Of a stretch of 41,871 bases of DNA, positions 1-41,871 are shown one piece after another. Numbering within the stretch: the first letter of the stretch is position 1; each line of letters starts with the position of its first letter. The notes below the pieces were generated by a model. That model made no database searches. It was not told where the DNA came from and saw nothing but the letters and a program-made list of their open reading frames with translations. Source of the DNA: a virus. The stretch spans positions 1-41,871 of IMG/VR virus record IMGVR_UViG_3300012208_000007; one strand, given 5' to 3'. The position numbers and the translations under genes were made by a program.

Positions 1-1104
1 ACCATTGTCGGTGATGCTTGAGTTTGCCGGCGCACCGCCTGCTCCCCCACCTTTCACAAGCACATTCAAGGTTAGCAAGGCCGAAGAAGATTCCTGTGTC
101 GTCGAATTGAAATATGGGATGCCACCGGAAGTGACCGTGCCACTTACGGTGATAGGAAATGCTCCACCACCGCTTGCCGCAATCGTAGGCCCATATTGGC
201 CTCGCGTGATGGTGATGTTCGAGCCCGCAGTTAACTGTAAGTCATGGCAGACAGCATCCCATTGCGTTGCGACCGCGTTATCAACGCTGAATCGACAACT
301 TTGCCCCTGGGCGATCACCAAAGAAGATCCACCAGGGGTTACGGTCCAGGTTGTAGGAGTGACCGTGACCGCCGTTGAGCTTCCAGTAGTAATGTTCGTA
401 AGACTGAAGACGCAATTCGGAACGGCGAGAGTCGTGGCGGTTGGTAAAGTCACCGCGACAGCTACGCTCCCTTGGTAGAAGACCGCTTTCGGATTGCAAT
501 CCGTCGAGGCAATAGTATCGGTAGCAGTCGTGCCAGTCACGTCGCGTTCAGCGAGTCCGGGTGGTCCCCAAAGATTTGCCCCCGAGAGTCCTCCAGATGG
601 AGTGTTGGTAAGTACCTGCGGGACACCGTTCGGACCTGTAGGGCCGGGCAGACGAGCCGCGGCGGGAGTGGAATTCTCGGTGATAAGATCGCCCAGGATG
701 GACATGGGGTTTGTAAAACTGCCTTTGCCGCTCTGGGTAAAATAATTTGTGCCGTCATTGTATATATCTACGCCGCTTCCGGTAACTAGCGTGATGCTGG
801 ACGATCCATCAATGTTTCCAAAAAGAGGAGTGATGGTCACAAGCCCGGCACCCAGATTTTTCAATTGGAATACGTAACCGGTGCCGCAAGTCGCGGCCGA
901 TGGAAGATTGACGGCAAAGGCTGAAGCACTGTTCAAAATGACAAGTTTCAAAGCGTCCGAACAGACAACCGTGTAAGGCGAAACCGTTTGAGTATTCACC
1001 CCGCTATTCATGCGTGAGATGTTCTGCCCGTAGGAGGACCCTGCAGACAAAAAAAATATCGCCAGCAGCAGAGGCCAAAAAAATCTCTGCCGTTTGATCT
1101 TCAC
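1..1104 (-). CDS. Phage appendage/fibre-like protein with signal peptide (partial, 3' end outside window)
   Basis: Read from a GTG at 1104 to base 1 there are 368 codons with no stop, so the C-terminus lies outside the window. The N-terminus has a basic start (KIKRQR), a hydrophobic stretch (FFWPLLLAIFFLSAG) and a small-residue region (SSYGQ), a Sec-type signal peptide. The rest is Thr/Ser/Gly-rich with two related beta-rich units (about residues 40-85 and 155-205), each with a Cys and a VNLP/VTLP plus VTITP/VTVTP pattern, as in spike or fibre repeats. An in-frame ATG at 1155 would add 17 residues; GTG is preferred because it puts the signal peptide at the N-terminus. A signal peptide is unusual for a virion protein. 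It may be a surface-exposed or host-derived protein. Confidence 0.7.
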   Translation of the reverse strand, partial: MKIKRQRFFWPLLLAIFFLSAGSSYGQNISRMNSGVNTQTVSPYTVVCSDALKLVILNSASAFAVNLPSAATCGTGYVFQLKNLGAGLVTITPLFGNIDGSSSITLVTGSGVDIYNDGTNYFTQSGKGSFTNPMSILGDLITENSTPAAARLPGPTGPNGVPQVLTNTPSGGLSGANLWGPPGLAERDVTGTTATDTIASTDCNPKAVFYQGSVAVAVTLPTATTLAVPNCVFSLTNITTGSSTAVTVTPTTWTVTPGGSSLVIAQGQSCRFSVDNAVATQWDAVCHDLQLTAGSNITITRGQYGPTIAASGGGAFPITVSGTVTSGGIPYFNSTTQESSSALLTLNVLVKGGGAGGAPANSSITDNG

Positions 1105-1108
1105 AATT

Positions 1109-1171
1109 CTATTTGAACCTGCCGGGAAAGCCTTCTGATCGGATATGGTTTGCATTGTCCGGGTCAGCCAT
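1109..1171 (-). CDS. Possible 20-residue leader peptide upstream of the fibre gene
   Basis: A short frame MADPDNANHIRSEGF... (20 aa) ends with TAG four bases before the GTG of the fibre gene. Its ATG lies 8 bases after a 34-base element (1180-1213) that also occurs 5 bases upstream of the protease gene ATG at 12288. The shared element suggests that translation originally started here. It may act as a coupling leader, or be the degraded 5' end of a replaced gene. No strong ribosome site is seen. Confidence 0.3.
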   Translation of the reverse strand: MADPDNANHIRSEGFPGRFK

Positions 1172-1179
1172 TTTCTTTA

Positions 1180-1213
1180 AAAAACGTTACCAAGGAAATG
1201 CACCACAGACAAC
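1180..1213 (-). promoter_or_regulatory. Conserved 34-base leader element, copy 1
   Basis: 29 of 34 bases match 12294-12327 (counted by eye). On the minus strand both read GTTGT(C/A)TGTGGTGCATTTC followed by a variable stretch and CGTTTTT just before an ATG. Function is inferred only: a phage promoter or a translation leader for two late minus-strand transcripts. Confidence 0.4.
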
Positions 1214-1232
1214 CACTTTAGCGGGTAGTGGC

Positions 1233-2090
1233 CTAGAAGATGGTACCTGCGCACGCGAGCGCCGCCGGCATATCGCCGATGAATGTGTTCGTGCCCATGT
1301 GCGTGGTCTTCACCCAGGGAAGCAAAAGAGCATGATAACCTAGAGCCAAACAATCATGGATCAGCCAGTAATCTTCAGAATCATATTCGTGTGTTTCCGG
1401 ATTCACGCCAACCTTGAAAAAATCATGAATGCGGCCGGGATTCGATGCGGGATCGTGGCGAGCTTCATACCAGCGGTCCGGATAAGCTTTCATGAATTTC
1501 AAAAACACTTCGCGCTTGACCATCAGGAGCCCAGTGCCTACATGCTTCATCGGCTCCGGCTGATCGAGTTGAATGGTCTTTTCGCCTTCAAACGGAGGGA
1601 AATTCAAAACAAAGTCGCCGCCGATTCTAGGCAGGTCCTCTGCGGTAAACGCCTGGCCGCTGGTCTTGAACTGATGCGCGAGACCTGCAGGATCGAAACC
1701 ATTCTGAGAAGGATTGTTGTGGCTCCATTCTAGGACCCGGCGCGCGATCGCGTATTGAATGCGGTCCCAGCGAATGGATTTCTTGCTGCAAGGAACACCC
1801 AAAATATCCTTGTCCATCTCTAGCATCGCGATGATGTCGCGGGGGTCGAACCCGATATCGGCGTCGATGAAGCAGGCATGGGTATTCGAGCTTTCTTTGA
1901 GGAAACTATCGGCCAGACGGTTCCGCGCGCGGCTGATCAAGGATTCGTTGTAGACGCTGCTCCAGCCGAAATCGACGCCAAGTTCTTTGCAGAGGTAGGC
2001 GAGATGCACAAAAGAATCGTGATAATTGATGGTGAGATTTCCACCATACATGGGAGTTAAGACATACAGCGATTTCCCGCGTAGACTCAT
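1233..2090 (-). CDS. Glycosyltransferase, GT-A-like, phage type
   Basis: This 285-residue protein starts like a family 2-type transferase (LYVLTPMYGG, residues 8-17). It carries FIDADIGF with an Asp-x-Asp pair at residues 76 and 78, the usual metal/nucleotide-sugar site of GT-A enzymes, and a later VGTGLLMVKR segment typical of these folds. It would transfer a sugar from a nucleotide donor; the acceptor is unknown. It follows the sugar dehydrogenase gene by 24 bases in the same operon. It ends in TAG, and readthrough would add only four residues. Confidence 0.75.
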   Translation of the reverse strand: MSLRGKSLYVLTPMYGGNLTINYHDSFVHLAYLCKELGVDFGWSSVYNESLISRARNRLADSFLKESSNTHACFIDADIGFDPRDIIAMLEMDKDILGVPCSKKSIRWDRIQYAIARRVLEWSHNNPSQNGFDPAGLAHQFKTSGQAFTAEDLPRIGGDFVLNFPPFEGEKTIQLDQPEPMKHVGTGLLMVKREVFLKFMKAYPDRWYEARHDPASNPGRIHDFFKVGVNPETHEYDSEDYWLIHDCLALGYHALLLPWVKTTHMGTNTFIGDMPAALACAGTIF

Positions 2091-2114
2091 CCAGGCCGGA
2101 ATAATATCATAGAT

Positions 2115-3353
2115 TCATTTTGAAGCGCTGCGCACCAATGTTTCTTTTTCGGTGATGCGCATGGGATCGATCAAGAATTGCCCGGGCTTGACCTGCAGTC
2201 CGCGATACTCCGCACCATCTATTGTCACAACAATCGTGCGGCAGGCCAGCACTTCCTCCAGATGTTCTGCCATGATCAGCGGGTCATGAACCCTCACAGT
2301 CCGGCCCATGGCCCTTAATTCCGTCATGAGCGCCATGCCGGCAGATTCTTCGGTGATGGCCGTGCCGGCTTTGTAGGTAAGCCCAAGGATCCCGACGTCG
2401 CCATCTGCCGGGACTTGCGCCAAGATGAATTTGAGCATTGTCTCGTTGATGGCGTCGGTAGCGGCCGCCAAATGAGCGGTGATTCCAGCTTTCTTGGCAA
2501 CGTATTGGAACATCCGGTTATCACGGGGGTAACACAAGCCGGAAAACGGCATTCCCGGCTTCAGCGCTTTCTTCCCAATCCGGCTGTCGCAGCCGACGAA
2601 ATCTAGAATCACATGAGGATCGGCTCCCAATTGTTTCGCTACCATTCCCACCTGGTTCGCAAAACTGATCTTCATGGTCACGGCGCAATTCAAGGAAATC
2701 TTGGCGAGTTCGGCTTCGACAAATGTCATGATTTTGCATTCTGGTGGAATAGGATTTGCGCGCATACCTGGAACTTGCGAGAGGCGCGCATAAAGAGATG
2801 CCACTTCTTCGGCTGCTTGCTGATTACTTGCGCCTACTAAGGCAACGTCGGGATAAGCCAAGTCGTGCAGCACCGTCCCGAGAGCGATCAATTCCGGCTT
2901 GTAGACCAGCTGGATGTTGGCTGAATGCTGCTGGATGGCCGGCAAAAGAATCTTCTCGCAGCTCCCCGGCGTCACCGTGGATGTAATGATGAAGAGATAC
3001 GGGCTCTTGCGGTTTTGCTCACTGACCGCATGGGCAATCGCCGCGATCCCATCAAGGAGATGGTGGTTGTCAAAACTGCCGTCCGGAAGGCTAGGCGTGG
3101 GAGCAACGAAGATGCAAGCGTCTGTCCATAAGACCGCGTACTGTGGATCGGTAGTTGCTTTCAGCGATGGTCCTGTTTTTTGGAGGGCTGCCTGGAGCCC
3201 AGGCTCCTGGATGGGAGCGCATTTCGCATTGATATCATGAACTTTTTTTGGATCGAGATCGTATCCTTTTACCTGCAAACCGACTTGCGCAAACGATACC
3301 GCCAGTGGCAAGCCCAGGCGTCCTAATCCGAGCACGCATATGTGATTTATCAT
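2115..3353 (-). CDS. UDP-glucose/GDP-mannose dehydrogenase family nucleotide-sugar dehydrogenase
   Basis: 412 residues, about the normal length for the family. The NAD-binding glycine motif GLGRLG is at residues 9-14, STVTPGS at 125-131, the lysine/asparagine pair (K228, N233) in TMKISFANQ, and the catalytic cysteine C274 in GLCYPRD. Family knowledge: these enzymes oxidise the C6 hydroxyl of UDP-glucose or a related UDP/GDP sugar to the acid in two NAD-dependent steps. The exact substrate cannot be told from the sequence. The ATG overlaps the preceding stop (ATGA), so it is translated with the glycosyltransferases around it. Confidence 0.88.
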   Translation of the reverse strand: MINHICVLGLGRLGLPLAVSFAQVGLQVKGYDLDPKKVHDINAKCAPIQEPGLQAALQKTGPSLKATTDPQYAVLWTDACIFVAPTPSLPDGSFDNHHLLDGIAAIAHAVSEQNRKSPYLFIITSTVTPGSCEKILLPAIQQHSANIQLVYKPELIALGTVLHDLAYPDVALVGASNQQAAEEVASLYARLSQVPGMRANPIPPECKIMTFVEAELAKISLNCAVTMKISFANQVGMVAKQLGADPHVILDFVGCDSRIGKKALKPGMPFSGLCYPRDNRMFQYVAKKAGITAHLAAATDAINETMLKFILAQVPADGDVGILGLTYKAGTAITEESAGMALMTELRAMGRTVRVHDPLIMAEHLEEVLACRTIVVTIDGAEYRGLQVKPGQFLIDPMRITEKETLVRSASK

Positions 3354-3613
3354 TTGAGCGTAAACATGAATTCGTGCGGCTCGAGTATCCCAGTCAGATC
3401 AAGACGCACCGGGATTATGCCGCAAACGAAAAAACCTTCGGCATCGGAAATTTTGCGCAAGCGAGACCAAAGAGCACAGCCAACCATAAGCGATGGTTGC
3501 GGCTTGCCATGGACTACTTGCAATAGCTTCTGGAATTCACCGAAGGCGGACAAGATCTGCTCGTAGGGCCAACCTTCGATCGCCGGCAAGGTGATGGAAG
3601 AAGTTTTTGCCAT
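3350..3613 (-). CDS. Small protein of unknown function in the sugar operon
   Basis: 87 residues from the ATG at 3613, four bases after the stop of the upstream glycosyltransferase; a GTG at 3637 would overlap that gene. It begins MAKTSSITLPAIEG and contains a 'GWPYEQILSAFGEFQKLL' helix. No family was recognised. Coding is supported by position: it is sandwiched between overlapping genes and its stop overlaps the next ATG. Confidence 0.65.
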   Translation of the reverse strand: MAKTSSITLPAIEGWPYEQILSAFGEFQKLLQVVHGKPQPSLMVGCALWSRLRKISDAEGFFVCGIIPVRLDLTGILEPHEFMFTLK

Positions 3614-3617
3614 TTTC

Positions 3618-4325
3618 TTAGAACCACTGGTATCCACACTGATTGCAAATTCTCATCCCACCAGCGAGCCCTGTTGCGGTACTCCCACATTTTGTACAAA
3701 CCGGCAACCGTTGTCCAACAAGAAGATCGGGAAGGTTCGTTCTCCGTATCTGGTCTACCGGCTGTACATGATCAGTTTTGCTGCTGCGGTAGAAGTAAAA
3801 ATACATTACGTCCGGGATGTAATGCTCGGTCTTGACGATGTTGAGCGCGCGCATCCCATCCGCCCATCTGGCATCCTCGCCGAATCCCCCGGACATGGGT
3901 ACGCGCAGCGCTAATTCTCGGCGAATCGGATTCAAGTGGCTAATGTCGCGGTAAAATCCCTCCTGGTCCGCATTCCATTCTTTGTATTGGAGCGAATGAT
4001 AAGTTCTTTTCTGCTTTTCGCCATCGACGTATAACTGAAGCCCAAAACCGATGTAGTCGACTCCATCGAGCAATGGATAGATTGTCGAGACATACGAGGC
4101 CGGCACTAAATCGTCATCGTCCACCTGGCAAACATATTCCGCTGTCGATGCCTCAATCATAGCTTGGCGATTGGTCCCTAGATCCATGGAGCGATCAAAC
4201 ATTCTGACCGTGGCCTTGACGTCAGGATGATAATCCTCGAGCTGCGGCCGGAGCACTGCCAGCAAACGTGCCAGGAATTGCTCGCGCGATGGCTGGCTCA
4301 AAATCAGAATTTCCAGTTTTGTCAT
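3618..4325 (-). CDS. GT2-like glycosyltransferase with C-terminal zinc ribbon
   Basis: 235 residues. A GTNRQ motif is at residues 50-54 and a VDDDDL motif at 68-73 (Asp 69-72) matches the DXD metal site of GT-A transferases. GGFGEDARWADG resembles the acceptor/ED segment of the family. The last 28 residues form a four-cysteine zinc ribbon (C210, C213, C227, C230), an unusual addition for this family. The ATG overlaps the upstream stop by four bases. Donor and acceptor are unknown. Confidence 0.78.
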   Translation of the reverse strand: MTKLEILILSQPSREQFLARLLAVLRPQLEDYHPDVKATVRMFDRSMDLGTNRQAMIEASTAEYVCQVDDDDLVPASYVSTIYPLLDGVDYIGFGLQLYVDGEKQKRTYHSLQYKEWNADQEGFYRDISHLNPIRRELALRVPMSGGFGEDARWADGMRALNIVKTEHYIPDVMYFYFYRSSKTDHVQPVDQIRRTNLPDLLVGQRLPVCTKCGSTATGLAGGMRICNQCGYQWF

Positions 4326-5014
4326 TTCATGGCCAGCTTGAGTTTGTCGATATCGATTTCGCGCAGCGGTGCCAGGTCCCTGTAAAGCCGTTCTACATTA
4401 TCGTTCGAATGCCGCACCAAGCGCTGCCGATAGGTTTCGTCTTCTTCGGCTTTCCCAAAAAATACATGCAAATGCTCTATGACGAAAGGCAAATAACGTC
4501 GTCGTCCGATGGCGTCGGCAAGCTCGCCGATCCAGCTATCGCCATAGTCCGAACTAAAAAAAGGTGGCGTGATATAACCAAGAACCTCATACCAGCGCCG
4601 GCCTATGAAGGGGTGAACGCCAAAGCCACCTGTGCCGCTTGCTTGGCTGTGACTTCCGTCGTTTCCATGCACCATCAGGATCTCGTCCGGGTATTTTTCG
4701 AATTCCTTATACACTAGGCCATCCCACCCGGGAGTTCGAAAATAAATATCGTCGTTCATTTGTCCAAGAATTTCTCCGTTAGCTTTCTGTGCACACTTAT
4801 TCCAAGTATTCGAAAGAACAATGCGCGGGCCAACAAGGAATCGGACGTCGAGATTAAATTCTTCATTGAAATTAAAATAGGTCAAAGTGTCGTCAAGGTC
4901 CACATACGCAATGAATTCTAGATAGTCACGGTCATTTGCTGCGTCGAGAGCCGAACGGACGGCGCGTTCAAGGCCTCGGCGGCGCCCGCGCGTGGGGATG
5001 AGAATAGAAATCAT
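4322..5014 (-). CDS. GT2-like glycosyltransferase
   Basis: 230 residues from the ATG at 5014, whose last bases overlap the stop of the methyltransferase gene (ATGA). The N-terminus MISILIPTRGR is classic for family 2 transferases. Acidic motifs VDLDDT (39-42) and MNDDI (88-89) follow in the expected order. A longer start at 5074 exists but would overlap the upstream gene deeply. It acts with the neighbouring transferases on an unknown glycan. Confidence 0.8.
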   Translation of the reverse strand: MISILIPTRGRRRGLERAVRSALDAANDRDYLEFIAYVDLDDTLTYFNFNEEFNLDVRFLVGPRIVLSNTWNKCAQKANGEILGQMNDDIYFRTPGWDGLVYKEFEKYPDEILMVHGNDGSHSQASGTGGFGVHPFIGRRWYEVLGYITPPFFSSDYGDSWIGELADAIGRRRYLPFVIEHLHVFFGKAEEDETYRQRLVRHSNDNVERLYRDLAPLREIDIDKLKLAMK

Positions 5015-5511
5015 TCGGTCGGGCGTTGAAAGATTGCGAACCCTACGACGGAGGGCAACACAAGATGGGGCCAATCATGCGCGGCAGCAAAACTTCCGTA
5101 CATATTCTGGTAGGAAACGCAGGCATCGTGCCAACAGACAATCCCGCCAGGAGAAATATTGTGGTCTCCGAGGCTCATCAGTTCCTTTTCGCGGACATTC
5201 GGATCGCCGGAATCGATGTGGACAAAATCCATTGGCGAGGTCCTGGAAGCAAGAAGGTCTTGCCCTGATATTTGCACGACGTCCACCATCGGCAGGTCTA
5301 GGAATCGCTCGCGCGCCGGCGCGATCCGTTCGGGATCGATGTCGCAGGTAATCAGGCGTCCAGTGCCGTTGTCGCGGAGAGCCCGGCCAATCCATTCGGC
5401 CGAATCGCCGACAAAGGTGCCGGTTTCGATGCATACGATCGGCTTAACCATCCGGACTAGCCCGTAAAGGAGCGCGCCCACTTCCTGTTCGACTCCGCGG
5501 CCTTCGACCAT
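5011..5511 (-). CDS. Class I SAM-dependent methyltransferase (Methyltransf_24/CmcI-like)
   Basis: 166 residues from the ATG at 5511. Motif I is IETGTFVGDSAEWIG and the next acidic strand is LITCDID, the SAM-binding order of class I enzymes. MDFVHIDSGD gives the HID metal/acid motif seen in CmcI/rhamnosyl O-methyltransferase-like proteins. A GTG at 5595 in the same frame would add 28 residues, some of which (RPRSQYN) could be real, but it overlaps the upstream gene by 74 bases. Likely methylates a sugar made or attached by the surrounding enzymes (inference). Confidence 0.72.
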   Translation of the reverse strand: MVEGRGVEQEVGALLYGLVRMVKPIVCIETGTFVGDSAEWIGRALRDNGTGRLITCDIDPERIAPARERFLDLPMVDVVQISGQDLLASRTSPMDFVHIDSGDPNVREKELMSLGDHNISPGGIVCWHDACVSYQNMYGSFAAAHDWPHLVLPSVVGFAIFQRPTE

Positions 5512-5521
5512 GTTGTACTGG

Positions 5522-6052
5522 CTACGCGGTCGGCCTGCCGGCAGTGCTCGGTACTGTCGCACGGTTCTTCTCCTTAGCTGGCGAGGCCAGGGCACGAATG
5601 GCTTTTAATCCACGAATTACGCCTTTCAGCGCGTCTCGATGGTTGCTGTATTCATCCTCAAAAGCTTGCGCCGCTTCTTCCAGCGCCTCGCGCCGCACCT
5701 TTTGATCGTGTGCGGCGAGGGCTGATTCAACACGCTCCCATTGCGATGGCCTAAAGACTATTTCATAAGGAATAAGTTCCTCTGAGTTCTCAGAAATCTT
5801 TGTCCAACGACTGCGGATGACTTTTTTCTTTAATGCTTCCTCCAGTGACTCGCGACTCGCGGCTTGCTCGTCCAGGCCTTCCTCTAGAACTTTTACATAT
5901 TCGGGAACGGTTTCAGAGTCAGCGGAAATGGCCTGTTCTAATTCGTCGGCGCACCATAGGATGCGTTTTGTTTCATCCATATCCGGCCTAAGTGCAGGAG
6001 ACTCTTTTGCTACTTTGCGCCATCGCGCGATCAATTCTCGCAAGTCGGTCAT
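5522..6052 (-). CDS. Helical phage protein with AAHDQKVRREALEEAA motif
   Basis: 176 residues from the ATG at 6052, inside the 3' end of the CgeB-like gene. It is Glu/Arg-rich and helical. The segment ALAAHDQKVRREALEEAA recurs, altered, in the protein at 40100-40744, so the two are probably distant paralogues. Such motifs are common in uncharacterised phage proteins. It ends in TAG. Confidence 0.7.
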   Translation of the reverse strand: MTDLRELIARWRKVAKESPALRPDMDETKRILWCADELEQAISADSETVPEYVKVLEEGLDEQAASRESLEEALKKKVIRSRWTKISENSEELIPYEIVFRPSQWERVESALAAHDQKVRREALEEAAQAFEDEYSNHRDALKGVIRGLKAIRALASPAKEKNRATVPSTAGRPTA

Positions 6053-7076
6053 TGCTGGCTCCCTTGTCCGGCCGTGCGACCGGAGCACCGGTCACCTTCT
6101 CAATCATCTTCTGAAGCATAATTTCAAGGGTGTATTCCCGCCGCACCAACTCGCCGCCGGCGCGCGCGATCCGTTCGCATTCTTCGGGATGCTCCAGGTA
6201 GTATTTGACTTGTTTCCCGTTGTTCGCAAAAAATCCCAGCTCATAGTAAACAATATGGATTTCGTCTTTGAAAATCGTGAGGTTCTTGGCAGCATCGCCC
6301 GGGAAACGCGGAAACATGACCATCGTATCGCTGGCCATAATATCGAAGGTTTTTTCCACGAGCAATCGTGACGTTGGTGGCAAAAGAAAAAAAATTCTTA
6401 TCTGCCGATAGTTCTCCGCGAGCAGCTCCGTCGTTTCGCGCTCGCGGAGCCCGCCGAGGTCCTGGACGATCACATTGCCGGAATAGAAAATCGTTTTCGC
6501 GCCGACATGCTGGATCAATTTCATCAAATACTCATGCCGTTGCTGATAGAGCGTGCCAATGAAGCCGAGATCGTATTTCTTGGGCTTACTGATAATCGGC
6601 CCATCCGATAGACCGTTCAATGTTGGCGGATGAAAGATCGTTGTATCCGCCCCATAAGGGAGCCACTCGCCGCCATACTTTTCAGCATCTTGCGCGGCCG
6701 GGAAAGAATAGTGCGTCGCCCATTTCTTCAGTTCCGGCACGCGCTGCGGCAGCCACAAGTCGCCGCGGTCCATGGATTCATCGAACCGCGCGAGGACCGG
6801 CACTTTCTCCATGAGCAGCTCCCACTGCTCGAACGGATAAATGGCCTTGAGCCAGGGCTGGGTGTATTCCATATAAAAAACAATGACCAAATCCGATTCG
6901 AGCAATTGCTCCATCGTCGGCATCTTGTCCAGGATAAAAGGAGTCACCTGCACGGTGTTGCCGGGGAAAAAGCAATCGCGCACTTCATGGCCCATCCTTG
7001 TGAGCGTATTGTAATAGCCGCCGAGAGCGTAAGAACAGGCCAAGAAATTCCTTGGATAAAAAATTGTCAGCTTCAC
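5988..7076 (-). CDS. CgeB-like glycosyltransferase (GT-B fold)
   Basis: 362 residues from a GTG at 7076 that overlaps the upstream stop (GTGA). The start is fixed by the N-terminal strand VKLTIFYPRN and the overlap. The C-terminal third carries the pattern of the CgeB/Glyco_trans_1_2 family: HIVYYELGFF, KYYLEHPEECERIARAG and a final REYT segment. A GFIGTLYQQR motif and a glycine-rich centre fit a GT-B enzyme. It ends with TAG, readthrough adding four residues. Confidence 0.77.
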   Translation of the reverse strand: MKLTIFYPRNFLACSYALGGYYNTLTRMGHEVRDCFFPGNTVQVTPFILDKMPTMEQLLESDLVIVFYMEYTQPWLKAIYPFEQWELLMEKVPVLARFDESMDRGDLWLPQRVPELKKWATHYSFPAAQDAEKYGGEWLPYGADTTIFHPPTLNGLSDGPIISKPKKYDLGFIGTLYQQRHEYLMKLIQHVGAKTIFYSGNVIVQDLGGLRERETTELLAENYRQIRIFFLLPPTSRLLVEKTFDIMASDTMVMFPRFPGDAAKNLTIFKDEIHIVYYELGFFANNGKQVKYYLEHPEECERIARAGGELVRREYTLEIMLQKMIEKVTGAPVARPDKGASNDRLARIDRAMAQSSKRVSCT

Positions 7077-7426
7077 GGCTTCCAGTCTTTTGTCGTTTCC
7101 GCAGCCTTTGGAATATCGTAGCTGATGCCAAACTCGGTCGCGCGCATCCCTGGGAATTTTTCTTCGTACTGTCCGGAAAGATGGTCCGCTTCCTCGATCA
7201 TCTGCTTTTGAAACTCTTCCACCGTGAAAATTCCTTTTTTGACTAAGAGGCCCACTAGCGCGCTCACTTCCGCCCGCAGCAGAATCGTAACTTCCCGGTG
7301 ATCCTTGACGGCCTTGCATTCAGCGTCATCGGAAGACCGTGTTCCCAACTGCCAGGCAGCGAAAGGTTGCCGCCACTTCGCCAAGATGTTCAGGTGACGC
7401 AGCAATTCTTGCTCTAGGTCAGCCAT
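7073..7426 (-). CDS. Helical protein of unknown function
   Basis: 117 residues from the ATG at 7426, one base after the previous stop. It begins MADLEQELLRHLNILAKW and is largely charged helix; no motif was recognised. It lies between a zinc-ribbon protein and the CgeB-like transferase in an overlapping operon, which is the main support for coding. Confidence 0.68.
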   Translation of the reverse strand: MADLEQELLRHLNILAKWRQPFAAWQLGTRSSDDAECKAVKDHREVTILLRAEVSALVGLLVKKGIFTVEEFQKQMIEEADHLSGQYEEKFPGMRATEFGISYDIPKAAETTKDWKP

Positions 7427-7427
7427 T

Positions 7428-7865
7428 TCACGGATGCTCCTGTTTGAACATTTGAAACGTCGTCTGCCGCCCACAGGTCTTGCAGCAGAAAGTTTCCATA
7501 TCGAAATCGGGCTCGAATCCGGACGTGGATCCGCAGCCTTTGCAGGCGAGCTCTGGTTGCAAGCCGATTTGGCCCAGATTGAAGTAATCATTGAAGTCGC
7601 GGAATTGGGTTAGTCTCTGATCCTTCTTGATCGCTTGGCCAAGCGCTTTGTTATCAAGCGCGCCATTGGGCTGGATAATGCGCGTTTCGGGCCATCCGTC
7701 TGTTTGCAAGATCGGTTGCCAGGTCTCCGGCCACTTCCATGGTCTACTTGGATTTATAAGGGACGGACGCGAGATCTGTTCAGTTGGGATTGGCTCTTGC
7801 GCCTCCGGAGCCGGAGGCGAGCAAATTTCCGAATCTTCGAGCACGATTCTGCGGTCGAGCGCCAT
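7428..7865 (-). CDS. C-terminal zinc-ribbon protein of unknown function
   Basis: 145 residues. The N-terminal 55 residues are Pro-rich and probably disordered. The C-terminal 40 residues contain CKGC and CKTC pairs, a zinc ribbon. There is no Shine-Dalgarno; a promoter-like pair (7872-7901) ends only 7 bases before the ATG, so the message may be leaderless. It is the first gene of the sugar operon. Confidence 0.7.
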   Translation of the reverse strand: MALDRRIVLEDSEICSPPAPEAQEPIPTEQISRPSLINPSRPWKWPETWQPILQTDGWPETRIIQPNGALDNKALGQAIKKDQRLTQFRDFNDYFNLGQIGLQPELACKGCGSTSGFEPDFDMETFCCKTCGRQTTFQMFKQEHP

Positions 7866-7871
7866 CGGCGG

Positions 7872-7901
7872 ATTCTACAACGAAACAATCTAAGGGTGCA
7901 A
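7872..7901 (-). promoter_or_regulatory. Sigma-70-like promoter for the sugar operon
   Basis: On the minus strand TTGCAC, 18 bases, TAGAAT. The -10 box ends 7 bases before the ATG at 7865, which predicts an almost leaderless transcript. Confidence 0.45.
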
Positions 7902-7931
7902 GTTTTGTAGATAGATACTAATTATTTATTA

Positions 7932-8129
7932 TTACTGAGCGGTAATTCCGGTGATTTGACCCCAAGGGCAAAATGTTTGTACGCCGGTCGAAGATAAAAA
8001 CCAAAAACCGCCATTCAAAAAAACGTTATGAACAGCGCTGTAGAAATCTGTGCCAGCGCGAATCTGCACGGTTTGCGGGGAACCGGTCGGGTTGGTGAAA
8101 GTGATGACTAAATTTGTTGGAGCCGCCAC
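7932..8129 (-). CDS. Small probable virion-associated protein
   Basis: 65 residues from a GTG at 8129 with a good GGGGG ribosome site 6-9 bases upstream. The sequence (MAAPTNLVITFTNPTGSP...) is beta-rich and lacks charge, like small decoration or fibre-linked proteins. It follows the head genes. No family was recognised. Confidence 0.55.
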   Translation of the reverse strand: MAAPTNLVITFTNPTGSPQTVQIRAGTDFYSAVHNVFLNGGFWFLSSTGVQTFCPWGQITGITAQ

Positions 8130-8145
8130 CTTACCCCCTAACTTG

Positions 8146-8154
8146 TGTTATACT
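8146..8154 (+). promoter_or_regulatory. Extended -10 promoter for a plus-strand small RNA
   Basis: TGTTATACT is an extended -10 box; no convincing -35 is present. Start would be near 8161, at the beginning of the five-base repeats. The overlapping bases read TATAAC on the minus strand and could also serve the gene starting at 8129, so direction is not settled by the box alone. Confidence 0.45.
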
Positions 8155-8272
8155 GTGCTTGGCTAGGCATGACTAGACGGGCCGGGGCCAGGCAAGTCCC
8201 GCCGGGGCATGGAATGGTGAGAACGAGGCGTGGCTGGCAAGGCCGAGGGAGCAAATTTGCTCCCTCTTTTTT
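8155..8272 (+). ncRNA. Candidate small RNA made of five-base GGC repeats
   Basis: Between two minus-strand genes, the plus strand has an extended -10 box, then about 17 consecutive five-base units of the form NNGGC or NNGAC (8156-8240), then a perfect hairpin and six T. The unit is TTGGC, TAGGC, ATGAC, TAGAC and so on, with C at every fifth base in most units. The terminator points plus, opposite to the flanking genes, so a transcript of about 110 bases is predicted. A 35-codon frame from 8170 has no ribosome site and is not favoured. Confidence 0.45.
8245..8272 (+). terminator. Rho-independent terminator of the repeat RNA
   Basis: GAGGGAGCAAA pairs with TTTGCTCCCTC (8245-8266) and is followed by TTTTTT (8267-8272). 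There is no T run on the other strand. Confidence 0.8.
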
Positions 8273-8283
8273 CTGAATTCGCA

Positions 8284-8538
8284 TCAGACAACGTCCGCGG
8301 TGCCTTCGTCGTAAATACCTGGTTTGTTATTTCCTCCGTAAATGTAAGCCGTATAATTCGTAACGGCCAAGGCCGCAGCTTGATAGGCAGCTTTGTTCGT
8401 TTCGCTGGTTTCGATGCCAGCTTGGTAAGTAGCCAACGTCGATGCCGCCGTCGCCTGCAAAACAGCCAATTGCGTCAGTTGCGCACTTGTCGGAACGTGA
8501 GGCGCATCCGCGCCTTGCGGATTTCCTGCTGATGGCAT
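8284..8538 (-). CDS. Small Ala/Thr-rich protein next to the capsid gene
   Basis: 84 residues from the ATG at 8538, Ala/Thr/Gln-rich and helical (ATAASTLATYQAGIE). It directly follows the major capsid gene, which suggests a structural or assembly role. No family was recognised. Confidence 0.55.
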   Translation of the reverse strand: MPSAGNPQGADAPHVPTSAQLTQLAVLQATAASTLATYQAGIETSETNKAAYQAAALAVTNYTAYIYGGNNKPGIYDEGTADVV

Positions 8539-8621
8539 AAAGACTCCCTCGAACTTCGAGCCTTAAAGCAATTACCGGAGATTACTATCTAACGTCCGAT
8601 AATTACTATCAAGAAGAAAAA

Positions 8622-10301
8622 TCAAGCCGGAGCGACGAATGGTCCGCAGCCAGTCCTGATCGCAGAAACCCACGGCATGTAGTGCGCCAGGACTTCTTGC
8701 ACATATGTGCCGAAGGTCCACTGGCGCGTCACGATCGGCCACTCGATAGCGTAATAGTCGCGCTGCATTAGGAATGTGCGTACCGCGGGAACGCGGCTGT
8801 GCGGATACGGATTCTTGTTGATGTCATAGAGCATGGTGCCTTGCGGGAACATGGGGTGAATGCGAATCGGGATGGTGTCGCCGCCGGTGGGGTTGACGCT
8901 GTACTTCGACTTGTAACCGGTCACGACAAACCCGCCGAGGATGCCGGCTTGCTGCTCCATCTGGCTGACCTGGAACATGTAGCTGTTGTTCCCGGTCGAA
9001 GAAAAGATGATGGCCGATTCAAGATTGGCTTTGACGTCGGCGGAAACCCAGATGTTGTCCGGCTGGGCCTGGAAGTTGGTCCAGAGATATTGCAAGTCGG
9101 TTTCGAGTTCGGCAACTTGGCCGTTGCCTGCCGGGGTAAACGATCCGCCGTTCATATCGGTCCAGAGCCCGTTGATGAAGGAATAGGTACCTAAGCCGTC
9201 AAAATCGGTTGGCTGGTAGCTGTTGTCGGTCGAGAGCCCGGCGGCATTGCCAAGCTGCGTGCCGGCAGCGACAGCAGAAATCGTGTAGTTTGGCCAAGCG
9301 GTGATCGCGCCAAGCTTGACGTTGCCGGTGGCTGCGGTGACGTTGACGCCCCAGAACCAGGCATAGCCGACGGCACCCTTTACGGCAGGAACCGAAACGG
9401 TAACTTTCTGGGCAGTGGCGTTGGTCGTGACGATTGCCGCCACGTTTGAAATCTGGCTGCAGCCGCAAGCGACGTTGGTCGTGCTGCCATCGGCGTTCGT
9501 CCGGCTATAGCTTGGCGTGATGCCGTTGACAACGCTTGGCGGAGCGGCGTAGCCGGCCTGCCCGCCCGGGTTCATGCCGTAAGCGGTGATCGCAACGACG
9601 GCGGCAACAACGTTTGCGCCGTTGCCAAGAGCGGTGCCGACAATCAAGGTCGAGGTTACGTTTGGAGCCTGGCCTAGGATGAAACCAAGGTTTCCGGCGG
9701 CCGTGCCGCTATTGCCCCACAACGTCATCATTTCTTCTTGTAGGCGCAGGCGCGCCAGGTTGCGGAAATGTTCATCGGCCAGATTGTCGGTGTAGCCTTC
9801 GCCGGCAAACTGTGCCGTGAAGGTCTCCCCACCTTCCATGCCGAGTTCCTTGTACGTGGCTAGGTAATCGATTTCGTTCGGGGTGGCCGTGGCGTTGCGC
9901 TGCCCTTCCAGCACGCCGGCATAGACAAACGTGGAGTTCGGATTGCGCGTGGCCTTCCAGTGCGCCGCGGTGCCGACGCCATCGTTGACGCGGCCTTGCC
10001 GCGGAATCATCTGAATGAAGGGAGTGAGCAGCGGGAAAATAAAGTAAGCTGGTCCTCGTAAATCGAAAAAGTTAAAGCCCGTGCTGGTCGTCACGCCCGC
10101 CTTGATCAGCGCGCGCCCGACAGCCTTGACGAGCGGATGATCCCAGGTCCACTCTTTCGGATCGACTTCGCCGCCCAGAGTTTTGGGCATGGCTCGCTTC
10201 ATCAAGATAGCGAGTTCCGATCCAGGAGCGTATGCCTTGGCCATGCTGCTGCGCGAACCGGCCATGGCGGCCTTATAAAAACTCTGATCCATGCTTTTCA
10301 T
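8622..10301 (-). CDS. Major capsid protein (HK97-like fold expected)
   Basis: 559 residues, starting at an ATG 7 bases after AGGAG. It sits in the canonical order portal, morphogenesis, protease, scaffold, capsid. The N-terminal third is charged, then segments with TPFIQMIPRQGRV and FTAQFAGEGYTDNLADEHFRNLARLRLQEEMMTLWGNSG match large phage capsid proteins in which residues near the E-loop and spine helix follow. A Gly/Ala/Thr-rich middle (about 230-360) reads like an inserted beta domain. C-terminus: RDYYAIEWPIVTRQW. The identification rests on position and general composition rather than a diagnostic motif. Confidence 0.8.
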   Translation of the reverse strand: MKSMDQSFYKAAMAGSRSSMAKAYAPGSELAILMKRAMPKTLGGEVDPKEWTWDHPLVKAVGRALIKAGVTTSTGFNFFDLRGPAYFIFPLLTPFIQMIPRQGRVNDGVGTAAHWKATRNPNSTFVYAGVLEGQRNATATPNEIDYLATYKELGMEGGETFTAQFAGEGYTDNLADEHFRNLARLRLQEEMMTLWGNSGTAAGNLGFILGQAPNVTSTLIVGTALGNGANVVAAVVAITAYGMNPGGQAGYAAPPSVVNGITPSYSRTNADGSTTNVACGCSQISNVAAIVTTNATAQKVTVSVPAVKGAVGYAWFWGVNVTAATGNVKLGAITAWPNYTISAVAAGTQLGNAAGLSTDNSYQPTDFDGLGTYSFINGLWTDMNGGSFTPAGNGQVAELETDLQYLWTNFQAQPDNIWVSADVKANLESAIIFSSTGNNSYMFQVSQMEQQAGILGGFVVTGYKSKYSVNPTGGDTIPIRIHPMFPQGTMLYDINKNPYPHSRVPAVRTFLMQRDYYAIEWPIVTRQWTFGTYVQEVLAHYMPWVSAIRTGCGPFVAPA

Positions 10302-10355
10302 GCTGCGCTCCTGTTACCGAAAATTTCGCTTCTTCTAAACTTTGAACCGGCCTAA

Positions 10356-11039
10356 TCAGGCTTCGATGTCAGCCAGTTTTTCGAATTCCATGGGAACCGG
10401 GATCTTCTCAGCCGGGGCCGGCGCGCCAGCCCGCGGAACGGCAGTGATCCCGGGCCGGTTCGGCGTGACCGCGGATACCGCCGTCGGTATGATCTTGTCG
10501 CCAAGCGTGGCGGAAATCCCCTTCAGCACCATCTCGCGAATCTTTTCCTGGACCGCCGGGTCGGTGTCGAAGCTTTCGAGAGCCTTCTTGGTCAAATGCT
10601 GGGTCGTTTCATGGATCATGGCTTCGATCCCGCCGGAAGGCACGATAAGAGCAGTGCCATCGGCTGCCTTGACCACGCCAACGGTTCCGCCGCCCCACTC
10701 CGCGGCCATGGCCTTCATGGCATCGATTTCGGCTTTCATCGTTTCCGCATGAGCGGCATGCGCCTTTGCAAGAGCTTCGTGGTGCGCGGCCATCTGCGTG
10801 TGGTGCGTGTGCCCCTTGGCCATGTGCGCCTTCATGTCGTGATCGTTGGCCATGCCATCATGGGTGGCCTTGTAATGCGCGGCATGCTCGCTGTGCGCCG
10901 CCTTCATGGCGTCGTGGTGCGCTGACGCGGCCGCATGGAACGCGTGGGATTTTTCGAGTTCCTGGGCCTGCTTCGAAAAGAAATTCCCGATGGAGCGCCC
11001 GGCCTTCTCAAGACCCTCTGCTTCGCTAAGTTTGAACAT
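10356..11039 (-). CDS. His/Met/Ala-rich scaffold-like protein
   Basis: 227 residues. Residues about 30-105 form a long helix with some two dozen histidines plus many Met and Ala (SAHHDAMKAAHSEHAAHY and similar). The C-terminal half is conventional and ends in a Pro/Ala segment. Position between protease and capsid is the usual place of a scaffolding protein, and the coiled, charged profile fits. The histidine density is unusual and suggests metal or pH sensing (inference). Confidence 0.6.
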   Translation of the reverse strand: MFKLSEAEGLEKAGRSIGNFFSKQAQELEKSHAFHAAASAHHDAMKAAHSEHAAHYKATHDGMANDHDMKAHMAKGHTHHTQMAAHHEALAKAHAAHAETMKAEIDAMKAMAAEWGGGTVGVVKAADGTALIVPSGGIEAMIHETTQHLTKKALESFDTDPAVQEKIREMVLKGISATLGDKIIPTAVSAVTPNRPGITAVPRAGAPAPAEKIPVPMEFEKLADIEA

Positions 11040-11070
11040 CGCTTCCTCCTAGAATCTTAAAAAATCCCTG

Positions 11071-12288
11071 TTATGCCACGCGCGCCTTGACTTCGGCAAG
11101 CATTTCGCGTGTCTCTTCGTCCACCATGGCCACGAGAGTCTGCGTCAGCGCGGCAACGTTGCTGGCCAGCATCTCGGGCAACTGCGAATTTTCGTCCAGT
11201 TCGTATTCCTGCTCGCAGGCAACCGAAAACACCAGGCAAGCCAGTTCCTCGAGCGAACAGGCAAGCCGTGAAACTTCCCACATGCCCTTCGCCAGCTTCC
11301 CCATATCGGCATCGAGCGCGGCCAGGCGCTGGCTGGCAATCTTTTCCAGGTTCTGATTCAGATAAACCCGCGCGGACTTGCGCATCAGGGTGCGAATCGC
11401 GGCAATCTTCGTTTCCTCGGTAGTTACATCGATCCCAAATTTCTTCGCGGCAGCAACGATCTTGCCGCGTACTTTGGTCTTTTCCTTTTCCGGCGCGGCA
11501 ACCATCTTCGCAATGCTCCGGCGGACATAGCCGGCTTCATGCACCGGATAGTCCCAAGTCTCCGTCTTTTCGAGGTCGGGAACATGCGCAAAAGCCGTGC
11601 TCTCTAAATCCTTTCCGCCAACTTGCTTCGTCTTCTTGGCCGGTGCCGGTGCCGGTGCCGCTGCCGGTGCCGCTGCCGCCGGTATGACCGCTGTCGTAAT
11701 CGGCGTCGCCTTGGCCGCTTTCAACAGGCTCACTTCCTGCTCGAGCGCCGCGATCCGCGGATCGGATCCAGGAACCTCCGTCTTGAGGAACTTGCGCATT
11801 TCAATGGATCCGTCTGTCTTTATGTACGCAAAGTGGGCAGTTGGGAGGCAAGGGTTGTCGACCAAAGAAATTTCTGACGGATTCGCAACGTACCGCATGC
11901 AGTTTTTGAAAACTGGATCAGGAACTTGGTTGCCAACTTTGCGGCCGCCTTGAGAAAAACCGCTATAAACTCGCTCTTCAACTTTTTTCCAGGCGTTGTC
12001 ATCGACGACCTTGAAGGTCATCTCGATCTCTTTGTCCGCGTCGTCGAAATTGAATCCAATGCCCTTGCCCACCGCAGAAAGCTGATGCATTTCTCGCAAC
12101 GGCATGCAATTCTCGCCGTCGGTGGCCTTGGTCATTTCCGAAATCAGCGCCTGATAGTAAGGCTTGGATTTTTCATAATCGCAAACCTCAAAATCCTTGT
12201 CGGGGACTTCGCCGGTGACGACGCCCGACACTTCGCGCTTCACGGCATTCACTTTTGTAAAAGGGATGAACTTGGAGAAGTCAGACAT
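11071..12288 (-). CDS. Prohead serine protease (XkdF-like) fused to scaffold-like C-terminus
   Basis: 405 residues. The N-terminal domain (1-150) has PLREMHQ with H68, a VYSGFSQGG segment with S109/S112 and an EISLVDNPC strand, the order found in XkdF-type prohead proteases. Residues about 200-225 are an Ala/Pro linker, and the remainder is helical and may be a scaffold or delta domain. Family role: cleaves scaffold and capsid precursors during head maturation. The ATG lies 5 bases after the conserved element 12294-12327. Confidence 0.75.
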   Translation of the reverse strand: MSDFSKFIPFTKVNAVKREVSGVVTGEVPDKDFEVCDYEKSKPYYQALISEMTKATDGENCMPLREMHQLSAVGKGIGFNFDDADKEIEMTFKVVDDNAWKKVEERVYSGFSQGGRKVGNQVPDPVFKNCMRYVANPSEISLVDNPCLPTAHFAYIKTDGSIEMRKFLKTEVPGSDPRIAALEQEVSLLKAAKATPITTAVIPAAAAPAAAPAPAPAKKTKQVGGKDLESTAFAHVPDLEKTETWDYPVHEAGYVRRSIAKMVAAPEKEKTKVRGKIVAAAKKFGIDVTTEETKIAAIRTLMRKSARVYLNQNLEKIASQRLAALDADMGKLAKGMWEVSRLACSLEELACLVFSVACEQEYELDENSQLPEMLASNVAALTQTLVAMVDEETREMLAEVKARVA

Positions 12289-12293
12289 TTCAC

Positions 12294-12327
12294 AAAAACG
12301 CTATCGAAGAAATGCACCACATACAAC
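12294..12327 (-). promoter_or_regulatory. Conserved 34-base leader element, copy 2
   Basis: Near-identical partner of 1180-1213, placed immediately upstream of the protease gene start. It restarts the head operon after the plus-strand cassette at 12392-12818. Confidence 0.4.
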
Positions 12328-12391
12328 TAATTTCTTAAAGCTAGGATTGGCAGCATTAGAACCTTAGGCTGCGGGGAATAAAAACTTAGGC

Positions 12392-12420
12392 TTGTAACTT
12401 AGAGCCTAACATGCTAGATT
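12392..12420 (+). promoter_or_regulatory. Sigma-70-like promoter of the pentamer-repeat cassette
   Basis: TTGTAA (12392-12397), 17 bases, TAGATT (12415-12420), with TG one base before the -10 (extended). It faces plus, against the flanking operon, and would start transcription at the first repeat unit. Confidence 0.55.
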
Positions 12421-12572
12421 GATTGCGGCGGGGAGTGGCGTGAGACGGCGCGGAGAGACACGGCCCGAACGAGGCAAGAACGAGGCATGGCAGGCGTGGA
12501 TAGCAACGGCGGGAATTGGCTCGACCAGGCGGGACGGGATAAGGCAAGGAGTGGCAGGCGCGGAACAATACG
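12421..12572 (+). repeat. Five-base-periodic G-rich repeat (about 30 units)
   Basis: GG or GA recurs every five bases across about 150 bases with single-base phase shifts near 12473, 12484 and 12493. Units are degenerate (GGCGG, GGAGT, GGCGT, GAGAC, GGCGC). The array lies between the promoter and the GTG of the small gene, so it would be a transcribed leader. The same kind of array occurs at 8156-8240. Confidence 0.65.
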
Positions 12573-12818
12573 GTGAGCGAGCAACAATTACGGAAAATTC
12601 TGGCTTCGACGCTGGAACTAGTGAGAGAGCAACAGGCGACACTGTTCGAGCAAGGCTGGGAAATCGCCGCACTGCGCGACGCTCTGCGAGAAGTCGAGCC
12701 TAAAGCGGCCGAGTTTTTGCTCGTCGCGCTGGTAAAATATCGAAGCCGAGACCTCGACGCATACGACGCATTCCAAAAACGATTTGCCGAGTTAATTGCT
12801 CGATTGACAGATGTTTGA
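12573..12818 (+). CDS. Small coiled-coil protein on the opposite strand within the head operon
   Basis: 81 residues from a GTG, MSEQQLRKILASTLELVREQQ..., helical throughout with heptad-like spacing. It is transcribed against the head genes and preceded by its own promoter and repeat leader, which suggests an independently acquired cassette. There is no Shine-Dalgarno, so initiation may depend on the repeat leader. No family was recognised. Confidence 0.6.
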   Translation: MSEQQLRKILASTLELVREQQATLFEQGWEIAALRDALREVEPKAAEFLLVALVKYRSRDLDAYDAFQKRFAELIARLTDV

Positions 12819-12879
12819 ACGGCCGGTTTTGGGTTTTGCGTTTCATAGCCAAGCAGAGTGTAGCACTTTTTCGGGCAGT

Positions 12880-13752
12880 CTAAGAAGGCCCGACCTGTGT
12901 CACTAAAATCACGCACCGGCATCGAGGGTGCGCGCCCGGAAAAAGGTCGCCGGAAGGAAACGGCTGGCCCAATTCCACTTCCACGCCATCGTTCTCATCG
13001 CAAATTCCGCAGACATTTTCATCCTCAGAAGTGGTCCAGCGGATTTTCTTGACGAGCCCGCTGTCGCGCCAAACGATGAAGTTGCCGCCTGCTTGCGCGT
13101 TAGAAATTTCCGTTCGCGAAATCAATTCCGCGCGCGCCTCGCTGAAAATGCCATTGCCTTCCGCTTCATCGGCAAGCGCCTCCTGGATGGCGGTTTTGAT
13201 TTCTTCAAACGGCGAATCTTCCGTAAAAGAATCGGCCACAATCTCGCGGATCCGGTCCCGGGTGGTGTTCGATATGGCCCATTTAGCGTCCGGGTTCTGA
13301 ACGAGATTCCCTTCGACGTCGCGTTTCATGCCAACCATTTCGGCGGCACGCTCGCGAGCATAATTTTCGGCGGTGGTATTGGCCGAGGAAATCAAGCCAG
13401 CAGTCGAGAATTCAATCTGCAGAGCTCCCTGACCGATCCCGGAGAGCATCGCGGATTCGAGTGCCGGCTGGATCTCGAGCGGCAAGCTTTCCCATTCCTT
13501 TTCTAGCGCGGCAATCAGAGCATCGGCGAAGGCTTGGACATCGTCATCAAGAGACTTTCGGAGCAGCTTCGCGTAGCTTTTCGAAGCGTGGGGCCCCGCG
13601 ATAGAGTTGGCCGAACTGAAAGCGATGCGTTCGCGCTCGGCCGCGGAATCGCCCTGATGCTTTTTCCATTCGCTGTTGAACACGTGCAACCATTGACGGC
13701 GGCGCGATTTTGGAACGTAGGCAGGTACCTGCGACTCGCTAGAGTAAGGCAC
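12880..13752 (-). CDS. Phage head morphogenesis protein (SPP1 gp7/Mu F-like)
   Basis: 290 residues from a GTG at 13752 overlapping the portal stop. The N-terminus (SESQVPAYVP...FSSANSIAGP) resembles the ChaB-like segment seen at the front of such proteins. The C-terminus holds the diagnostic minor head motif: RTEISNAQAGG, WTTSEDENVCGICDENDG, then HPRCRCVI, a Cys/His set. Family role: minor capsid protein that associates with the portal. It ends in TAG. Confidence 0.82.
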   Translation of the reverse strand: MPYSSESQVPAYVPKSRRRQWLHVFNSEWKKHQGDSAAERERIAFSSANSIAGPHASKSYAKLLRKSLDDDVQAFADALIAALEKEWESLPLEIQPALESAMLSGIGQGALQIEFSTAGLISSANTTAENYARERAAEMVGMKRDVEGNLVQNPDAKWAISNTTRDRIREIVADSFTEDSPFEEIKTAIQEALADEAEGNGIFSEARAELISRTEISNAQAGGNFIVWRDSGLVKKIRWTTSEDENVCGICDENDGVEVELGQPFPSGDLFPGAHPRCRCVILVTQVGPS

Positions 13753-16048
13753 GGCGGACCCTTTCGCTCGGCAACATCAGTTTTTCGAGATCCTGAACGG
13801 TGTAATCGACTCCCGAAAAAACCAAACTCTTCAACGTAAATACTTCCTCTTCAAGCGGGTTGCCGGCATCTACATATTTCTGCGCATCGGCTTTTGGATC
13901 CAAGTACGCAACGCAAACATGCGGGCGATATTCCGGATGTGTTTCGGTATGCGGGAGCACTTTCAAATCTTCGTGCAGCTTCCGGAGTTTTCCGCTTTCA
14001 ACAAGCATCACCAGAGGTATGCCGTCTTCATTTTCCGGAAAGGCCTCGAGCGGCCCGATCGTGACGTCCAGCTCGCCAGTCCCGCGCGTGATTGCTTCGA
14101 TTTGATCCTTGGTCACGGATTCATGAAAGCCCCATAAAACCGTGCAGTGCGGCTGCATGTCGCGACCCTTTTGTGCAAAATCTTCTTCATCGACTGGAAT
14201 CGCCAGCACGCGCTGGGCATCATCGGCCGAAAGATTGAATTGGACGCTGCCGTATTTGCGTTTACTTAGAACATTGCCAAGAATTTTCTGGAATCTGCCG
14301 GAAACCGCCGCGAGCTGGGAGCGGAAAACTTTCCCGACGGCATGCTGGATGGCATGGACGGCCTGTTCGGATTCAGCTGTCAGTACGCCGGCTTCAATAC
14401 GCGATCCGAGCCGTTTTTCGAATAGCGCTTCCTGAAGTTTTTTTTTACCGTCCAGGCTTTCTTTGCCGTTATCGACCCCGGTGTTTCTTCCCGTCGACCG
14501 GCCACCGCCGGCTTCCTGGCTGACGGGTGTGCCGCCGCGTGTGGCATTGTGCCCGCCGGCGCCGTTCGTCGCGGGCTTCGGAGGCGGTGCCGTGGGCGTT
14601 ACCGGATGTGGACGAATAACTCCCTTTTCATCGACCATCAACCCCGCGGTTGCCGGAGCAACGCCCACTGGAATGAATCCTGTCCCACTGATCACTCCGA
14701 GCTGGTCGGCTTCCGGCTCCGGCCGCAATTCCTCGCCAACACGCTTCCGGGCTTCATTCGGGGTCAGGATGGCCTTCCCGACCAGCATCGTGAGCGCGGC
14801 AGCATTCTTCAGTGGATCCGGCTCGGCATACGGGTTGATCGCGATTTCATAATCGACCATCCCCATCTTCCGCTGGATGATGAAATCGATGATGCCTTTG
14901 ACCCAGAGCACCCATGGCAGCGTTCCTTCGACTTCGGCGGCGTCTGAAGACGATTTGCCTTCCGTGCGGATCATCTTCATCAGGCGTTGCGGACTTGTGC
15001 CGTAACCGAAAGCGATTTCGCGGATGTGTTTCTCGTCATAGAGCCCGGCAAGGAGTGGCTCTTTAGGAAAAAGAATTTGATCGACTTTGCCAGGCTCATT
15101 GAATCCCTGCACGAGCCGCCATTGGTTGCGCTTGGCGAGGTTCCCGGCCAGCTGCGAGTTCATCCATTCCATCGCTTCTTCGATGCGGTCTGGCGACGTT
15201 CCACGTGGAACCACTTGGACAACGCCGGGGACGCTGCCCTCGGTGTAATACGCAAGGACGAATTGCAATCTCTTGATGCCGATTTGAATTTCAGGGGCAA
15301 GCTGCTCAGTGGCCGAATTTCCGTAGAGCTGAGAAGCCATCGTATTCCGTGGCACAATACTTCTAGGTTTATATACTAACTGGTCAGTAGTGAGGTCCAC
15401 CCAAGGCATGCCCCAATAATTTTGGGCATAGGCAGGATCTGGCGGCATCGGCGTGAAACCATTGTTGTCAATATACCTTGTTATCATTTCGCCGCGAATG
15501 ACTGCCAGTTCCGCAATCTCGCCTTTGTATGTCTTACGCATCAAAACCGAGGGTGCGTCGATCACGAGAAGATCATCGAGTAGCGGACGCAGCCATTCCT
15601 GCCAGTTGTGTTCGCGGTCGGGATACTCAAAGAACCGGTTCAGCTTAATCAGATCGTCTTTATTGTCTTTGGCGCGCTGCGCTACGTCCTTGCGAGACTC
15701 CATTGGGTTGGCACGCAACTGGATTTCCCAAGGAGCGCGCGTGACCGTATCTTTCACGTTCTCGATGCAGATCCGCGCCAAAGGATAAGTCGCGAGCGCT
15801 TTCAAGTCCGCGGCGGAAAATTCCGCGTCGGCGCGGGGGGTAAAAATCATGTTCTGCCCGGACCAGGTTTGGAATTGACGCGGCTCGCTACCTGGCCCTC
15901 CCAAAGGCTTGATTGGCTGGAATGGTGACCCCCAATTGTCAGGATCGATCCCGCGGATGGTATCGGCAGGTTTTTGATAAAGCGACCGGAGTCCTTGCAC
16001 CAATTGTGCAACAGGACGAATCACGAGACCGGTGCGACCATTTGCCAT
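13739..16048 (-). CDS. Portal protein with C-terminal 2H phosphoesterase-like domain
   Basis: 769 residues, well above the usual 400-550 for portals. Residues about 1-480 have portal features (FEYPDREHNWQEWLRPLLDD, FKDPLK-like segments, NEARKRVGEELRPEPEADQ near 440-460). A Pro/Gly linker and a coiled stretch follow. Residues about 610-740 carry PHCTVLWG (H634) and RPHVCVAYL (H710), the paired H-x-S/T-x-like motifs of 2H phosphoesterases; the second has Cys in place of Ser/Thr. Portals form the DNA entry ring; the enzymatic tail could act on 2'-5' or cyclic phosphates (inference). It ends in TAG. Confidence 0.85.
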   Translation of the reverse strand: MANGRTGLVIRPVAQLVQGLRSLYQKPADTIRGIDPDNWGSPFQPIKPLGGPGSEPRQFQTWSGQNMIFTPRADAEFSAADLKALATYPLARICIENVKDTVTRAPWEIQLRANPMESRKDVAQRAKDNKDDLIKLNRFFEYPDREHNWQEWLRPLLDDLLVIDAPSVLMRKTYKGEIAELAVIRGEMITRYIDNNGFTPMPPDPAYAQNYWGMPWVDLTTDQLVYKPRSIVPRNTMASQLYGNSATEQLAPEIQIGIKRLQFVLAYYTEGSVPGVVQVVPRGTSPDRIEEAMEWMNSQLAGNLAKRNQWRLVQGFNEPGKVDQILFPKEPLLAGLYDEKHIREIAFGYGTSPQRLMKMIRTEGKSSSDAAEVEGTLPWVLWVKGIIDFIIQRKMGMVDYEIAINPYAEPDPLKNAAALTMLVGKAILTPNEARKRVGEELRPEPEADQLGVISGTGFIPVGVAPATAGLMVDEKGVIRPHPVTPTAPPPKPATNGAGGHNATRGGTPVSQEAGGGRSTGRNTGVDNGKESLDGKKKLQEALFEKRLGSRIEAGVLTAESEQAVHAIQHAVGKVFRSQLAAVSGRFQKILGNVLSKRKYGSVQFNLSADDAQRVLAIPVDEEDFAQKGRDMQPHCTVLWGFHESVTKDQIEAITRGTGELDVTIGPLEAFPENEDGIPLVMLVESGKLRKLHEDLKVLPHTETHPEYRPHVCVAYLDPKADAQKYVDAGNPLEEEVFTLKSLVFSGVDYTVQDLEKLMLPSERVRRALL

Positions 16049-16076
16049 TTAGGGAGCAGTCTATTCCAAATGCAGA

Positions 16077-16439
16077 CTACGTGGAAGACGGAGTTTCCTC
16101 TTCCTGCAGGAAAGCTTGCCGGTCTTCTTTGATTTCAAGGTCGGTCCGCGCCACCGATGGCAATACTTTCGACGGATCGACGGCTTTGGCGATCGGAGAA
16201 TCGAACCAGCGCGCGCCGCATACGGCGCAAGTATGCTGGCAAAGAATTTGGCCGCCGATAACGGGATTTTTCGCAACTGGCCCCGGCTTGGCTTTCAGCA
16301 CGCAGCGCAGATGCCCTTCATGCGCGCCGCAGACCGGGCAGCGGGCATGCGGATCGACCAGCGCCAGAGCTTCGAGCTTCGGAAGCCGCAAAAACCATAT
16401 GAACCGCTTCAAGGCGATGATTAGCCAATAAAAGAGCAT
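16077..16439 (-). CDS. Membrane-anchored zinc-binding protein
   Basis: 120 residues from the ATG at 16439. The N-terminus MLFYWLIIALKRFIWFL is a hydrophobic anchor. CPVCGAHEGHLRC and CQHTCAVCG supply at least six cysteines for zinc. It is first in the head operon, next to the portal. It ends in TAG. Function unknown. Confidence 0.65.
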   Translation of the reverse strand: MLFYWLIIALKRFIWFLRLPKLEALALVDPHARCPVCGAHEGHLRCVLKAKPGPVAKNPVIGGQILCQHTCAVCGARWFDSPIAKAVDPSKVLPSVARTDLEIKEDRQAFLQEEETPSST

Positions 16440-16441
16440 GG

Positions 16442-16732
16442 TCAATTCTCTCTAACGCGATGGCGAGTCAGCCGCTCGCCGTAAAGTTTGTCGGCCCGGT
16501 CTTCGATTGTCTCGCGCGAAGGGAACCAGCGCATAAAATCAGGTCTTGTCTCGACCGAATCCATTATGAATTTCAGGCTCCCGTAATCGCAACTGATGCA
16601 AACAACTTCCGCGTCGCGGCCTTTCAAGATGAAGCCGAACTTAAAGGACCGCGATTCCTCTTTCAATGCCGCAATTTCCTGGTTCCTCGTCAGGACTGGC
16701 GGAGCATTGGAATCCCTTTTCCTGCCAGTCAT
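16442..16732 (-). CDS. Small protein of unknown function
   Basis: 96 residues, MTGRKRDSNAPP..., charged with a central beta stretch (FKFGFILKGRDAEVVCISC). The stop lies just before the ATG of the zinc protein. No family was recognised. Confidence 0.6.
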   Translation of the reverse strand: MTGRKRDSNAPPVLTRNQEIAALKEESRSFKFGFILKGRDAEVVCISCDYGSLKFIMDSVETRPDFMRWFPSRETIEDRADKLYGERLTRHRVREN

Positions 16733-16735
16733 GAT

Positions 16736-17041
16736 TCAATTCTTCCAATTTCCCCAAGGCGCCACTCGCATCAATTCGCGGATGCGCCGTTGCTCTTTAA
16801 GAACCCCGGGAGATGTATGCTTCGGCACGGTAGAGTGTGGCCGCATGATTTTCGCCGCATCATTCTCGGAGATGACGCCAACAACATTCTTTTCGTAGCC
16901 AAAACGACGGTTCCATAATTGTGCGTATTCATTCCACTGATTTGCGGTGCGCCGCCAGGAACGTGGACTGCACACCTGCGCTTTGTAAAGTTCGCCGTTA
17001 CGAAACCAAACGACGATGACCCTCAACACTGAAATTTCCAT
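16736..17041 (-). CDS. Small basic protein of unknown function
   Basis: 101 residues from the ATG at 17041, which overlaps the upstream cysteine-rich gene by 19 bases. It begins MEISVLRVIVVWFRNGELYK and is rich in Arg and Trp. A longer start at 17101 is less likely because of the overlap. No family was recognised. Confidence 0.55.
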   Translation of the reverse strand: MEISVLRVIVVWFRNGELYKAQVCSPRSWRRTANQWNEYAQLWNRRFGYEKNVVGVISENDAAKIMRPHSTVPKHTSPGVLKEQRRIRELMRVAPWGNWKN

Positions 17042-17391
17042 TCGTTCCAGCGCCGCAGAAGTTCTGCTTTTGCCGCTGCTGTCGTAAGCCGGTCGAGACA
17101 ACCCGTCGTCATGCCTTCAAAGCAATAATCCATTTGGTCCCACAATTCACCACCAAAGATTCGCCCATTGCAATAGAAAGCCTCGGCAATCTCCGCGCAA
17201 ATTAAACACGTATCGGCTGCCCACATGTCTCCTTCGAATTTGCCGGTGGCATGCTCGTAACGCTCGCCAATTAAAATTTCCTTGCTGCACTCGCTGCATT
17301 TGTGGACCTTCTTGGCCTTACGGATTTCAACATGGAAGAATTCGCAGCAACCCTCCGGCTCCGCTCCGATACAAACTCCGCAATCGCTCAT
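17023..17391 (-). CDS. Cysteine-rich zinc-binding phage protein
   Basis: 122 residues with a CGVC pair, HKCSECSKEI and TCLICAE, then GELWDQMD. The order of cysteine pairs around 'KAKKVHKCSECSKEILIGERYE' type text matches a widespread uncharacterised phage family. Probably a multi-zinc protein. The ATG overlaps the upstream stop (ATGA). Confidence 0.72.
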   Translation of the reverse strand: MSDCGVCIGAEPEGCCEFFHVEIRKAKKVHKCSECSKEILIGERYEHATGKFEGDMWAADTCLICAEIAEAFYCNGRIFGGELWDQMDYCFEGMTTGCLDRLTTAAAKAELLRRWNEWKFQC

Positions 17392-17594
17392 CGCAGTTCC
17401 TCGTCTTGTCTCATGTCAAAAAGAGCATCAATCATTTGCTTGGCCTTCTCGCGGTCGAGCCCGGGACGGGTCTCGAGCACTGCTTCGAGAATCCCGCCCG
17501 GGCGATTCATTTGAATGAGTGGTCGCATGATATTTATATAATTTCGCCGGCGCTTCCATCGGCGGTTGCTGGTACGGTCAACGCCGAACTTCAT
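17388..17594 (-). CDS. Small helical protein
   Basis: 68 residues from the ATG at 17594, directly after the previous TAA; an internal ATG at 17528 (MRPLIQMNRPGGILE) is an alternative start. The C-terminal half is a charged helix (GLDREKAKQMIDALF). Function unknown. Confidence 0.55.
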   Translation of the reverse strand: MKFGVDRTSNRRWKRRRNYINIMRPLIQMNRPGGILEAVLETRPGLDREKAKQMIDALFDMRQDEELR

Positions 17595-18131
17595 TTATGT
17601 GCCTACCTGCTCATCGGTCCCTTTCCAGACGAATTCATCAAGCGGGCGATGCGTCCGGCAAGAACAGCAAAACGTTCCGCCGTAAAACGTCGGACATCTC
17701 GCAATAGTTTCCGCCAGGGCTTCGCCCATGGTCGTATCCGTCCCGCAAGTGGCATGCGTGTACGTGCGGCGCACCGGACGCACAAACCCTTTGGCGCGTT
17801 CTTCGGCGCTCAATACGATGTAGCCCTTCTGCATTCCGGTCGATGGATTGATCTCGCGATGATCCGGCGTTACCGGGGATCCGTCGGTCAGGACGCGCGC
17901 CGTGACGTCGACTGGTGGAAGTTCCGTTTCGCGTTCTTTCCAGTATTTTTGCTGGGCTTCGCGTTCCGCTTCCTCGGCTTTCCGGATCAGGAGATAGCCA
18001 AGGTTCCGCGCCTGCAACGGCGAGAAAACGATATGTCCCACGCCGTTTCCGTCCGGCTGTAAATCGGGATGGTTCACGATCACTTCCCCGTCCAGGATGC
18101 CGACTTCGAGGAACCCGCTTTTATCATTCAT
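17595..18131 (-). CDS. Phage protein with LSAEERAKGFVRPVRRTY motif
   Basis: 178 residues from the ATG at 18131. The C-terminal half (LSAEERAKGFVRPVRR, TTMGEALAETIARCPTFYGG, FCCSCRTHRPLDEFVWKGTDE) matches a family common in phage genomes, always uncharacterised, with a Cys pair that likely binds zinc. The N-terminal half contains a charged helix. It leads the small-gene run below. Confidence 0.7.
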   Translation of the reverse strand: MNDKSGFLEVGILDGEVIVNHPDLQPDGNGVGHIVFSPLQARNLGYLLIRKAEEAEREAQQKYWKERETELPPVDVTARVLTDGSPVTPDHREINPSTGMQKGYIVLSAEERAKGFVRPVRRTYTHATCGTDTTMGEALAETIARCPTFYGGTFCCSCRTHRPLDEFVWKGTDEQVGT

Positions 18132-18229
18132 CGCCTTGCCTCTCAAATTTCGGGATCAGCTTGATATAAGCAGAGGCCGGCTCCCTCTTGCTTCGTACTC
18201 AACCGGCCCACGCTTCTCCTAGTGGTCAA

Positions 18230-18640
18230 CTATCCCACCGAAGTCCAATTGAAAATTCCTTGCATGCCTTTCTGCGGATAAGGCTTGTCGAATTTCGAAA
18301 TGACGGTCATGAACCAGCCGTAGCGTCCGGGCGTGAAGTCTCCATAACGGCCTTCTGGATATAGCATGATATTTTTGTAAAATTCCGGCGTGAATTGTTC
18401 GCACTTATCGAGGCGCACGATACCGAGCACCGCGCCGCGCGGGATGCTATCGGCAGAATATCCCCAGCAAACGCACATGCACCGGTCGACATGTTTCGTT
18501 GCATGAATCGCCAGTTCCTTGCCAATAAGCCATGTCGGCGCGGGCCAGTGCCGCGTTTCGATCTGTTTTCGACCGTCGATCACGAGTGAACACCACGGCT
18601 GCCACAAAGAAATGCATTTGAGAGTGGTTGCTAATGTCAT
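18230..18640 (-). CDS. ASCH-domain protein
   Basis: 136 residues from the ATG at 18640, overlapping the upstream stop (ATGA). CISLWQPWCSLVIDGRKQIETRHW near the N-terminus and LGIVRLD in the centre are the ASCH (PUA-like beta-barrel) signature. Family knowledge: ASCH proteins bind or modify RNA or nucleosides. It stops with TAG. Confidence 0.72.
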   Translation of the reverse strand: MTLATTLKCISLWQPWCSLVIDGRKQIETRHWPAPTWLIGKELAIHATKHVDRCMCVCWGYSADSIPRGAVLGIVRLDKCEQFTPEFYKNIMLYPEGRYGDFTPGRYGWFMTVISKFDKPYPQKGMQGIFNWTSVG

Positions 18641-19026
18641 CGTGCCCGCCAATGAATTATCTGGCCGCTAAATGGCAGCCGGGTTTTCGGCGTAGTCCAG
18701 AACTTCATCATCTCCGACAAGCTCTTAAAACCGTCGCGGCGCGCAAAGTGCTCGCATTCAGAATCATCGAGGTCGACGCCATCGATTGATATCGCCATGC
18801 TCTTGAGGCTCCCGAGCGCCCGGATGACGGGCCAGATATTGATTTGCTCGACTTTTACGCATTCGACTTCGGCAAGCAGCTTCGCTTCTTTTGTTCTTAA
18901 GCCGGTGTAGAGATAAAGCGTGTCGCCAGGCCTGTCCGGATACTTCCGCGCCGCGCGGATGGTATGCTTCTTCCTCCCGGCGAGGATCGCCCCTTCGAAG
19001 ATCGGCTTGAAATTGTATAAGCCCAT
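18637..19026 (-). CDS. ASCH/PUA-like protein
   Basis: 129 residues from the ATG at 19026, one base after the previous stop. NFKPIFEGAILAGRKKHTIRAARK followed by PGDTLYLYTGLRTK is the ASCH pattern of an N-terminal 'F...I..G.K..T.R' and a later 'G..l.l..g' strand. It forms an overlapping pair with the second ASCH gene. Possible RNA or modified-nucleotide binder. Confidence 0.62.
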   Translation of the reverse strand: MGLYNFKPIFEGAILAGRKKHTIRAARKYPDRPGDTLYLYTGLRTKEAKLLAEVECVKVEQINIWPVIRALGSLKSMAISIDGVDLDDSECEHFARRDGFKSLSEMMKFWTTPKTRLPFSGQIIHWRAR

Positions 19027-19027
19027 T

Positions 19028-19282
19028 TCAGCAATCCCGCCAAATGCCTTTCTCAAGGAAGCCGTGTTTTTGCACGGGCTTCCCGGAGTCGTGCCCGGTC
19101 GTCAGTATCGACGGGCTTGCCGTGATCGTTCCATCTTCGTGCTCGATAATTTTGTGATTCGCGAGATTCCCCAGGCCGCAACCGGGCATATAGAGATACC
19201 AGATGCCTTCTGATTTGAAATAACAAAATTTCGTATCGTCCAGATCCGCAAATTTTTCAATGCGATGCGCTTGGACGGTCAT
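19028..19282 (-). CDS. Small DUF6527-like protein
   Basis: 84 residues from the ATG at 19282. LYMPGCGLGNLANH and DGTITASPSIL followed by HGFLEKGIW recall the DUF6527 layout (PGCG, DGTxTxxPSI, terminal GxIxW). Recognition is from memory and tentative. It is four bases from the upstream gene's stop. Confidence 0.6.
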   Translation of the reverse strand: MTVQAHRIEKFADLDDTKFCYFKSEGIWYLYMPGCGLGNLANHKIIEHEDGTITASPSILTTGHDSGKPVQKHGFLEKGIWRDC

Positions 19283-19286
19283 TTCC

Positions 19287-19658
19287 TCACCAGGCAATCG
19301 ATTCGAGCTTGGCCCAGGCGCGGTCCCATTCCTCAGCGTTCAATATCACTACGCGCTGCGCTTCGCACGCCGGAGGCTCCGGATGAGCGACGCAGGGACA
19401 ATTCTTTTTGCAATCTTCCTCATCCCGATATACTTTGCTGCCGCCGAGCGCATGGCCCAGCTCGTACGCGAAATCCGTTGAATCCATCCAGCCGACTCTT
19501 TTTCTCCGCACGGCCTCGAGCAACGGCAATAGATGTTCCGCGAGCACCTTCTTGCCGCGTTCGATCGCCTGTTCGCGAACATAACCCGTTACCAGGCCTT
19601 CGCTTGGAGCGATGCGCGAAGCCAGATTGTGAAGCAATTGCTCTTCTTTCAGGTTCAT
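19287..19658 (-). CDS. Small phage protein of unknown function
   Basis: 123 residues from the ATG at 19658, with GTGAGGA about 7 bases upstream. Helical N-terminus (MNLKEEQLLHNLASRI), then a cysteine-bearing loop (CKKNCPC) and an acidic C-terminus. No family was recognised. Confidence 0.6.
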   Translation of the reverse strand: MNLKEEQLLHNLASRIAPSEGLVTGYVREQAIERGKKVLAEHLLPLLEAVRRKRVGWMDSTDFAYELGHALGGSKVYRDEEDCKKNCPCVAHPEPPACEAQRVVILNAEEWDRAWAKLESIAW

Positions 19659-19666
19659 GCGGTTCC

Positions 19667-20179
19667 TCACAGAAAATAGATGCTGCGCGCTTCCATGAAT
19701 GCCTGGAAACGGCCGCGCCCGAATTCACGTAGTTTTTGATACAGCCAGAGGAATTCTCTCAGTCCCCTGCCAACCTCGAGGCGGTCGGCATTGTAAACGA
19801 CCCGGCCATCCTCTAGAACGGCATAGACGGGATTTGACCAGCGGCGCTTGTGTCCGGGTCTGTATTTGGCAATCATCCAGCGGGGATACCGGGTCAAAAG
19901 TTCCGGCGCTTCTATGCGGTCGATAAATCGCGGTGGCTCATCCGGAAGTTCGTCGTTCTCGCCGTTCCCGGCCATCATCGTTACTGGCGTGCGGCCATCA
20001 GCAGGCCACGGCTCGGAACTTAAGACCGGTGACACGATCGGATCACGATAGAACCGCGCCATTGCTCCGTTGTTGAATAGTGCCACTTCTTCGCCGTTCC
20101 GCTCGACGATGCGGTAGGGCATATTCGCCGAATCGAGTGGCCGGCCTTTCATCACGCCGGTAGCGTATTTCAGCGTCAT
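19667..20179 (-). CDS. Phage protein of unknown function
   Basis: 170 residues from the ATG at 20179, overlapping the FkbM-type gene stop (ATGA). It contains ERNGEEVALFNNGAMARF and a C-terminal helical stretch. No family was recognised; the overlap makes coding likely. Confidence 0.62.
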   Translation of the reverse strand: MTLKYATGVMKGRPLDSANMPYRIVERNGEEVALFNNGAMARFYRDPIVSPVLSSEPWPADGRTPVTMMAGNGENDELPDEPPRFIDRIEAPELLTRYPRWMIAKYRPGHKRRWSNPVYAVLEDGRVVYNADRLEVGRGLREFLWLYQKLREFGRGRFQAFMEARSIYFL

Positions 20180-20808
20180 GGTTTTACCTCGAAATGATCG
20201 TTGATGAGCAGCATATTCCATGGAAAAGTTTCAATCACTGTCCATCCAGGAAGCGCGGCCAGGAGCTCTGCGCGCGTGGCCATCCCTTCATATACCGGAT
20301 GATCGAAACATTCCACGAACAAATAATGGGTGCGCTTCAAAGCTTTCTGTCCGAAGGCGATCATATCTTTTTCGGCGCCGTGAATGTCTGCCCACAACAA
20401 ATCGATGGTGTCGAGTTTGGCATCGTCATAAAGACGGTCGAAAGTGAAACAAGGAATGGGACTGACCTTTTTGAATTGTTCCGGTGCCACGCTCAACCCT
20501 TCGAGTGGAGGATAGATCGATCCGAAACCGCCTCCGGAATCCCGGCATTCCCAAAAATCGCACGTGCCGTTGTGCTCGGCAATGGCTCCATGGACGTAGA
20601 AATGCTTTCGTGGCAGCCCGCGGGTGACCAGCTTCATGAAATTGATGTGGTCGGCTTCAACCATCACCGCGCGCGCGGGCTTCCCGGCAACGGCCTCGAG
20701 CATCCATTCCATGTCTTCGCCTTCATGTGCGCCCAGCTCGACAATCACTGGATTTGTGAACGTCTTAAGAATCGCTGTGACGCATTCCCGCTCCACCGGA
20801 AAAGTCAT
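20176..20808 (-). CDS. FkbM-family SAM-dependent methyltransferase
   Basis: 210 residues. VIVELGAHEGED (motif I), VMVEADHINF, FDRLYDDAKLDTIDLLWADIHGAEKDMI and HYLFVECFDHPVY follow in the order of the FkbM (Methyltransf_21) family, with the WADIHGAE segment diagnostic. These enzymes O-methylate sugars or other small acceptors. It lies far from the sugar island but may act on the same glycan (inference). Confidence 0.82.
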   Translation of the reverse strand: MTFPVERECVTAILKTFTNPVIVELGAHEGEDMEWMLEAVAGKPARAVMVEADHINFMKLVTRGLPRKHFYVHGAIAEHNGTCDFWECRDSGGGFGSIYPPLEGLSVAPEQFKKVSPIPCFTFDRLYDDAKLDTIDLLWADIHGAEKDMIAFGQKALKRTHYLFVECFDHPVYEGMATRAELLAALPGWTVIETFPWNMLLINDHFEVKP

Positions 20809-21049
20809 TTCCTTTTATGTCCTCGATCTCCCGGAAAAATTCACCGACTTGCAAGGCCAGTTGCTCGAAATTGAGCACGCCGATCCGCGCGAGCACGGCA
20901 TTGGCTTCAGCAAGCTGCGCGGCGATTTCCGTCAAGACTTCCAGCTGCGTCAAGGCGATTTCGCGGTCAAGCGTTGGCGTGACCGCGCCTTGCTGCTGCA
21001 TCAGGTTGCGCAAACGCCAGTACTTCGAGCGAATTTCGTTGATGTTCAC
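20765..21049 (-). CDS. Coiled-coil protein
   Basis: 94 residues from a GTG at 21049, MNINEIRSKYWRLRNLMQQQ..., helical with regular hydrophobic spacing. It overlaps the methyltransferase start by 44 bases, unusually deep for this operon. Function unknown. Confidence 0.6.
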   Translation of the reverse strand: MNINEIRSKYWRLRNLMQQQGAVTPTLDREIALTQLEVLTEIAAQLAEANAVLARIGVLNFEQLALQVGEFFREIEDIKGNDFSGGAGMRHSDS

Positions 21050-21050
21050 T

Positions 21051-21302
21051 CTAGTTCACCAATAATCTCTGCCGGCGTTCCCAGGCGGCCACCGCGGCGT
21101 CGGCGGCCTGGCGCACCGTCAAGCCTTCCGGATCGGTTTCTTCAGAATCCTCGACATAGCATCCGCAGCGGCGTTCGATATGGGCGACGCTGCCAATGAT
21201 CGTCCGCATAAAACAGTTCTTGTGCGCCATATCGCCGTCCGGATACCGGTGGACAGGATCGTCCGGAGCGATTGGCTCATCGCAATGGAAGCAGATAGCC
21301 AT
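21051..21302 (-). CDS. Zinc-binding phage protein (FHCDEPI family)
   Basis: 83 residues from the ATG at 21302, one base after the upstream stop. MAICFHCDEPI, RYPDGDMAHKNCFMRTIIGSVAHIERRCGCYV and GLTVRQAADAAVAAW match a recurrent uncharacterised phage family with a Cys/His zinc site. It ends in TAG. Confidence 0.72.
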   Translation of the reverse strand: MAICFHCDEPIAPDDPVHRYPDGDMAHKNCFMRTIIGSVAHIERRCGCYVEDSEETDPEGLTVRQAADAAVAAWERRQRLLVN

Positions 21303-21303
21303 A

Positions 21304-21543
21304 TCAACTGACAGCAGATGGAGTGCCGCAATTATCGCAACGGAAGATTGCACCATAGGGCATCATGTCCGTGCCGCATTCGGAGCATGTAGGCGGACAT
21401 TTTCTGATTCCGGCCAAATGTGAGAAATAAAACGTTCCGACAGGCGGTAATTCGCCGTCGCGGATGGTTATGTGCAAGCCTTCGCCGTCCAGCGCGCTGA
21501 TAGTGCCTTCGATGGTCACGCGGTCACCGAGATTGTATTTCAT
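21304..21543 (-). CDS. Small zinc-ribbon protein
   Basis: 79 residues. The N-terminal half is a small beta barrel-like stretch (GDRVTIEGTISALDGEGLHITI); the C-terminus has CPPTCSECG and CDNCG cysteine pairs. It overlaps the HNH gene by 20 bases. Function unknown. Confidence 0.62.
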   Translation of the reverse strand: MKYNLGDRVTIEGTISALDGEGLHITIRDGELPPVGTFYFSHLAGIRKCPPTCSECGTDMMPYGAIFRCDNCGTPSAVS

Positions 21544-22231
21544 GGCTTGCTCCCTCCCCCGACCGCGCCGATGGCGCGGTATTTTTTTCCTGCCGGCTCC
21601 AATGCGTCACGTTTTTCAGTAAAGAATCGCCGGACCAGAACACGTAATCCTCGAATAAAGCCCTTTTAATCGACCATTGTTCTTCTTCACCGGGAATCGC
21701 GCACCAAACGGTTTCTCCGGGTGCTGGCTGGGCATCGGAGACGCTAATCCAATCTGCCACATCCGGCTGTTTCATCCTTTTTGAGGCCCGCACGAAATCT
21801 TCGAGCCATTGGAGTTTTCCCAGTTCTTTCCATAGCCGGTCATGATCATGAGCAAATTTTTTGCCGAGTGCGATGCGGCGCTCGGCGATGCGCGCGAGGG
21901 CCCCAACTTCCCAATTCGGATCATCGGCAAGTATGAACGCCGCTCCGGGCGCGGAATTCTGGGTGCCGCCATGCTCTTTGTCGTGGCAGGGTTTGCAAAC
22001 CGCTTCGACATCATCATCGGTTTCCTGTCCCAATGTTTTATAGGTCCGGTGATGCAAATGCAGGCGAACCCCAAAACGCGTTACGTGGCTACTGTTATCC
22101 CGCCCGCAGCGTTCACAACAACCCCGCGGATGACGTTGCCAGTAGCCTTCACGGAATCGCCGCCATTCCGGCGAAGCGATGTATTCCTGGTAATTGACCG
22201 TGCCGTCAGGATTGCGCCATTCCGGTTCCAT
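21524..22231 (-). CDS. HNH endonuclease-like protein fused to DUF551-like domain
   Basis: 235 residues from the ATG at 22231, preceded by GAAGGGAG. N-terminal CERCG, RLHLHHRTYKTLG, then VCKPCHDKEH make a Cys4/HHR HNH-like centre. The C-terminus (WISVSDAQPAPGETVWC... VTHWSR) matches DUF551, found in many small phage proteins. HNH proteins cut or nick DNA and often assist packaging; the role here is not known. Fusion of the two is uncommon. Confidence 0.7.
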   Translation of the reverse strand: MEPEWRNPDGTVNYQEYIASPEWRRFREGYWQRHPRGCCERCGRDNSSHVTRFGVRLHLHHRTYKTLGQETDDDVEAVCKPCHDKEHGGTQNSAPGAAFILADDPNWEVGALARIAERRIALGKKFAHDHDRLWKELGKLQWLEDFVRASKRMKQPDVADWISVSDAQPAPGETVWCAIPGEEEQWSIKRALFEDYVFWSGDSLLKNVTHWSRQEKNTAPSARSGEGASHEIQSR

Positions 22232-23585
22232 CGAAAAAACTCCCTTCTGCATTAGCCACAGCATGAACTTCAAAACGCAATTTCATGATATTGAAAGTGG
22301 CTTTGATCGGCCCGGTTTTGCCGTCGCGGTTTTTGAGCACCCACAAGGTGGCGTCTTTTTCTTCGCCATCCAGGCGTTCTTCCCATTTCCGTTCGGCGAG
22401 GATAATCAGGCTGGCGTGTTTGATTTTCGCTCCGCTTCCATACAGCCGGGAGAGATTCGGCGGCCGCAGGTTCTTGTCTTCCTGGCTATTGCCGTATTCC
22501 TTGCGCAGCTGGCTGATGAGAATTACCGCGCAATTCAGCTCCATGCCCATGCTTTTACTGGCACGCACCAGGCGGCGAAGCTGTTCGTTTTCATCTTTCC
22601 CGGGAGCATCGATCAATTCATCGTAATCGAGGATCAGCAGATGCAAGCCGTCCCGCGATTTCAGCGACCGGGCCACACGGCGGATTTTGCCGATCTCCAG
22701 TTCGCCATCGAGGATCCGGCATTTCTTGCATTGATGGGAAGCGGCTTCGACGATGGCCTGAAAATTTTTTTCACTCAATTGATCTTCGCGGCGCATCAGG
22801 GAAGGATGGACGCCGGCGGCGGCGGCGAGTTCCCGCCGCAAGAGATGCCGCGCCCACATCTCCCCGGAACAAAACAGAGAGATAAATCCGCGCCGGCAGG
22901 CCTCGATCCGGGTTTGCTGGGCCAGTAAGGTCTTTCCCGAGCCGGTCTCGGCCGTAAGGATCACGAGTTCCCCGGGACGGAATCCTCCGGTCATGTCATC
23001 GAGGGCCGTGATGCCGGTAAAGATATTGGCGCGCGGCTCGGTCTGCATCAATTCTTCGATCGTTTGTTTGGCGGCGGCATGATAGGTCACACCATGCTCG
23101 TCGATTTCTTCGTACTTGCGCACGGCTTCTGAAATTCTTCCGATCGTGGTGTCCAGGATTTCATCGATGGCATCTTCATCGCGGTCGATCGCGCGTTTGG
23201 CGGTGTCCAGGATCTTCAAAGCATTGCGGCAGAGGCTCATGCGGCGCAATTCGCGCGCGGTACCTTCCAGATTGTCGGCGTGCCTGGCGTCTTCCCGGAG
23301 GGCGCCAAGGAACAAAAGCAGATTCTGGCTTTCGAGATCGGAGAGTTTTTCGATTTCGGTATACAAATTGATGAGGTTGATTTCTTGATTCGAAGCGCGC
23401 AATGCCTGGAGCATGGCGAAGATCTTTTTATGGTCGGGATGGAAAAATTCGTCTTCTCCGAGCAGGTCCAGCAAAGTTTCAGATTGCGGATGACGTCCGA
23501 GGATGGCGCCAAGAAGGATGCGTTCGAGCAGGGCATCCTGGCGGGTGCGTTCGACTGGTTCCGGACTGGTGGTGATTTTGCTCAT
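22206..23585 (-). CDS. dnaB: DnaB-like replicative DNA helicase
   Basis: 459 residues, near the normal DnaB length. The N-terminal DnaB domain begins around LLGAILGRHPQSETLLDLL. The RecA-like core has Walker A AETGSGKT (212-219), LLILDYDEL with D320 (Walker B) and ISQLRKEYG, then RLYGSGAKIKHASLIILAER and WVLKNRDGKTG near the C-terminus, all in DnaB order. It would unwind DNA at the phage fork. It overlaps the HNH gene and follows the replication protein by one base. Confidence 0.9.
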   Translation of the reverse strand: MSKITTSPEPVERTRQDALLERILLGAILGRHPQSETLLDLLGEDEFFHPDHKKIFAMLQALRASNQEINLINLYTEIEKLSDLESQNLLLFLGALREDARHADNLEGTARELRRMSLCRNALKILDTAKRAIDRDEDAIDEILDTTIGRISEAVRKYEEIDEHGVTYHAAAKQTIEELMQTEPRANIFTGITALDDMTGGFRPGELVILTAETGSGKTLLAQQTRIEACRRGFISLFCSGEMWARHLLRRELAAAAGVHPSLMRREDQLSEKNFQAIVEAASHQCKKCRILDGELEIGKIRRVARSLKSRDGLHLLILDYDELIDAPGKDENEQLRRLVRASKSMGMELNCAVILISQLRKEYGNSQEDKNLRPPNLSRLYGSGAKIKHASLIILAERKWEERLDGEEKDATLWVLKNRDGKTGPIKATFNIMKLRFEVHAVANAEGSFFDGTGMAQS

Positions 23586-23586
23586 T

Positions 23587-24444
23587 TCAGGAATTTTTCA
23601 GGAAAGCTTTGCCCATCGACTCGATGGCTCGTTGCGTTCCGGGATCGCGTTTTTTGATGGAGGGAGCAGGGGGAAGATACTGGATTTCCCGGCTGCCGTT
23701 GGTGTTTTTAACCGCAAAAAGGCCGGTCCAGCCATTTTTTATGGATTGTTCAAGGACTTCGCGGATATCTTCGCCGGCCACATGCATTGCCAATAATTCA
23801 CGATGAATCAAATCCACGGCGGCATCGGTGAGAGGCTGGCGTTTACGATTGCGCATTTTCCGGTAATCGGCAAAAGCATCGATGGGAATAATTTCATGAA
23901 GCGGCTTGCCGCAATGGGAACAAGCCGGAAGAAGCGTTTGCTCATTGCTGGCGGCTTGGTGTGGATATTTTTTGCCGGCTGTTTCAGATTCCATATGGAC
24001 TTCCATATGGACGGGGAGGGATTTGGGGAACAAGGAAAGCGAATCAGGTATTGCGGCAAGGCTATTCCAGTATTTTTCAACCGCTTCATCGGTTGGCGTC
24101 GTGACGTCCAGTTTCGGATAATGATTGCGCTGGGATTTGGGCGGCAAACGCCCGGGCTTGTTGCTGCCGGTCCAGTGTCCGTATTTTTTCCCGTGTTCTT
24201 CCCAAATATAGAGCAAGCCGTGGCGATGGAAATCGTCGAATACTTGCCGCAAGGTATCGAGCGTGAAGTGCGGCCGGATGGCGGCGACTTTGCCATGGAT
24301 AACGCGTAAATCACCGATTTCGAAATTGCCATTGGCGTCGGCGAGGCCGTACAGCCAGGTATATTCGGGGATAAATTCCTCTTTGCAGTTCGCTAGTTTC
24401 GAACTTCCCCAGGCGGCATCGGCATCTATAACGCGTTTTGGCAA
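23587..24444 (-). CDS. Probable replication initiation/helicase-loader protein
   Basis: 285 residues from a TTG at 24444 with AGAGG about 8 bases upstream; the frame remains open upstream to 24903, but that part overlaps two small genes and reads as low-quality sequence. EEFIPEYTWLYGLADANGNFEI, HFTLDTLRQVFDDFHRHGLLYIWEEHGKKYGHWTG resembles the winged-helix N-terminal part of phage replication proteins. A CSHCGKPLHEI zinc knuckle is central. Position before DnaB supports a loader or origin-binding role (inference). Confidence 0.65.
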   Translation of the reverse strand: MPKRVIDADAAWGSSKLANCKEEFIPEYTWLYGLADANGNFEIGDLRVIHGKVAAIRPHFTLDTLRQVFDDFHRHGLLYIWEEHGKKYGHWTGSNKPGRLPPKSQRNHYPKLDVTTPTDEAVEKYWNSLAAIPDSLSLFPKSLPVHMEVHMESETAGKKYPHQAASNEQTLLPACSHCGKPLHEIIPIDAFADYRKMRNRKRQPLTDAAVDLIHRELLAMHVAGEDIREVLEQSIKNGWTGLFAVKNTNGSREIQYLPPAPSIKKRDPGTQRAIESMGKAFLKNS

Positions 24445-24458
24445 AATCAACCTCTTTT

Positions 24459-24734
24459 TTAGCGCACTGCCGGCATGGCCGCGCTTGCTTCTTTCAGCAG
24501 TTCCATGCGGCTTCGCCAGCCAGCGTATTCGGGCGACGTCGCTCCCGGCCGGTACGCGCAATTTCCCTGAACGCATCCGTGCGCTTCGGCCCCGGCCAGC
24601 GGCCAGCCGCAACACATGCAGCGACGGACGGAAGCGAGCACAACCATTTCCTGTAATGCCAGAAGCTTGGCCTCGAGAACGTGCAATGCCAGAAGCTTGG
24701 CTTCGAGGAAAGCGTCTTTGAATTGCTCGTCCAT
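24459..24734 (-). CDS. Small zinc protein with duplicated LEAKLLAL helix
   Basis: 91 residues. LEAKLLALHV is followed by LEAKLLALQE; the DNA shows a recent duplication of about 30 bases (24656-24714). CMCCG and a later Cys pair suggest zinc. The ATG directly follows, in frame, the TAG of the upstream membrane peptide gene. Confidence 0.55.
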   Translation of the reverse strand: MDEQFKDAFLEAKLLALHVLEAKLLALQEMVVLASVRRCMCCGWPLAGAEAHGCVQGNCAYRPGATSPEYAGWRSRMELLKEASAAMPAVR

Positions 24735-24824
24735 CTAGTTCTTTCGCGTGAAAATTTTCTTCAGGACCGTAACCATGACGACGGAAATGAAAACCGCCAA
24801 AAGCAAAGCCCCGAACTGTTCCAT
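24735..24824 (-). CDS. 29-residue single-pass membrane peptide
   Basis: From the ATG at 24824 with a GGGGG ribosome site: MEQFGALLLAVFISVVMV then basic KKIFTRKN and TAG. It is one hydrophobic span with a positive cytoplasmic tail. The TAG touches the next ATG in the same frame, so readthrough would tether the zinc protein to the membrane. Confidence 0.55.
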   Translation of the reverse strand: MEQFGALLLAVFISVVMVTVLKKIFTRKN

Positions 24825-24845
24825 TTCCCCCGGGTCCCTGGTTCT

Positions 24846-25076
24846 TTAAAAATGTTTTGGACAAAAATCTTTGCCGCCGATCGAACGCGCGCACTGACGG
24901 CAAACCGGGCGGTCGCAGGTGAATTTCTCGCCCCCGAGCGAACGCCCAATTTCGTAATCACAAAGAAGCGTGGCGGGCTGGGACCCGTAACAGAATTTGC
25001 ACCGCGGCGCACGCCGGGCGGCATGCTTCACGATTGTCTCTCCGCCGTCCGGGAACTTGACATGCGAGCAGGGCAT
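24846..25076 (-). CDS. Small zinc-binding phage protein (CDYEIGRSLGGEKFTCDRP family)
   Basis: 76 residues with CKFC, LLCDYEIG, TCDRPVCRQCA and a final CPKHF: six or more cysteines in a pattern common to uncharacterised phage proteins. It is the first gene of the replication operon, 17 bases downstream of the long leader hairpin 25091-25241. Confidence 0.72.
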   Translation of the reverse strand: MPCSHVKFPDGGETIVKHAARRAPRCKFCYGSQPATLLCDYEIGRSLGGEKFTCDRPVCRQCARSIGGKDFCPKHF

Positions 25077-25090
25077 GAATGACCTAAAAA

Positions 25091-25241
25091 GTACTGCAGG
25101 AAGGGAAGGAGAACACCGGAAGAACGGGCTGTGGATAGAGAGGAAAAGGAGAACGGTTTAGCCGGTTTTACCCGGCCTAGCGCTTCACCAATTCTATTCT
25201 AAACCGTTCACCGGTACCCTCCCTTCCGCAGCGGCCAGTAC
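25091..25241 (-). promoter_or_regulatory. Long 5' leader hairpin of the replication operon
   Basis: Nested inverted repeats: GTACTG with CAGTAC (25091-25096/25236-25241), CTGC-GGAAGGGA with TCCCTTCC-GCAG (25094-25106/25220-25231), GAACGGTTTAG with CTAAACCGTTC (25151-25161/25199-25209), and an inner GCCGG/CCGGC. On the minus strand a promoter starts near 25233, so the RNA would be one large 5' stem-loop before the first gene. Could be an attenuator, a riboswitch or a single-strand origin. Confidence 0.55.
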
Positions 25242-25268
25242 ACTAGTACTATGGTCCTAATGTGTCAA
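25240..25268 (-). promoter_or_regulatory. Promoter of the replication operon
   Basis: Minus-strand TTGACA (25263-25268), 17 bases, TAGTGT (25240-25245). The -35 is a perfect consensus, the -10 weak. Confidence 0.5.
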
Positions 25269-25349
25269 GTTTTTTTCTCTTTTCCTAAGAAATCCAACTG
25301 TGAATCTGTGTTGAAAACCAGTAAAAGCCATGGGAAAAAGTTTTCTGCA

Positions 25350-25462
25350 TAGGCAAACTATAGGCATTGCTTAGGCAGCCAATTTGGTTGCCTAGAAAGG
25401 TTTGGGTTTGGTTTGGGTTTGGTTTAGGTTTAGGAAACCCAGCGCGGTTTTGCCTAGGCAAA
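25350..25462. repeat. TAGGCA iterons, GGTTTG tract and 14-base palindrome: candidate origin
   Basis: TAGGCA occurs at 25350, 25361 and 25372, spaced exactly 11 bases, and inverted at 25389-25394. A tract of GGTTTG/GTTTGG-type repeats (25399-25434) follows, then the perfect palindrome TTTGCCTAGGCAAA (25449-25462), which holds the same motif on both strands. The region is AT-rich around it and lies next to the replication genes. Iterons on one helix face are typical of initiator or repressor binding. Confidence 0.5.
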
Positions 25463-25907
25463 GTTTGGATGAAATTTGTCTCATTTTGAGAATTTGTTAG
25501 GCTTGAAATTCAACCCCTCTTTTTTTTTGAAAAGCTAAAATCAAAACCAACTGCAGAAATCGTCGAGTAGTACTACCCCCCTTGTCAGGCTTTACCTGCT
25601 TGACGCCACTCCCTCTGTTTGGTAAAAAAAATTGGCCGCGGATCAGCCCCCATGACCCGTGAACGTAAAACCGATTCCGCCCTCCGGTCCGCTTGGTTCG
25701 CCGGCCATCTCTCCCCCTCCCTCGCTGGCGATTCTTCCCTCCTCGATTCCTTCCCCGATGGCCATTCAGCCGACCGGTCCCTGTCCCGGTTTCTTAGAAG
25801 AAAAAAATCCCGAATCTATCCCCAAAAACTTCTCGAGTCCAAAAGAGCCTGAAGGCATTCGAAGTCCCGAATTTTACCCGAAAATTTCTGAGCGGGAAAA
25901 AGAGCCC
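25463..25907. other. Gene-poor stretch with only weak coding candidates
   Basis: AT-rich to about 25560, then a short palindrome GTAGTACTAC (25565-25576) and a pyrimidine-rich segment. Two overlapping plus frames (25652-25852, 66 aa, and 25659-25910, Pro/Ser-rich, ending in TAG) are open, but neither has a ribosome site or recognisable protein character, and no call is made. Confidence 0.4.
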
Positions 25908-26195
25908 TAGGGCGCATCGCATCCCAGAAGTTATGAGTCGCATCGCACCGCATCGCAACCGATCGCATCGCCTTGCGCCTCTGTGCTCCATGAGTGCGCA
26001 TTGTAGGGCGCATCGCAATGGAGCCGCATGGCCAGCTGGGGCGCATGCTGGCCGCACTGGTAGGGGAGTCGCGCAAAATAAAATGCGCAATAGAAGTGCG
26101 TTAGGGCGCATTTAGGTTTTAGGAGTAGGTTAGGGAGTAGGTTATTGGCTGGGAGAGTCGCATTCTGGTAGTCTGGTAGGAACCGAGAGTCTGTA
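25908..26195. repeat. Five-base-periodic GCATC-type repeat
   Basis: Between 25937 and 25970 the unit CATCG/CACCG repeats in register. Weaker five-base phasing continues to about 26190 with GCGCA and TAGG units. No gene is supported in it. It differs in unit from the two GGC arrays. Confidence 0.45.
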
Positions 26196-26198
26196 AGC

Positions 26199-26227
26199 AA
26201 AAAAAAAGGGCCGCATGGGAGCGGCCC
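26199..26227 (-). terminator. Terminator of the 26243-26551 gene
   Basis: On the minus strand GGGCCGC, six-base loop, GCGGCCC, then nine T. Lies 16 bases after the stop codon. Confidence 0.85.
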
Positions 26228-26242
26228 GGCCCGATCGAGAAA

Positions 26243-26551
26243 CTAGGCTAGGTCTCGCGAGGTATTGCAACTGCAAAGCCTCTGGTCTACTGGAATGGAT
26301 TCGCCGCAATCGGCGCAGGTGCGTTGTTTCCTGGCCGCCAAGTAAGCCTCTAATGCGACCGTGAGATTATTGGTGCGGAGGAATGATTCTAGGTCCGCGT
26401 CCGTCTGGAACATGTAGCACGGATTCGGTAATTCGGCGAATGGGATTAAGAGCCGCGCGCCGTGTGCTCTCTTAACGAACCGCATTGCCGCGAGGCGGAT
26501 TCTCTCCGATCGTTCGCGTACTGTCCGCTGAACGGTTTGCTTTGTAATCAT
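26243..26551 (-). CDS. Small C-terminal zinc protein in the control region
   Basis: 102 residues from the ATG at 26551. N-terminus basic and helical (TVQRTVRERSERIRLAAMR), C-terminus CADCGESIPVDQRLCSC. A DNA/RNA-binding regulator is plausible but not shown. A stem-loop (26570-26608) ends 18 bases upstream of the ATG and a strong terminator follows, so it is a single-gene unit. It ends in TAG. Confidence 0.65.
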   Translation of the reverse strand: MITKQTVQRTVRERSERIRLAAMRFVKRAHGARLLIPFAELPNPCYMFQTDADLESFLRTNNLTVALEAYLAARKQRTCADCGESIPVDQRLCSCNTSRDLA

Positions 26552-26569
26552 GGTCTGCTCTTTTCTTAA

Positions 26570-26608
26570 CTTGGCGTCTAGTTTGGGTCAAGCTCACTAG
26601 GCGCCAAG
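26570..26608 (-). promoter_or_regulatory. 5' stem-loop, copy A
   Basis: CTTGGCG pairs with CGCCAAG, with an inner CTAG/CTAG. The loop on the minus strand reads GAGCTTGACCCAAA. It lies between the terminator of the gene above and the start of the 26551 gene and matches 26824-26863 in loop and position, with different stem bases. Confidence 0.6.
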
Positions 26609-26610
26609 CT

Positions 26611-26642
26611 AAAAAAAAGGGGAGCGGATTGACCCGCTCCCC
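26611..26642 (-). terminator. Terminator of the 48-residue gene
   Basis: On the minus strand GGGGAGCGG, six-base loop, CCGCTCCCC, then eight T. It lies 15 bases after the TAA at 26658. Confidence 0.85.
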
Positions 26643-26657
26643 TAGTGGAAGGGAAAA

Positions 26658-26804
26658 TTACCGATTGTCGAGGAATGCCTGAACTGCTTTCCGGCCCTTT
26701 TTTTCGGCGCGGATGTATCCCTGAGAGTGCATTGTTTTCCAAGCGGCGATGGCCGCCTTGCGTGCTGAGGCTGAGCGGCGCGATGCCTTGTTTTGCTTTG
26801 CCAT
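26658..26804 (-). CDS. 48-residue basic protein
   Basis: MAKQNKASRRSASARKAAI... ends KAVQAFLDNR. Fourteen or so Lys/Arg residues and a helical middle suggest a nucleic acid-binding protein. Own promoter (26871-26899), 5' stem-loop and terminator frame it as a monocistronic, probably early, gene. Confidence 0.65.
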   Translation of the reverse strand: MAKQNKASRRSASARKAAIAAWKTMHSQGYIRAEKKGRKAVQAFLDNR

Positions 26805-26823
26805 GATCTGAATTCTCTTTTCC

Positions 26824-26863
26824 GGTTTGGCCTAACTTTGGTCGAGCTCGTTTGTGGCCAACC
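26824..26863 (-). promoter_or_regulatory. 5' stem-loop, copy B
   Basis: GGTT(T)GGCC pairs with GGCCAACC. The loop on the minus strand reads GAGCTCGACCAAA, nearly as in copy A. The predicted start of transcription (about 26864) is at the first paired base, so the RNA would begin with this hairpin. Confidence 0.6.
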
Positions 26864-26870
26864 TGTAAGA

Positions 26871-26899
26871 AGTATGAACCTAGCGTGTAAGTATGTCAA
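26871..26899 (-). promoter_or_regulatory. Strong promoter with operator-like repeat in the spacer
   Basis: Minus-strand TTGACA (26894-26899), 17 bases, CATACT (26871-26876). The spacer contains ACTTACACGCTA; a second copy, ACTTACACCCTA, is 50 bases upstream (26931-26942), suggesting a repressor with two sites. Confidence 0.6.
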
Positions 26900-26930
26900 G
26901 TCAATTCGTAAAGTATTTTTGAGCCGTACA

Positions 26931-27433
26931 TAGGGTGTAAGTTTATTCTCTTTTTGTTCGCTCCGGCCGGGCGCATTCGAGAGCCGCATAAGGATTACTA
27001 CTATGATAATGGTATCTATCGGTTAGACTCCCGCGTCTACCATTTTCGGCATTGTCTACCATTTTTATTTCGCCATACCATTTTCCACATCGCAAAATTC
27101 CATTTTCCGCATATGCATTACCATACGGAAAACGCTGGCCCTCCAAAATCACTCTGACGCAAAAAATCTGAAAACTGTTTTCGCTCCGGAGAAATCAAAA
27201 CCGATTTGCAAGGGGGGTCAGTTAGGCATTCTGGAACTTTAGGCGTGGACTGTGATAAACTTGCCGGCCATGAATCAACTGCGCAGAATTTAGCTGGTAA
27301 AAGTGAAAATCGCAACGCGTGTCCCATAAGGGTTATTATGGTTACCTAGTCCCTAACTTCAACGCTGTCAACGAAAATTTATTTGTTTCGTTTTATGTTC
27401 GGGCGAACAAAGGCGAAAAGCGAAAACGTAAAC
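26931..27433. other. Regulatory stretch without a supported gene
   Basis: Holds the upstream ACTTACAC copy and five CCATTTT/CCAT sites (27035-27126). The rest is AT-rich, with one extra TAGGCA (27213-27222 region). Minus-strand frames through it are short or repeat-driven and not called. Confidence 0.45.
27035..27126. repeat. CCATTTT direct-repeat array
   Basis: CCATTTT begins at 27040, 27059, 27078 and 27100, with a truncated CCAT at 27121: spacings 19, 19, 22 and 21 bases, close to two helical turns. The first two units share GTCTACCATTTT. Suggests cooperative protein binding. Unit length and lack of unique spacers exclude a CRISPR array. Confidence 0.5.
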
Positions 27434-27889
27434 TTACCCACCAGTTTTGTTTTCTTCTTCCTCTTCGATTCGCGCGATCTCGTTGACCACCGCGGCTTCG
27501 ATCACTTTGTTTTCAATCTTCTCTTCGATCGGTCGCAGCTTCGCCGGCATTTCAAAAGTTACTTTCACGTCCCAGCCGCGATCTTCTGGTGAATGAATTT
27601 CTACGCGCTGCGTTGGTTTCCCTTCAATGCGATCTGCAATTTCTTTTGCTGCAAGCGTTCCACCGCGTGTTAATGCTTCGCGTGCGCGAGCAAGTGCCAT
27701 CGCGCGGCCCCACGTTGTTCCAGGTGGCAAATTTAATGCTTTACGTTCTTTTTCTGGCAAATCCTCGCGCACCAATTCGTCGTACTCTTCGGTCATCGGC
27801 CGCTTGCGAGGCCGGCCAGGGCTCCGCGGTGGCGGATTATCAGGCCCCCAAGGTTTTAGGCTGGAAGGATTACCGTTCGGATTTGGCAT
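27434..27889 (-). CDS. DUF5681-like protein, candidate small terminase
   Basis: 151 residues from the ATG at 27889. MPNPNGNPSSLKPWGPDNPPPRSPGRPRKRPMTEEYDEL is the glycine/proline 'G-N-P-G-G-R-P' type head of DUF5681 proteins; RGGTLAAKEIADRIEGKPTQRVEI is the conserved helix of the same family, often a small-terminase-like DNA-binding protein. It faces away from the large terminase. A 24-codon frame (27870-27944) overlaps its start and might be a leader. Basic N-terminus, acidic C-terminal helix. Confidence 0.65.
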   Translation of the reverse strand: MPNPNGNPSSLKPWGPDNPPPRSPGRPRKRPMTEEYDELVREDLPEKERKALNLPPGTTWGRAMALARAREALTRGGTLAAKEIADRIEGKPTQRVEIHSPEDRGWDVKVTFEMPAKLRPIEEKIENKVIEAAVVNEIARIEEEEENKTGG

Positions 27890-28064
27890 TTTCAGCTTTT
27901 GAAGCAGCAATAATGGCTGTTTCACCGACAGGATAGTCGCGCATCAACTTTTCCGCAAGAGCAACTTAGCAACCATGTGCGGAAAGAATATTTTTCGCTT
28001 TTTATTTCCTTTCGAAAAACTTAGACTCAATCGTACCCAAGCCCGGCGTTCGAAGGGAGAACCA

Positions 28065-28433
28065 ATGGCCGACGAGCCAACGGGAGCGAAACCTACGGGG
28101 AAAGTAAAACAAACTGCACCGCCCGCAGAAACTTTCGGATTGGTGGTCAGTGCGGTATTTGACATTCAGGCGAAGCTGGGCGAGCAAGGGAAGACGGTGG
28201 AGACGCTGAACACGCGGTACATGGAGCAGCGGGAAGACATTCGCATTCTCGAAAAGCTGATCGAGACGAAAATTCTGGAGCTGACGACGGCAATGAGCCT
28301 GATGAACAGAACACTTTATGCCGGGTGGATTTTGCTGATCACGATAGGAGGGATGGCAGCATGGACGATCTATCGGGTGTGGGAGGTAATATTGCCGTTG
28401 ATTCAAACGAAGCTGGGACTGCCGGTAAGGTAA
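28065..28433 (+). CDS. Single-span membrane protein with coiled coil, holin/XhlA-like
   Basis: 122 residues from the ATG at 28065 after GGGAG. A coiled coil (residues about 45-80) precedes one hydrophobic span near the C-terminus (AGWILLITIGGMAAWTIYRV) and a short tail. The layout resembles haemolysin XhlA-type phage membrane proteins associated with lysis, though no motif proves it. A longer start at 27975 lacks a ribosome site. Confidence 0.55.
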   Translation: MADEPTGAKPTGKVKQTAPPAETFGLVVSAVFDIQAKLGEQGKTVETLNTRYMEQREDIRILEKLIETKILELTTAMSLMNRTLYAGWILLITIGGMAAWTIYRVWEVILPLIQTKLGLPVR

Positions 28434-28449
28434 ATCGGAGGGGAGCCAC

Positions 28450-28779
28450 GTGCAACTTACAACCATGCAGCAAGCGGAATTGAAGGCGAAGCACGGGATC
28501 TGCGTAAATGAAATTTGCAACAAATGCCACAAACCGCTTGACCACATTCGGTTTACCAGGAAAGACCAGACTGGCGAATGGTGCAGTCGGGTGTGTCGCG
28601 ATGGGGTTGAAGCTGCGGACCGGTACGCGGCCACACGGAGGATGCCTAGGGGCAAATGCTGCCAATACTGTGGTCTCGCACTTCGAGACGAAGCCTTAGG
28701 CAAGCGGTCCGACGCCCGGTATTGTGATGCGACCTGCAAACGGAATGCGGCGCGGTCTCACTCAGGAAGTCCTGTCTAG
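28450..28779 (+). CDS. Two-zinc-site protein ending in a candidate readthrough TAG
   Basis: 109 residues from a GTG with GGAGGGGAG upstream. CNKC...CSRVC and CQYC...CDATC are two treble-clef-like zinc sites, like HNH-derived or transcription-factor knuckles. The TAG at 28777 is followed in frame by 44 sense codons to a TGA at 28912 that overlaps the next ATG (ATGA), exactly the operon style here. A readthrough product would be 154 residues. Confidence 0.65.
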   Translation: MQLTTMQQAELKAKHGICVNEICNKCHKPLDHIRFTRKDQTGEWCSRVCRDGVEAADRYAATRRMPRGKCCQYCGLALRDEALGKRSDARYCDATCKRNAARSHSGSPV

Positions 28780-28910
28780 CTCCGTACCCGGTGCAGTGAC
28801 CCCCATTTTATGCGCCTTTTTGCATATTTTCAAAATTCTCTGGGCTACCCCACCAGGAGCCCATTAGCCGAGGCAAAAAACGGCTTAAAACGCCTAGGAA
28901 GATTGGGGCG

Positions 28911-29099
28911 ATGAAACCAAGCTTCACGACAATGCGATGTTCTTGCGAGGGCAAAGATCCGTTTTGCCGGGAGTGTTCCGGCCTGGGCCGGGTGTTGGTG
29001 GAACGGACACAAGAGCCAACTCGCTGGCATAGACTAGGCTGGGCATTGTTCTGGATAGCAGTGTTGGTATTGCTGGCGATATTGGCGATAGTGAAGTGA
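28911..29099 (+). CDS. Small zinc-knuckle membrane protein
   Basis: 62 residues. CSCEGKDPFCRECSGLG resembles a DnaJ zinc finger unit; ALFWIAVLVLLAILAIV is a C-terminal membrane span. Tail-anchored topology is predicted. Function unknown. Confidence 0.6.
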   Translation: MKPSFTTMRCSCEGKDPFCRECSGLGRVLVERTQEPTRWHRLGWALFWIAVLVLLAILAIVK

Positions 29100-29109
29100 G
29101 GCTTTCCTC

Positions 29110-29346
29110 ATGGAGCAGCTCTGGTGGAAATATATCTACGATCTCTTCCCGGCCAACCGGTCCACACCCACGCGTGAAACCCTGAATGCCCGTGTCTGCC
29201 GCGAGTGCGGCCATTCTGAGTGCTGGCGGATGAGCGAACTTGCCGAGGACTCGAGCGATCCGCATTCCTGGTATCTTGACGGAGACACGTGGCGCTGCCG
29301 GACGTGCATCGCGACGATCGTTGGCGGAAGAAAACCATGCGACTGA
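29110..29346 (+). CDS. Small zinc protein
   Basis: 78 residues from the ATG at 29110. CRECGHSECWR and CRTC supply four or more cysteines with a histidine. Aromatic N-terminus (MEQLWWKYIYDLF). Function unknown. Confidence 0.6.
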   Translation: MEQLWWKYIYDLFPANRSTPTRETLNARVCRECGHSECWRMSELAEDSSDPHSWYLDGDTWRCRTCIATIVGGRKPCD

Positions 29347-29353
29347 CAAGGCC

Positions 29354-29611
29354 ATGAACCGGCGTTTATTCGCTAGTAAACTTCTTGGAGCTATCGCGAT
29401 GTTTCGCGCGCCGGCGATCGACTGCGCCGAAGGAAAAGACTTGTGCCCGCTGGGGCATTGCCAAGTTAGTGAAGATTTCTTCTCGCTTCCGGCCGAGTCA
29501 CACCAAAGAATCTTGGCCGAAATGGTTTCCAGTTGGACTAGGAAGGCCAAAGTCTGCACGCATGTTGGCTGTGGGATCGTGTATGTGCCGCGGGCGGGGC
29601 TCAAAACATGA
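29354..29611 (+). CDS. Small cysteine-containing protein
   Basis: 85 residues from the ATG at 29354. Hydrophobic/basic N-terminus (MNRRLFASKLLGAIAMF), then CAEGKDLCPLGHC and CTHVGC. The stop overlaps the next ATG (ATGA). Could be a secreted or zinc protein. Confidence 0.55.
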   Translation: MNRRLFASKLLGAIAMFRAPAIDCAEGKDLCPLGHCQVSEDFFSLPAESHQRILAEMVSSWTRKAKVCTHVGCGIVYVPRAGLKT

Positions 29612-29784
29612 AAATGTGTTTCATGGCTCTGGCATTGACGTTTTGCGGGTGTTCGGCGCGCCGTACTGGCTCGCTGCGCGCTAAATGCCAGCCGGGTTTC
29701 TGGAATCCGGAAACGCGCTCTTGCGAACGCTGGCATCAGTGCGTCGAAGATTGCCACTGGGACCCGGTGGTTACTACGGAATAA
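29608..29784 (+). CDS. Small Cys-rich lipoprotein-like or spanin-like protein
   Basis: 58 residues, MKMCFMALALTFCGCSARR..., a hydrophobic leader followed by C-G-C, near a lipobox but with Phe before Cys. The mature part has four more cysteines (CQPGFW, CERWHQC, CHW). It ends two bases before the terminase ATG. A small lipoprotein beside other membrane genes fits an outer spanin, but this is inference. Confidence 0.5.
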   Translation: MKMCFMALALTFCGCSARRTGSLRAKCQPGFWNPETRSCERWHQCVEDCHWDPVVTTE

Positions 29785-29786
29785 AT

Positions 29787-31391
29787 ATGCCAGCAGCCAA
29801 ACCCCATGTCGAACCGGACGTTCCCCAAGAGCTGATCGACAAGTTCACGCCCAAAAGGTTAATCACTGTTAAACTACGGAATCCTGCCGGGCATCCGGGC
29901 CAAGAACGGATCTGCTATTCGACCAAGAAACGCATCATCGTGAGGGCTGGCCGGCGTGGCGGCAAAACGTCAGCCAGTGCTATCAAGGCGGTAATGTCGT
30001 TTCTCGGCGATTCAGCCAGAGGCATCCCTCCGAAACGTGTCCTCTATGCCGCGCCAACCATCGACCAGGTGCGGAAATTCTGGGAAGAAGTCAAGCGCGC
30101 CCTGCATGAAGGCTTGGCTTACAAGGTATATTACAAAAACGAAACCAACCACATCATCGAGCCGTTTGGAACGCCTCCGGTGATGCCCGGGGAACGTCCG
30201 CGGCAGCCCCGGATCCGCGCGAAAACCGCCTTCAACGCGGAAACGCTGCGCGGCGATTTCGCCGACGTTTTGATTCTCGATGAATACCAGTTGATGGATG
30301 AAACCGCCTGGACCGAAGTCGGCGCGCCCATGCTGATGGACAATAACGGCGATGTTATATTTATTTATACGCCACCGAGCCTCGAGAGCCGCTCGGCCAG
30401 CAAGGCTCGCGACCCGCAGCACGCTGCGAAAATGTACCGCGAACACAAAGACGATCCGCTGTGGGAATGCATCCATTTCGCCAGCCGCGAGAACCCGCAT
30501 ATTTCTGAAGAAGGAATCGAAGAAGCCAGCAAAAACATGACGGCCCTGGCCTACCGTCAGGAAATTCTCGCCGAAGACACCGAAGAAATTCCGGGAGCCT
30601 TGTGGACGCGGAAAATCATCGAAGATTCCAGAGTTAAATCGGTTCCATGCGAAATGCGGCGAATCGTTATCGGTGTCGACCCGGCCGGCGGGAATCTGAC
30701 TGAAACGGGCATTGTCACGGCCGGCGAAGGCGCCGATGGCCATTACTACGTGCTCCAGGATGATTCGATGAAAGCGGCCCGGCCGAAAGATTGGGCCACT
30801 ACGGCCATTCGCGCCTACTATGCGTTTCTGGCCGACCGGATTATCGGTGAACGGAATTTCGGCGGAGATATGATTGCCAGTACCCTGCAAAATGTTGACG
30901 AGAATGTATCCTATCAAGATGTGGTTTCTTCGCGCGGGAAACTGCTCCGTGCCGAGCCGATCCTGGCGCTGTTCCAGCAAAAGAAAATGCATCTGGTGGG
31001 GAATTTTACAGAACTTGAAGAAGAAATGTGCTCTTATTGCGCGGAACCAGGGCAAAAATCTCCGAACCGCTTAGACGCCATGGTCTTTGCCGCGACGGAG
31101 CTCTCCGGCATGGGCAGCCTCGGCTTGCTGGATCTGTTCAAATCCGGACGCGCCGGGAAAATGGCGGAACGGGAAATCGCGAAGATCAAGACGTCGACTT
31201 CACTGGCCGCGATCGCGACAAATGACAAGACGCCGCGCTGCACGAATTGCGGCAGCTTGACGCTTACGGTGCTGAGCCGTGGGCCGCAATTCGATGGAGG
31301 CGTCGAATATCGCTGTCAGGCTTGCGGGAACCAGCAACCTAAGCCCACCATCTTAGGAATCGGCAGCCGACGAATCACTCTCGAAAAATAA
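29787..31391 (+). CDS. terL: Terminase large subunit with C-terminal zinc ribbon
   Basis: 534 residues from the ATG at 29787; a longer start at 29685 overlaps the lipoprotein gene. Walker A is AGRRGGKT (54-61), Walker B VLILDE (161-166), nuclease acidic residues include D298 in IGVDPAGG and D430 in PNRLDAMV. It packages DNA into the head by ATP hydrolysis and cuts concatemers. Residues 485-513 form an added CxxC...CxxC zinc ribbon, absent from most terminases. The small subunit candidate is divergent upstream. Confidence 0.93.
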   Translation: MPAAKPHVEPDVPQELIDKFTPKRLITVKLRNPAGHPGQERICYSTKKRIIVRAGRRGGKTSASAIKAVMSFLGDSARGIPPKRVLYAAPTIDQVRKFWEEVKRALHEGLAYKVYYKNETNHIIEPFGTPPVMPGERPRQPRIRAKTAFNAETLRGDFADVLILDEYQLMDETAWTEVGAPMLMDNNGDVIFIYTPPSLESRSASKARDPQHAAKMYREHKDDPLWECIHFASRENPHISEEGIEEASKNMTALAYRQEILAEDTEEIPGALWTRKIIEDSRVKSVPCEMRRIVIGVDPAGGNLTETGIVTAGEGADGHYYVLQDDSMKAARPKDWATTAIRAYYAFLADRIIGERNFGGDMIASTLQNVDENVSYQDVVSSRGKLLRAEPILALFQQKKMHLVGNFTELEEEMCSYCAEPGQKSPNRLDAMVFAATELSGMGSLGLLDLFKSGRAGKMAEREIAKIKTSTSLAAIATNDKTPRCTNCGSLTLTVLSRGPQFDGGVEYRCQACGNQQPKPTILGIGSRRITLEK

Positions 31392-31567
31392 AACGCAAAA
31401 GCGCTACTGATCCAGTGGCAAGCTGAACGTTCGCGCTTTTCGGGGTAGCTTCTCGCTTGGGTTGCCAAACCCAAACTCAGCTATCGGCGGCGAAGAGATT
31501 AGCATAGGGTCTATGTTTTGTCAAGACCGGGCTTGACCTGGGGAAACAAAGGCGGTAGGTTAGTCGG
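31392..31567 (+). promoter_or_regulatory. Hairpin-rich intergenic region after terL
   Basis: Four inverted repeats in 150 bases: AAAAGCGC/GCGCTTTT (31397-31440, wide loop, T-rich end), TTGGGTT/AACCCAA (31457-31474), CATAG/CTATG (31503-31515) and GTCAAG/CTTGAC (31520-31537). The last overlaps a TTGACC-17-TAGGTT promoter-like pair (31533-31561). Likely terminator followed by a regulated promoter. Confidence 0.45.
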
Positions 31568-31582
31568 GTGGAATTGGCCCGT

Positions 31583-32416
31583 ATGCAATACAGCGCCGCA
31601 GGCGTGATCCAGTATCTATCAATGCGGCTGGACTTCGTGCGCGACATCGACCACGAAGTTATCCGGCGGGTGGCGAACTATGTCGTCAAAGGCGATTGGA
31701 GCATGGCCGAAGCGGAAGAGTTTTTAAGGCAAGTCCAGGCGCAAGATGTGCGCTTGAAGAGCGGCAATCCGCCTAGAAACGCTGTTCCCTCTTTGAACCG
31801 CACGGCCACGCAAATGCTGCAGCAGCAGGAAGCGGCCAGAGAGCGAATGAAATATTGGGAGAGCTGTGAGGAGTTGCGGAGAGCGCGTTTGGCGGCGCTG
31901 GACACGTTCGGAATCCCGCCAGACAGAGTGCCAAAAGATTCGAATCGGGCCACAGCTGAAGCCTCACAACAGGAATCGACTGCAGAGCAAATGATGAAGC
32001 TCTGGAACGAGATAATGGAAGAAGATTTTCGTCCCTCGACAACGCCTCGCTCAGTCGAGCAAATGAGAGAATCTCACACTGCTCGAATGCAAGAAGTTGA
32101 AGACTTATATCGCCGATGGACGCTAGAGCCATTACCACCTATAAAAATTCCCTCTTCGTTCCGCACGGCGGAGCAGCAAGCCGAGATTCAGATCGCGGCC
32201 ATGCGCCTAGATGATGAGAATCGGTATCGGCTTGAATTGCTGAAAGACATGACAATACCAGCGCCTTCGCCTTCTTATACCGTGCCGAAAGAACTTGTCG
32301 ATGAATGGCGCGCCGGGCGCCGATTCAAGCTGGGTGTTGATGGTTGGCCAGTCCAAAAGGAGCCGGAACCGGAAATCTGTTTTCTTACCAGCAAGCGCAA
32401 AATTGTTTTGGAGTAG
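31583..32416 (+). CDS. Helical protein of unknown function
   Basis: 277 residues from the ATG at 31583 (a GTG at 31568 is also in frame). Long charged helices, Gln/Glu/Arg-rich (MLQQQEAARERMKYWESCEEL), a linker rich in Pro and Thr and a basic C-terminus. No family was recognised. Its TAG (32414-32416) is separated by two in-frame sense codons from the next gene's ATG, so readthrough would give a 388-residue fusion. Confidence 0.65.
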   Translation: MQYSAAGVIQYLSMRLDFVRDIDHEVIRRVANYVVKGDWSMAEAEEFLRQVQAQDVRLKSGNPPRNAVPSLNRTATQMLQQQEAARERMKYWESCEELRRARLAALDTFGIPPDRVPKDSNRATAEASQQESTAEQMMKLWNEIMEEDFRPSTTPRSVEQMRESHTARMQEVEDLYRRWTLEPLPPIKIPSSFRTAEQQAEIQIAAMRLDDENRYRLELLKDMTIPAPSPSYTVPKELVDEWRAGRRFKLGVDGWPVQKEPEPEICFLTSKRKIVLE

Positions 32417-32422
32417 AAAAGA

Positions 32423-32731
32423 ATGAGCAAATTAGTAGATACAGAGCTTGGTCAGTTTCGACTAGTAGAAGATGGACCGCGCAAGAGGTTCCTGTTTGAA
32501 TGTCCTGAATGCCATGAAATGCTGCCGATGGATGAAGAAACGCTGGCAGGTCAAAAAGATGTTCAACACGAATCGCGGATTCTCCCAGCGACGTTGTGTC
32601 GATTTACCGGAGTGAGGGAATTTGGGAAACATCTCATTACGACGATGCAGGCACAGATTGTGATGGGTTATAAGCCATATCATGACGAAGGGCAGGATCG
32701 ATGGCAGCCGAACGGGAATAATACGCCATGA
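32423..32731 (+). CDS. Small zinc-site protein
   Basis: 102 residues. FECPECHEML is a CxxC(H) knuckle; a later HES...LC may complete a site. The GGAG of the previous stop acts as ribosome site. Its stop overlaps the next ATG (ATGA). Confidence 0.6.
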   Translation: MSKLVDTELGQFRLVEDGPRKRFLFECPECHEMLPMDEETLAGQKDVQHESRILPATLCRFTGVREFGKHLITTMQAQIVMGYKPYHDEGQDRWQPNGNNTP

Positions 32732-33042
32732 GCACCGGACAAACAACAGCGCAAACCGTGCCGATAGGCCTGATGATCACGAGAACTGCCGTCCCTGGAA
32801 TGGCCCGGCGGCTCGCGGAAGATTTGTTCCACTGCACGCGCGGAGACATTTACAAGTATCTGCCAGACGATGCCGCCAAAGAAGATTTCGCGAGGGAAAT
32901 TGGGAACTGCCTGCACATCATTTTGAACCAGATGAATATCGACCAGCGCCGATGCAAGCATTGCGGCGGAACGCAGCAAGATCACGAATGGGTTAGCGGG
33001 TGGTGCCGTCACAGCGGACAGAGATTTGAGCCAAAGGAGTAA
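32728..33042 (+). CDS. Small zinc-site protein
   Basis: 104 residues with a helical middle (AEDLFHCTRGDIYKYL) and CKHCGG plus WCRH near the C-terminus, a zinc knuckle. Function unknown. Confidence 0.6.
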   Translation: MSTGQTTAQTVPIGLMITRTAVPGMARRLAEDLFHCTRGDIYKYLPDDAAKEDFAREIGNCLHIILNQMNIDQRRCKHCGGTQQDHEWVSGWCRHSGQRFEPKE

Positions 33043-33044
33043 TC

Positions 33045-33185
33045 ATGTGCTTCCCGATAAAAGATGCGATCGAAAAGGAATGGGAAGGACTTGACGGCGC
33101 GCGCCGACCCGGGCGCCCCGTGAACGCCGTGGAAATGAAACCTACGGCTGTCCATGGAAGCGGTGCCCGGGCGGAACGCATATAG
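33045..33185 (+). CDS. 46-residue protein ending in TAG
   Basis: MCFPIKDAIEKEWEGLDG... with AAGGAG 5 bases upstream of the ATG. Stops at TAG (33183-33185); the frame then stays open for 37 codons to TGA at 33297. Family unknown. Confidence 0.5.
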   Translation: MCFPIKDAIEKEWEGLDGARRPGRPVNAVEMKPTAVHGSGARAERI

Positions 33186-33303
33186 CCGCAACGATGCGTG
33201 ACCACTCTCCTCCTTAAAAAAAAGGGAGGAGCTTCTCAGGCTACGCATAGCATTACAACGCTTACGTTAGCGCCTGAAGGCCCGATCCAGGCCCACTGAA
33301 CAA

Positions 33304-33330
33304 TTGCTTGTTCGCCGCGGAGACTATAAC
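33304..33330 (+). promoter_or_regulatory. Promoter-like boxes before the 33374 gene
   Basis: TTGCTT (33304-33309), 15 bases, TATAAC (33325-33330). The -10 is good; spacing is short. Expected start is near 33337. Confidence 0.4.
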
Positions 33331-33373
33331 AATGCAAAATAAAAAGCAAGCGGCTAAGTTCCTATAGTCCAAA

Positions 33374-33598
33374 ATGTGGGAAATGAGCGATACTCCCGCA
33401 GCAAAGAAAAAAGATTCATGGTTCGGCCGGGTTGTCTGCTTCTTGCATCTATGCACGCTCGACGAGATCGCTTATAGCTGGGATCCGTTCATCCGGTACA
33501 AGCAGCGGAAGTTCGGGATTTGCTCACGGTGCCGGCGTAGAAAGCGCCTGGCGGCACCGTGGTTCTGCCCGTACTGCCACGCTTTCCACTGGGAATAA
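33374..33598 (+). CDS. Small C-terminal zinc-ribbon protein
   Basis: 74 residues; CSRCRRRK and CPYCHAFHW form the ribbon. The frame is open upstream to an ATG at 33332 interrupted by a single TAG at 33365, but the predicted transcript starts after that ATG, so the shorter form is called. An ATG at 33383 (MSDTPAAKKK) is another possible start. Confidence 0.6.
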   Translation: MWEMSDTPAAKKKDSWFGRVVCFLHLCTLDEIAYSWDPFIRYKQRKFGICSRCRRRKRLAAPWFCPYCHAFHWE

Positions 33599-33604
33599 TT
33601 CGGC

Positions 33605-33634
33605 TTGACAGCGCAGACGGGAATCTGGCAAAGT
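33605..33634 (+). promoter_or_regulatory. Promoter-like boxes before the PTH2-like gene
   Basis: TTGACA (33605-33610), 18 bases, CAAAGT (33629-33634) preceded by TGG, an extended -10. Start would fall about three bases before the ATG at 33644, giving a nearly leaderless message. Confidence 0.45.
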
Positions 33635-33643
33635 CTTCTCGTT

Positions 33644-34165
33644 ATGACCTAGATCGAATCTTACGTTTACGTTTTTGTCCGCACCAACCTTCCGACCGAA
33701 CATCAGTTTGTGCAAGCCCTTCATTCCGTCTATCATCTGGCACAACTCCGCCGCGAAGAAGGCACGCCCAACATCGTCCTGATTGGGTTGCCGGATGCGG
33801 CGACGCTCCGGCGCGCGGAACGGAAGCTCATTGCCGCGAAAATCCCGCATTTTGTTTGGGAAGAGCCGGACTTTAATTTTGGATTGACCGCCATTGCTAC
33901 GGCGCCGGTACGCGGCGACCAGCGGAAAGCACTGGCCAATTACCGAGTTTACAACCATGCGTCGGTAGCTCAGATAGGCCGTATAGAGCAGTCGGTTCTA
34001 ACCGGAAGGCCGCAGGTGCAAAACCTGCCCGACGCTCCAGATTTCAACACACCTGTCGTACAAGTGGCTAGTACACTGGACTCTAAATCCGGAAATGATC
34101 GTTCGACGCGATCCAGGTGTGCCAAGTTCGATGGGGCAGGTTCGGAGGCATCCGAGCGGGTTTGA
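33644..34165 (+). CDS. Peptidyl-tRNA hydrolase 2-like protein with in-frame amber at codon 3
   Basis: The reading frame starts ATG ACC TAG ATC GAA TCT, then YVYVFVRTNLPTEHQFVQALHSV, IVLIGLPDAATLRRAERKL and HFVWEEPDFNFGLTAIATAPV. This order (VRxDL, QAxHA, strand, helix, EPDxxxxxTAIA) is that of PTH2-like phage proteins, which release peptides from drop-off peptidyl-tRNA. No ATG, GTG or TTG lies between the TAG (33650-33652) and 33710, which would remove the first strand. The domain should end near 33955, but the frame runs on without stop through two tRNA genes to 34165. Only readthrough or an ATC start would yield the full domain. Confidence 0.5.
33959..34039 (+). tRNA. tRNA with CTA anticodon (amber), atypical
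   Basis: Seven-base acceptor GCGTCGG/CCGACGC pairs perfectly; discriminator T and encoded CCA follow. D stem GCTC/GAGC encloses a long 14-base loop. The anticodon arm has a CGG/CCG core and a six-base loop TTCTAA, placing CTA after U33. The T stem GCAGG/CCTGC is perfect, but its loop reads TGCAAAA. The long D loop and short anticodon loop make it a divergent or decaying tRNA. Confidence 0.6.
34049..34124 (+). tRNA. tRNA with CTA anticodon (amber suppressor), class I
   Basis: Acceptor ACACCTG/CAGGTGT, discriminator G, encoded CCA. D stem GTAC/GTAC with a 9-base loop containing GG. Anticodon stem CTGGA/TCCGG with one wobble, loop CTCTAAA: U33, anticodon CTA, A37. T stem GATCG/CGATC with loop TTCGACG. 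Every arm is canonical, so this is a convincing UAG-reading tRNA. The charged amino acid cannot be read from the sequence. Confidence 0.85.
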
Positions 34166-34184
34166 GTACCAACTGCCCCCGCCA
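34133..34184 (+). other. tRNA-like remnant without anticodon arm
   Basis: GGGGCAG pairs with CTGCCCC across 52 bases. Inside are a D-arm-like TCGG/CCGA hairpin with AGGCAT loop and a GGTTTGAGTACC segment. A CGCCA tail follows. Too short for a tRNA; probably a deleted fourth tRNA or a processing hairpin between two tRNA genes. Confidence 0.3.
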
Positions 34185-34190
34185 AAAGTT

Positions 34191-34290
34191 CCGGGCGTAG
34201 CTCAAGGGTAGAGCAATCGGTCCCTAAAACCGACAGAGCAATCGATTACTAATCGATTGGTTGCGGGTTCAAGTCCCGTCGCCCGGTCCA
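34191..34290 (+). tRNA. tRNA with CTA anticodon (amber suppressor), class II
   Basis: Acceptor CCGGGCG/CGCCCGG, discriminator T, encoded CCA. D stem GCTC/GAGC with loop AAGGGTA. Anticodon stem TCGGT/ACCGA with loop CCCTAAA, so anticodon CTA with C at 33 instead of U. A long variable arm has a 9-base stem CAATCGATT/AATCGATTG. T stem GCGGG/CCCGT with loop TTCAAGT. The long arm places it with Ser/Leu/Tyr-type tRNAs. Confidence 0.8.
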
Positions 34291-34345
34291 AGGAATTTGC
34301 GAGTCATCCTGGTCATTATTGAAACGGCGTGATACTTAATTAGGG

Positions 34346-34543
34346 ATGAGTCTTACCGCCGAAGAGCGCGAGAAGTTTGCGGCTTATCTCGAGCAGAACG
34401 CCAGAGACACCGAGAAGCTGGTGCAGCAACTGCTAAATCTTCCGGCGGGCCGGCAACTTGCTGCACGATTCGAAAAGGAAGCGGAAGCTTCCCGGATCAT
34501 TGCGGAGAAATTGCGGAACATGCAAACACAGGAATTAAAATAA
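34346..34543 (+). CDS. Small helical protein
   Basis: 65 residues, MSLTAEEREKFAAYLEQNARD..., an amphipathic charged helix of a kind frequent in phage operons. It is the first gene after the tRNA cluster. Function unknown. Confidence 0.6.
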   Translation: MSLTAEEREKFAAYLEQNARDTEKLVQQLLNLPAGRQLAARFEKEAEASRIIAEKLRNMQTQELK

Positions 34544-34637
34544 GTTTGGCGGCGAGAGGAAAATCATGCACCAATGTCGATTGCCAATCGCATTCTCCTC
34601 TGGATCGTTGGCCGTGGCGACCGGCACCGCCAAACTT
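34542..34637 (+). repeat. 11-base inverted repeat with 74-base loop
   Basis: AAGTTTGGCGG (34542-34552) and CCGCCAAACTT (34627-34637), followed by TTTA. It lies at the end of the 34346 gene and encloses most of a 40-codon frame. Could be a weak terminator or an element boundary. Confidence 0.4.
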
Positions 34638-34688
34638 TTAATCAAGGGTACTCGCTTGCTGTGGGACGCCCCCAAGCTTTCCCCTTGA
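34566..34688 (+). CDS. Possible 40-residue protein
   Basis: From the ATG at 34566 after GAGAGG; FSSGSLAVATGTAKLLIKG is moderately hydrophobic. It lies mostly inside the inverted repeat 34542-34637, which weakens the case. No homologue was recognised. Confidence 0.35.
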   Translation: MHQCRLPIAFSSGSLAVATGTAKLLIKGTRLLWDAPKLSP

Positions 34689-34724
34689 TTTTTCTCCGCT
34701 CGGCCCTGCTTACGGAGAATTCCT

Positions 34725-35060
34725 CTATCCGACCGGAACACCAAGTCCGAAGGAGATCTGCGCCGCCGGTCCGCTAACGATGTCGATCGATACTGCGCCG
34801 GTTGGACCAGGTGTTCCATCAGCATTCGTCACCGCGGCATTGATCTGTACCGTCCCAAGCTTTGCTCCACCGGCAATGATGCCGCTGGCTACCGTCCCGC
34901 TGGCAGGAGGTGAATCCGGAATTACCGTGGCACTCTCCGGATCACTTGAACTGACAAGAATCGTACCGCCTGGCGCTAGTTGCGCCGGATTGCCGTCCGC
35001 ATCCACGGCTGTCAACTGGTAAGGCACTTTCTGAACGTCGGCCAATTGGAAATTTGACAT
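34725..35060 (-). CDS. Ig-like domain virion/decoration protein
   Basis: 111 residues, MSNFQLADVQKVPYQLTAVDADGNPAQLAPGGTI... repeated beta strands with GTVQINAAVTNADG and AVSIDIVSGPA, the pattern of a bacterial Ig-like/Big domain of phage capsids. Likely decorates the head (inference). It ends in TAG and lies downstream of three minus genes. Confidence 0.68.
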   Translation of the reverse strand: MSNFQLADVQKVPYQLTAVDADGNPAQLAPGGTILVSSSDPESATVIPDSPPASGTVASGIIAGGAKLGTVQINAAVTNADGTPGPTGAVSIDIVSGPAAQISFGLGVPVG

Positions 35061-35088
35061 TTTTTGAATTTCTCCTTTTTTATTTAAC

Positions 35089-35280
35089 TTACTTTGGTAG
35101 TCCCAAAGAAAATTTCAATGCCACTGCTGGGCTTTGTAAAGCATCCAGGATTTTTTGTTGCAAGACCAGGGACTCTTTTTGCAGGTGAAGCGATAGTGCC
35201 AACTGGTTCCTGAGCAAAGTGAGATTATTCTCGATCTCCGTCAACAACCGCCTATCTTCTTTTCCGTAATAGCCGATCAT
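35089..35280 (-). CDS. Small coiled-coil protein
   Basis: 63 residues; LTEIENNLTLLRNQLALSLHLQKESLVLQQKIL has leucine/isoleucine heptads. Its ATG overlaps the upstream stop (ATGA). Function unknown, perhaps a structural partner of the Ig-like protein. Confidence 0.6.
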   Translation of the reverse strand: MIGYYGKEDRRLLTEIENNLTLLRNQLALSLHLQKESLVLQQKILDALQSPAVALKFSLGLPK

Positions 35281-35555
35281 TCTGCCTCATCGAGCCGGAT
35301 GGCGCGCCTGCTATCGAGTGGGAAATGGTCTATGGGGATTTCCGGGTCGGGAGTCGCGGCCAAGTCCGCGCGGAGCCCGCGGAATTTCAATTCGGCGAGC
35401 ACGCTGTCTCTCAGCCAGCGCCATTGTGGTTGTGACATGACAGGGCTAAAAATCGTTAGCCAGGATAAATAACTATCAGGGAGCAGACGTATCCTGGTGC
35501 CTTTATGCTTTCCGAAGGGGATCACTGCCCTGCCGTGCCTGCCGTGGCGTGCCAT
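35277..35555 (-). CDS. DUF3820-like protein
   Basis: 92 residues. IPFGKHKGTRIRLLPDSYLSWL is the DUF3820 signature (PFGKxKG...LPxxYLxW). Family role is unclear; it recurs in phages and near exonuclease genes. The rest is charged helix. Confidence 0.7.
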   Translation of the reverse strand: MARHGRHGRAVIPFGKHKGTRIRLLPDSYLSWLTIFSPVMSQPQWRWLRDSVLAELKFRGLRADLAATPDPEIPIDHFPLDSRRAIRLDEAE

Positions 35556-35560
35556 GACGG

Positions 35561-35746
35561 CTATTCTGGCACGAGAGTTACAATTTGGACATCATTTTCA
35601 ACGCGGACTGTTTCCACTTTCCACCAGACGGATTTTTCACAAATGGGATCGCCGACGGCGTAAAGCCGGCTGTACATCATGGGCTCTTCCCAGAGCACGT
35701 CGCCGTCATGGATGTAGCGAATGGTATTGATAATATCGTCGGGCAT
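35561..35746 (-). CDS. Small protein of unknown function
   Basis: 61 residues from the ATG at 35746 with AGGAG upstream; MPDDIINTIRYIHDGDVLWEE. A longer frame to 35836 lacks a ribosome site. It opens the four-gene minus insert and ends in TAG. Confidence 0.55.
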   Translation of the reverse strand: MPDDIINTIRYIHDGDVLWEEPMMYSRLYAVGDPICEKSVWWKVETVRVENDVQIVTLVPE

Positions 35747-35942
35747 TGGAGAGTTCTCCTGGGCGCAGTCTAACATATTTAGGGTATAAGAAAAGTCTTG
35801 CAATCCGCCGGAGGCTAACTTAGACTCTATGCCCACGTGCCCGGCTTGCTGCGACTCGGGGAAATAAACCCTTTAGATCCTCGTGCCGCGCGGGAACAAA
35901 AGTCGGGCACGAACATGGCTAGGGCTAGGAGCCTCCGAACAA

Positions 35943-36404
35943 ATGATAACCTCTGATCGTTCTGTTTGGGCGCGATGGGTGAAATGGTCGATTGGCATAG
36001 GCGCGTTTCTGGTACTCGTCTTGCTGTTCTATCTTTCGTTTTTGAATCATGTCGCCATCAATGAAATCGGCGTGGCTTACAATTCTATCGGCGGGAAAGT
36101 GTGGGTGCAGGATCATCCTGGTTGGTATATCACTTCGCCAACTGTGCAAGTTGCGGTGATCCCCACAATCCCTTTGCGAGTCACGATACCTTCCGAAGCC
36201 AAAGTGATCAACACGAAAATCGTGCGGTTCAATCCGAAAGGCGTCGATGAATTCATCCGACTCCAAGGCTTCAGCTATTTCAGCGATCAAGGAATCGAGA
36301 ATATCCTAATGGGCTATGCGTTTTCCGGACAGAAGTATCCTTTTCTGGATGTGCTGCAGGAAAGCGGCGGCGAGAATGCCACCTCCGCGCCGCTCCGGCA
36401 ATGA
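35943..36404 (+). CDS. Membrane protein, SPFH-like in appearance
   Basis: 153 residues from the ATG at 35943 (a GTG at 35883 would add 20). One N-terminal span (IGIGAFLVLVLLFYLSFL), then IGVAYNSIGGKVWVQDHPGWYITSPTVQVAVIPTIPLRV, which recalls the beginning of the SPFH/prohibitin domain. Its end overlaps the next ATG. Truncated relative to SPFH proteins, so function is uncertain. Confidence 0.55.
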   Translation: MITSDRSVWARWVKWSIGIGAFLVLVLLFYLSFLNHVAINEIGVAYNSIGGKVWVQDHPGWYITSPTVQVAVIPTIPLRVTIPSEAKVINTKIVRFNPKGVDEFIRLQGFSYFSDQGIENILMGYAFSGQKYPFLDVLQESGGENATSAPLRQ

Positions 36405-36670
36405 AATGGCGCATCGCGATGACGCTACTCTTGACGCTGATTATGGTCCGGCTGCTTTATGGCTGGAGGAAACTCACATTCCTCATATGGACAGTGGCGG
36501 CGATCATCAACCATGCGCATCCGCTTCTGACCGTATCCGTGATCGAAGGGATAGTGATTCTTGGTATCGTCAAGGCCTCATGGTTGGCGGCAGAAACGAT
36601 TCTTGATTCTTGGATGGAGCTAAAATGGAAGTGCGTATCTCGCTATCGGAAGAGCAATTTAAGAAACTAG
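36401..36670 (+). CDS. Small membrane protein
   Basis: 89 residues with two to three hydrophobic segments (AMTLLLTLIMVRLLYGW, FLIWTVAAIINH, VIEGIVILGIV) and a basic C-terminus. It overlaps the following gene by 46 bases and ends in TAG. Function unknown, holin-like size. Confidence 0.55.
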   Translation: MKWRIAMTLLLTLIMVRLLYGWRKLTFLIWTVAAIINHAHPLLTVSVIEGIVILGIVKASWLAAETILDSWMELKWKCVSRYRKSNLRN

Positions 36671-36834
36671 TTGCCGGTGAAATCGTGGATACCGAGCTGC
36701 CCAATCCAGAAACTTATGGGCTTATCGTAGCCAAAGTAGCGCTTCAGGATATTGGTTTCAAAGTCATGCTTCGCGCTATCTACGATGCTATGGCCGCAGA
36801 GGCTAAAAAGAACCGGGAAGCAGCAGCCCCATGA
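36625..36834 (+). CDS. Small protein of unknown function
   Basis: 69 residues from the ATG at 36625 after GGAG; MEVRISLSEEQFKKLVAGEIV reads like small phage proteins with a conserved acidic helix. Its stop overlaps the next ATG. Confidence 0.6.
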   Translation: MEVRISLSEEQFKKLVAGEIVDTELPNPETYGLIVAKVALQDIGFKVMLRAIYDAMAAEAKKNREAAAP

Positions 36835-37025
36835 GACGCCGCTGGCTTACCGCCGACGAGCATTCGCGGATCAAGGCGCTGCGCGAGAAGGGATTGACCT
36901 ACCAACAGATTGCGTCGCGCTTCGGGATTCCGGTGCCAACGGTCGAGACGATCATAAGTGGCCGGTCGAAGCCACATGTGTATTCTAAGCTGAAACCGAG
37001 CGATACCCGGAGTGCTCGCCGATGA
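36831..37025 (+). CDS. Helix-turn-helix DNA-binding protein
   Basis: 64 residues. DEHSRIKALREKGLTYQQIASRFGIPVPTVETIISG is a resolvase/Hin-type helix-turn-helix with recognition helix TVETIISG. Likely a small regulator of the operon. Overlaps both neighbours (ATGA). Confidence 0.72.
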   Translation: MRRRWLTADEHSRIKALREKGLTYQQIASRFGIPVPTVETIISGRSKPHVYSKLKPSDTRSARR

Positions 37026-37351
37026 GCGATGATCTAGCGAAAGTTCTCCTGGCAATGTATGAAAAAATCCTGTTCCCAATCATCACGGTTTTGCCGGTCA
37101 TGGTGATTCAAGGCTGGGTGCTGGCCATTTTGTGGGGTTGGTTCATCGTGCCGATTTTTAATGTTCCGTCAATTGGCACGGCCCAGGCGGTTGGGTTTCT
37201 TTTCGTCACCCGGATTGTTTCACCGGGGCCGGCCAAAGAGAAAACAGAGAATATTGCCAAGACGATTATGATCGCCGCAGTGTTCCCGCTGTTTAGTCTG
37301 TTCTTCGCTTATTTGGTACACGCCTGGATTAGCGTTTCGGTGCGCCCATGA
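37022..37351 (+). CDS. Small membrane protein
   Basis: 109 residues with about three membrane spans (FPIITVLPVMVIQGWVLAILWGWFIVPIF, AVGFLFVTRIV, MIAAVFPLFSLFFAYLVHAW). Holin-like in layout, but there is no direct evidence. Overlaps both neighbours. Confidence 0.6.
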   Translation: MSDDLAKVLLAMYEKILFPIITVLPVMVIQGWVLAILWGWFIVPIFNVPSIGTAQAVGFLFVTRIVSPGPAKEKTENIAKTIMIAAVFPLFSLFFAYLVHAWISVSVRP

Positions 37352-37638
37352 AAACGTATTTCCGCAGATTGAATCCTATGTTCCATATCGACGATGAGGG
37401 TTATTTGGTAAAAACTAGCAATGGCGAGCGCGTGCCGGATGATGAGCCGCTGTTCATTCTTCGTGGCCGCGATGCCTTGGCGGCGGATACGCTTTACCAT
37501 TACGGCAGATTAATGATTGATGCGCGCTGTGATGACCTTCGCATCTACGAAGTTGGCCTTGTGACAGGTTCTTTTTATAAGTTCCGCGCCGAACATCCCG
37601 GGCGCATGAAGCAGCCAGGGAGCACCAAGGGCAAATGA
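37348..37638 (+). CDS. Phage protein of unknown function
   Basis: 96 residues; DDEPLFILRGRDALAADTLYHYGRL and EHPGRMKQPGSTKGK recall a widely distributed phage family with DEPxFxLRGRD. Function unknown. Overlaps both neighbours. Confidence 0.62.
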   Translation: MKTYFRRLNPMFHIDDEGYLVKTSNGERVPDDEPLFILRGRDALAADTLYHYGRLMIDARCDDLRIYEVGLVTGSFYKFRAEHPGRMKQPGSTKGK

Positions 37639-37916
37639 TCGTCAAAGTCAAGATCGCGCCGTTTGAGAAATGGTGTGAGCCGATGCGGCAGGCCATGGCT
37701 CACATGCCACCGGACTCCTTCACGCTTCCTATCGGCCTGGAAATTGGAATCGAAACCTCCTCGATGAGGACCGCGCGAACGGTTATCCCTTGCGGTGGAA
37801 AAGAATGGCGCGTTGTGGAATTGCCGGCCAATATCACACCGTTCGATGCGGAAACCGGCGAAGTGAAGAACCGTGGCCGCGGCTGGATTTGCGAGCATGT
37901 TCTCGAAATGGATTGA
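37635..37916 (+). CDS. Phage protein of unknown function
   Basis: 93 residues, beta-rich (SFTLPIGLEIGIETSSM, VELPANITPFDAETGEV). No family was recognised. ATGA overlap with the previous gene supports translation. Confidence 0.58.
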   Translation: MIVKVKIAPFEKWCEPMRQAMAHMPPDSFTLPIGLEIGIETSSMRTARTVIPCGGKEWRVVELPANITPFDAETGEVKNRGRGWICEHVLEMD

Positions 37917-37923
37917 ACTGAAA

Positions 37924-38238
37924 ATGAACCAGCAACTCGAAGCCGTCAAAGCTTCCGTCGAGCAAGTGCGCCAATTAACCTTGCAGAGCTGGCCTTCGAC
38001 TCACTCCAATCCGCCGGATGTCGAGAATTGGCGGACCACGATTGCCTGTCTGATCAAAAATTGCGATGAACTAGAAAGAGCCCTGCCCCGGCAGCGTTGG
38101 ATCGATGAGAATTTCGCTTCCTATGTCCTAGATCAATGCGAACGGGCGAAGATATCAGTGCGAGCCGGCCATGGGATGCATTGGATGGCCCTGATGGATC
38201 ACTTAATCGTTGCTTGCCGCGATGTGCTCGACCGATGA
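37924..38238 (+). CDS. Helical protein of unknown function
   Basis: 104 residues from the ATG at 37924. QLEAVKASVEQVRQL coiled helix, then a Cys/Trp-bearing helical domain. An earlier start at 37897 would overlap the previous gene. Its stop overlaps the next ATG. Confidence 0.58.
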   Translation: MNQQLEAVKASVEQVRQLTLQSWPSTHSNPPDVENWRTTIACLIKNCDELERALPRQRWIDENFASYVLDQCERAKISVRAGHGMHWMALMDHLIVACRDVLDR

Positions 38239-38402
38239 GCTGTCCGCATTGCAAAACGCTGCTTGGCTCGCAGCGGCCGGAAATTGAGGTTGGAGCAAGA
38301 GCTTTCTGTCCGGTATGCGACGGGAATCTGATATGGAATGGCGAGAAATGGATTGCTGGCACGCATGATAAAAATTGGGAGCGTAGGGAATTGAGACCAT
38401 GA
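38235..38402 (+). CDS. Small zinc-ribbon protein
   Basis: 55 residues. MSCPHCKTLLG and FCPVCDGNLIW form a complete four-cysteine ribbon of the kind used in transcription or RNA proteins. ATGA overlaps at both ends. Confidence 0.68.
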   Translation: MSCPHCKTLLGSQRPEIEVGARAFCPVCDGNLIWNGEKWIAGTHDKNWERRELRP

Positions 38403-38563
38403 CTGACTTACTCATGCTGCTCTTGTGCTTGCGGCAGAACTTGCAATCCATAGAAGATCAGGCCGGAAACTATGGCTATCTGGATGAGCTTCCAGAGATC
38501 GCAGAAATGAAAAAGCTAGAACGAGCCGTTTTTGAGAAAGTGAATGAATGGAGCAAGTCGTGA
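38399..38563 (+). CDS. Small helical protein
   Basis: 54 residues, MTDLLMLLLCLRQNLQSIEDQ..., a hydrophobic start and an acidic helix. The ATG overlaps the zinc ribbon stop. Function unknown. Confidence 0.55.
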   Translation: MTDLLMLLLCLRQNLQSIEDQAGNYGYLDELPEIAEMKKLERAVFEKVNEWSKS

Positions 38564-38826
38564 AGCGCAAGAAACCAGCGATAAACGTATGCGTCGGTGG
38601 TTATGACTGCACCGGAGATGCAAACTGGAGTGTCGCGGACTTCCGTGCTGTAGCGAAAGTATTCTTGAGAGCGGCAGAAGCACTAGAAGCTGGGACGCAT
38701 GGTTGCATTGAGGACGAGGATGAAACCGCGTCAATCGGCTTGGATTTCGGCGGCCCGTTTAACGAAGAGGAAGGATTGCCGAGAATTCCTTGGGAGCAAG
38801 CGGTGGGAAACGATGCCAAGTCTTAA
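38560..38826 (+). CDS. Phage protein of unknown function
   Basis: 88 residues from a GTG overlapping the previous stop (GTGA); an ATG at 38548 would add four residues. INVCVGGYDCTGDANWSVADFRAVAKVFLRAAEAL, then an acidic C-terminus. Function unknown. Confidence 0.58.
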   Translation: MKRKKPAINVCVGGYDCTGDANWSVADFRAVAKVFLRAAEALEAGTHGCIEDEDETASIGLDFGGPFNEEEGLPRIPWEQAVGNDAKS

Positions 38827-39139
38827 TCGAGTAGTCGGTACCGTGTTAGTGTGCAGTTGTGTTCTTATAATCATATGCTACGGTCTTGGGGGATGTCCGC
38901 ACAAGCCCAAAATTCCTGGGTATCATTGGCACGGTTCAAACCTCTACGACGACAAAACCGGAGAGGAAGTTGCGGCTGTCGTAGCTTTCCCGTTCGGAAT
39001 TGACGCCTCCCAAGATTGTATATACGCAGCTTCAAAGGTTTCTTATCACGGCTGTAGTGATTGGGAGACTGGTCAGGAAGCGTACGATCACGTGGCTCTT
39101 GTGTTCGCTCAAGCGAGCGCCGCCAAGGGGAGGCCATGA
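38813..39139 (+). CDS. Lipoprotein-like small exported protein
   Basis: 108 residues. A leader RVVGTVLVCSCVLIIICYGLGGC has a GLGGC sequence close to a lipobox; the mature part has aromatic and cysteine residues. Could be an outer membrane lipoprotein or spanin-like protein. Overlaps the end of the previous gene by 14 bases. Confidence 0.52.
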   Translation: MPSLNRVVGTVLVCSCVLIIICYGLGGCPHKPKIPGYHWHGSNLYDDKTGEEVAAVVAFPFGIDASQDCIYAASKVSYHGCSDWETGQEAYDHVALVFAQASAAKGRP

Positions 39140-39158
39140 GGCAGGCGAAAGGAGCAAA

Positions 39159-39398
39159 ATGACTGACGCCGAACTAGCCACCGATTGGCTCTCGCGCACG
39201 TTCAAGGACACCCCGCTGCATCCGCAGGTGCAGAAGGAGTTGGAGGGGCTGCTGGCGAGACGGGCACTGGATGAGGCGAGATTCTTCTACGATGCGCTCA
39301 AAAGCGAGGCTGAATTAGAACTTCCATTCTGGCTTGCTGAGAAGTTCTCGAAGCGCCTTGCAGCCCTGCAAGCAACAGGTGATGGGGACCATGAATGA
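39159..39398 (+). CDS. Small helical protein (MTDAELA type)
   Basis: 79 residues from the ATG at 39159 after AAAGGAG. MTDAELATDWLSRTF; helical. Its first residues resemble the next gene's (MNDAELAREH), hinting at a distant duplication. Confidence 0.6.
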   Translation: MTDAELATDWLSRTFKDTPLHPQVQKELEGLLARRALDEARFFYDALKSEAELELPFWLAEKFSKRLAALQATGDGDHE

Positions 39399-39687
39399 CG
39401 CAGAATTGGCGCGGGAGCACAATCAGGCAAATGGTCGTTGCGGCTATCCTTGTTTTCCGGCAGCGCCGTGTATGTGGTGTGTGAAGCTAGCAGCCCTACT
39501 CGCGCGTGTCCGGTTGGAAGAAGCAGAGCATATTCAATTTGAAGTGAACTGGCGTTTAGGGAATGCGCTGTTGAGCGAAGATCCAAAAATAAAAGAGGCT
39601 CACAAGTGGTTAAAGGAGCATCTTGCGAGGCTTCGCGTTCCCCTAGAGCAAGCAGCAGGCGGGAGCGCCGCCGGAGGTGGGAAGTGA
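39391..39687 (+). CDS. Small cysteine-rich helical protein
   Basis: 98 residues from the ATG at 39391. CGYPCFPAAPCMWC near the N-terminus likely binds zinc, followed by charged helices. Overlaps the previous gene by 8 bases. Confidence 0.6.
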   Translation: MNDAELAREHNQANGRCGYPCFPAAPCMWCVKLAALLARVRLEEAEHIQFEVNWRLGNALLSEDPKIKEAHKWLKEHLARLRVPLEQAAGGSAAGGGK

Positions 39688-39887
39688 AGACTCTATTCGC
39701 AATCATATGCGTAATCAACCTTCTATTCATCGTTGGATTCGTGGCTACTCTAGTGTGGGCAGCTTTCGCCATCCATCAACATGATGAATTCCAGGACCGA
39801 TTCTTAATTTCCATGGTGTTCCAATTCGTATGTTTGGCTTTGATGGCCGTTAGGCGTGTATTGAAAGCTATAGGAGCATCTCGATAA
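39684..39887 (+). CDS. Two-span membrane protein
   Basis: 67 residues from a GTG overlapping the previous stop (GTGA). TLFAIICVINLLFIVGFVATLVW and MVFQFVCLALMAV are membrane spans with a basic C-terminus. Function unknown. Confidence 0.58.
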   Translation: MKTLFAIICVINLLFIVGFVATLVWAAFAIHQHDEFQDRFLISMVFQFVCLALMAVRRVLKAIGASR

Positions 39888-39935
39888 TTCTTAGGGACAG
39901 CCTAGCAGGCAGCAAGAAGGGGAAGGGAGCGGAAA

Positions 39936-40103
39936 GTGAAACTCCTGAAGGTTGAGTTGCTAAACGATGGATCTGAAAAACGCGATGATCGTGCCCTGAG
40001 CGTGACTCTTTCTATTCGCGCTCAGGACTTTAGTGCCCTGCAAGCAGCAGAAGGTTTCTATTCTCGAATACTTTGGGAAAGCGTGTTTGGAGTTAAGCCG
40101 TGA
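39936..40103 (+). CDS. Small protein of unknown function
   Basis: 55 residues from a GTG with AAGGGAG upstream. VKLLKVELLNDGSEKRDDRALSV is followed by an amphipathic C-terminal helix. Its TGA overlaps the next GTG. Too short for recognition by family. Confidence 0.55.
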   Translation: MKLLKVELLNDGSEKRDDRALSVTLSIRAQDFSALQAAEGFYSRILWESVFGVKP

Positions 40104-40744
40104 CACGCCAACAAGCTGGAATGAGTGCGCTGGAAGAACTGGTAAAGGTCTGGCGCGAGGCTGCTGACGCTTATCATACGCAAGCTGAGGCCAATCGCTC
40201 GCACGGTAAGGACGCCTTACAGAATCAAATCTATTGCGGAGCGTACCAAAACTGTGCAGATAGCTTGGAACGCGCCCTCCTAGCCACCGCCCTGCCCGAG
40301 CAGGCTGCGCCGCTGGACGATAGCTTTGCGGAGATCGTTAAGGACTTGCGAGAAGCTAAAGTCTACGGCCCAAACGGGCAGCCAATACTTGAAGCTCTCA
40401 ACTGGATAGCCTACAGGATTGAGCGCGCGCTCGCCGCCCACGATCAAAAGGTGCCGCTGGCCGCTTGGATGATCGAGAACAGCTTCGCCACCGGGCATGG
40501 CGACACCGTAGAAGACTTGCTGAAAGAACTGAAGTGGCAGATCGAGGAGCGCGATCAAAAGGTGCGGGCCGAAACGCTGGAGGAAGCGGGGAAACATAGA
40601 CCCGTCATCTATATTTTGAGTCACGATGAAGAAGCCCTTAGCACAAAATTCTGTTGTACTGAATGCTCTTGGATAGGAACCGTAGAAGAGTGGAGAGAGC
40701 ACATCCGGTCCCTCGCCGGAGCGGTGAGAAGGAAAAGTAAATGA
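40100..40744 (+). CDS. Phage protein with repeated DQKV motifs and C-terminal zinc finger-like site
   Basis: 214 residues. LERALAAHDQKV, found again as EERDQKVRAETLEEA, matches the motif in the protein at 5522-6052. The C-terminal FCCTECSWIGTVEEWREHI resembles a C2H2/C2HC finger. Helical overall; function unknown. Confidence 0.65.
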   Translation: MTRQQAGMSALEELVKVWREAADAYHTQAEANRSHGKDALQNQIYCGAYQNCADSLERALLATALPEQAAPLDDSFAEIVKDLREAKVYGPNGQPILEALNWIAYRIERALAAHDQKVPLAAWMIENSFATGHGDTVEDLLKELKWQIEERDQKVRAETLEEAGKHRPVIYILSHDEEALSTKFCCTECSWIGTVEEWREHIRSLAGAVRRKSK

Positions 40745-40905
40745 GTAAAACTCCTAATCAGATCATCAACGAATACATCCAACTATTGACGACCGGCCAT
40801 GTCAAAGGAATCGGCAGGGATTTTACGAAAGAAGAGACGGAACTATGTATTTCATTGCTCCAAGCGGTCGCGGCGGATATTGAATTTGAAGCACAGCGAA
40901 AGTAA
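40741..40905 (+). CDS. Small helical protein
   Basis: 54 residues, MSKTPNQIINEYIQLLTTGHV... ending LLQAVAADIEFEAQRK. ATGA overlap with the previous gene. Last gene of the plus run before a convergent terminator. Confidence 0.6.
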   Translation: MSKTPNQIINEYIQLLTTGHVKGIGRDFTKEETELCISLLQAVAADIEFEAQRK

Positions 40906-40937
40906 AAAAGAGGACTGCCTGGAGTAAAGCAGTCCTC
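40904..40937 (-). terminator. Terminator of the 40968-41162 gene
   Basis: Minus strand GAGGACTGC, loop, GCAGTCCTC, then six T. It lies between convergent genes and may also slow plus-strand transcription. Confidence 0.8.
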
Positions 40938-40967
40938 AGCCCAGCCAACATACCTGCCAATCGAAGT

Positions 40968-41162
40968 TTACTTCGCGCTGGTGTGTTTTTCAAGAATCAA
41001 ACCAATGATATTTTCTGCTGGAAAGGGAAGAGGCTTAAGTGGACCTAAAGCCAGCATTTTTTGTTTCAGCAGCTTGCATACTTCTAGGCGAACTGCGACT
41101 GTCCAGCCGCGATCGGCTAGTACGCTATTATGCGCTCCAAGGAGGATATTCCATCTCTCCAT
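40968..41162 (-). CDS. Small protein of unknown function on opposite strand
   Basis: 64 residues from the ATG at 41162, MERWNILLGAHNSVLADRGW..., with a basic central helix (RLEVCKLLKQKM) and a hydrophobic C-terminal half. It is divergent from the next gene and followed by a strong terminator, so it is an independent unit, possibly a regulator. Confidence 0.58.
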   Translation of the reverse strand: MERWNILLGAHNSVLADRGWTVAVRLEVCKLLKQKMLALGPLKPLPFPAENIIGLILEKHTSAK

Positions 41163-41236
41163 CTGGAACCGCCTTGTTGCTGCTATCCCCGAACTTCTAG
41201 TGGTTTAATTCGTACGCGTAAATCGCTACGATAGCA

Positions 41237-41482
41237 ATGGTACGCACGTTCAAGTACGGAAGTACTCCTATGGTCTTTCCCATCAACGTCGATAGCATGG
41301 AAACGATTGATGCCGACGTGAATAAATTTGCTGGTGGCTTTATCGTCGCGCGGGCCGAAGGGGAAAAGATTGTTGAAGTCTACCATTGTGATACGCAGTC
41401 GGAAGCGGATAGCCTGGCCCGCAGGTTATTCGAGGACAAACCGGGATATGTGGAAGTCTTTATCAAGGAAACCATTCATTGA
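41237..41482 (+). CDS. Phage protein of unknown function
   Basis: 81 residues, GGFIVARAEGEKIVEVYHCDTQSEADSLARRLF; a beta-alpha-beta-like profile. A TGGTTTAAT extended -10 sits at 41201-41209. Its stop overlaps the next start codon (TTGA). Confidence 0.6.
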   Translation: MVRTFKYGSTPMVFPINVDSMETIDADVNKFAGGFIVARAEGEKIVEVYHCDTQSEADSLARRLFEDKPGYVEVFIKETIH

Positions 41483-41775
41483 GTGACGACAAACGCCCTT
41501 TCACGAAAGATCAGCCACGCTATGGAGAGTCGATTCTCCATTGCGGCCATCCCGATAGCCGGCCACAGCATTTCTATAGTTTCGGTCCAGGCATGCCGGA
41601 AAAAGAATGGAAATCTGCTGATGGAAGAGTCGTGACATCGCGCTGGATGGTGTTGTGCGATGATTGCAACAAAATCTATGGGTTCACGCCTCATCTGGCA
41701 ATTCAAGCGGATGCTACATGGAAGGCACTCGATCCAGTGATCCAGGTACCGGAAGGAAGGAAAAAGAAACCATGA
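41479..41775 (+). CDS. Small zinc-site protein
   Basis: 98 residues from a TTG overlapping the previous stop. HCGHPDSRPQHFY and LCDDCNKIYGF give two Cys/His pairs. AAGGAA lies 9 bases upstream. The stop overlaps the next ATG. Confidence 0.58.
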   Translation: MSDDKRPFTKDQPRYGESILHCGHPDSRPQHFYSFGPGMPEKEWKSADGRVVTSRWMVLCDDCNKIYGFTPHLAIQADATWKALDPVIQVPEGRKKKP

Positions 41776-41871
41776 GATCAATATCACCAGTAATTCCAGG
41801 GATGGATTTGGAAGAAACTGTGATTGCAAGGAATCAGCCGCAGTACAATCCGTTGCCGGCGATCATCATCG
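41772..41871 (+). CDS. Partial phage protein, C-terminus outside window
   Basis: MRSISPVIPGMDLEETVIARN..., 33 codons to the window end, open. ATGA overlap with the previous gene. Too little to assign. Confidence 0.5.
   Translation, partial: MRSISPVIPGMDLEETVIARNQPQYNPLPAIII

Follow-up and report, generated by a model that had tools for sequence, protein, structure and literature searches.

Scattered pentamer arrays of an uncultivated phage family resemble VIPR guide-RNA genes and mostly match the adjoining gene of related phages

The 41.9-kb stretch of viral DNA analysed here (41,871 nt, hereafter the window) carries a tract of five-base repeats inside its head operon (A1). We propose that this tract represents a pair of VIPR-type guide-RNA genes and that a second locus (A2) represents a third; acting with the protein Vipr, the RNAs would block the neighbouring gene in co-infecting relatives, a reading to which we assign a probability of about 0.7. 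VIPR, described in 2026 on bioRxiv with phiSUSP1 as the model phage, combines the RAMP protein Vipr with vrRNAs made of GGY/NN pentamers, and recognises DNA with one base skipped between dinucleotides (PMC13142463). When the window's arrays are decoded by this rule, i.e. by taking the two variable bases of each pentamer and skipping one target base between successive dinucleotides, all three guides (A1a, A1b and A2) match the neighbouring head gene of related phages.

The A1 cassette lies between a head maturation protease-like gene (11071–12288, minus strand; weak match to PHROG 34096), which it adjoins, and a MuF-like head morphogenesis gene on the opposite flank (12880–13752, minus strand). 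As an earlier, preliminary description of this DNA had stated, it is oriented opposite to these head genes and opens with a sigma-70-like promoter (12392–12420, plus strand), composed of TTGTAA (12392–12397), a 17-nt spacer and an extended -10 element, TAGATT (12415–12420) preceded by TG. This promoter was unranked in a generic sigma-70 scan. The first repeat unit begins 5 nt past it. The repeats, previously taken for one array of about 30 units, are indeed pentamers, but they form two arrays: the main tract (12425–12564) is divided by two AGGC register breaks, and each array ends NNGGC-AGGC. A1a (12425–12495, plus strand) has 13 units and the guide GC GG GT GT AC GC GA AC CC GA AA GA AT, followed by the AGGC break; A1b (12496–12564, plus strand) has 12 units and the guide GT TA AC GG TT TC CA GG GG AA AA GT, and ends in AGGC-GCGGA.

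The five-base periodicity is real and withstood the autocorrelation test that had been proposed as a way to refute it. G power at period 5 was 2.31 in the A1 tract, where none of 5000 shuffles exceeded 2.24, and 2.61 in the A2 tract (8146–8255), where the shuffle maximum was 1.94. A pentamer log-odds scan gave 75.6 and 46.8 for the A1 and A2 tracts, respectively, with a maximum of 18.4 in 20 simulated windows; since the scan model was trained on both tracts, the shuffles are the fairer test. The repeat consensus in the window, NN-G(95%)-G(57%)-C(61%), is looser than GGY. A third period-5 signal, at 22896, turned out to lie inside helicase coding DNA and was rejected as an array.

At the A2 locus (8146–8272) a 15-unit array (8159–8243, plus strand; guide TT TA AT TA GG GG CA AA CC GG AT AT GA GA GT) follows an extended -10 element, TATACT preceded by TGT (8149–8154, plus strand), and is closed by an intrinsic terminator or 3′ tail, GAGGGAGCAAATTTGCTCCCTC-TTTTTT (8245–8266, plus strand). 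In relatives, the A2 target is the orthologue of the adjoining 84-aa gene (8284–8538, minus strand). The locus also exists in a sister phage (G001; 91.8 kb, major capsid protein 98% identical), where -10 element, terminator and tail are the same and the guide differs. The invariable 3′ tail that marks VIPR RNAs is thus found at A2; the A1 arrays share only AGGC past their last unit, so that it is found at A2 alone. The preliminary description had seen A1 and A2 as instances of one recurrent arrangement. Promoter and array do recur; A2, however, ends in the terminator with no gene behind it, and the recurrent unit is therefore promoter plus array.

The gene that follows A1 is an 81-aa ORF with a GTG start (12573–12818, plus strand), present and opposite to the head genes as reported, although the accompanying claim that it has no ribosome site was too strong, because the GTG has a weak GGA 8 nt upstream. 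The proposal that the repeat RNA of a mobile cassette regulates or binds this supposed coiled-coil protein, which might be encoded by a VIPR accessory gene, seems to us very improbable. It is true that the ORF stands directly behind the array, that it has a mild coding bias (+0.15 bits/codon, compared with 0.19–0.49 in large genes; other frames are negative) and that VIPR loci carry accessory (vap) genes (PMC13142463). Yet there is no such gene at A2 or at any of the sister phage's nine arrays, the ORF itself is missing from the sister phage, no homologue turned up anywhere we searched, and RNAs of this kind are known to partner with the RAMP protein Vipr instead. The array RNA is, moreover, unstructured: folding of the A1 array parts did not surpass that of shuffled sequences (z +1.3 to +1.6). 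We found nothing that links the ORF to the array RNA. Its structure model is all-helical at low confidence (pLDDT 61), and it is the sole ORF of the A1 cassette, with no match to a nuclease family; it could be either an accessory gene or one with no connection to the arrays. A folded leader or riboswitch was ruled out as well, with A1 folding like its shuffles and the stable element of A2 being the terminator; an Rfam search of the window returned three tRNAs only.

The link to VIPR comes from the protein that accompanies such arrays elsewhere. Scanning viral contigs for six consecutive GGCNN units yielded at least 120 stretches, many with several matches, and 78 of 107 array-containing loci encode a single protein family (motif G..PLLMH; C-terminal G.GD.RP...G..GRF), which corresponds to phrog_4652. 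A protein of this type is encoded by phiSUSP1, and the predicted structure of a phrog_4652 member (pLDDT 95.9) resembles Csm3 and further RAMPs of the Cas7 type (Foldseek E 4e-6; Z 11.8 and 3.5 Å over 158 residues against Csm3). Taken together, the pairing with arrays, the phiSUSP1 copy and the RAMP-like predicted fold identify the array-linked protein as Vipr and the tracts as vrRNA-like. The fold recalls the effectors of Class 1 CRISPR systems; there is, however, no CRISPR array, crRNA or cas operon here, and the code is one of gapped pentamers rather than contiguous spacers. The window's arrays share with VIPR their size (13, 12 and 15 units, within the 9–16 units of VIPR pentamer arrays with variable NN), the 1-nt skip falling on the wobble base of the targets, their organisation as individual, phage-encoded RNA genes, and the presence of the Vipr family in larger relatives of the window phage. 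They differ in that the arrays of this phage family are single, scattered and far from any Vipr gene, with looser GGY, and in that most decodable guides match the adjacent gene of related phages, whereas in the main text of the VIPR report vrRNAs flank vipr and target satellites or resident prophages (PMC13142463).

The strongest match is that of the A2 guide, which agrees at 28 of 30 bases with the relatives' neighbouring gene against a maximum of 23 for 120 shuffled guides over 7.15 Mb; the register at its 6-nt units was picked after the results had been seen (28 versus 26 of 30). Among 2.9 million viral contigs, just four contain the exact 26-base core of this target, in every case in the 84-aa gene of relatives. 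The A1b guide reaches 23/24 in a relative (locus L270; shuffle maximum 20) and 22 in many others, and its target is the motif VYTGFS(Q/H)GG of the protease gene adjoining A1. For A1a the match is to a second site in the protease gene, at 22/26, which is not significant globally (null maximum 22) and locally has p=0.003. A guide from the related 165-kb genome G022 scores 27/28 (shuffle maximum 21). In all seven cases computed, the skipped base is the codon wobble position. Other skips in the target search gave nothing at 0 and 2, and only the array itself at 3. No exact targets of the A1a, A1b or sister-phage A2 guides were present in viral contigs, and for several of the sister phage's arrays no target was found.

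Does this matching reach beyond the window? We took 18 guides from five genomes (G000, G001, G006, G022 and G036) and compared the best match within 2 kb of each array with those of 300 unit-shuffled guides. With a skip of 1, 10 of the 18 had p≤0.05, at distances of 57–576 nt, guides from one genome being not fully independent; with skips of 0, 2 and 3 the corresponding numbers were 1, 0 and 0. Among 413 control guides from general GGCNN-array contigs, most of which have a Vipr gene, 17 had p<0.05, i.e. the chance level, so that local matching characterises the scattered arrays rather than vrRNAs at large. The rule is not universal, since the one clear array locus in genomes added later, in G042 (178.9 kb), has no local target; the other scan hits in those genomes mostly resembled artefacts of GC-rich coding DNA. 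Another phage has a single array with a terminator-like hairpin (L104, 9846–9913, plus strand) at a locus without Vipr; a 19/24 match lies 36 nt away from it, which suggests that neighbour matching may extend beyond the present family.

The guides might instead act in cis, each tuning its own neighbour, with the matches in relatives reflecting no more than conserved protein motifs. Several arrays do match their own genome significantly (A1a 21/26, at 12191–12228; A1b 21/24, at 11936–11970; G001:87144 21/26), and the targets are conserved coding motifs. Against this stands A2, whose own site (8306–8349) matches at 19/30 only, compared with 27–28/30 in relatives, because the window protein reads NNKPGIYDEG where relatives have QKPGIIDEG, a codon insertion. 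The G022:59789 guide behaves likewise, with 21/32 in its own genome and 27/32 in G023, a contig of an Acidobacteria MAG. Relatives also scored higher for G022:37019 (20 versus 17 of 26), G001:49253 (21 versus 17 of 24), A1b (23/24) and A1a (22/26), and for G001:18650 they were at 20–21 with 21/28 in the phage itself; in all, a relative beats self for 6 of the 7 guides compared with relatives. A purely cis-acting role is also at odds with the sister phage, where the same array locus has another guide, and we hold it to be unlikely. The comparison points, as a trend from few independent cases, towards relatives as the targets. A1a and A1b, however, fit their own genome nearly as well as relatives, and self-immunity is therefore convincing only for A2 and some of the relatives' arrays. 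An attempt to explain self-escape by substitutions at invariant protease residues (T109S, A26G) was dropped, as these columns are only 63% and 56% conserved over 76 relatives. The G001:18650 guide falls on the PHVTVLWGFH segment of the portal protein. In the window, the portal protein (13739–16048, minus strand) has a C-terminal 2H phosphoesterase domain (Pfam 2_5_RNA_ligase2 and the anti-CBASS Acb1).

The slot that holds A1 is variable. Homology between the sister phage and the window stops at the A1 promoter, and in the sister phage the slot is occupied by an HNH_3 ORF (E 6e-11) that runs in the same direction. Between the MuF and protease genes there are 595 nt in the window and 656 nt, with the HNH gene, in the sister phage; of 97 related loci, about half have a gap shorter than about 105 nt, and the overall range is from none to 28 kb. 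The slot is thus an insertion hot spot with presence/absence variation. The idea of a small mobile cassette fits in so far as A1 is self-contained within a variable slot; its mobility is seen as presence or absence only. The sister phage's nine arrays are scattered singly. One of them lies at the portal end of an insert of about 4 kb that, compared with the window, separates the sister's portal and MuF genes (L225, G001 14754–18737). Arrays in G042 (L321, 47915–48076, plus strand) and in the sister phage (L226, 37391–37460, minus strand) are followed by similar DNA (TATTTTTCCAATTG.ATTCGTC) and have different guides; judged by sequence, they are likely to be a second shared array locus with guide turnover.

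Where Vipr would come from bears on whether the arrays are active. Profile searches, PHROG searches and profile-profile alignment detected no Vipr in the window or the sister phage, while positive controls were found at 99% probability; nor was it detected in G042, despite the array there. In G022 and G036 (125 kb), Vipr is encoded 21–53 kb from the scattered arrays. The window and the sister contig may be fragments; otherwise the arrays may use the Vipr of another element or be remnants. Decay into inactive vrRNA remnants after loss of Vipr would account for these absences, the loose repeat consensus and the guides without targets. It sits poorly with relatives that have scattered arrays and do encode Vipr, and with the conservation of -10 element, tail and terminator between phages. 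The variable bases of A2 still fit relatives at 28/30, and it is its 'fixed' bases that vary, a pattern opposite to neutral decay, which disfavours simple decay; we consider this explanation improbable.

Under the preferred reading, guide RNAs directed at relatives, the vrRNAs would be read from their adjoining promoters, with start sites just before the first repeat; by eye, several sister-phage arrays have a -10-like sequence that stops a few bases short of the first repeat. By computational matching, guide dinucleotides would pair with bases 1 and 2 of successive codons, the wobble base being skipped. In this Acidobacteria-associated phage family the guides are distributed singly, most decodable ones matching the adjoining gene, with the best matches in related phages and usually a worse one in the phage's own copy. 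Vipr, encoded at another place in the genome or supplied by a different element, would bind the expressed RNA and block the gene in a co-infecting relative. Silencing of rival relatives is thus the likely role of the arrays. An array beside its own mismatched copy would keep guide and immunity together in recombination, similarly to free-standing homing endonucleases. In T-even phages these enzymes (T4 SegF and SegG), associated with intronless homing, are intergenic and drive marker exclusion in relatives (PMC2988022). The likeness lies in an intergenic slot near the gene attacked in relatives that lack the element, an own copy that differs, and the HNH_3 endonuclease of the sister phage in A1's slot. 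The difference is that here the specificity part would be a guide RNA, that the cassette has no nuclease, and that the system is known from sequence matching. A bolder and doubtful extension would make the scattered vrRNA genes an RNA-guided equivalent of homing endonucleases: each, tied to an immune allele of its target gene, would silence (or, with a nuclease, convert) that gene in co-infecting relatives, so that guide and immune allele would spread jointly as a small selfish element.

Our findings support the gapped VIPR code using nothing but natural sequences, from uncultivated phages that, as far as the main text of PMC13142463 shows, were not used to derive it. They add a rule absent from that main text, namely that scattered guides adjoin the gene targeted in relatives. 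If the proposal is true, phages use programmable RNAs, tied to immune alleles, as weapons against their close kin, VIPR, a proposed CRISPR forerunner, becomes connected with homing and marker exclusion, and the targets of orphan vrRNAs can be predicted in a simple way.

Some further features were noted along the way. In the sister phage, a gene that by eye resembles adenylosuccinate synthetase (L227, 48076–49203, minus strand; GFGDCGKGS motif) could be PurA- or PurZ-like, and its antisense strand is matched by the neighbouring guide; PurZ is linked to 2-aminoadenine DNA. The window has three clustered tRNA genes (33959–34287, plus strand), a run of GCATC/GCACC pentamers of different consensus in a non-coding stretch (25935–25975), and about six GGC-type pentamers (35521–35558, minus strand) that score 18.6, at the null maximum, and are possibly an array remnant.

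Follow-up and report, generated by a model that had tools for sequence, protein, structure and literature searches.

A start-proximal amber codon in a PTH2-like gene upstream of a tRNA cluster

The window, a virus record of 41.9 kb, carries on its plus strand a gene that opens with ATG ACC TAG (33644-33652), that is, a start codon, one further codon and an in-frame amber stop, an arrangement we refer to as the gate. If the TAG is read, the frame extends from 33644 to 34165 and ends at a TGA (34163-34165). The conserved domain occupies 33653-33955, and the tail that follows it is encoded, on translation, by the first two of three tRNA loci and by part of a tRNA-like element; this cluster lies directly downstream on the same strand. 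In the window gene, no usual start codon follows the TAG ahead of the conserved domain. A +1 frameshift of the RF2 type at the window gate was also considered and rejected, since the PTH2-like frame continues in frame past the stop. By-eye reading identified a promoter-like sequence on the plus strand at 33605-33634, made up of TTGACA (33605-33610), an 18-bp spacer and CAAAGT (33629-33634). The spacing is identical in two relatives of the window (G001 and G002), and a third (G003) has a better -10 (TAGAAT). Because this sequence ends 9 nt before the ATG, the mRNA is predicted to be nearly leaderless; a similar leaderless arrangement was seen in mycobacteriophages.

The product of the gated frame was assigned by structure prediction and profile comparison. 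An AlphaFold2 model of 33653-33955 (pLDDT 92.5) was searched with Foldseek, and the top 14 matches were all members of the PTH2 family (best matches all PTH2/Bit1; TM 0.66-0.79). A profile of the family matched PTH2 (peptidyl-tRNA hydrolase) chains at 1.2e-6, and 8 of 13 homologues matched PF01981 at E values up to 1 (best 1.7e-6). Searches with the window protein itself gave no match in Pfam and no homologue in the plasmids examined. Judged from the model, the window protein has a PTH2 fold and is a predicted hydrolase; as it is divergent and the window copy has no Pfam match, we named it PTH2-like. Some homologues (L092, L093, L159 and L160) are fusions, in which an HD-like region precedes the PTH2-like domain within a single long frame and the gate opens the fused gene.

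Two predicted amber suppressor tRNAs and a tRNA-like element

The sequence-only reading of this locus had proposed three tandem tRNA genes with encoded CCA, all with a CTA anticodon. All three loci, which lie in tandem on the plus strand and each encode CCA, exceeded the gathering score of the Rfam tRNA model (29 bits): tRNA1 at 33959-34039 (39.4 bits), tRNA2 at 34049-34124 (49.6 bits) and tRNA3 at 34191-34290 (55.7 bits). The proposed tRNA genes were thus recovered at their positions, and the CTA anticodon was upheld for tRNA2 and tRNA3 and ambiguous for tRNA1. tRNA2, a canonical class I tRNA inside the PTH2-like frame, was called by ARAGORN with CTA (anticodon loop CTCTAAA; the program's label tRNA-Pyl denotes a CTA anticodon and nothing more), and other clade members carry a CTA tRNA at the corresponding position. 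For tRNA3, ARAGORN returned Val(aac) by default, which is wrong, and CTA in intron mode. The minimum free energy fold of tRNA3 is a five-arm class II tRNA with a long variable arm and the loop CCCUAAA (CTA, C33; z-score -4.4), in agreement with the class II tRNA with C33 described earlier. The Rfam alignment takes the second hairpin for the anticodon arm, which would give ACT; this alternative was ruled out by comparison with a relative (L186) in which the first hairpin, GGTCCCTAAAACCG, is retained and the second is different, supporting a CTA anticodon in the first. Sequence, fold and conservation support tRNA2 and tRNA3 as predicted amber suppressor tRNAs.

tRNA1 is atypical, as had been suggested, with a long D loop and an anticodon loop of 6 nt (TTCTAA) that contains CTA; it passed the Rfam threshold, was missed by ARAGORN at default settings, and did not form a cloverleaf in free folding. 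It is missing from most clade members, and its counterpart in G002 has the loop TTTTAA (TTA-like). With an ambiguous anticodon that is not conserved, tRNA1 is doubtful as a CTA reader. The presence of the same cluster in related phages, which had been named as a check, was accordingly seen for the tRNA2 counterpart and mostly not for tRNA1. The earlier set of three was also incomplete, as it overlooked a 52-nt tRNA-like element on the plus strand at 34133-34184, which we delineated by folding and comparison with relatives. This element has a 7-bp acceptor stem, a 7-bp hairpin with a GGCA tetraloop, a short T-like arm and CCA, and it contains the stop codon of the PTH2-like frame. Three relatives have CTA where the window has the GGCA tetraloop, and with this loop a D-armless tRNA with a working anticodon is unsupported in the window. 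Clade members carry two to four CTA-type tRNA or tRNA-like elements; since tRNA2 alone is clearly conserved throughout the clade, the count of three looks secondary.

TAG usage in the window clade

Three relatives of the window (G001, 91.8 kb; G002, 178.9 kb; G003, 164.9 kb) were located via the terminase and a neighbouring protein. They have a cluster of CTA tRNAs at the place corresponding to that of the window, set apart from the ~30 ordinary tRNAs that they carry in other parts of the genome. TAG usage was assessed by coding-frame segmentation of the window and the three relatives (~480 kb), considering likely coding frames only; a six-frame comparison was unusable owing to false matches from shadow frames of conserved genes. 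This analysis revealed that all four genomes share only one in-frame TAG, the third codon of the PTH2-like gene, which starts with ATG-ACN-TAG in the window, G001, G002 and G003, in pairs down to 37% identity. Outside this gene, TAG was an ordinary stop in all four. A TAG-recoded (code 15) phage would be expected to have in-frame TAG in many genes, and the single conserved instance found here argues against TAG reassignment, the context in which the sequence-only reading had placed the tRNAs.

The PTH2 frame was open through tRNA2 or its counterpart in eight divergent members of the clade. In 6 of the 8, the window included, the frame closed within the T-like loop of the tRNA-like element; it stopped just past the tRNA in L185, and only past tRNA3 in G003, where it passes another TAG. 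As the frame spans tRNA2, a given transcript would either be translated in full or be processed to tRNA, but not both. Two further features were noted in these genomes. A TCA-anticodon tRNA is present in G002 (134529-134602, locus L070) in addition to the CTA tRNAs, and the window encodes on its minus strand (13739-16048) a portal protein with a C-terminal 2H phosphoesterase/Acb1-like (anti-CBASS) domain.

Gated PTH2-like genes are found across diverse phages

Homologues were collected by tblastn against isolated phages and by scans of IMG/VR (subsets of closer homologues). The first set, clustered at 90% identity, comprised 52 groups, 46 of them gated; the second set, grouped by inspection, added 22 gated and 6 ungated groups. 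In the resulting 68 non-redundant gated groups the start codon is followed by 0-7 codons and an in-frame stop, which was TAG in 66 groups, TGA in 2 and TAA in none. A later out-of-sample match outside the 68, LR756502, is also gated (MKN followed by TAG). Gates with TAG were identified in Serratia phage BF (after MTH), Cronobacter phage GAP32 and Pectobacterium phage CBB (both after MAQ), Acinetobacter phage ME3 (after MT), Salmonella phage Arash (after ML), and XacN1, RAS14 and Tenacibaculum phage pT24 (all after MK). The PTH2 domain follows an HD-like region in XacN1 and RAS14, and the ATG-AAA-TAG of the XacN1 HD-PTH2 gene lies upstream of the annotated start. The mycobacteriophages Alice and Myrna open the gene with ATG-TAG and GTG-TAG, respectively, and have a CTA tRNA ~0.5 kb downstream. 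A Shine-Dalgarno-like sequence precedes the gated ATG in many groups. In many records the annotated PTH2-like gene begins too late or the gene is not annotated; in GenBank this applies to BF, GAP32, CBB, Arash, Alice and others, where the annotation places the start past the stop or omits the gene. In L199 (LR756500), a short frame after the PTH2-like gene also begins with ATG AAA TAG, possibly a second gated start.

The gate stop and the suppressor anticodon agree

Of the 68 gated groups, 62 had a suppressor tRNA that matches the gate stop, mostly near the gene; for most records the search extended over 12 kb surrounding the gene, and for some over more. ARAGORN missed some suppressors (L140, L186 and L243), which were picked up through similarity or with Rfam and then read by eye. 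Both TGA-gated groups (L179 and L252) have TCA tRNAs and no CTA tRNA. Of the evidence that the phage tRNA reads the gate stop, this match between stop and anticodon is the strongest. The six groups for which no matching suppressor was found comprise five short contigs and L256, a large gated genome in whose scanned pieces no CTA tRNA was seen.

Most ungated homologues came without a suppressor: none was identified in the scanned sequence of RaK2, Hallingskeid, Aeromonas 65 and L144, or in the ~12 kb scanned for L178, L262 and L270-L272. L165, L254 and L261 (CTA) and LR745208 (TTA) are ungated yet have a suppressor; L254 has an out-of-frame, gate-like ATGCGTTCTTAG upstream of its ungated homologue. 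Atu_ph07, which has an opal suppressor and an annotated PTH, was predicted to be gated; its PTH proved ungated and belongs to another PTH2 subfamily. For RsoM2USA, there was no homologue among the tblastn matches listed. In the first 52 groups, suppressors were present and absent in 44 and 2 gated groups versus 1 and 5 ungated groups (Fisher P = 5e-5, uncorrected for common descent), an association that is indicative only, as the groups share ancestry and the counts are not independent.

A proposed lock-and-key switch

Taken together, these data make it highly probable that synthesis of the PTH2-like protein depends on a suppressor tRNA and that the two act as a lock-and-key recoding switch. 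The gate, its conservation and its agreement with the anticodon are apparent in the sequences compared; from these we infer that the gate stop is read through, and that the gate imposes a delay or limit on a ribosome-rescue-type enzyme. The PTH2-like gene would be locked by a UAG, rarely a UGA, placed 0-7 codons past the start, and the key would be the matching suppressor tRNA or tRNAs encoded by the phage, in the window directly downstream on the same strand. While charged suppressor is absent, ribosomes would halt having made only a very short peptide. Transcription, processing and charging of the phage tRNA would then allow the stop to be read and the hydrolase-like protein to be made. In the window clade, each transcript would be contested by PTH2 translation and tRNA maturation, and this may create a self-limiting loop. 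We lean slightly towards the broader proposal of a widespread circuit in which the stop co-evolves with the anticodon and, in the window clade, the mRNA and tRNA share one RNA in a homeostatic loop.

The gating may serve as a delay until the tRNAs are charged or as a sensor of the competition between release factor and suppressor. The sensor reading rivals the purpose and not the gate itself: the gate would gauge RF1 (at UAG) or RF2 (at UGA) against the suppressor, and hydrolase output would track suppression, whose run-off products yield the peptidyl-tRNAs to be cleared. We regard this reading as possible, while leaning against it. The gate stops are all RF1- or RF2-specific and never TAA, the fold is of the peptidyl-tRNA hydrolase type, and prfB provides a precedent in which a start-proximal stop autoregulates a translation factor (PMC12421855). 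tmRNA genes lie within 6 kb of the gated gene in two phages (L243:4327-4652 and L256:41-423), and passages on jumbo-phage PTH2 in Iyer et al. assign it to ribosome rescue (PMC7824862); on account of these two observations, a rescue-related role for the PTH2-like protein is favoured with moderate confidence. However, the ungated PTH2-like genes in phages in which no suppressor was found indicate that the protein does not serve solely in cleanup after suppression.

A second alternative, that the suppressors serve general read-through or replace tRNAs cut by host defences and that the gate merely exploits them, appears unlikely. It would account for the suppressors that occur without a gated PTH2 gene in Atu_ph07, L165, L254 and L261, and for the two or more CTA tRNAs of several phages, but not readily for the agreement of gate stop and anticodon, nor for the position of the window-clade CTA tRNAs, which adjoin the gated gene apart from the main tRNA arrays. 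We consider it very improbable that the stop closes a tiny leader frame, with the PTH2-like gene re-initiated at the codon that follows the stop or from a non-standard start, and the tRNAs as mere neighbours. A start codon does follow the stop in 8 of the 68 gated groups, including the GTG directly after the TAG in the mycobacteriophages, chosen by annotators, and annotators elsewhere also favour a later start; in L150 an ATG follows the TAG. The other 60 groups, however, lack an ATG, GTG or TTG in the stretch from the stop to the PTH2 domain, the codon that follows the stop varies (AAT, ATT, ACT, GTT and others), and re-initiation leaves the pairing of TGA-gated genes with TCA tRNAs unexplained. 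Reassignment of TAG in late genes, as in code 15, with the PTH2-like gene as one example, can be practically dismissed, for although such phages typically carry CTA tRNAs (PMC13037316), TAG is an ordinary stop outside this gene in the coding-frame analysis of four genomes.

Relation to known systems

No prior description of a link between the gate and suppressor tRNAs was found in the literature searched, which comprised open-licence papers. The bar minigenes of phage lambda, which have a start codon, very few codons and a stop and are linked to peptidyl-tRNA hydrolase, are free two-codon minigenes in which no suppressor tRNA is known to be involved; here, in contrast, the start and stop open a pth-type gene and are accompanied by a suppressor tRNA. 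In prfB, which encodes RF2, autoregulation operates through a programmed +1 frameshift at a stop near the start (PMC12421855). The PTH2-like gene resembles it in that the protein would be made only if a stop shortly after the start codon of a translation-factor gene is bypassed. It differs in that prfB uses a frameshift with RF2 as the sensor, whereas the PTH2-like gene has an in-frame stop to which a dedicated phage tRNA corresponds. As in code 15 phages, phage CTA tRNAs would read UAG in phage genes; in those phages UAG is a sense codon in many genes (PMC10879173, PMC9523058), whereas here it ordinarily terminates translation and would lock a single gene just behind the start codon. The PTH2 of jumbo phages is a protein of the same type; it is treated as a ribosome rescue factor in PMC7824862, and the passages concerned make no mention of a start-proximal stop or a suppressor link. 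The case of XacN1 is similar to ours in having phage CTA tRNAs without genome-wide recoding; its two CUA tRNAs had no identifiable target according to the authors (PMC5852040), and the papers on Atu_ph07 and RsoM2USA report suppressor tRNAs without specifying target genes. The suppressor tRNAs of non-recoded phages had no known targets, and the PTH2-like gate provides a concrete candidate that spans dozens of lineages, including the isolated Mycobacterium smegmatis phages Alice and Myrna. If correct, it would be a clear example in which a stop codon locks one specific gene and a dedicated tRNA serves as the key.

Finally, a different arrangement was observed in two homologues. In L144 (~5960-6010) the ATG frame meets a TAG, and in Myxococcus phage Mx1 (L281, ~2470-2505) it meets a TGA, with the PTH2-like domain in the +1 frame in each case; no suppressor tRNA was found in the stretches of L144 and Mx1 that were scanned. 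This +1 relation, as in RF2 frameshifting, would reflect either a frameshift gate or a sequence error.

What the first reader, a model, noticed from the sequence alone, without database searches (positions are those of the whole stretch)
33644..33958. PTH2-like gene with an amber codon at position 3, beside the amber tRNAs
Seen: ATG ACC TAG then an unbroken frame starting YVYVFVRTNLP, at the distance from the ATG expected for PTH2-like phage proteins; no alternative ATG/GTG/TTG exists before 33710. A TTGACA promoter precedes it. Inference: the gene can be made in full only when UAG is decoded. Peptidyl-tRNA hydrolase recycles tRNAs lost from early codons, the situation an early amber codon creates, so the gene could sense and support suppression: an amber-gated self-adjusting switch.
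Basis: partly seen in the sequence, partly recalled or inferred. Interest (0 to 1): 0.88.

Follow-up and report, generated by a model that had tools for sequence, protein, structure and literature searches.

The report
Phage gene gated by amber codon
Many large phages carry a small gene, related in fold to peptidyl-tRNA hydrolase, that starts with a built-in stop codon (UAG), nearly always beside a phage tRNA able to read that stop, so the protein can apparently be made only when stop-codon suppression is working; this gives a likely target for phage suppressor tRNAs whose purpose was unknown.

Summary
ATG ACC TAG opens a 105-codon PTH2-like frame at 33644-33958, followed by three tRNAs read as CUA. 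Relatives show the amber is conserved: of 80 clusters (80% identity) from diverse, mostly large phages, 57 have an N-terminal in-frame TAG, nearly all at codons 2-5; 4 have an internal TAG instead, 17 are sense, 2 odd. None has TAA or TGA there. The base after TAG is a purine in 56/56, against 42/91 for ordinary TAG terminators. A CUA tRNA lies within ~5 kb in 61/80 clusters, almost always co-oriented. Among whole genomes checked, GAP32, ME3, Arash, a mycobacteriophage and pT24 have amber plus CUA tRNA; RaK2 has neither. XacN1, whose authors found no target for its suppressor tRNAs, has ATG AAG TAG upstream of its homologue's annotated start. These phages are not recoded, and in the genomes compared this is the only conserved gene built this way. 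The predicted structure is a PTH2 fold, but the catalytic lysine is replaced. Amber gating is strongly supported; function and sign of any feedback are inferred. I found no report of it. Exceptions: 11 sense clusters near a CUA tRNA; one large amber contig without one.

The parts
33605..33610 (+). TTGACA hexamer upstream of the gene, conserved in L002 and L003; no convincing -10 box
33644..33652 (+). ATG ACC TAG: start, one codon, amber gate at codon 3
   Evidence: amber conserved in relatives
33644..33958 (+). PTH2-fold protein gene (105 codons with TAG read as a residue); predicted strand 1 begins at residue 7, after the amber
   Evidence: (pLDDT 91.9)
33653..34165 (+). the same frame stays open past the gene's apparent end, through the first two tRNAs, to TGA at 34163-34165; L002 and L003 likewise have no stop before the tRNAs
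33959..34036 (+). tRNA 1, directly abutting the gene; CTA in the anticodon loop by eye (irregular loop); its L003 counterpart reads TTA
   Evidence: RF00005 39.4 bits; not called by ARAGORN
34049..34124 (+). tRNA 2, anticodon CTA (loop CTCTAAA)
   Evidence: ARAGORN; RF00005 49.6 bits
34133..34187 (+). short tRNA-like element without D arm; the counterparts in L002 and L003 have CTA in a 7-nt loop, this one does not
   Evidence: folds, alignment; no Rfam match
34191..34290 (+). tRNA 3, class II (long variable arm), anticodon loop CCCTAAA, i.e. CTA
   Evidence: RF00005 55.7 bits; fold; ARAGORN reads it as Val(aac)

Best explanation
The gene is an amber-gated member of a phage-centred, PTH2-fold protein family. 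Ribosomes starting at ATG meet UAG at codon 3. Without suppression RF1 ends translation after a dipeptide; when the phage's CUA tRNAs are present and charged, UAG is read and the whole protein is made. Output therefore reports suppression activity. Shown: the amber and its conservation, exclusivity of TAG, purine context, co-oriented CUA tRNAs, purifying selection, PTH2 fold. Inferred: decoding during infection, and that the protein acts back on suppression. I think negative feedback is the most likely role (the protein binds or clears suppressor (peptidyl-)tRNA and limits harmful readthrough of UAG terminators; comparable to RF2 autoregulation, which also reads out an early in-frame stop), about 40%; a timing gate without feedback about 30%; support of suppression about 20%. 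Because the amber lies before the first strand and the suppressor tRNAs are very diverse, the inserted residue probably does not matter; UAG acts as a gate.
For: 130 loci: 105 N-terminal ambers plus 1 probable; 80 clusters: 57 N-terminal (56 plus 1 probable), 4 internal amber, 17 sense, 2 odd, 0 ochre/opal. Amber at codon 2-5 in 51/56; +4 base purine 56/56 versus 42/91 for TAG terminators in five of these phages. 45/56 have no ATG/GTG/TTG between TAG and domain. A CUA tRNA is in the flank of 61/80 clusters; CUA is 69 of 344 flanking tRNAs, against 5 of about 150 in five phages surveyed genome-wide or by tRNA region; 68/69 co-oriented. Census: GAP32, ME3, IkeLoa, Arash, LR756511, XacN1, RAS14 and pT24 have amber and CUA; RaK2 has neither, nor was CUA found in the surveyed tRNA regions of Hallingskeid and LR745208. 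XacN1 and RAS14 have ATG AAG TAG upstream of annotated starts. In GAP32, ME3 and Arash it is the only conserved gene of this build. Not recoded: in-frame TAG 25/45,360 codons in GAP32 versus 30/42,006 in RaK2, which has no suppressor. dN/dS 0.06-0.28.
Against: No expression data. Eleven sense clusters have a CUA tRNA nearby, so amber is not obligatory. G018 (362 kb, 57 tRNAs) has the amber but no CUA tRNA was found; two shorter contigs also lack one. The window carries three CUA-type tRNAs where one would do. The catalytic lysine is missing, so the biochemical role is unclear.
Confidence: 0.87

Rival explanations
1. The protein starts downstream of the TAG at a weak or non-AUG codon; ATG-NNN-TAG is a mini-ORF that tunes initiation (reinitiation or attenuation), and TAG is not decoded.
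For: In 26 of 56 clusters the codon after TAG is ATT, ATC or ATA; mycobacteriophage IkeLoa is annotated from the GTG directly after ATG TAG.
Against: The other codons after TAG (GTA, GTT, AAC, ACT and more) are not start-like. Nothing about reinitiation demands TAG rather than TAA/TGA or links the gene to CUA tRNAs. Four lineages have the TAG inside the domain instead.
Confidence: 0.06
2. These phages have reassigned UAG genome-wide (code 15), so the amber is an ordinary sense codon.
For: The homologues in LR756501 and L262 have a second TAG inside the gene, and UAG reassignment is reported for some huge phages.
Against: In GAP32, ME3, Arash and pT24 TAG still terminates long ORFs, and GAP32's in-frame TAG rate equals that of suppressor-free RaK2. 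In the window the portal gene ends in TAG, overlapping the next start.
Confidence: 0.03
3. The stop is a pseudogene-like or phase-variable nonsense mutation of no regulatory meaning.
For: None beyond the stop itself.
Against: Conserved at one place in tens of lineages, TAG only; purifying selection downstream.
Confidence: 0.01
4. The two-codon mini-ORF is itself the effector, like lambda bar minigenes: it sheds peptidyl-tRNA on termination, and the PTH2-like protein made upon readthrough counters it.
For: 33 of 56 ambers are at codon 3, a mini-gene geometry; PTH fold. The bar minigene comparison rests on my own knowledge.
Against: Several ambers lie at codons 5-9, in fused genes at codons 3-8, or inside the domain; the second codon is not fixed.
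Confidence: 0.03

Closest known systems
Peptidyl-tRNA hydrolase 2 (PTH2, PF01981; archaeal PTH2, human Bit1/PTRH2)
   Same: Same fold (Z 13.9 to AF2095; the eight best structures are PTH2 or look like it), significant profile similarity, conserved R-x-D-L, Q-x-x-H and a late Thr.
   Different: Lys of GKxxxQxxH replaced by Q/Y/H and others; DAGxT motif replaced by EPD; amber at the N-terminus. A separate canonical PTH2 without amber is found in many of the same genomes.
RF2 (prfB) autoregulation by an early in-frame stop
   Same: An early in-frame stop makes a gene's output read out termination versus an alternative decoding event.
   Different: prfB uses UGA and +1 frameshifting; here UAG and presumably a phage suppressor tRNA, and the product is not a release factor. 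Comparison from general knowledge.
Stop-codon-recoded phages (code 15, TAG=Gln; crAss-like, Lak)
   Same: Phage-encoded CUA tRNA and in-frame TAG.
   Different: Those recode many genes; here TAG remains a normal terminator and, in the genomes compared, only one conserved gene carries the early amber.
Suppressor tRNAs of jumbo phages (XacN1, PMC5852040; GAP32, CBB, BF)
   Same: The same phages and tRNAs; XacN1's authors looked for readthrough targets.
   Different: They reported finding none; the homologue here (ORF364) is annotated from an ATG five codons after the amber.

Membership tests
PTH2 (PF01981) | PTH2 fold | tested here: met
   AF2 pLDDT 91.9; Foldseek and VIA-align top hits are PTH2 structures, Z up to 13.9, clearly unrelated chains below 5
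PTH2 (PF01981) | Sequence membership by profile | tested here: met
   34 of 41 family members match PF01981, best 6.6e-11; family profile hits PTH2 structures at 6.5e-8. The window protein alone has no match
PTH2 (PF01981) | Lysine of the GKxxxQxxH motif (catalytic by general knowledge) | tested here: not met
   That column is Q 21, Y 11, H 2 and others; Lys is not among the six commonest residues; window has His20
PTH2 (PF01981) | Peptidyl-tRNA hydrolase activity | not testable with these tools
   Needs an enzyme assay
Genome-wide TAG reassignment (code 15) | TAG in frame in many genes and not used as terminator | tested here: not met
   GAP32, ME3, Arash, IkeLoa and the window end ORFs with TAG; GAP32 in-frame rate as in RaK2
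Suppressor-gated gene | In-frame amber conserved with a cognate CUA tRNA in the same genome | tested here: met
   exceptions are 11 sense clusters with CUA, and G018 with amber but no CUA found
Suppressor-gated gene | Readthrough product seen in infected cells | not testable with these tools
   Needs proteomics or ribosome profiling

The most novel reading that the evidence does not exclude
A widespread homeostat: a PTH2-derived protein that works on suppressor (peptidyl-)tRNA is made only through amber suppression, so each phage senses and limits (or sustains) its own UAG readthrough by a closed loop of CUA tRNA and amber-gated gene, in phages that otherwise keep the standard code.
Probability: 0.42. 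Interest if true: 0.95.

Novelty: new variant of a known kind. Interest (0 to 1): 0.9.

Why it matters
Suppressor tRNAs in phages that keep the standard code have lacked a known target; XacN1's authors searched and found none. This gives a specific, conserved target testable in laboratory phage-host pairs (mycobacteriophage IkeLoa, Serratia phage BF). It also means the gene is mis-annotated or missing in the examined GenBank records of phages that carry the amber, which hid it. If the loop is real, it is a natural, much-repeated example of a gene reporting stop-codon suppression.

Tried and rejected
Pfam on single window proteins: no PTH2 hit; the family alignment was needed. A search with the 11-member alignment A3 failed for lack of a conserved stretch; smaller alignments worked. 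The first genome-contig scan found nothing; the second found two loci. Six-frame comparison of window and L002 contig for other conserved stops was swamped by antisense frames and not used. A perfect amber-CUA correlation looked true on about 45 loci but failed on the larger set (11 sense clusters with CUA), so I claim strong association only. I first read XacN1 and RAS14 as sense exceptions; inspection upstream of the annotated starts showed the amber. Literature searches found no report, but the library holds only open-licence papers. A key recoding paper (10.1038/s41564-022-01127-6) was not held.

Full report
What is there. At 33644 the window reads ATG ACC TAG, then a frame starting IESYVYVFVRTNLPTEHQ. 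No ATG, GTG or TTG follows in frame until 33710, inside the domain. The record is an IMG/VR virus contig of 41,871 bases. Directly downstream lie three tRNA genes (Rfam): 33959-34036, 34049-34121 and 34191-34287. ARAGORN gives CTA for the second. The third folds as a class-II cloverleaf with anticodon loop CCCTAAA. The first has CTA in an irregular loop by eye. A short element without a D arm lies between the second and third tRNA.

Close relatives. Two IMG/VR phages encode the protein at 89% and 64% identity. Both have ATG ACC TAG or ATG ACA TAG at the same place, TTGACA upstream, in-frame length changes just after the TAG, and CUA tRNAs directly downstream. Purifying selection acts on the frame (dN/dS about 0.19 and 0.22 against the window).

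Distant relatives. tblastn against phage records found the gene in jumbo phages at 29-36% identity. In the Eneladusvirus records listed no gene is annotated under the match; in CBB, GAP32, XbC2, Kaldavass, ME3 and Arash the annotated start is internal. Reading upstream shows why: BF ATG ACG CAC TAG, GAP32 and CBB ATG GCA CAA TAG, XbC2 ATG GCT CAC TAG, ME3 ATG ACT TAG, Arash ATG CTG TAG, uncultured 595-kb phage ATG ACT CAC TAG. Further ones are mycobacteriophage IkeLoa ATG TAG GTG, Tenacibaculum pT24 ATG AAA TAG, and two huge uncultured phages ATG TCG TAG and ATG AAG TAG. In XacN1 and RAS14 the domain is the C-terminal part of a longer protein, and ATG AAG TAG with a ribosome-binding site lies upstream of the annotated start.

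Survey. 130 loci were classified by script: 105 N-terminal amber, 1 probable (GTG CGT TAG), 4 internal amber, 18 sense, 2 odd. At 80% identity these make 80 clusters: 57 N-terminal, 4 internal, 17 sense, 2 odd, and none with TAA or TGA. The amber is codon 2-5 in 51 of 56. The following base is A or G in all 56, while 42 of 91 ordinary TAG terminators in five of these phages are followed by a purine. A 3' purine favours amber suppression (general knowledge). The four internal ambers sit at different places. On a tree the amber occurs on both sides of the midpoint root with several changes, which suggests, without proof, that it is old and has been lost repeatedly.

Link to suppressor tRNAs. A CUA tRNA lies in the flank of 61 of 80 clusters. 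CUA makes up 69 of 344 flanking tRNAs, against 5 of about 150 in five phages surveyed more widely; 68 of 69 run in the gene's direction. Among genomes whose tRNAs were surveyed, GAP32, ME3, IkeLoa, Arash, LR756511, RAS14, XacN1, pT24, G001, G015 and G017 have amber and CUA. Phage G011 has amber and a CUA tRNA that ARAGORN missed. RaK2 has neither amber nor CUA genome-wide; Hallingskeid and LR745208 have no amber, and no CUA was found in the tRNA regions searched. A bacterial-genome scan gave a MAG contig with ATG TCG TAG and a CUA tRNA, and a sense copy in an Achromobacter contig with no tRNA nearby. Exceptions: eleven sense clusters have a CUA tRNA nearby; G018 has the amber but no CUA tRNA was found.

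Not recoding, and not a common design. GAP32's in-frame TAG rate (25 per 45,360 codons) equals that of suppressor-free RaK2 (30 per 42,006). Scanning GAP32, ME3 and Arash for a ribosome-binding site, ATG, TAG within eight codons and a long open frame gave 3-5 TAG candidates each, and only this gene was conserved between them.

What the protein is. The model (pLDDT 91.9) matches PTH2 structures (Z up to 13.9); clearly unrelated chains stay below Z 5. The family profile finds PTH2 sequences in the PDB at 6.5e-8, and 34 of 41 members match PF01981. The lysine of GKxxxQxxH is replaced, and DAGxT is replaced by EPD. Many of these genomes have a separate canonical PTH2 without amber. I therefore call it PTH2-like and do not claim hydrolase activity. 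The amber residue lies before the first strand (residues 7-13), so most amino acids should be tolerated there, which fits a gate rather than a coded residue.

How it most likely works. RF1 and the phage CUA tRNA compete at codon 3, so the protein appears in proportion to suppression. That the family stays near CUA tRNAs even where its amber is lost suggests that the protein's job concerns suppression itself, hence feedback; the sign is open. In the window's clade there is an added twist: no stop codon separates the gene from the tRNAs, so translating ribosomes would run into tRNA 1. Translation of the gene and maturation of the tRNAs may therefore exclude each other on one transcript. This is anatomy plus inference.

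Novelty. XacN1's authors wrote that they could not identify genes targeted by its suppressor tRNAs (PMC5852040). CBB's annotated peptidyl-tRNA hydrolase, CBB_392 (PMC5259590), and RaK2's ORF188 (PMC3622015) are other genes than this one (CBB_406, ORF216). No paper found here describes the amber gate, within an open-licence library.

Noticed in passing
window 34133-34187; L002 6379-6440; L003 6485-6542: A conserved ~55-nt tRNA-like element without D arm: acceptor-like stem, 7-bp arm, small T-like arm, CCA-like end. The loop holds CTA in L002 and L003 but not in the window. No Rfam match; possibly a minimal suppressor tRNA.
   Followed up: partly
window 33959-34165; L002 6301-6420; L003 6304-6522: The PTH2-like frame has no stop codon before the tRNA genes in all three close relatives; it runs through tRNA sequence.
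   Followed up: partly
L003 6304-6400 and 6591-6668: The first tRNA has a TTA (ochre) anticodon; the last has an 8-nt anticodon loop that ARAGORN reads as CCTA (possible UAGG decoding).
   Followed up: no
L039 about 4960-5010: The homologue's ATG frame reaches TAG at codon 11 and the domain continues in the +1 frame after TAGG; no CUA tRNA among 20 tRNAs of that contig. Frameshift gate or assembly error.
   Followed up: partly
L022 about 2975-3005 (Myxococcus phage Mx1): An ATG with ribosome-binding site lies one frame off the PTH2-like domain, its frame ending at UGA near the domain start; possible UGA/frameshift gate; no CUA tRNA in the genome.
   Followed up: partly
L010 5301-5372 (Salmonella phage Arash): A tRNA annotated as Phe in the record is read as CTA (amber suppressor) by ARAGORN.
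   Followed up: yes
L223, L241, L252, L272: Homologues with a sense start but a TAG at differing places inside the domain, with a CUA tRNA nearby: the amber seems to have moved.
   Followed up: partly
L019, L043, L044, L203, L165 (RAS14): Phages with UAA-reading (TTA) tRNAs near or besides the family; targets unknown.
   Followed up: no
L197 about 2927-2962 (contig of L002): Frame ATG GGT ATT CGA GCT TTC TTT TAG AAA whose window counterpart has GAG at the TAG: possible second, recent in-frame amber.
   Followed up: no
window 13742-16048 (-): Portal-like ORF whose C-terminal part matches an RNA ligase PHROG (phrog_755, 1.6e-9).
   Followed up: no
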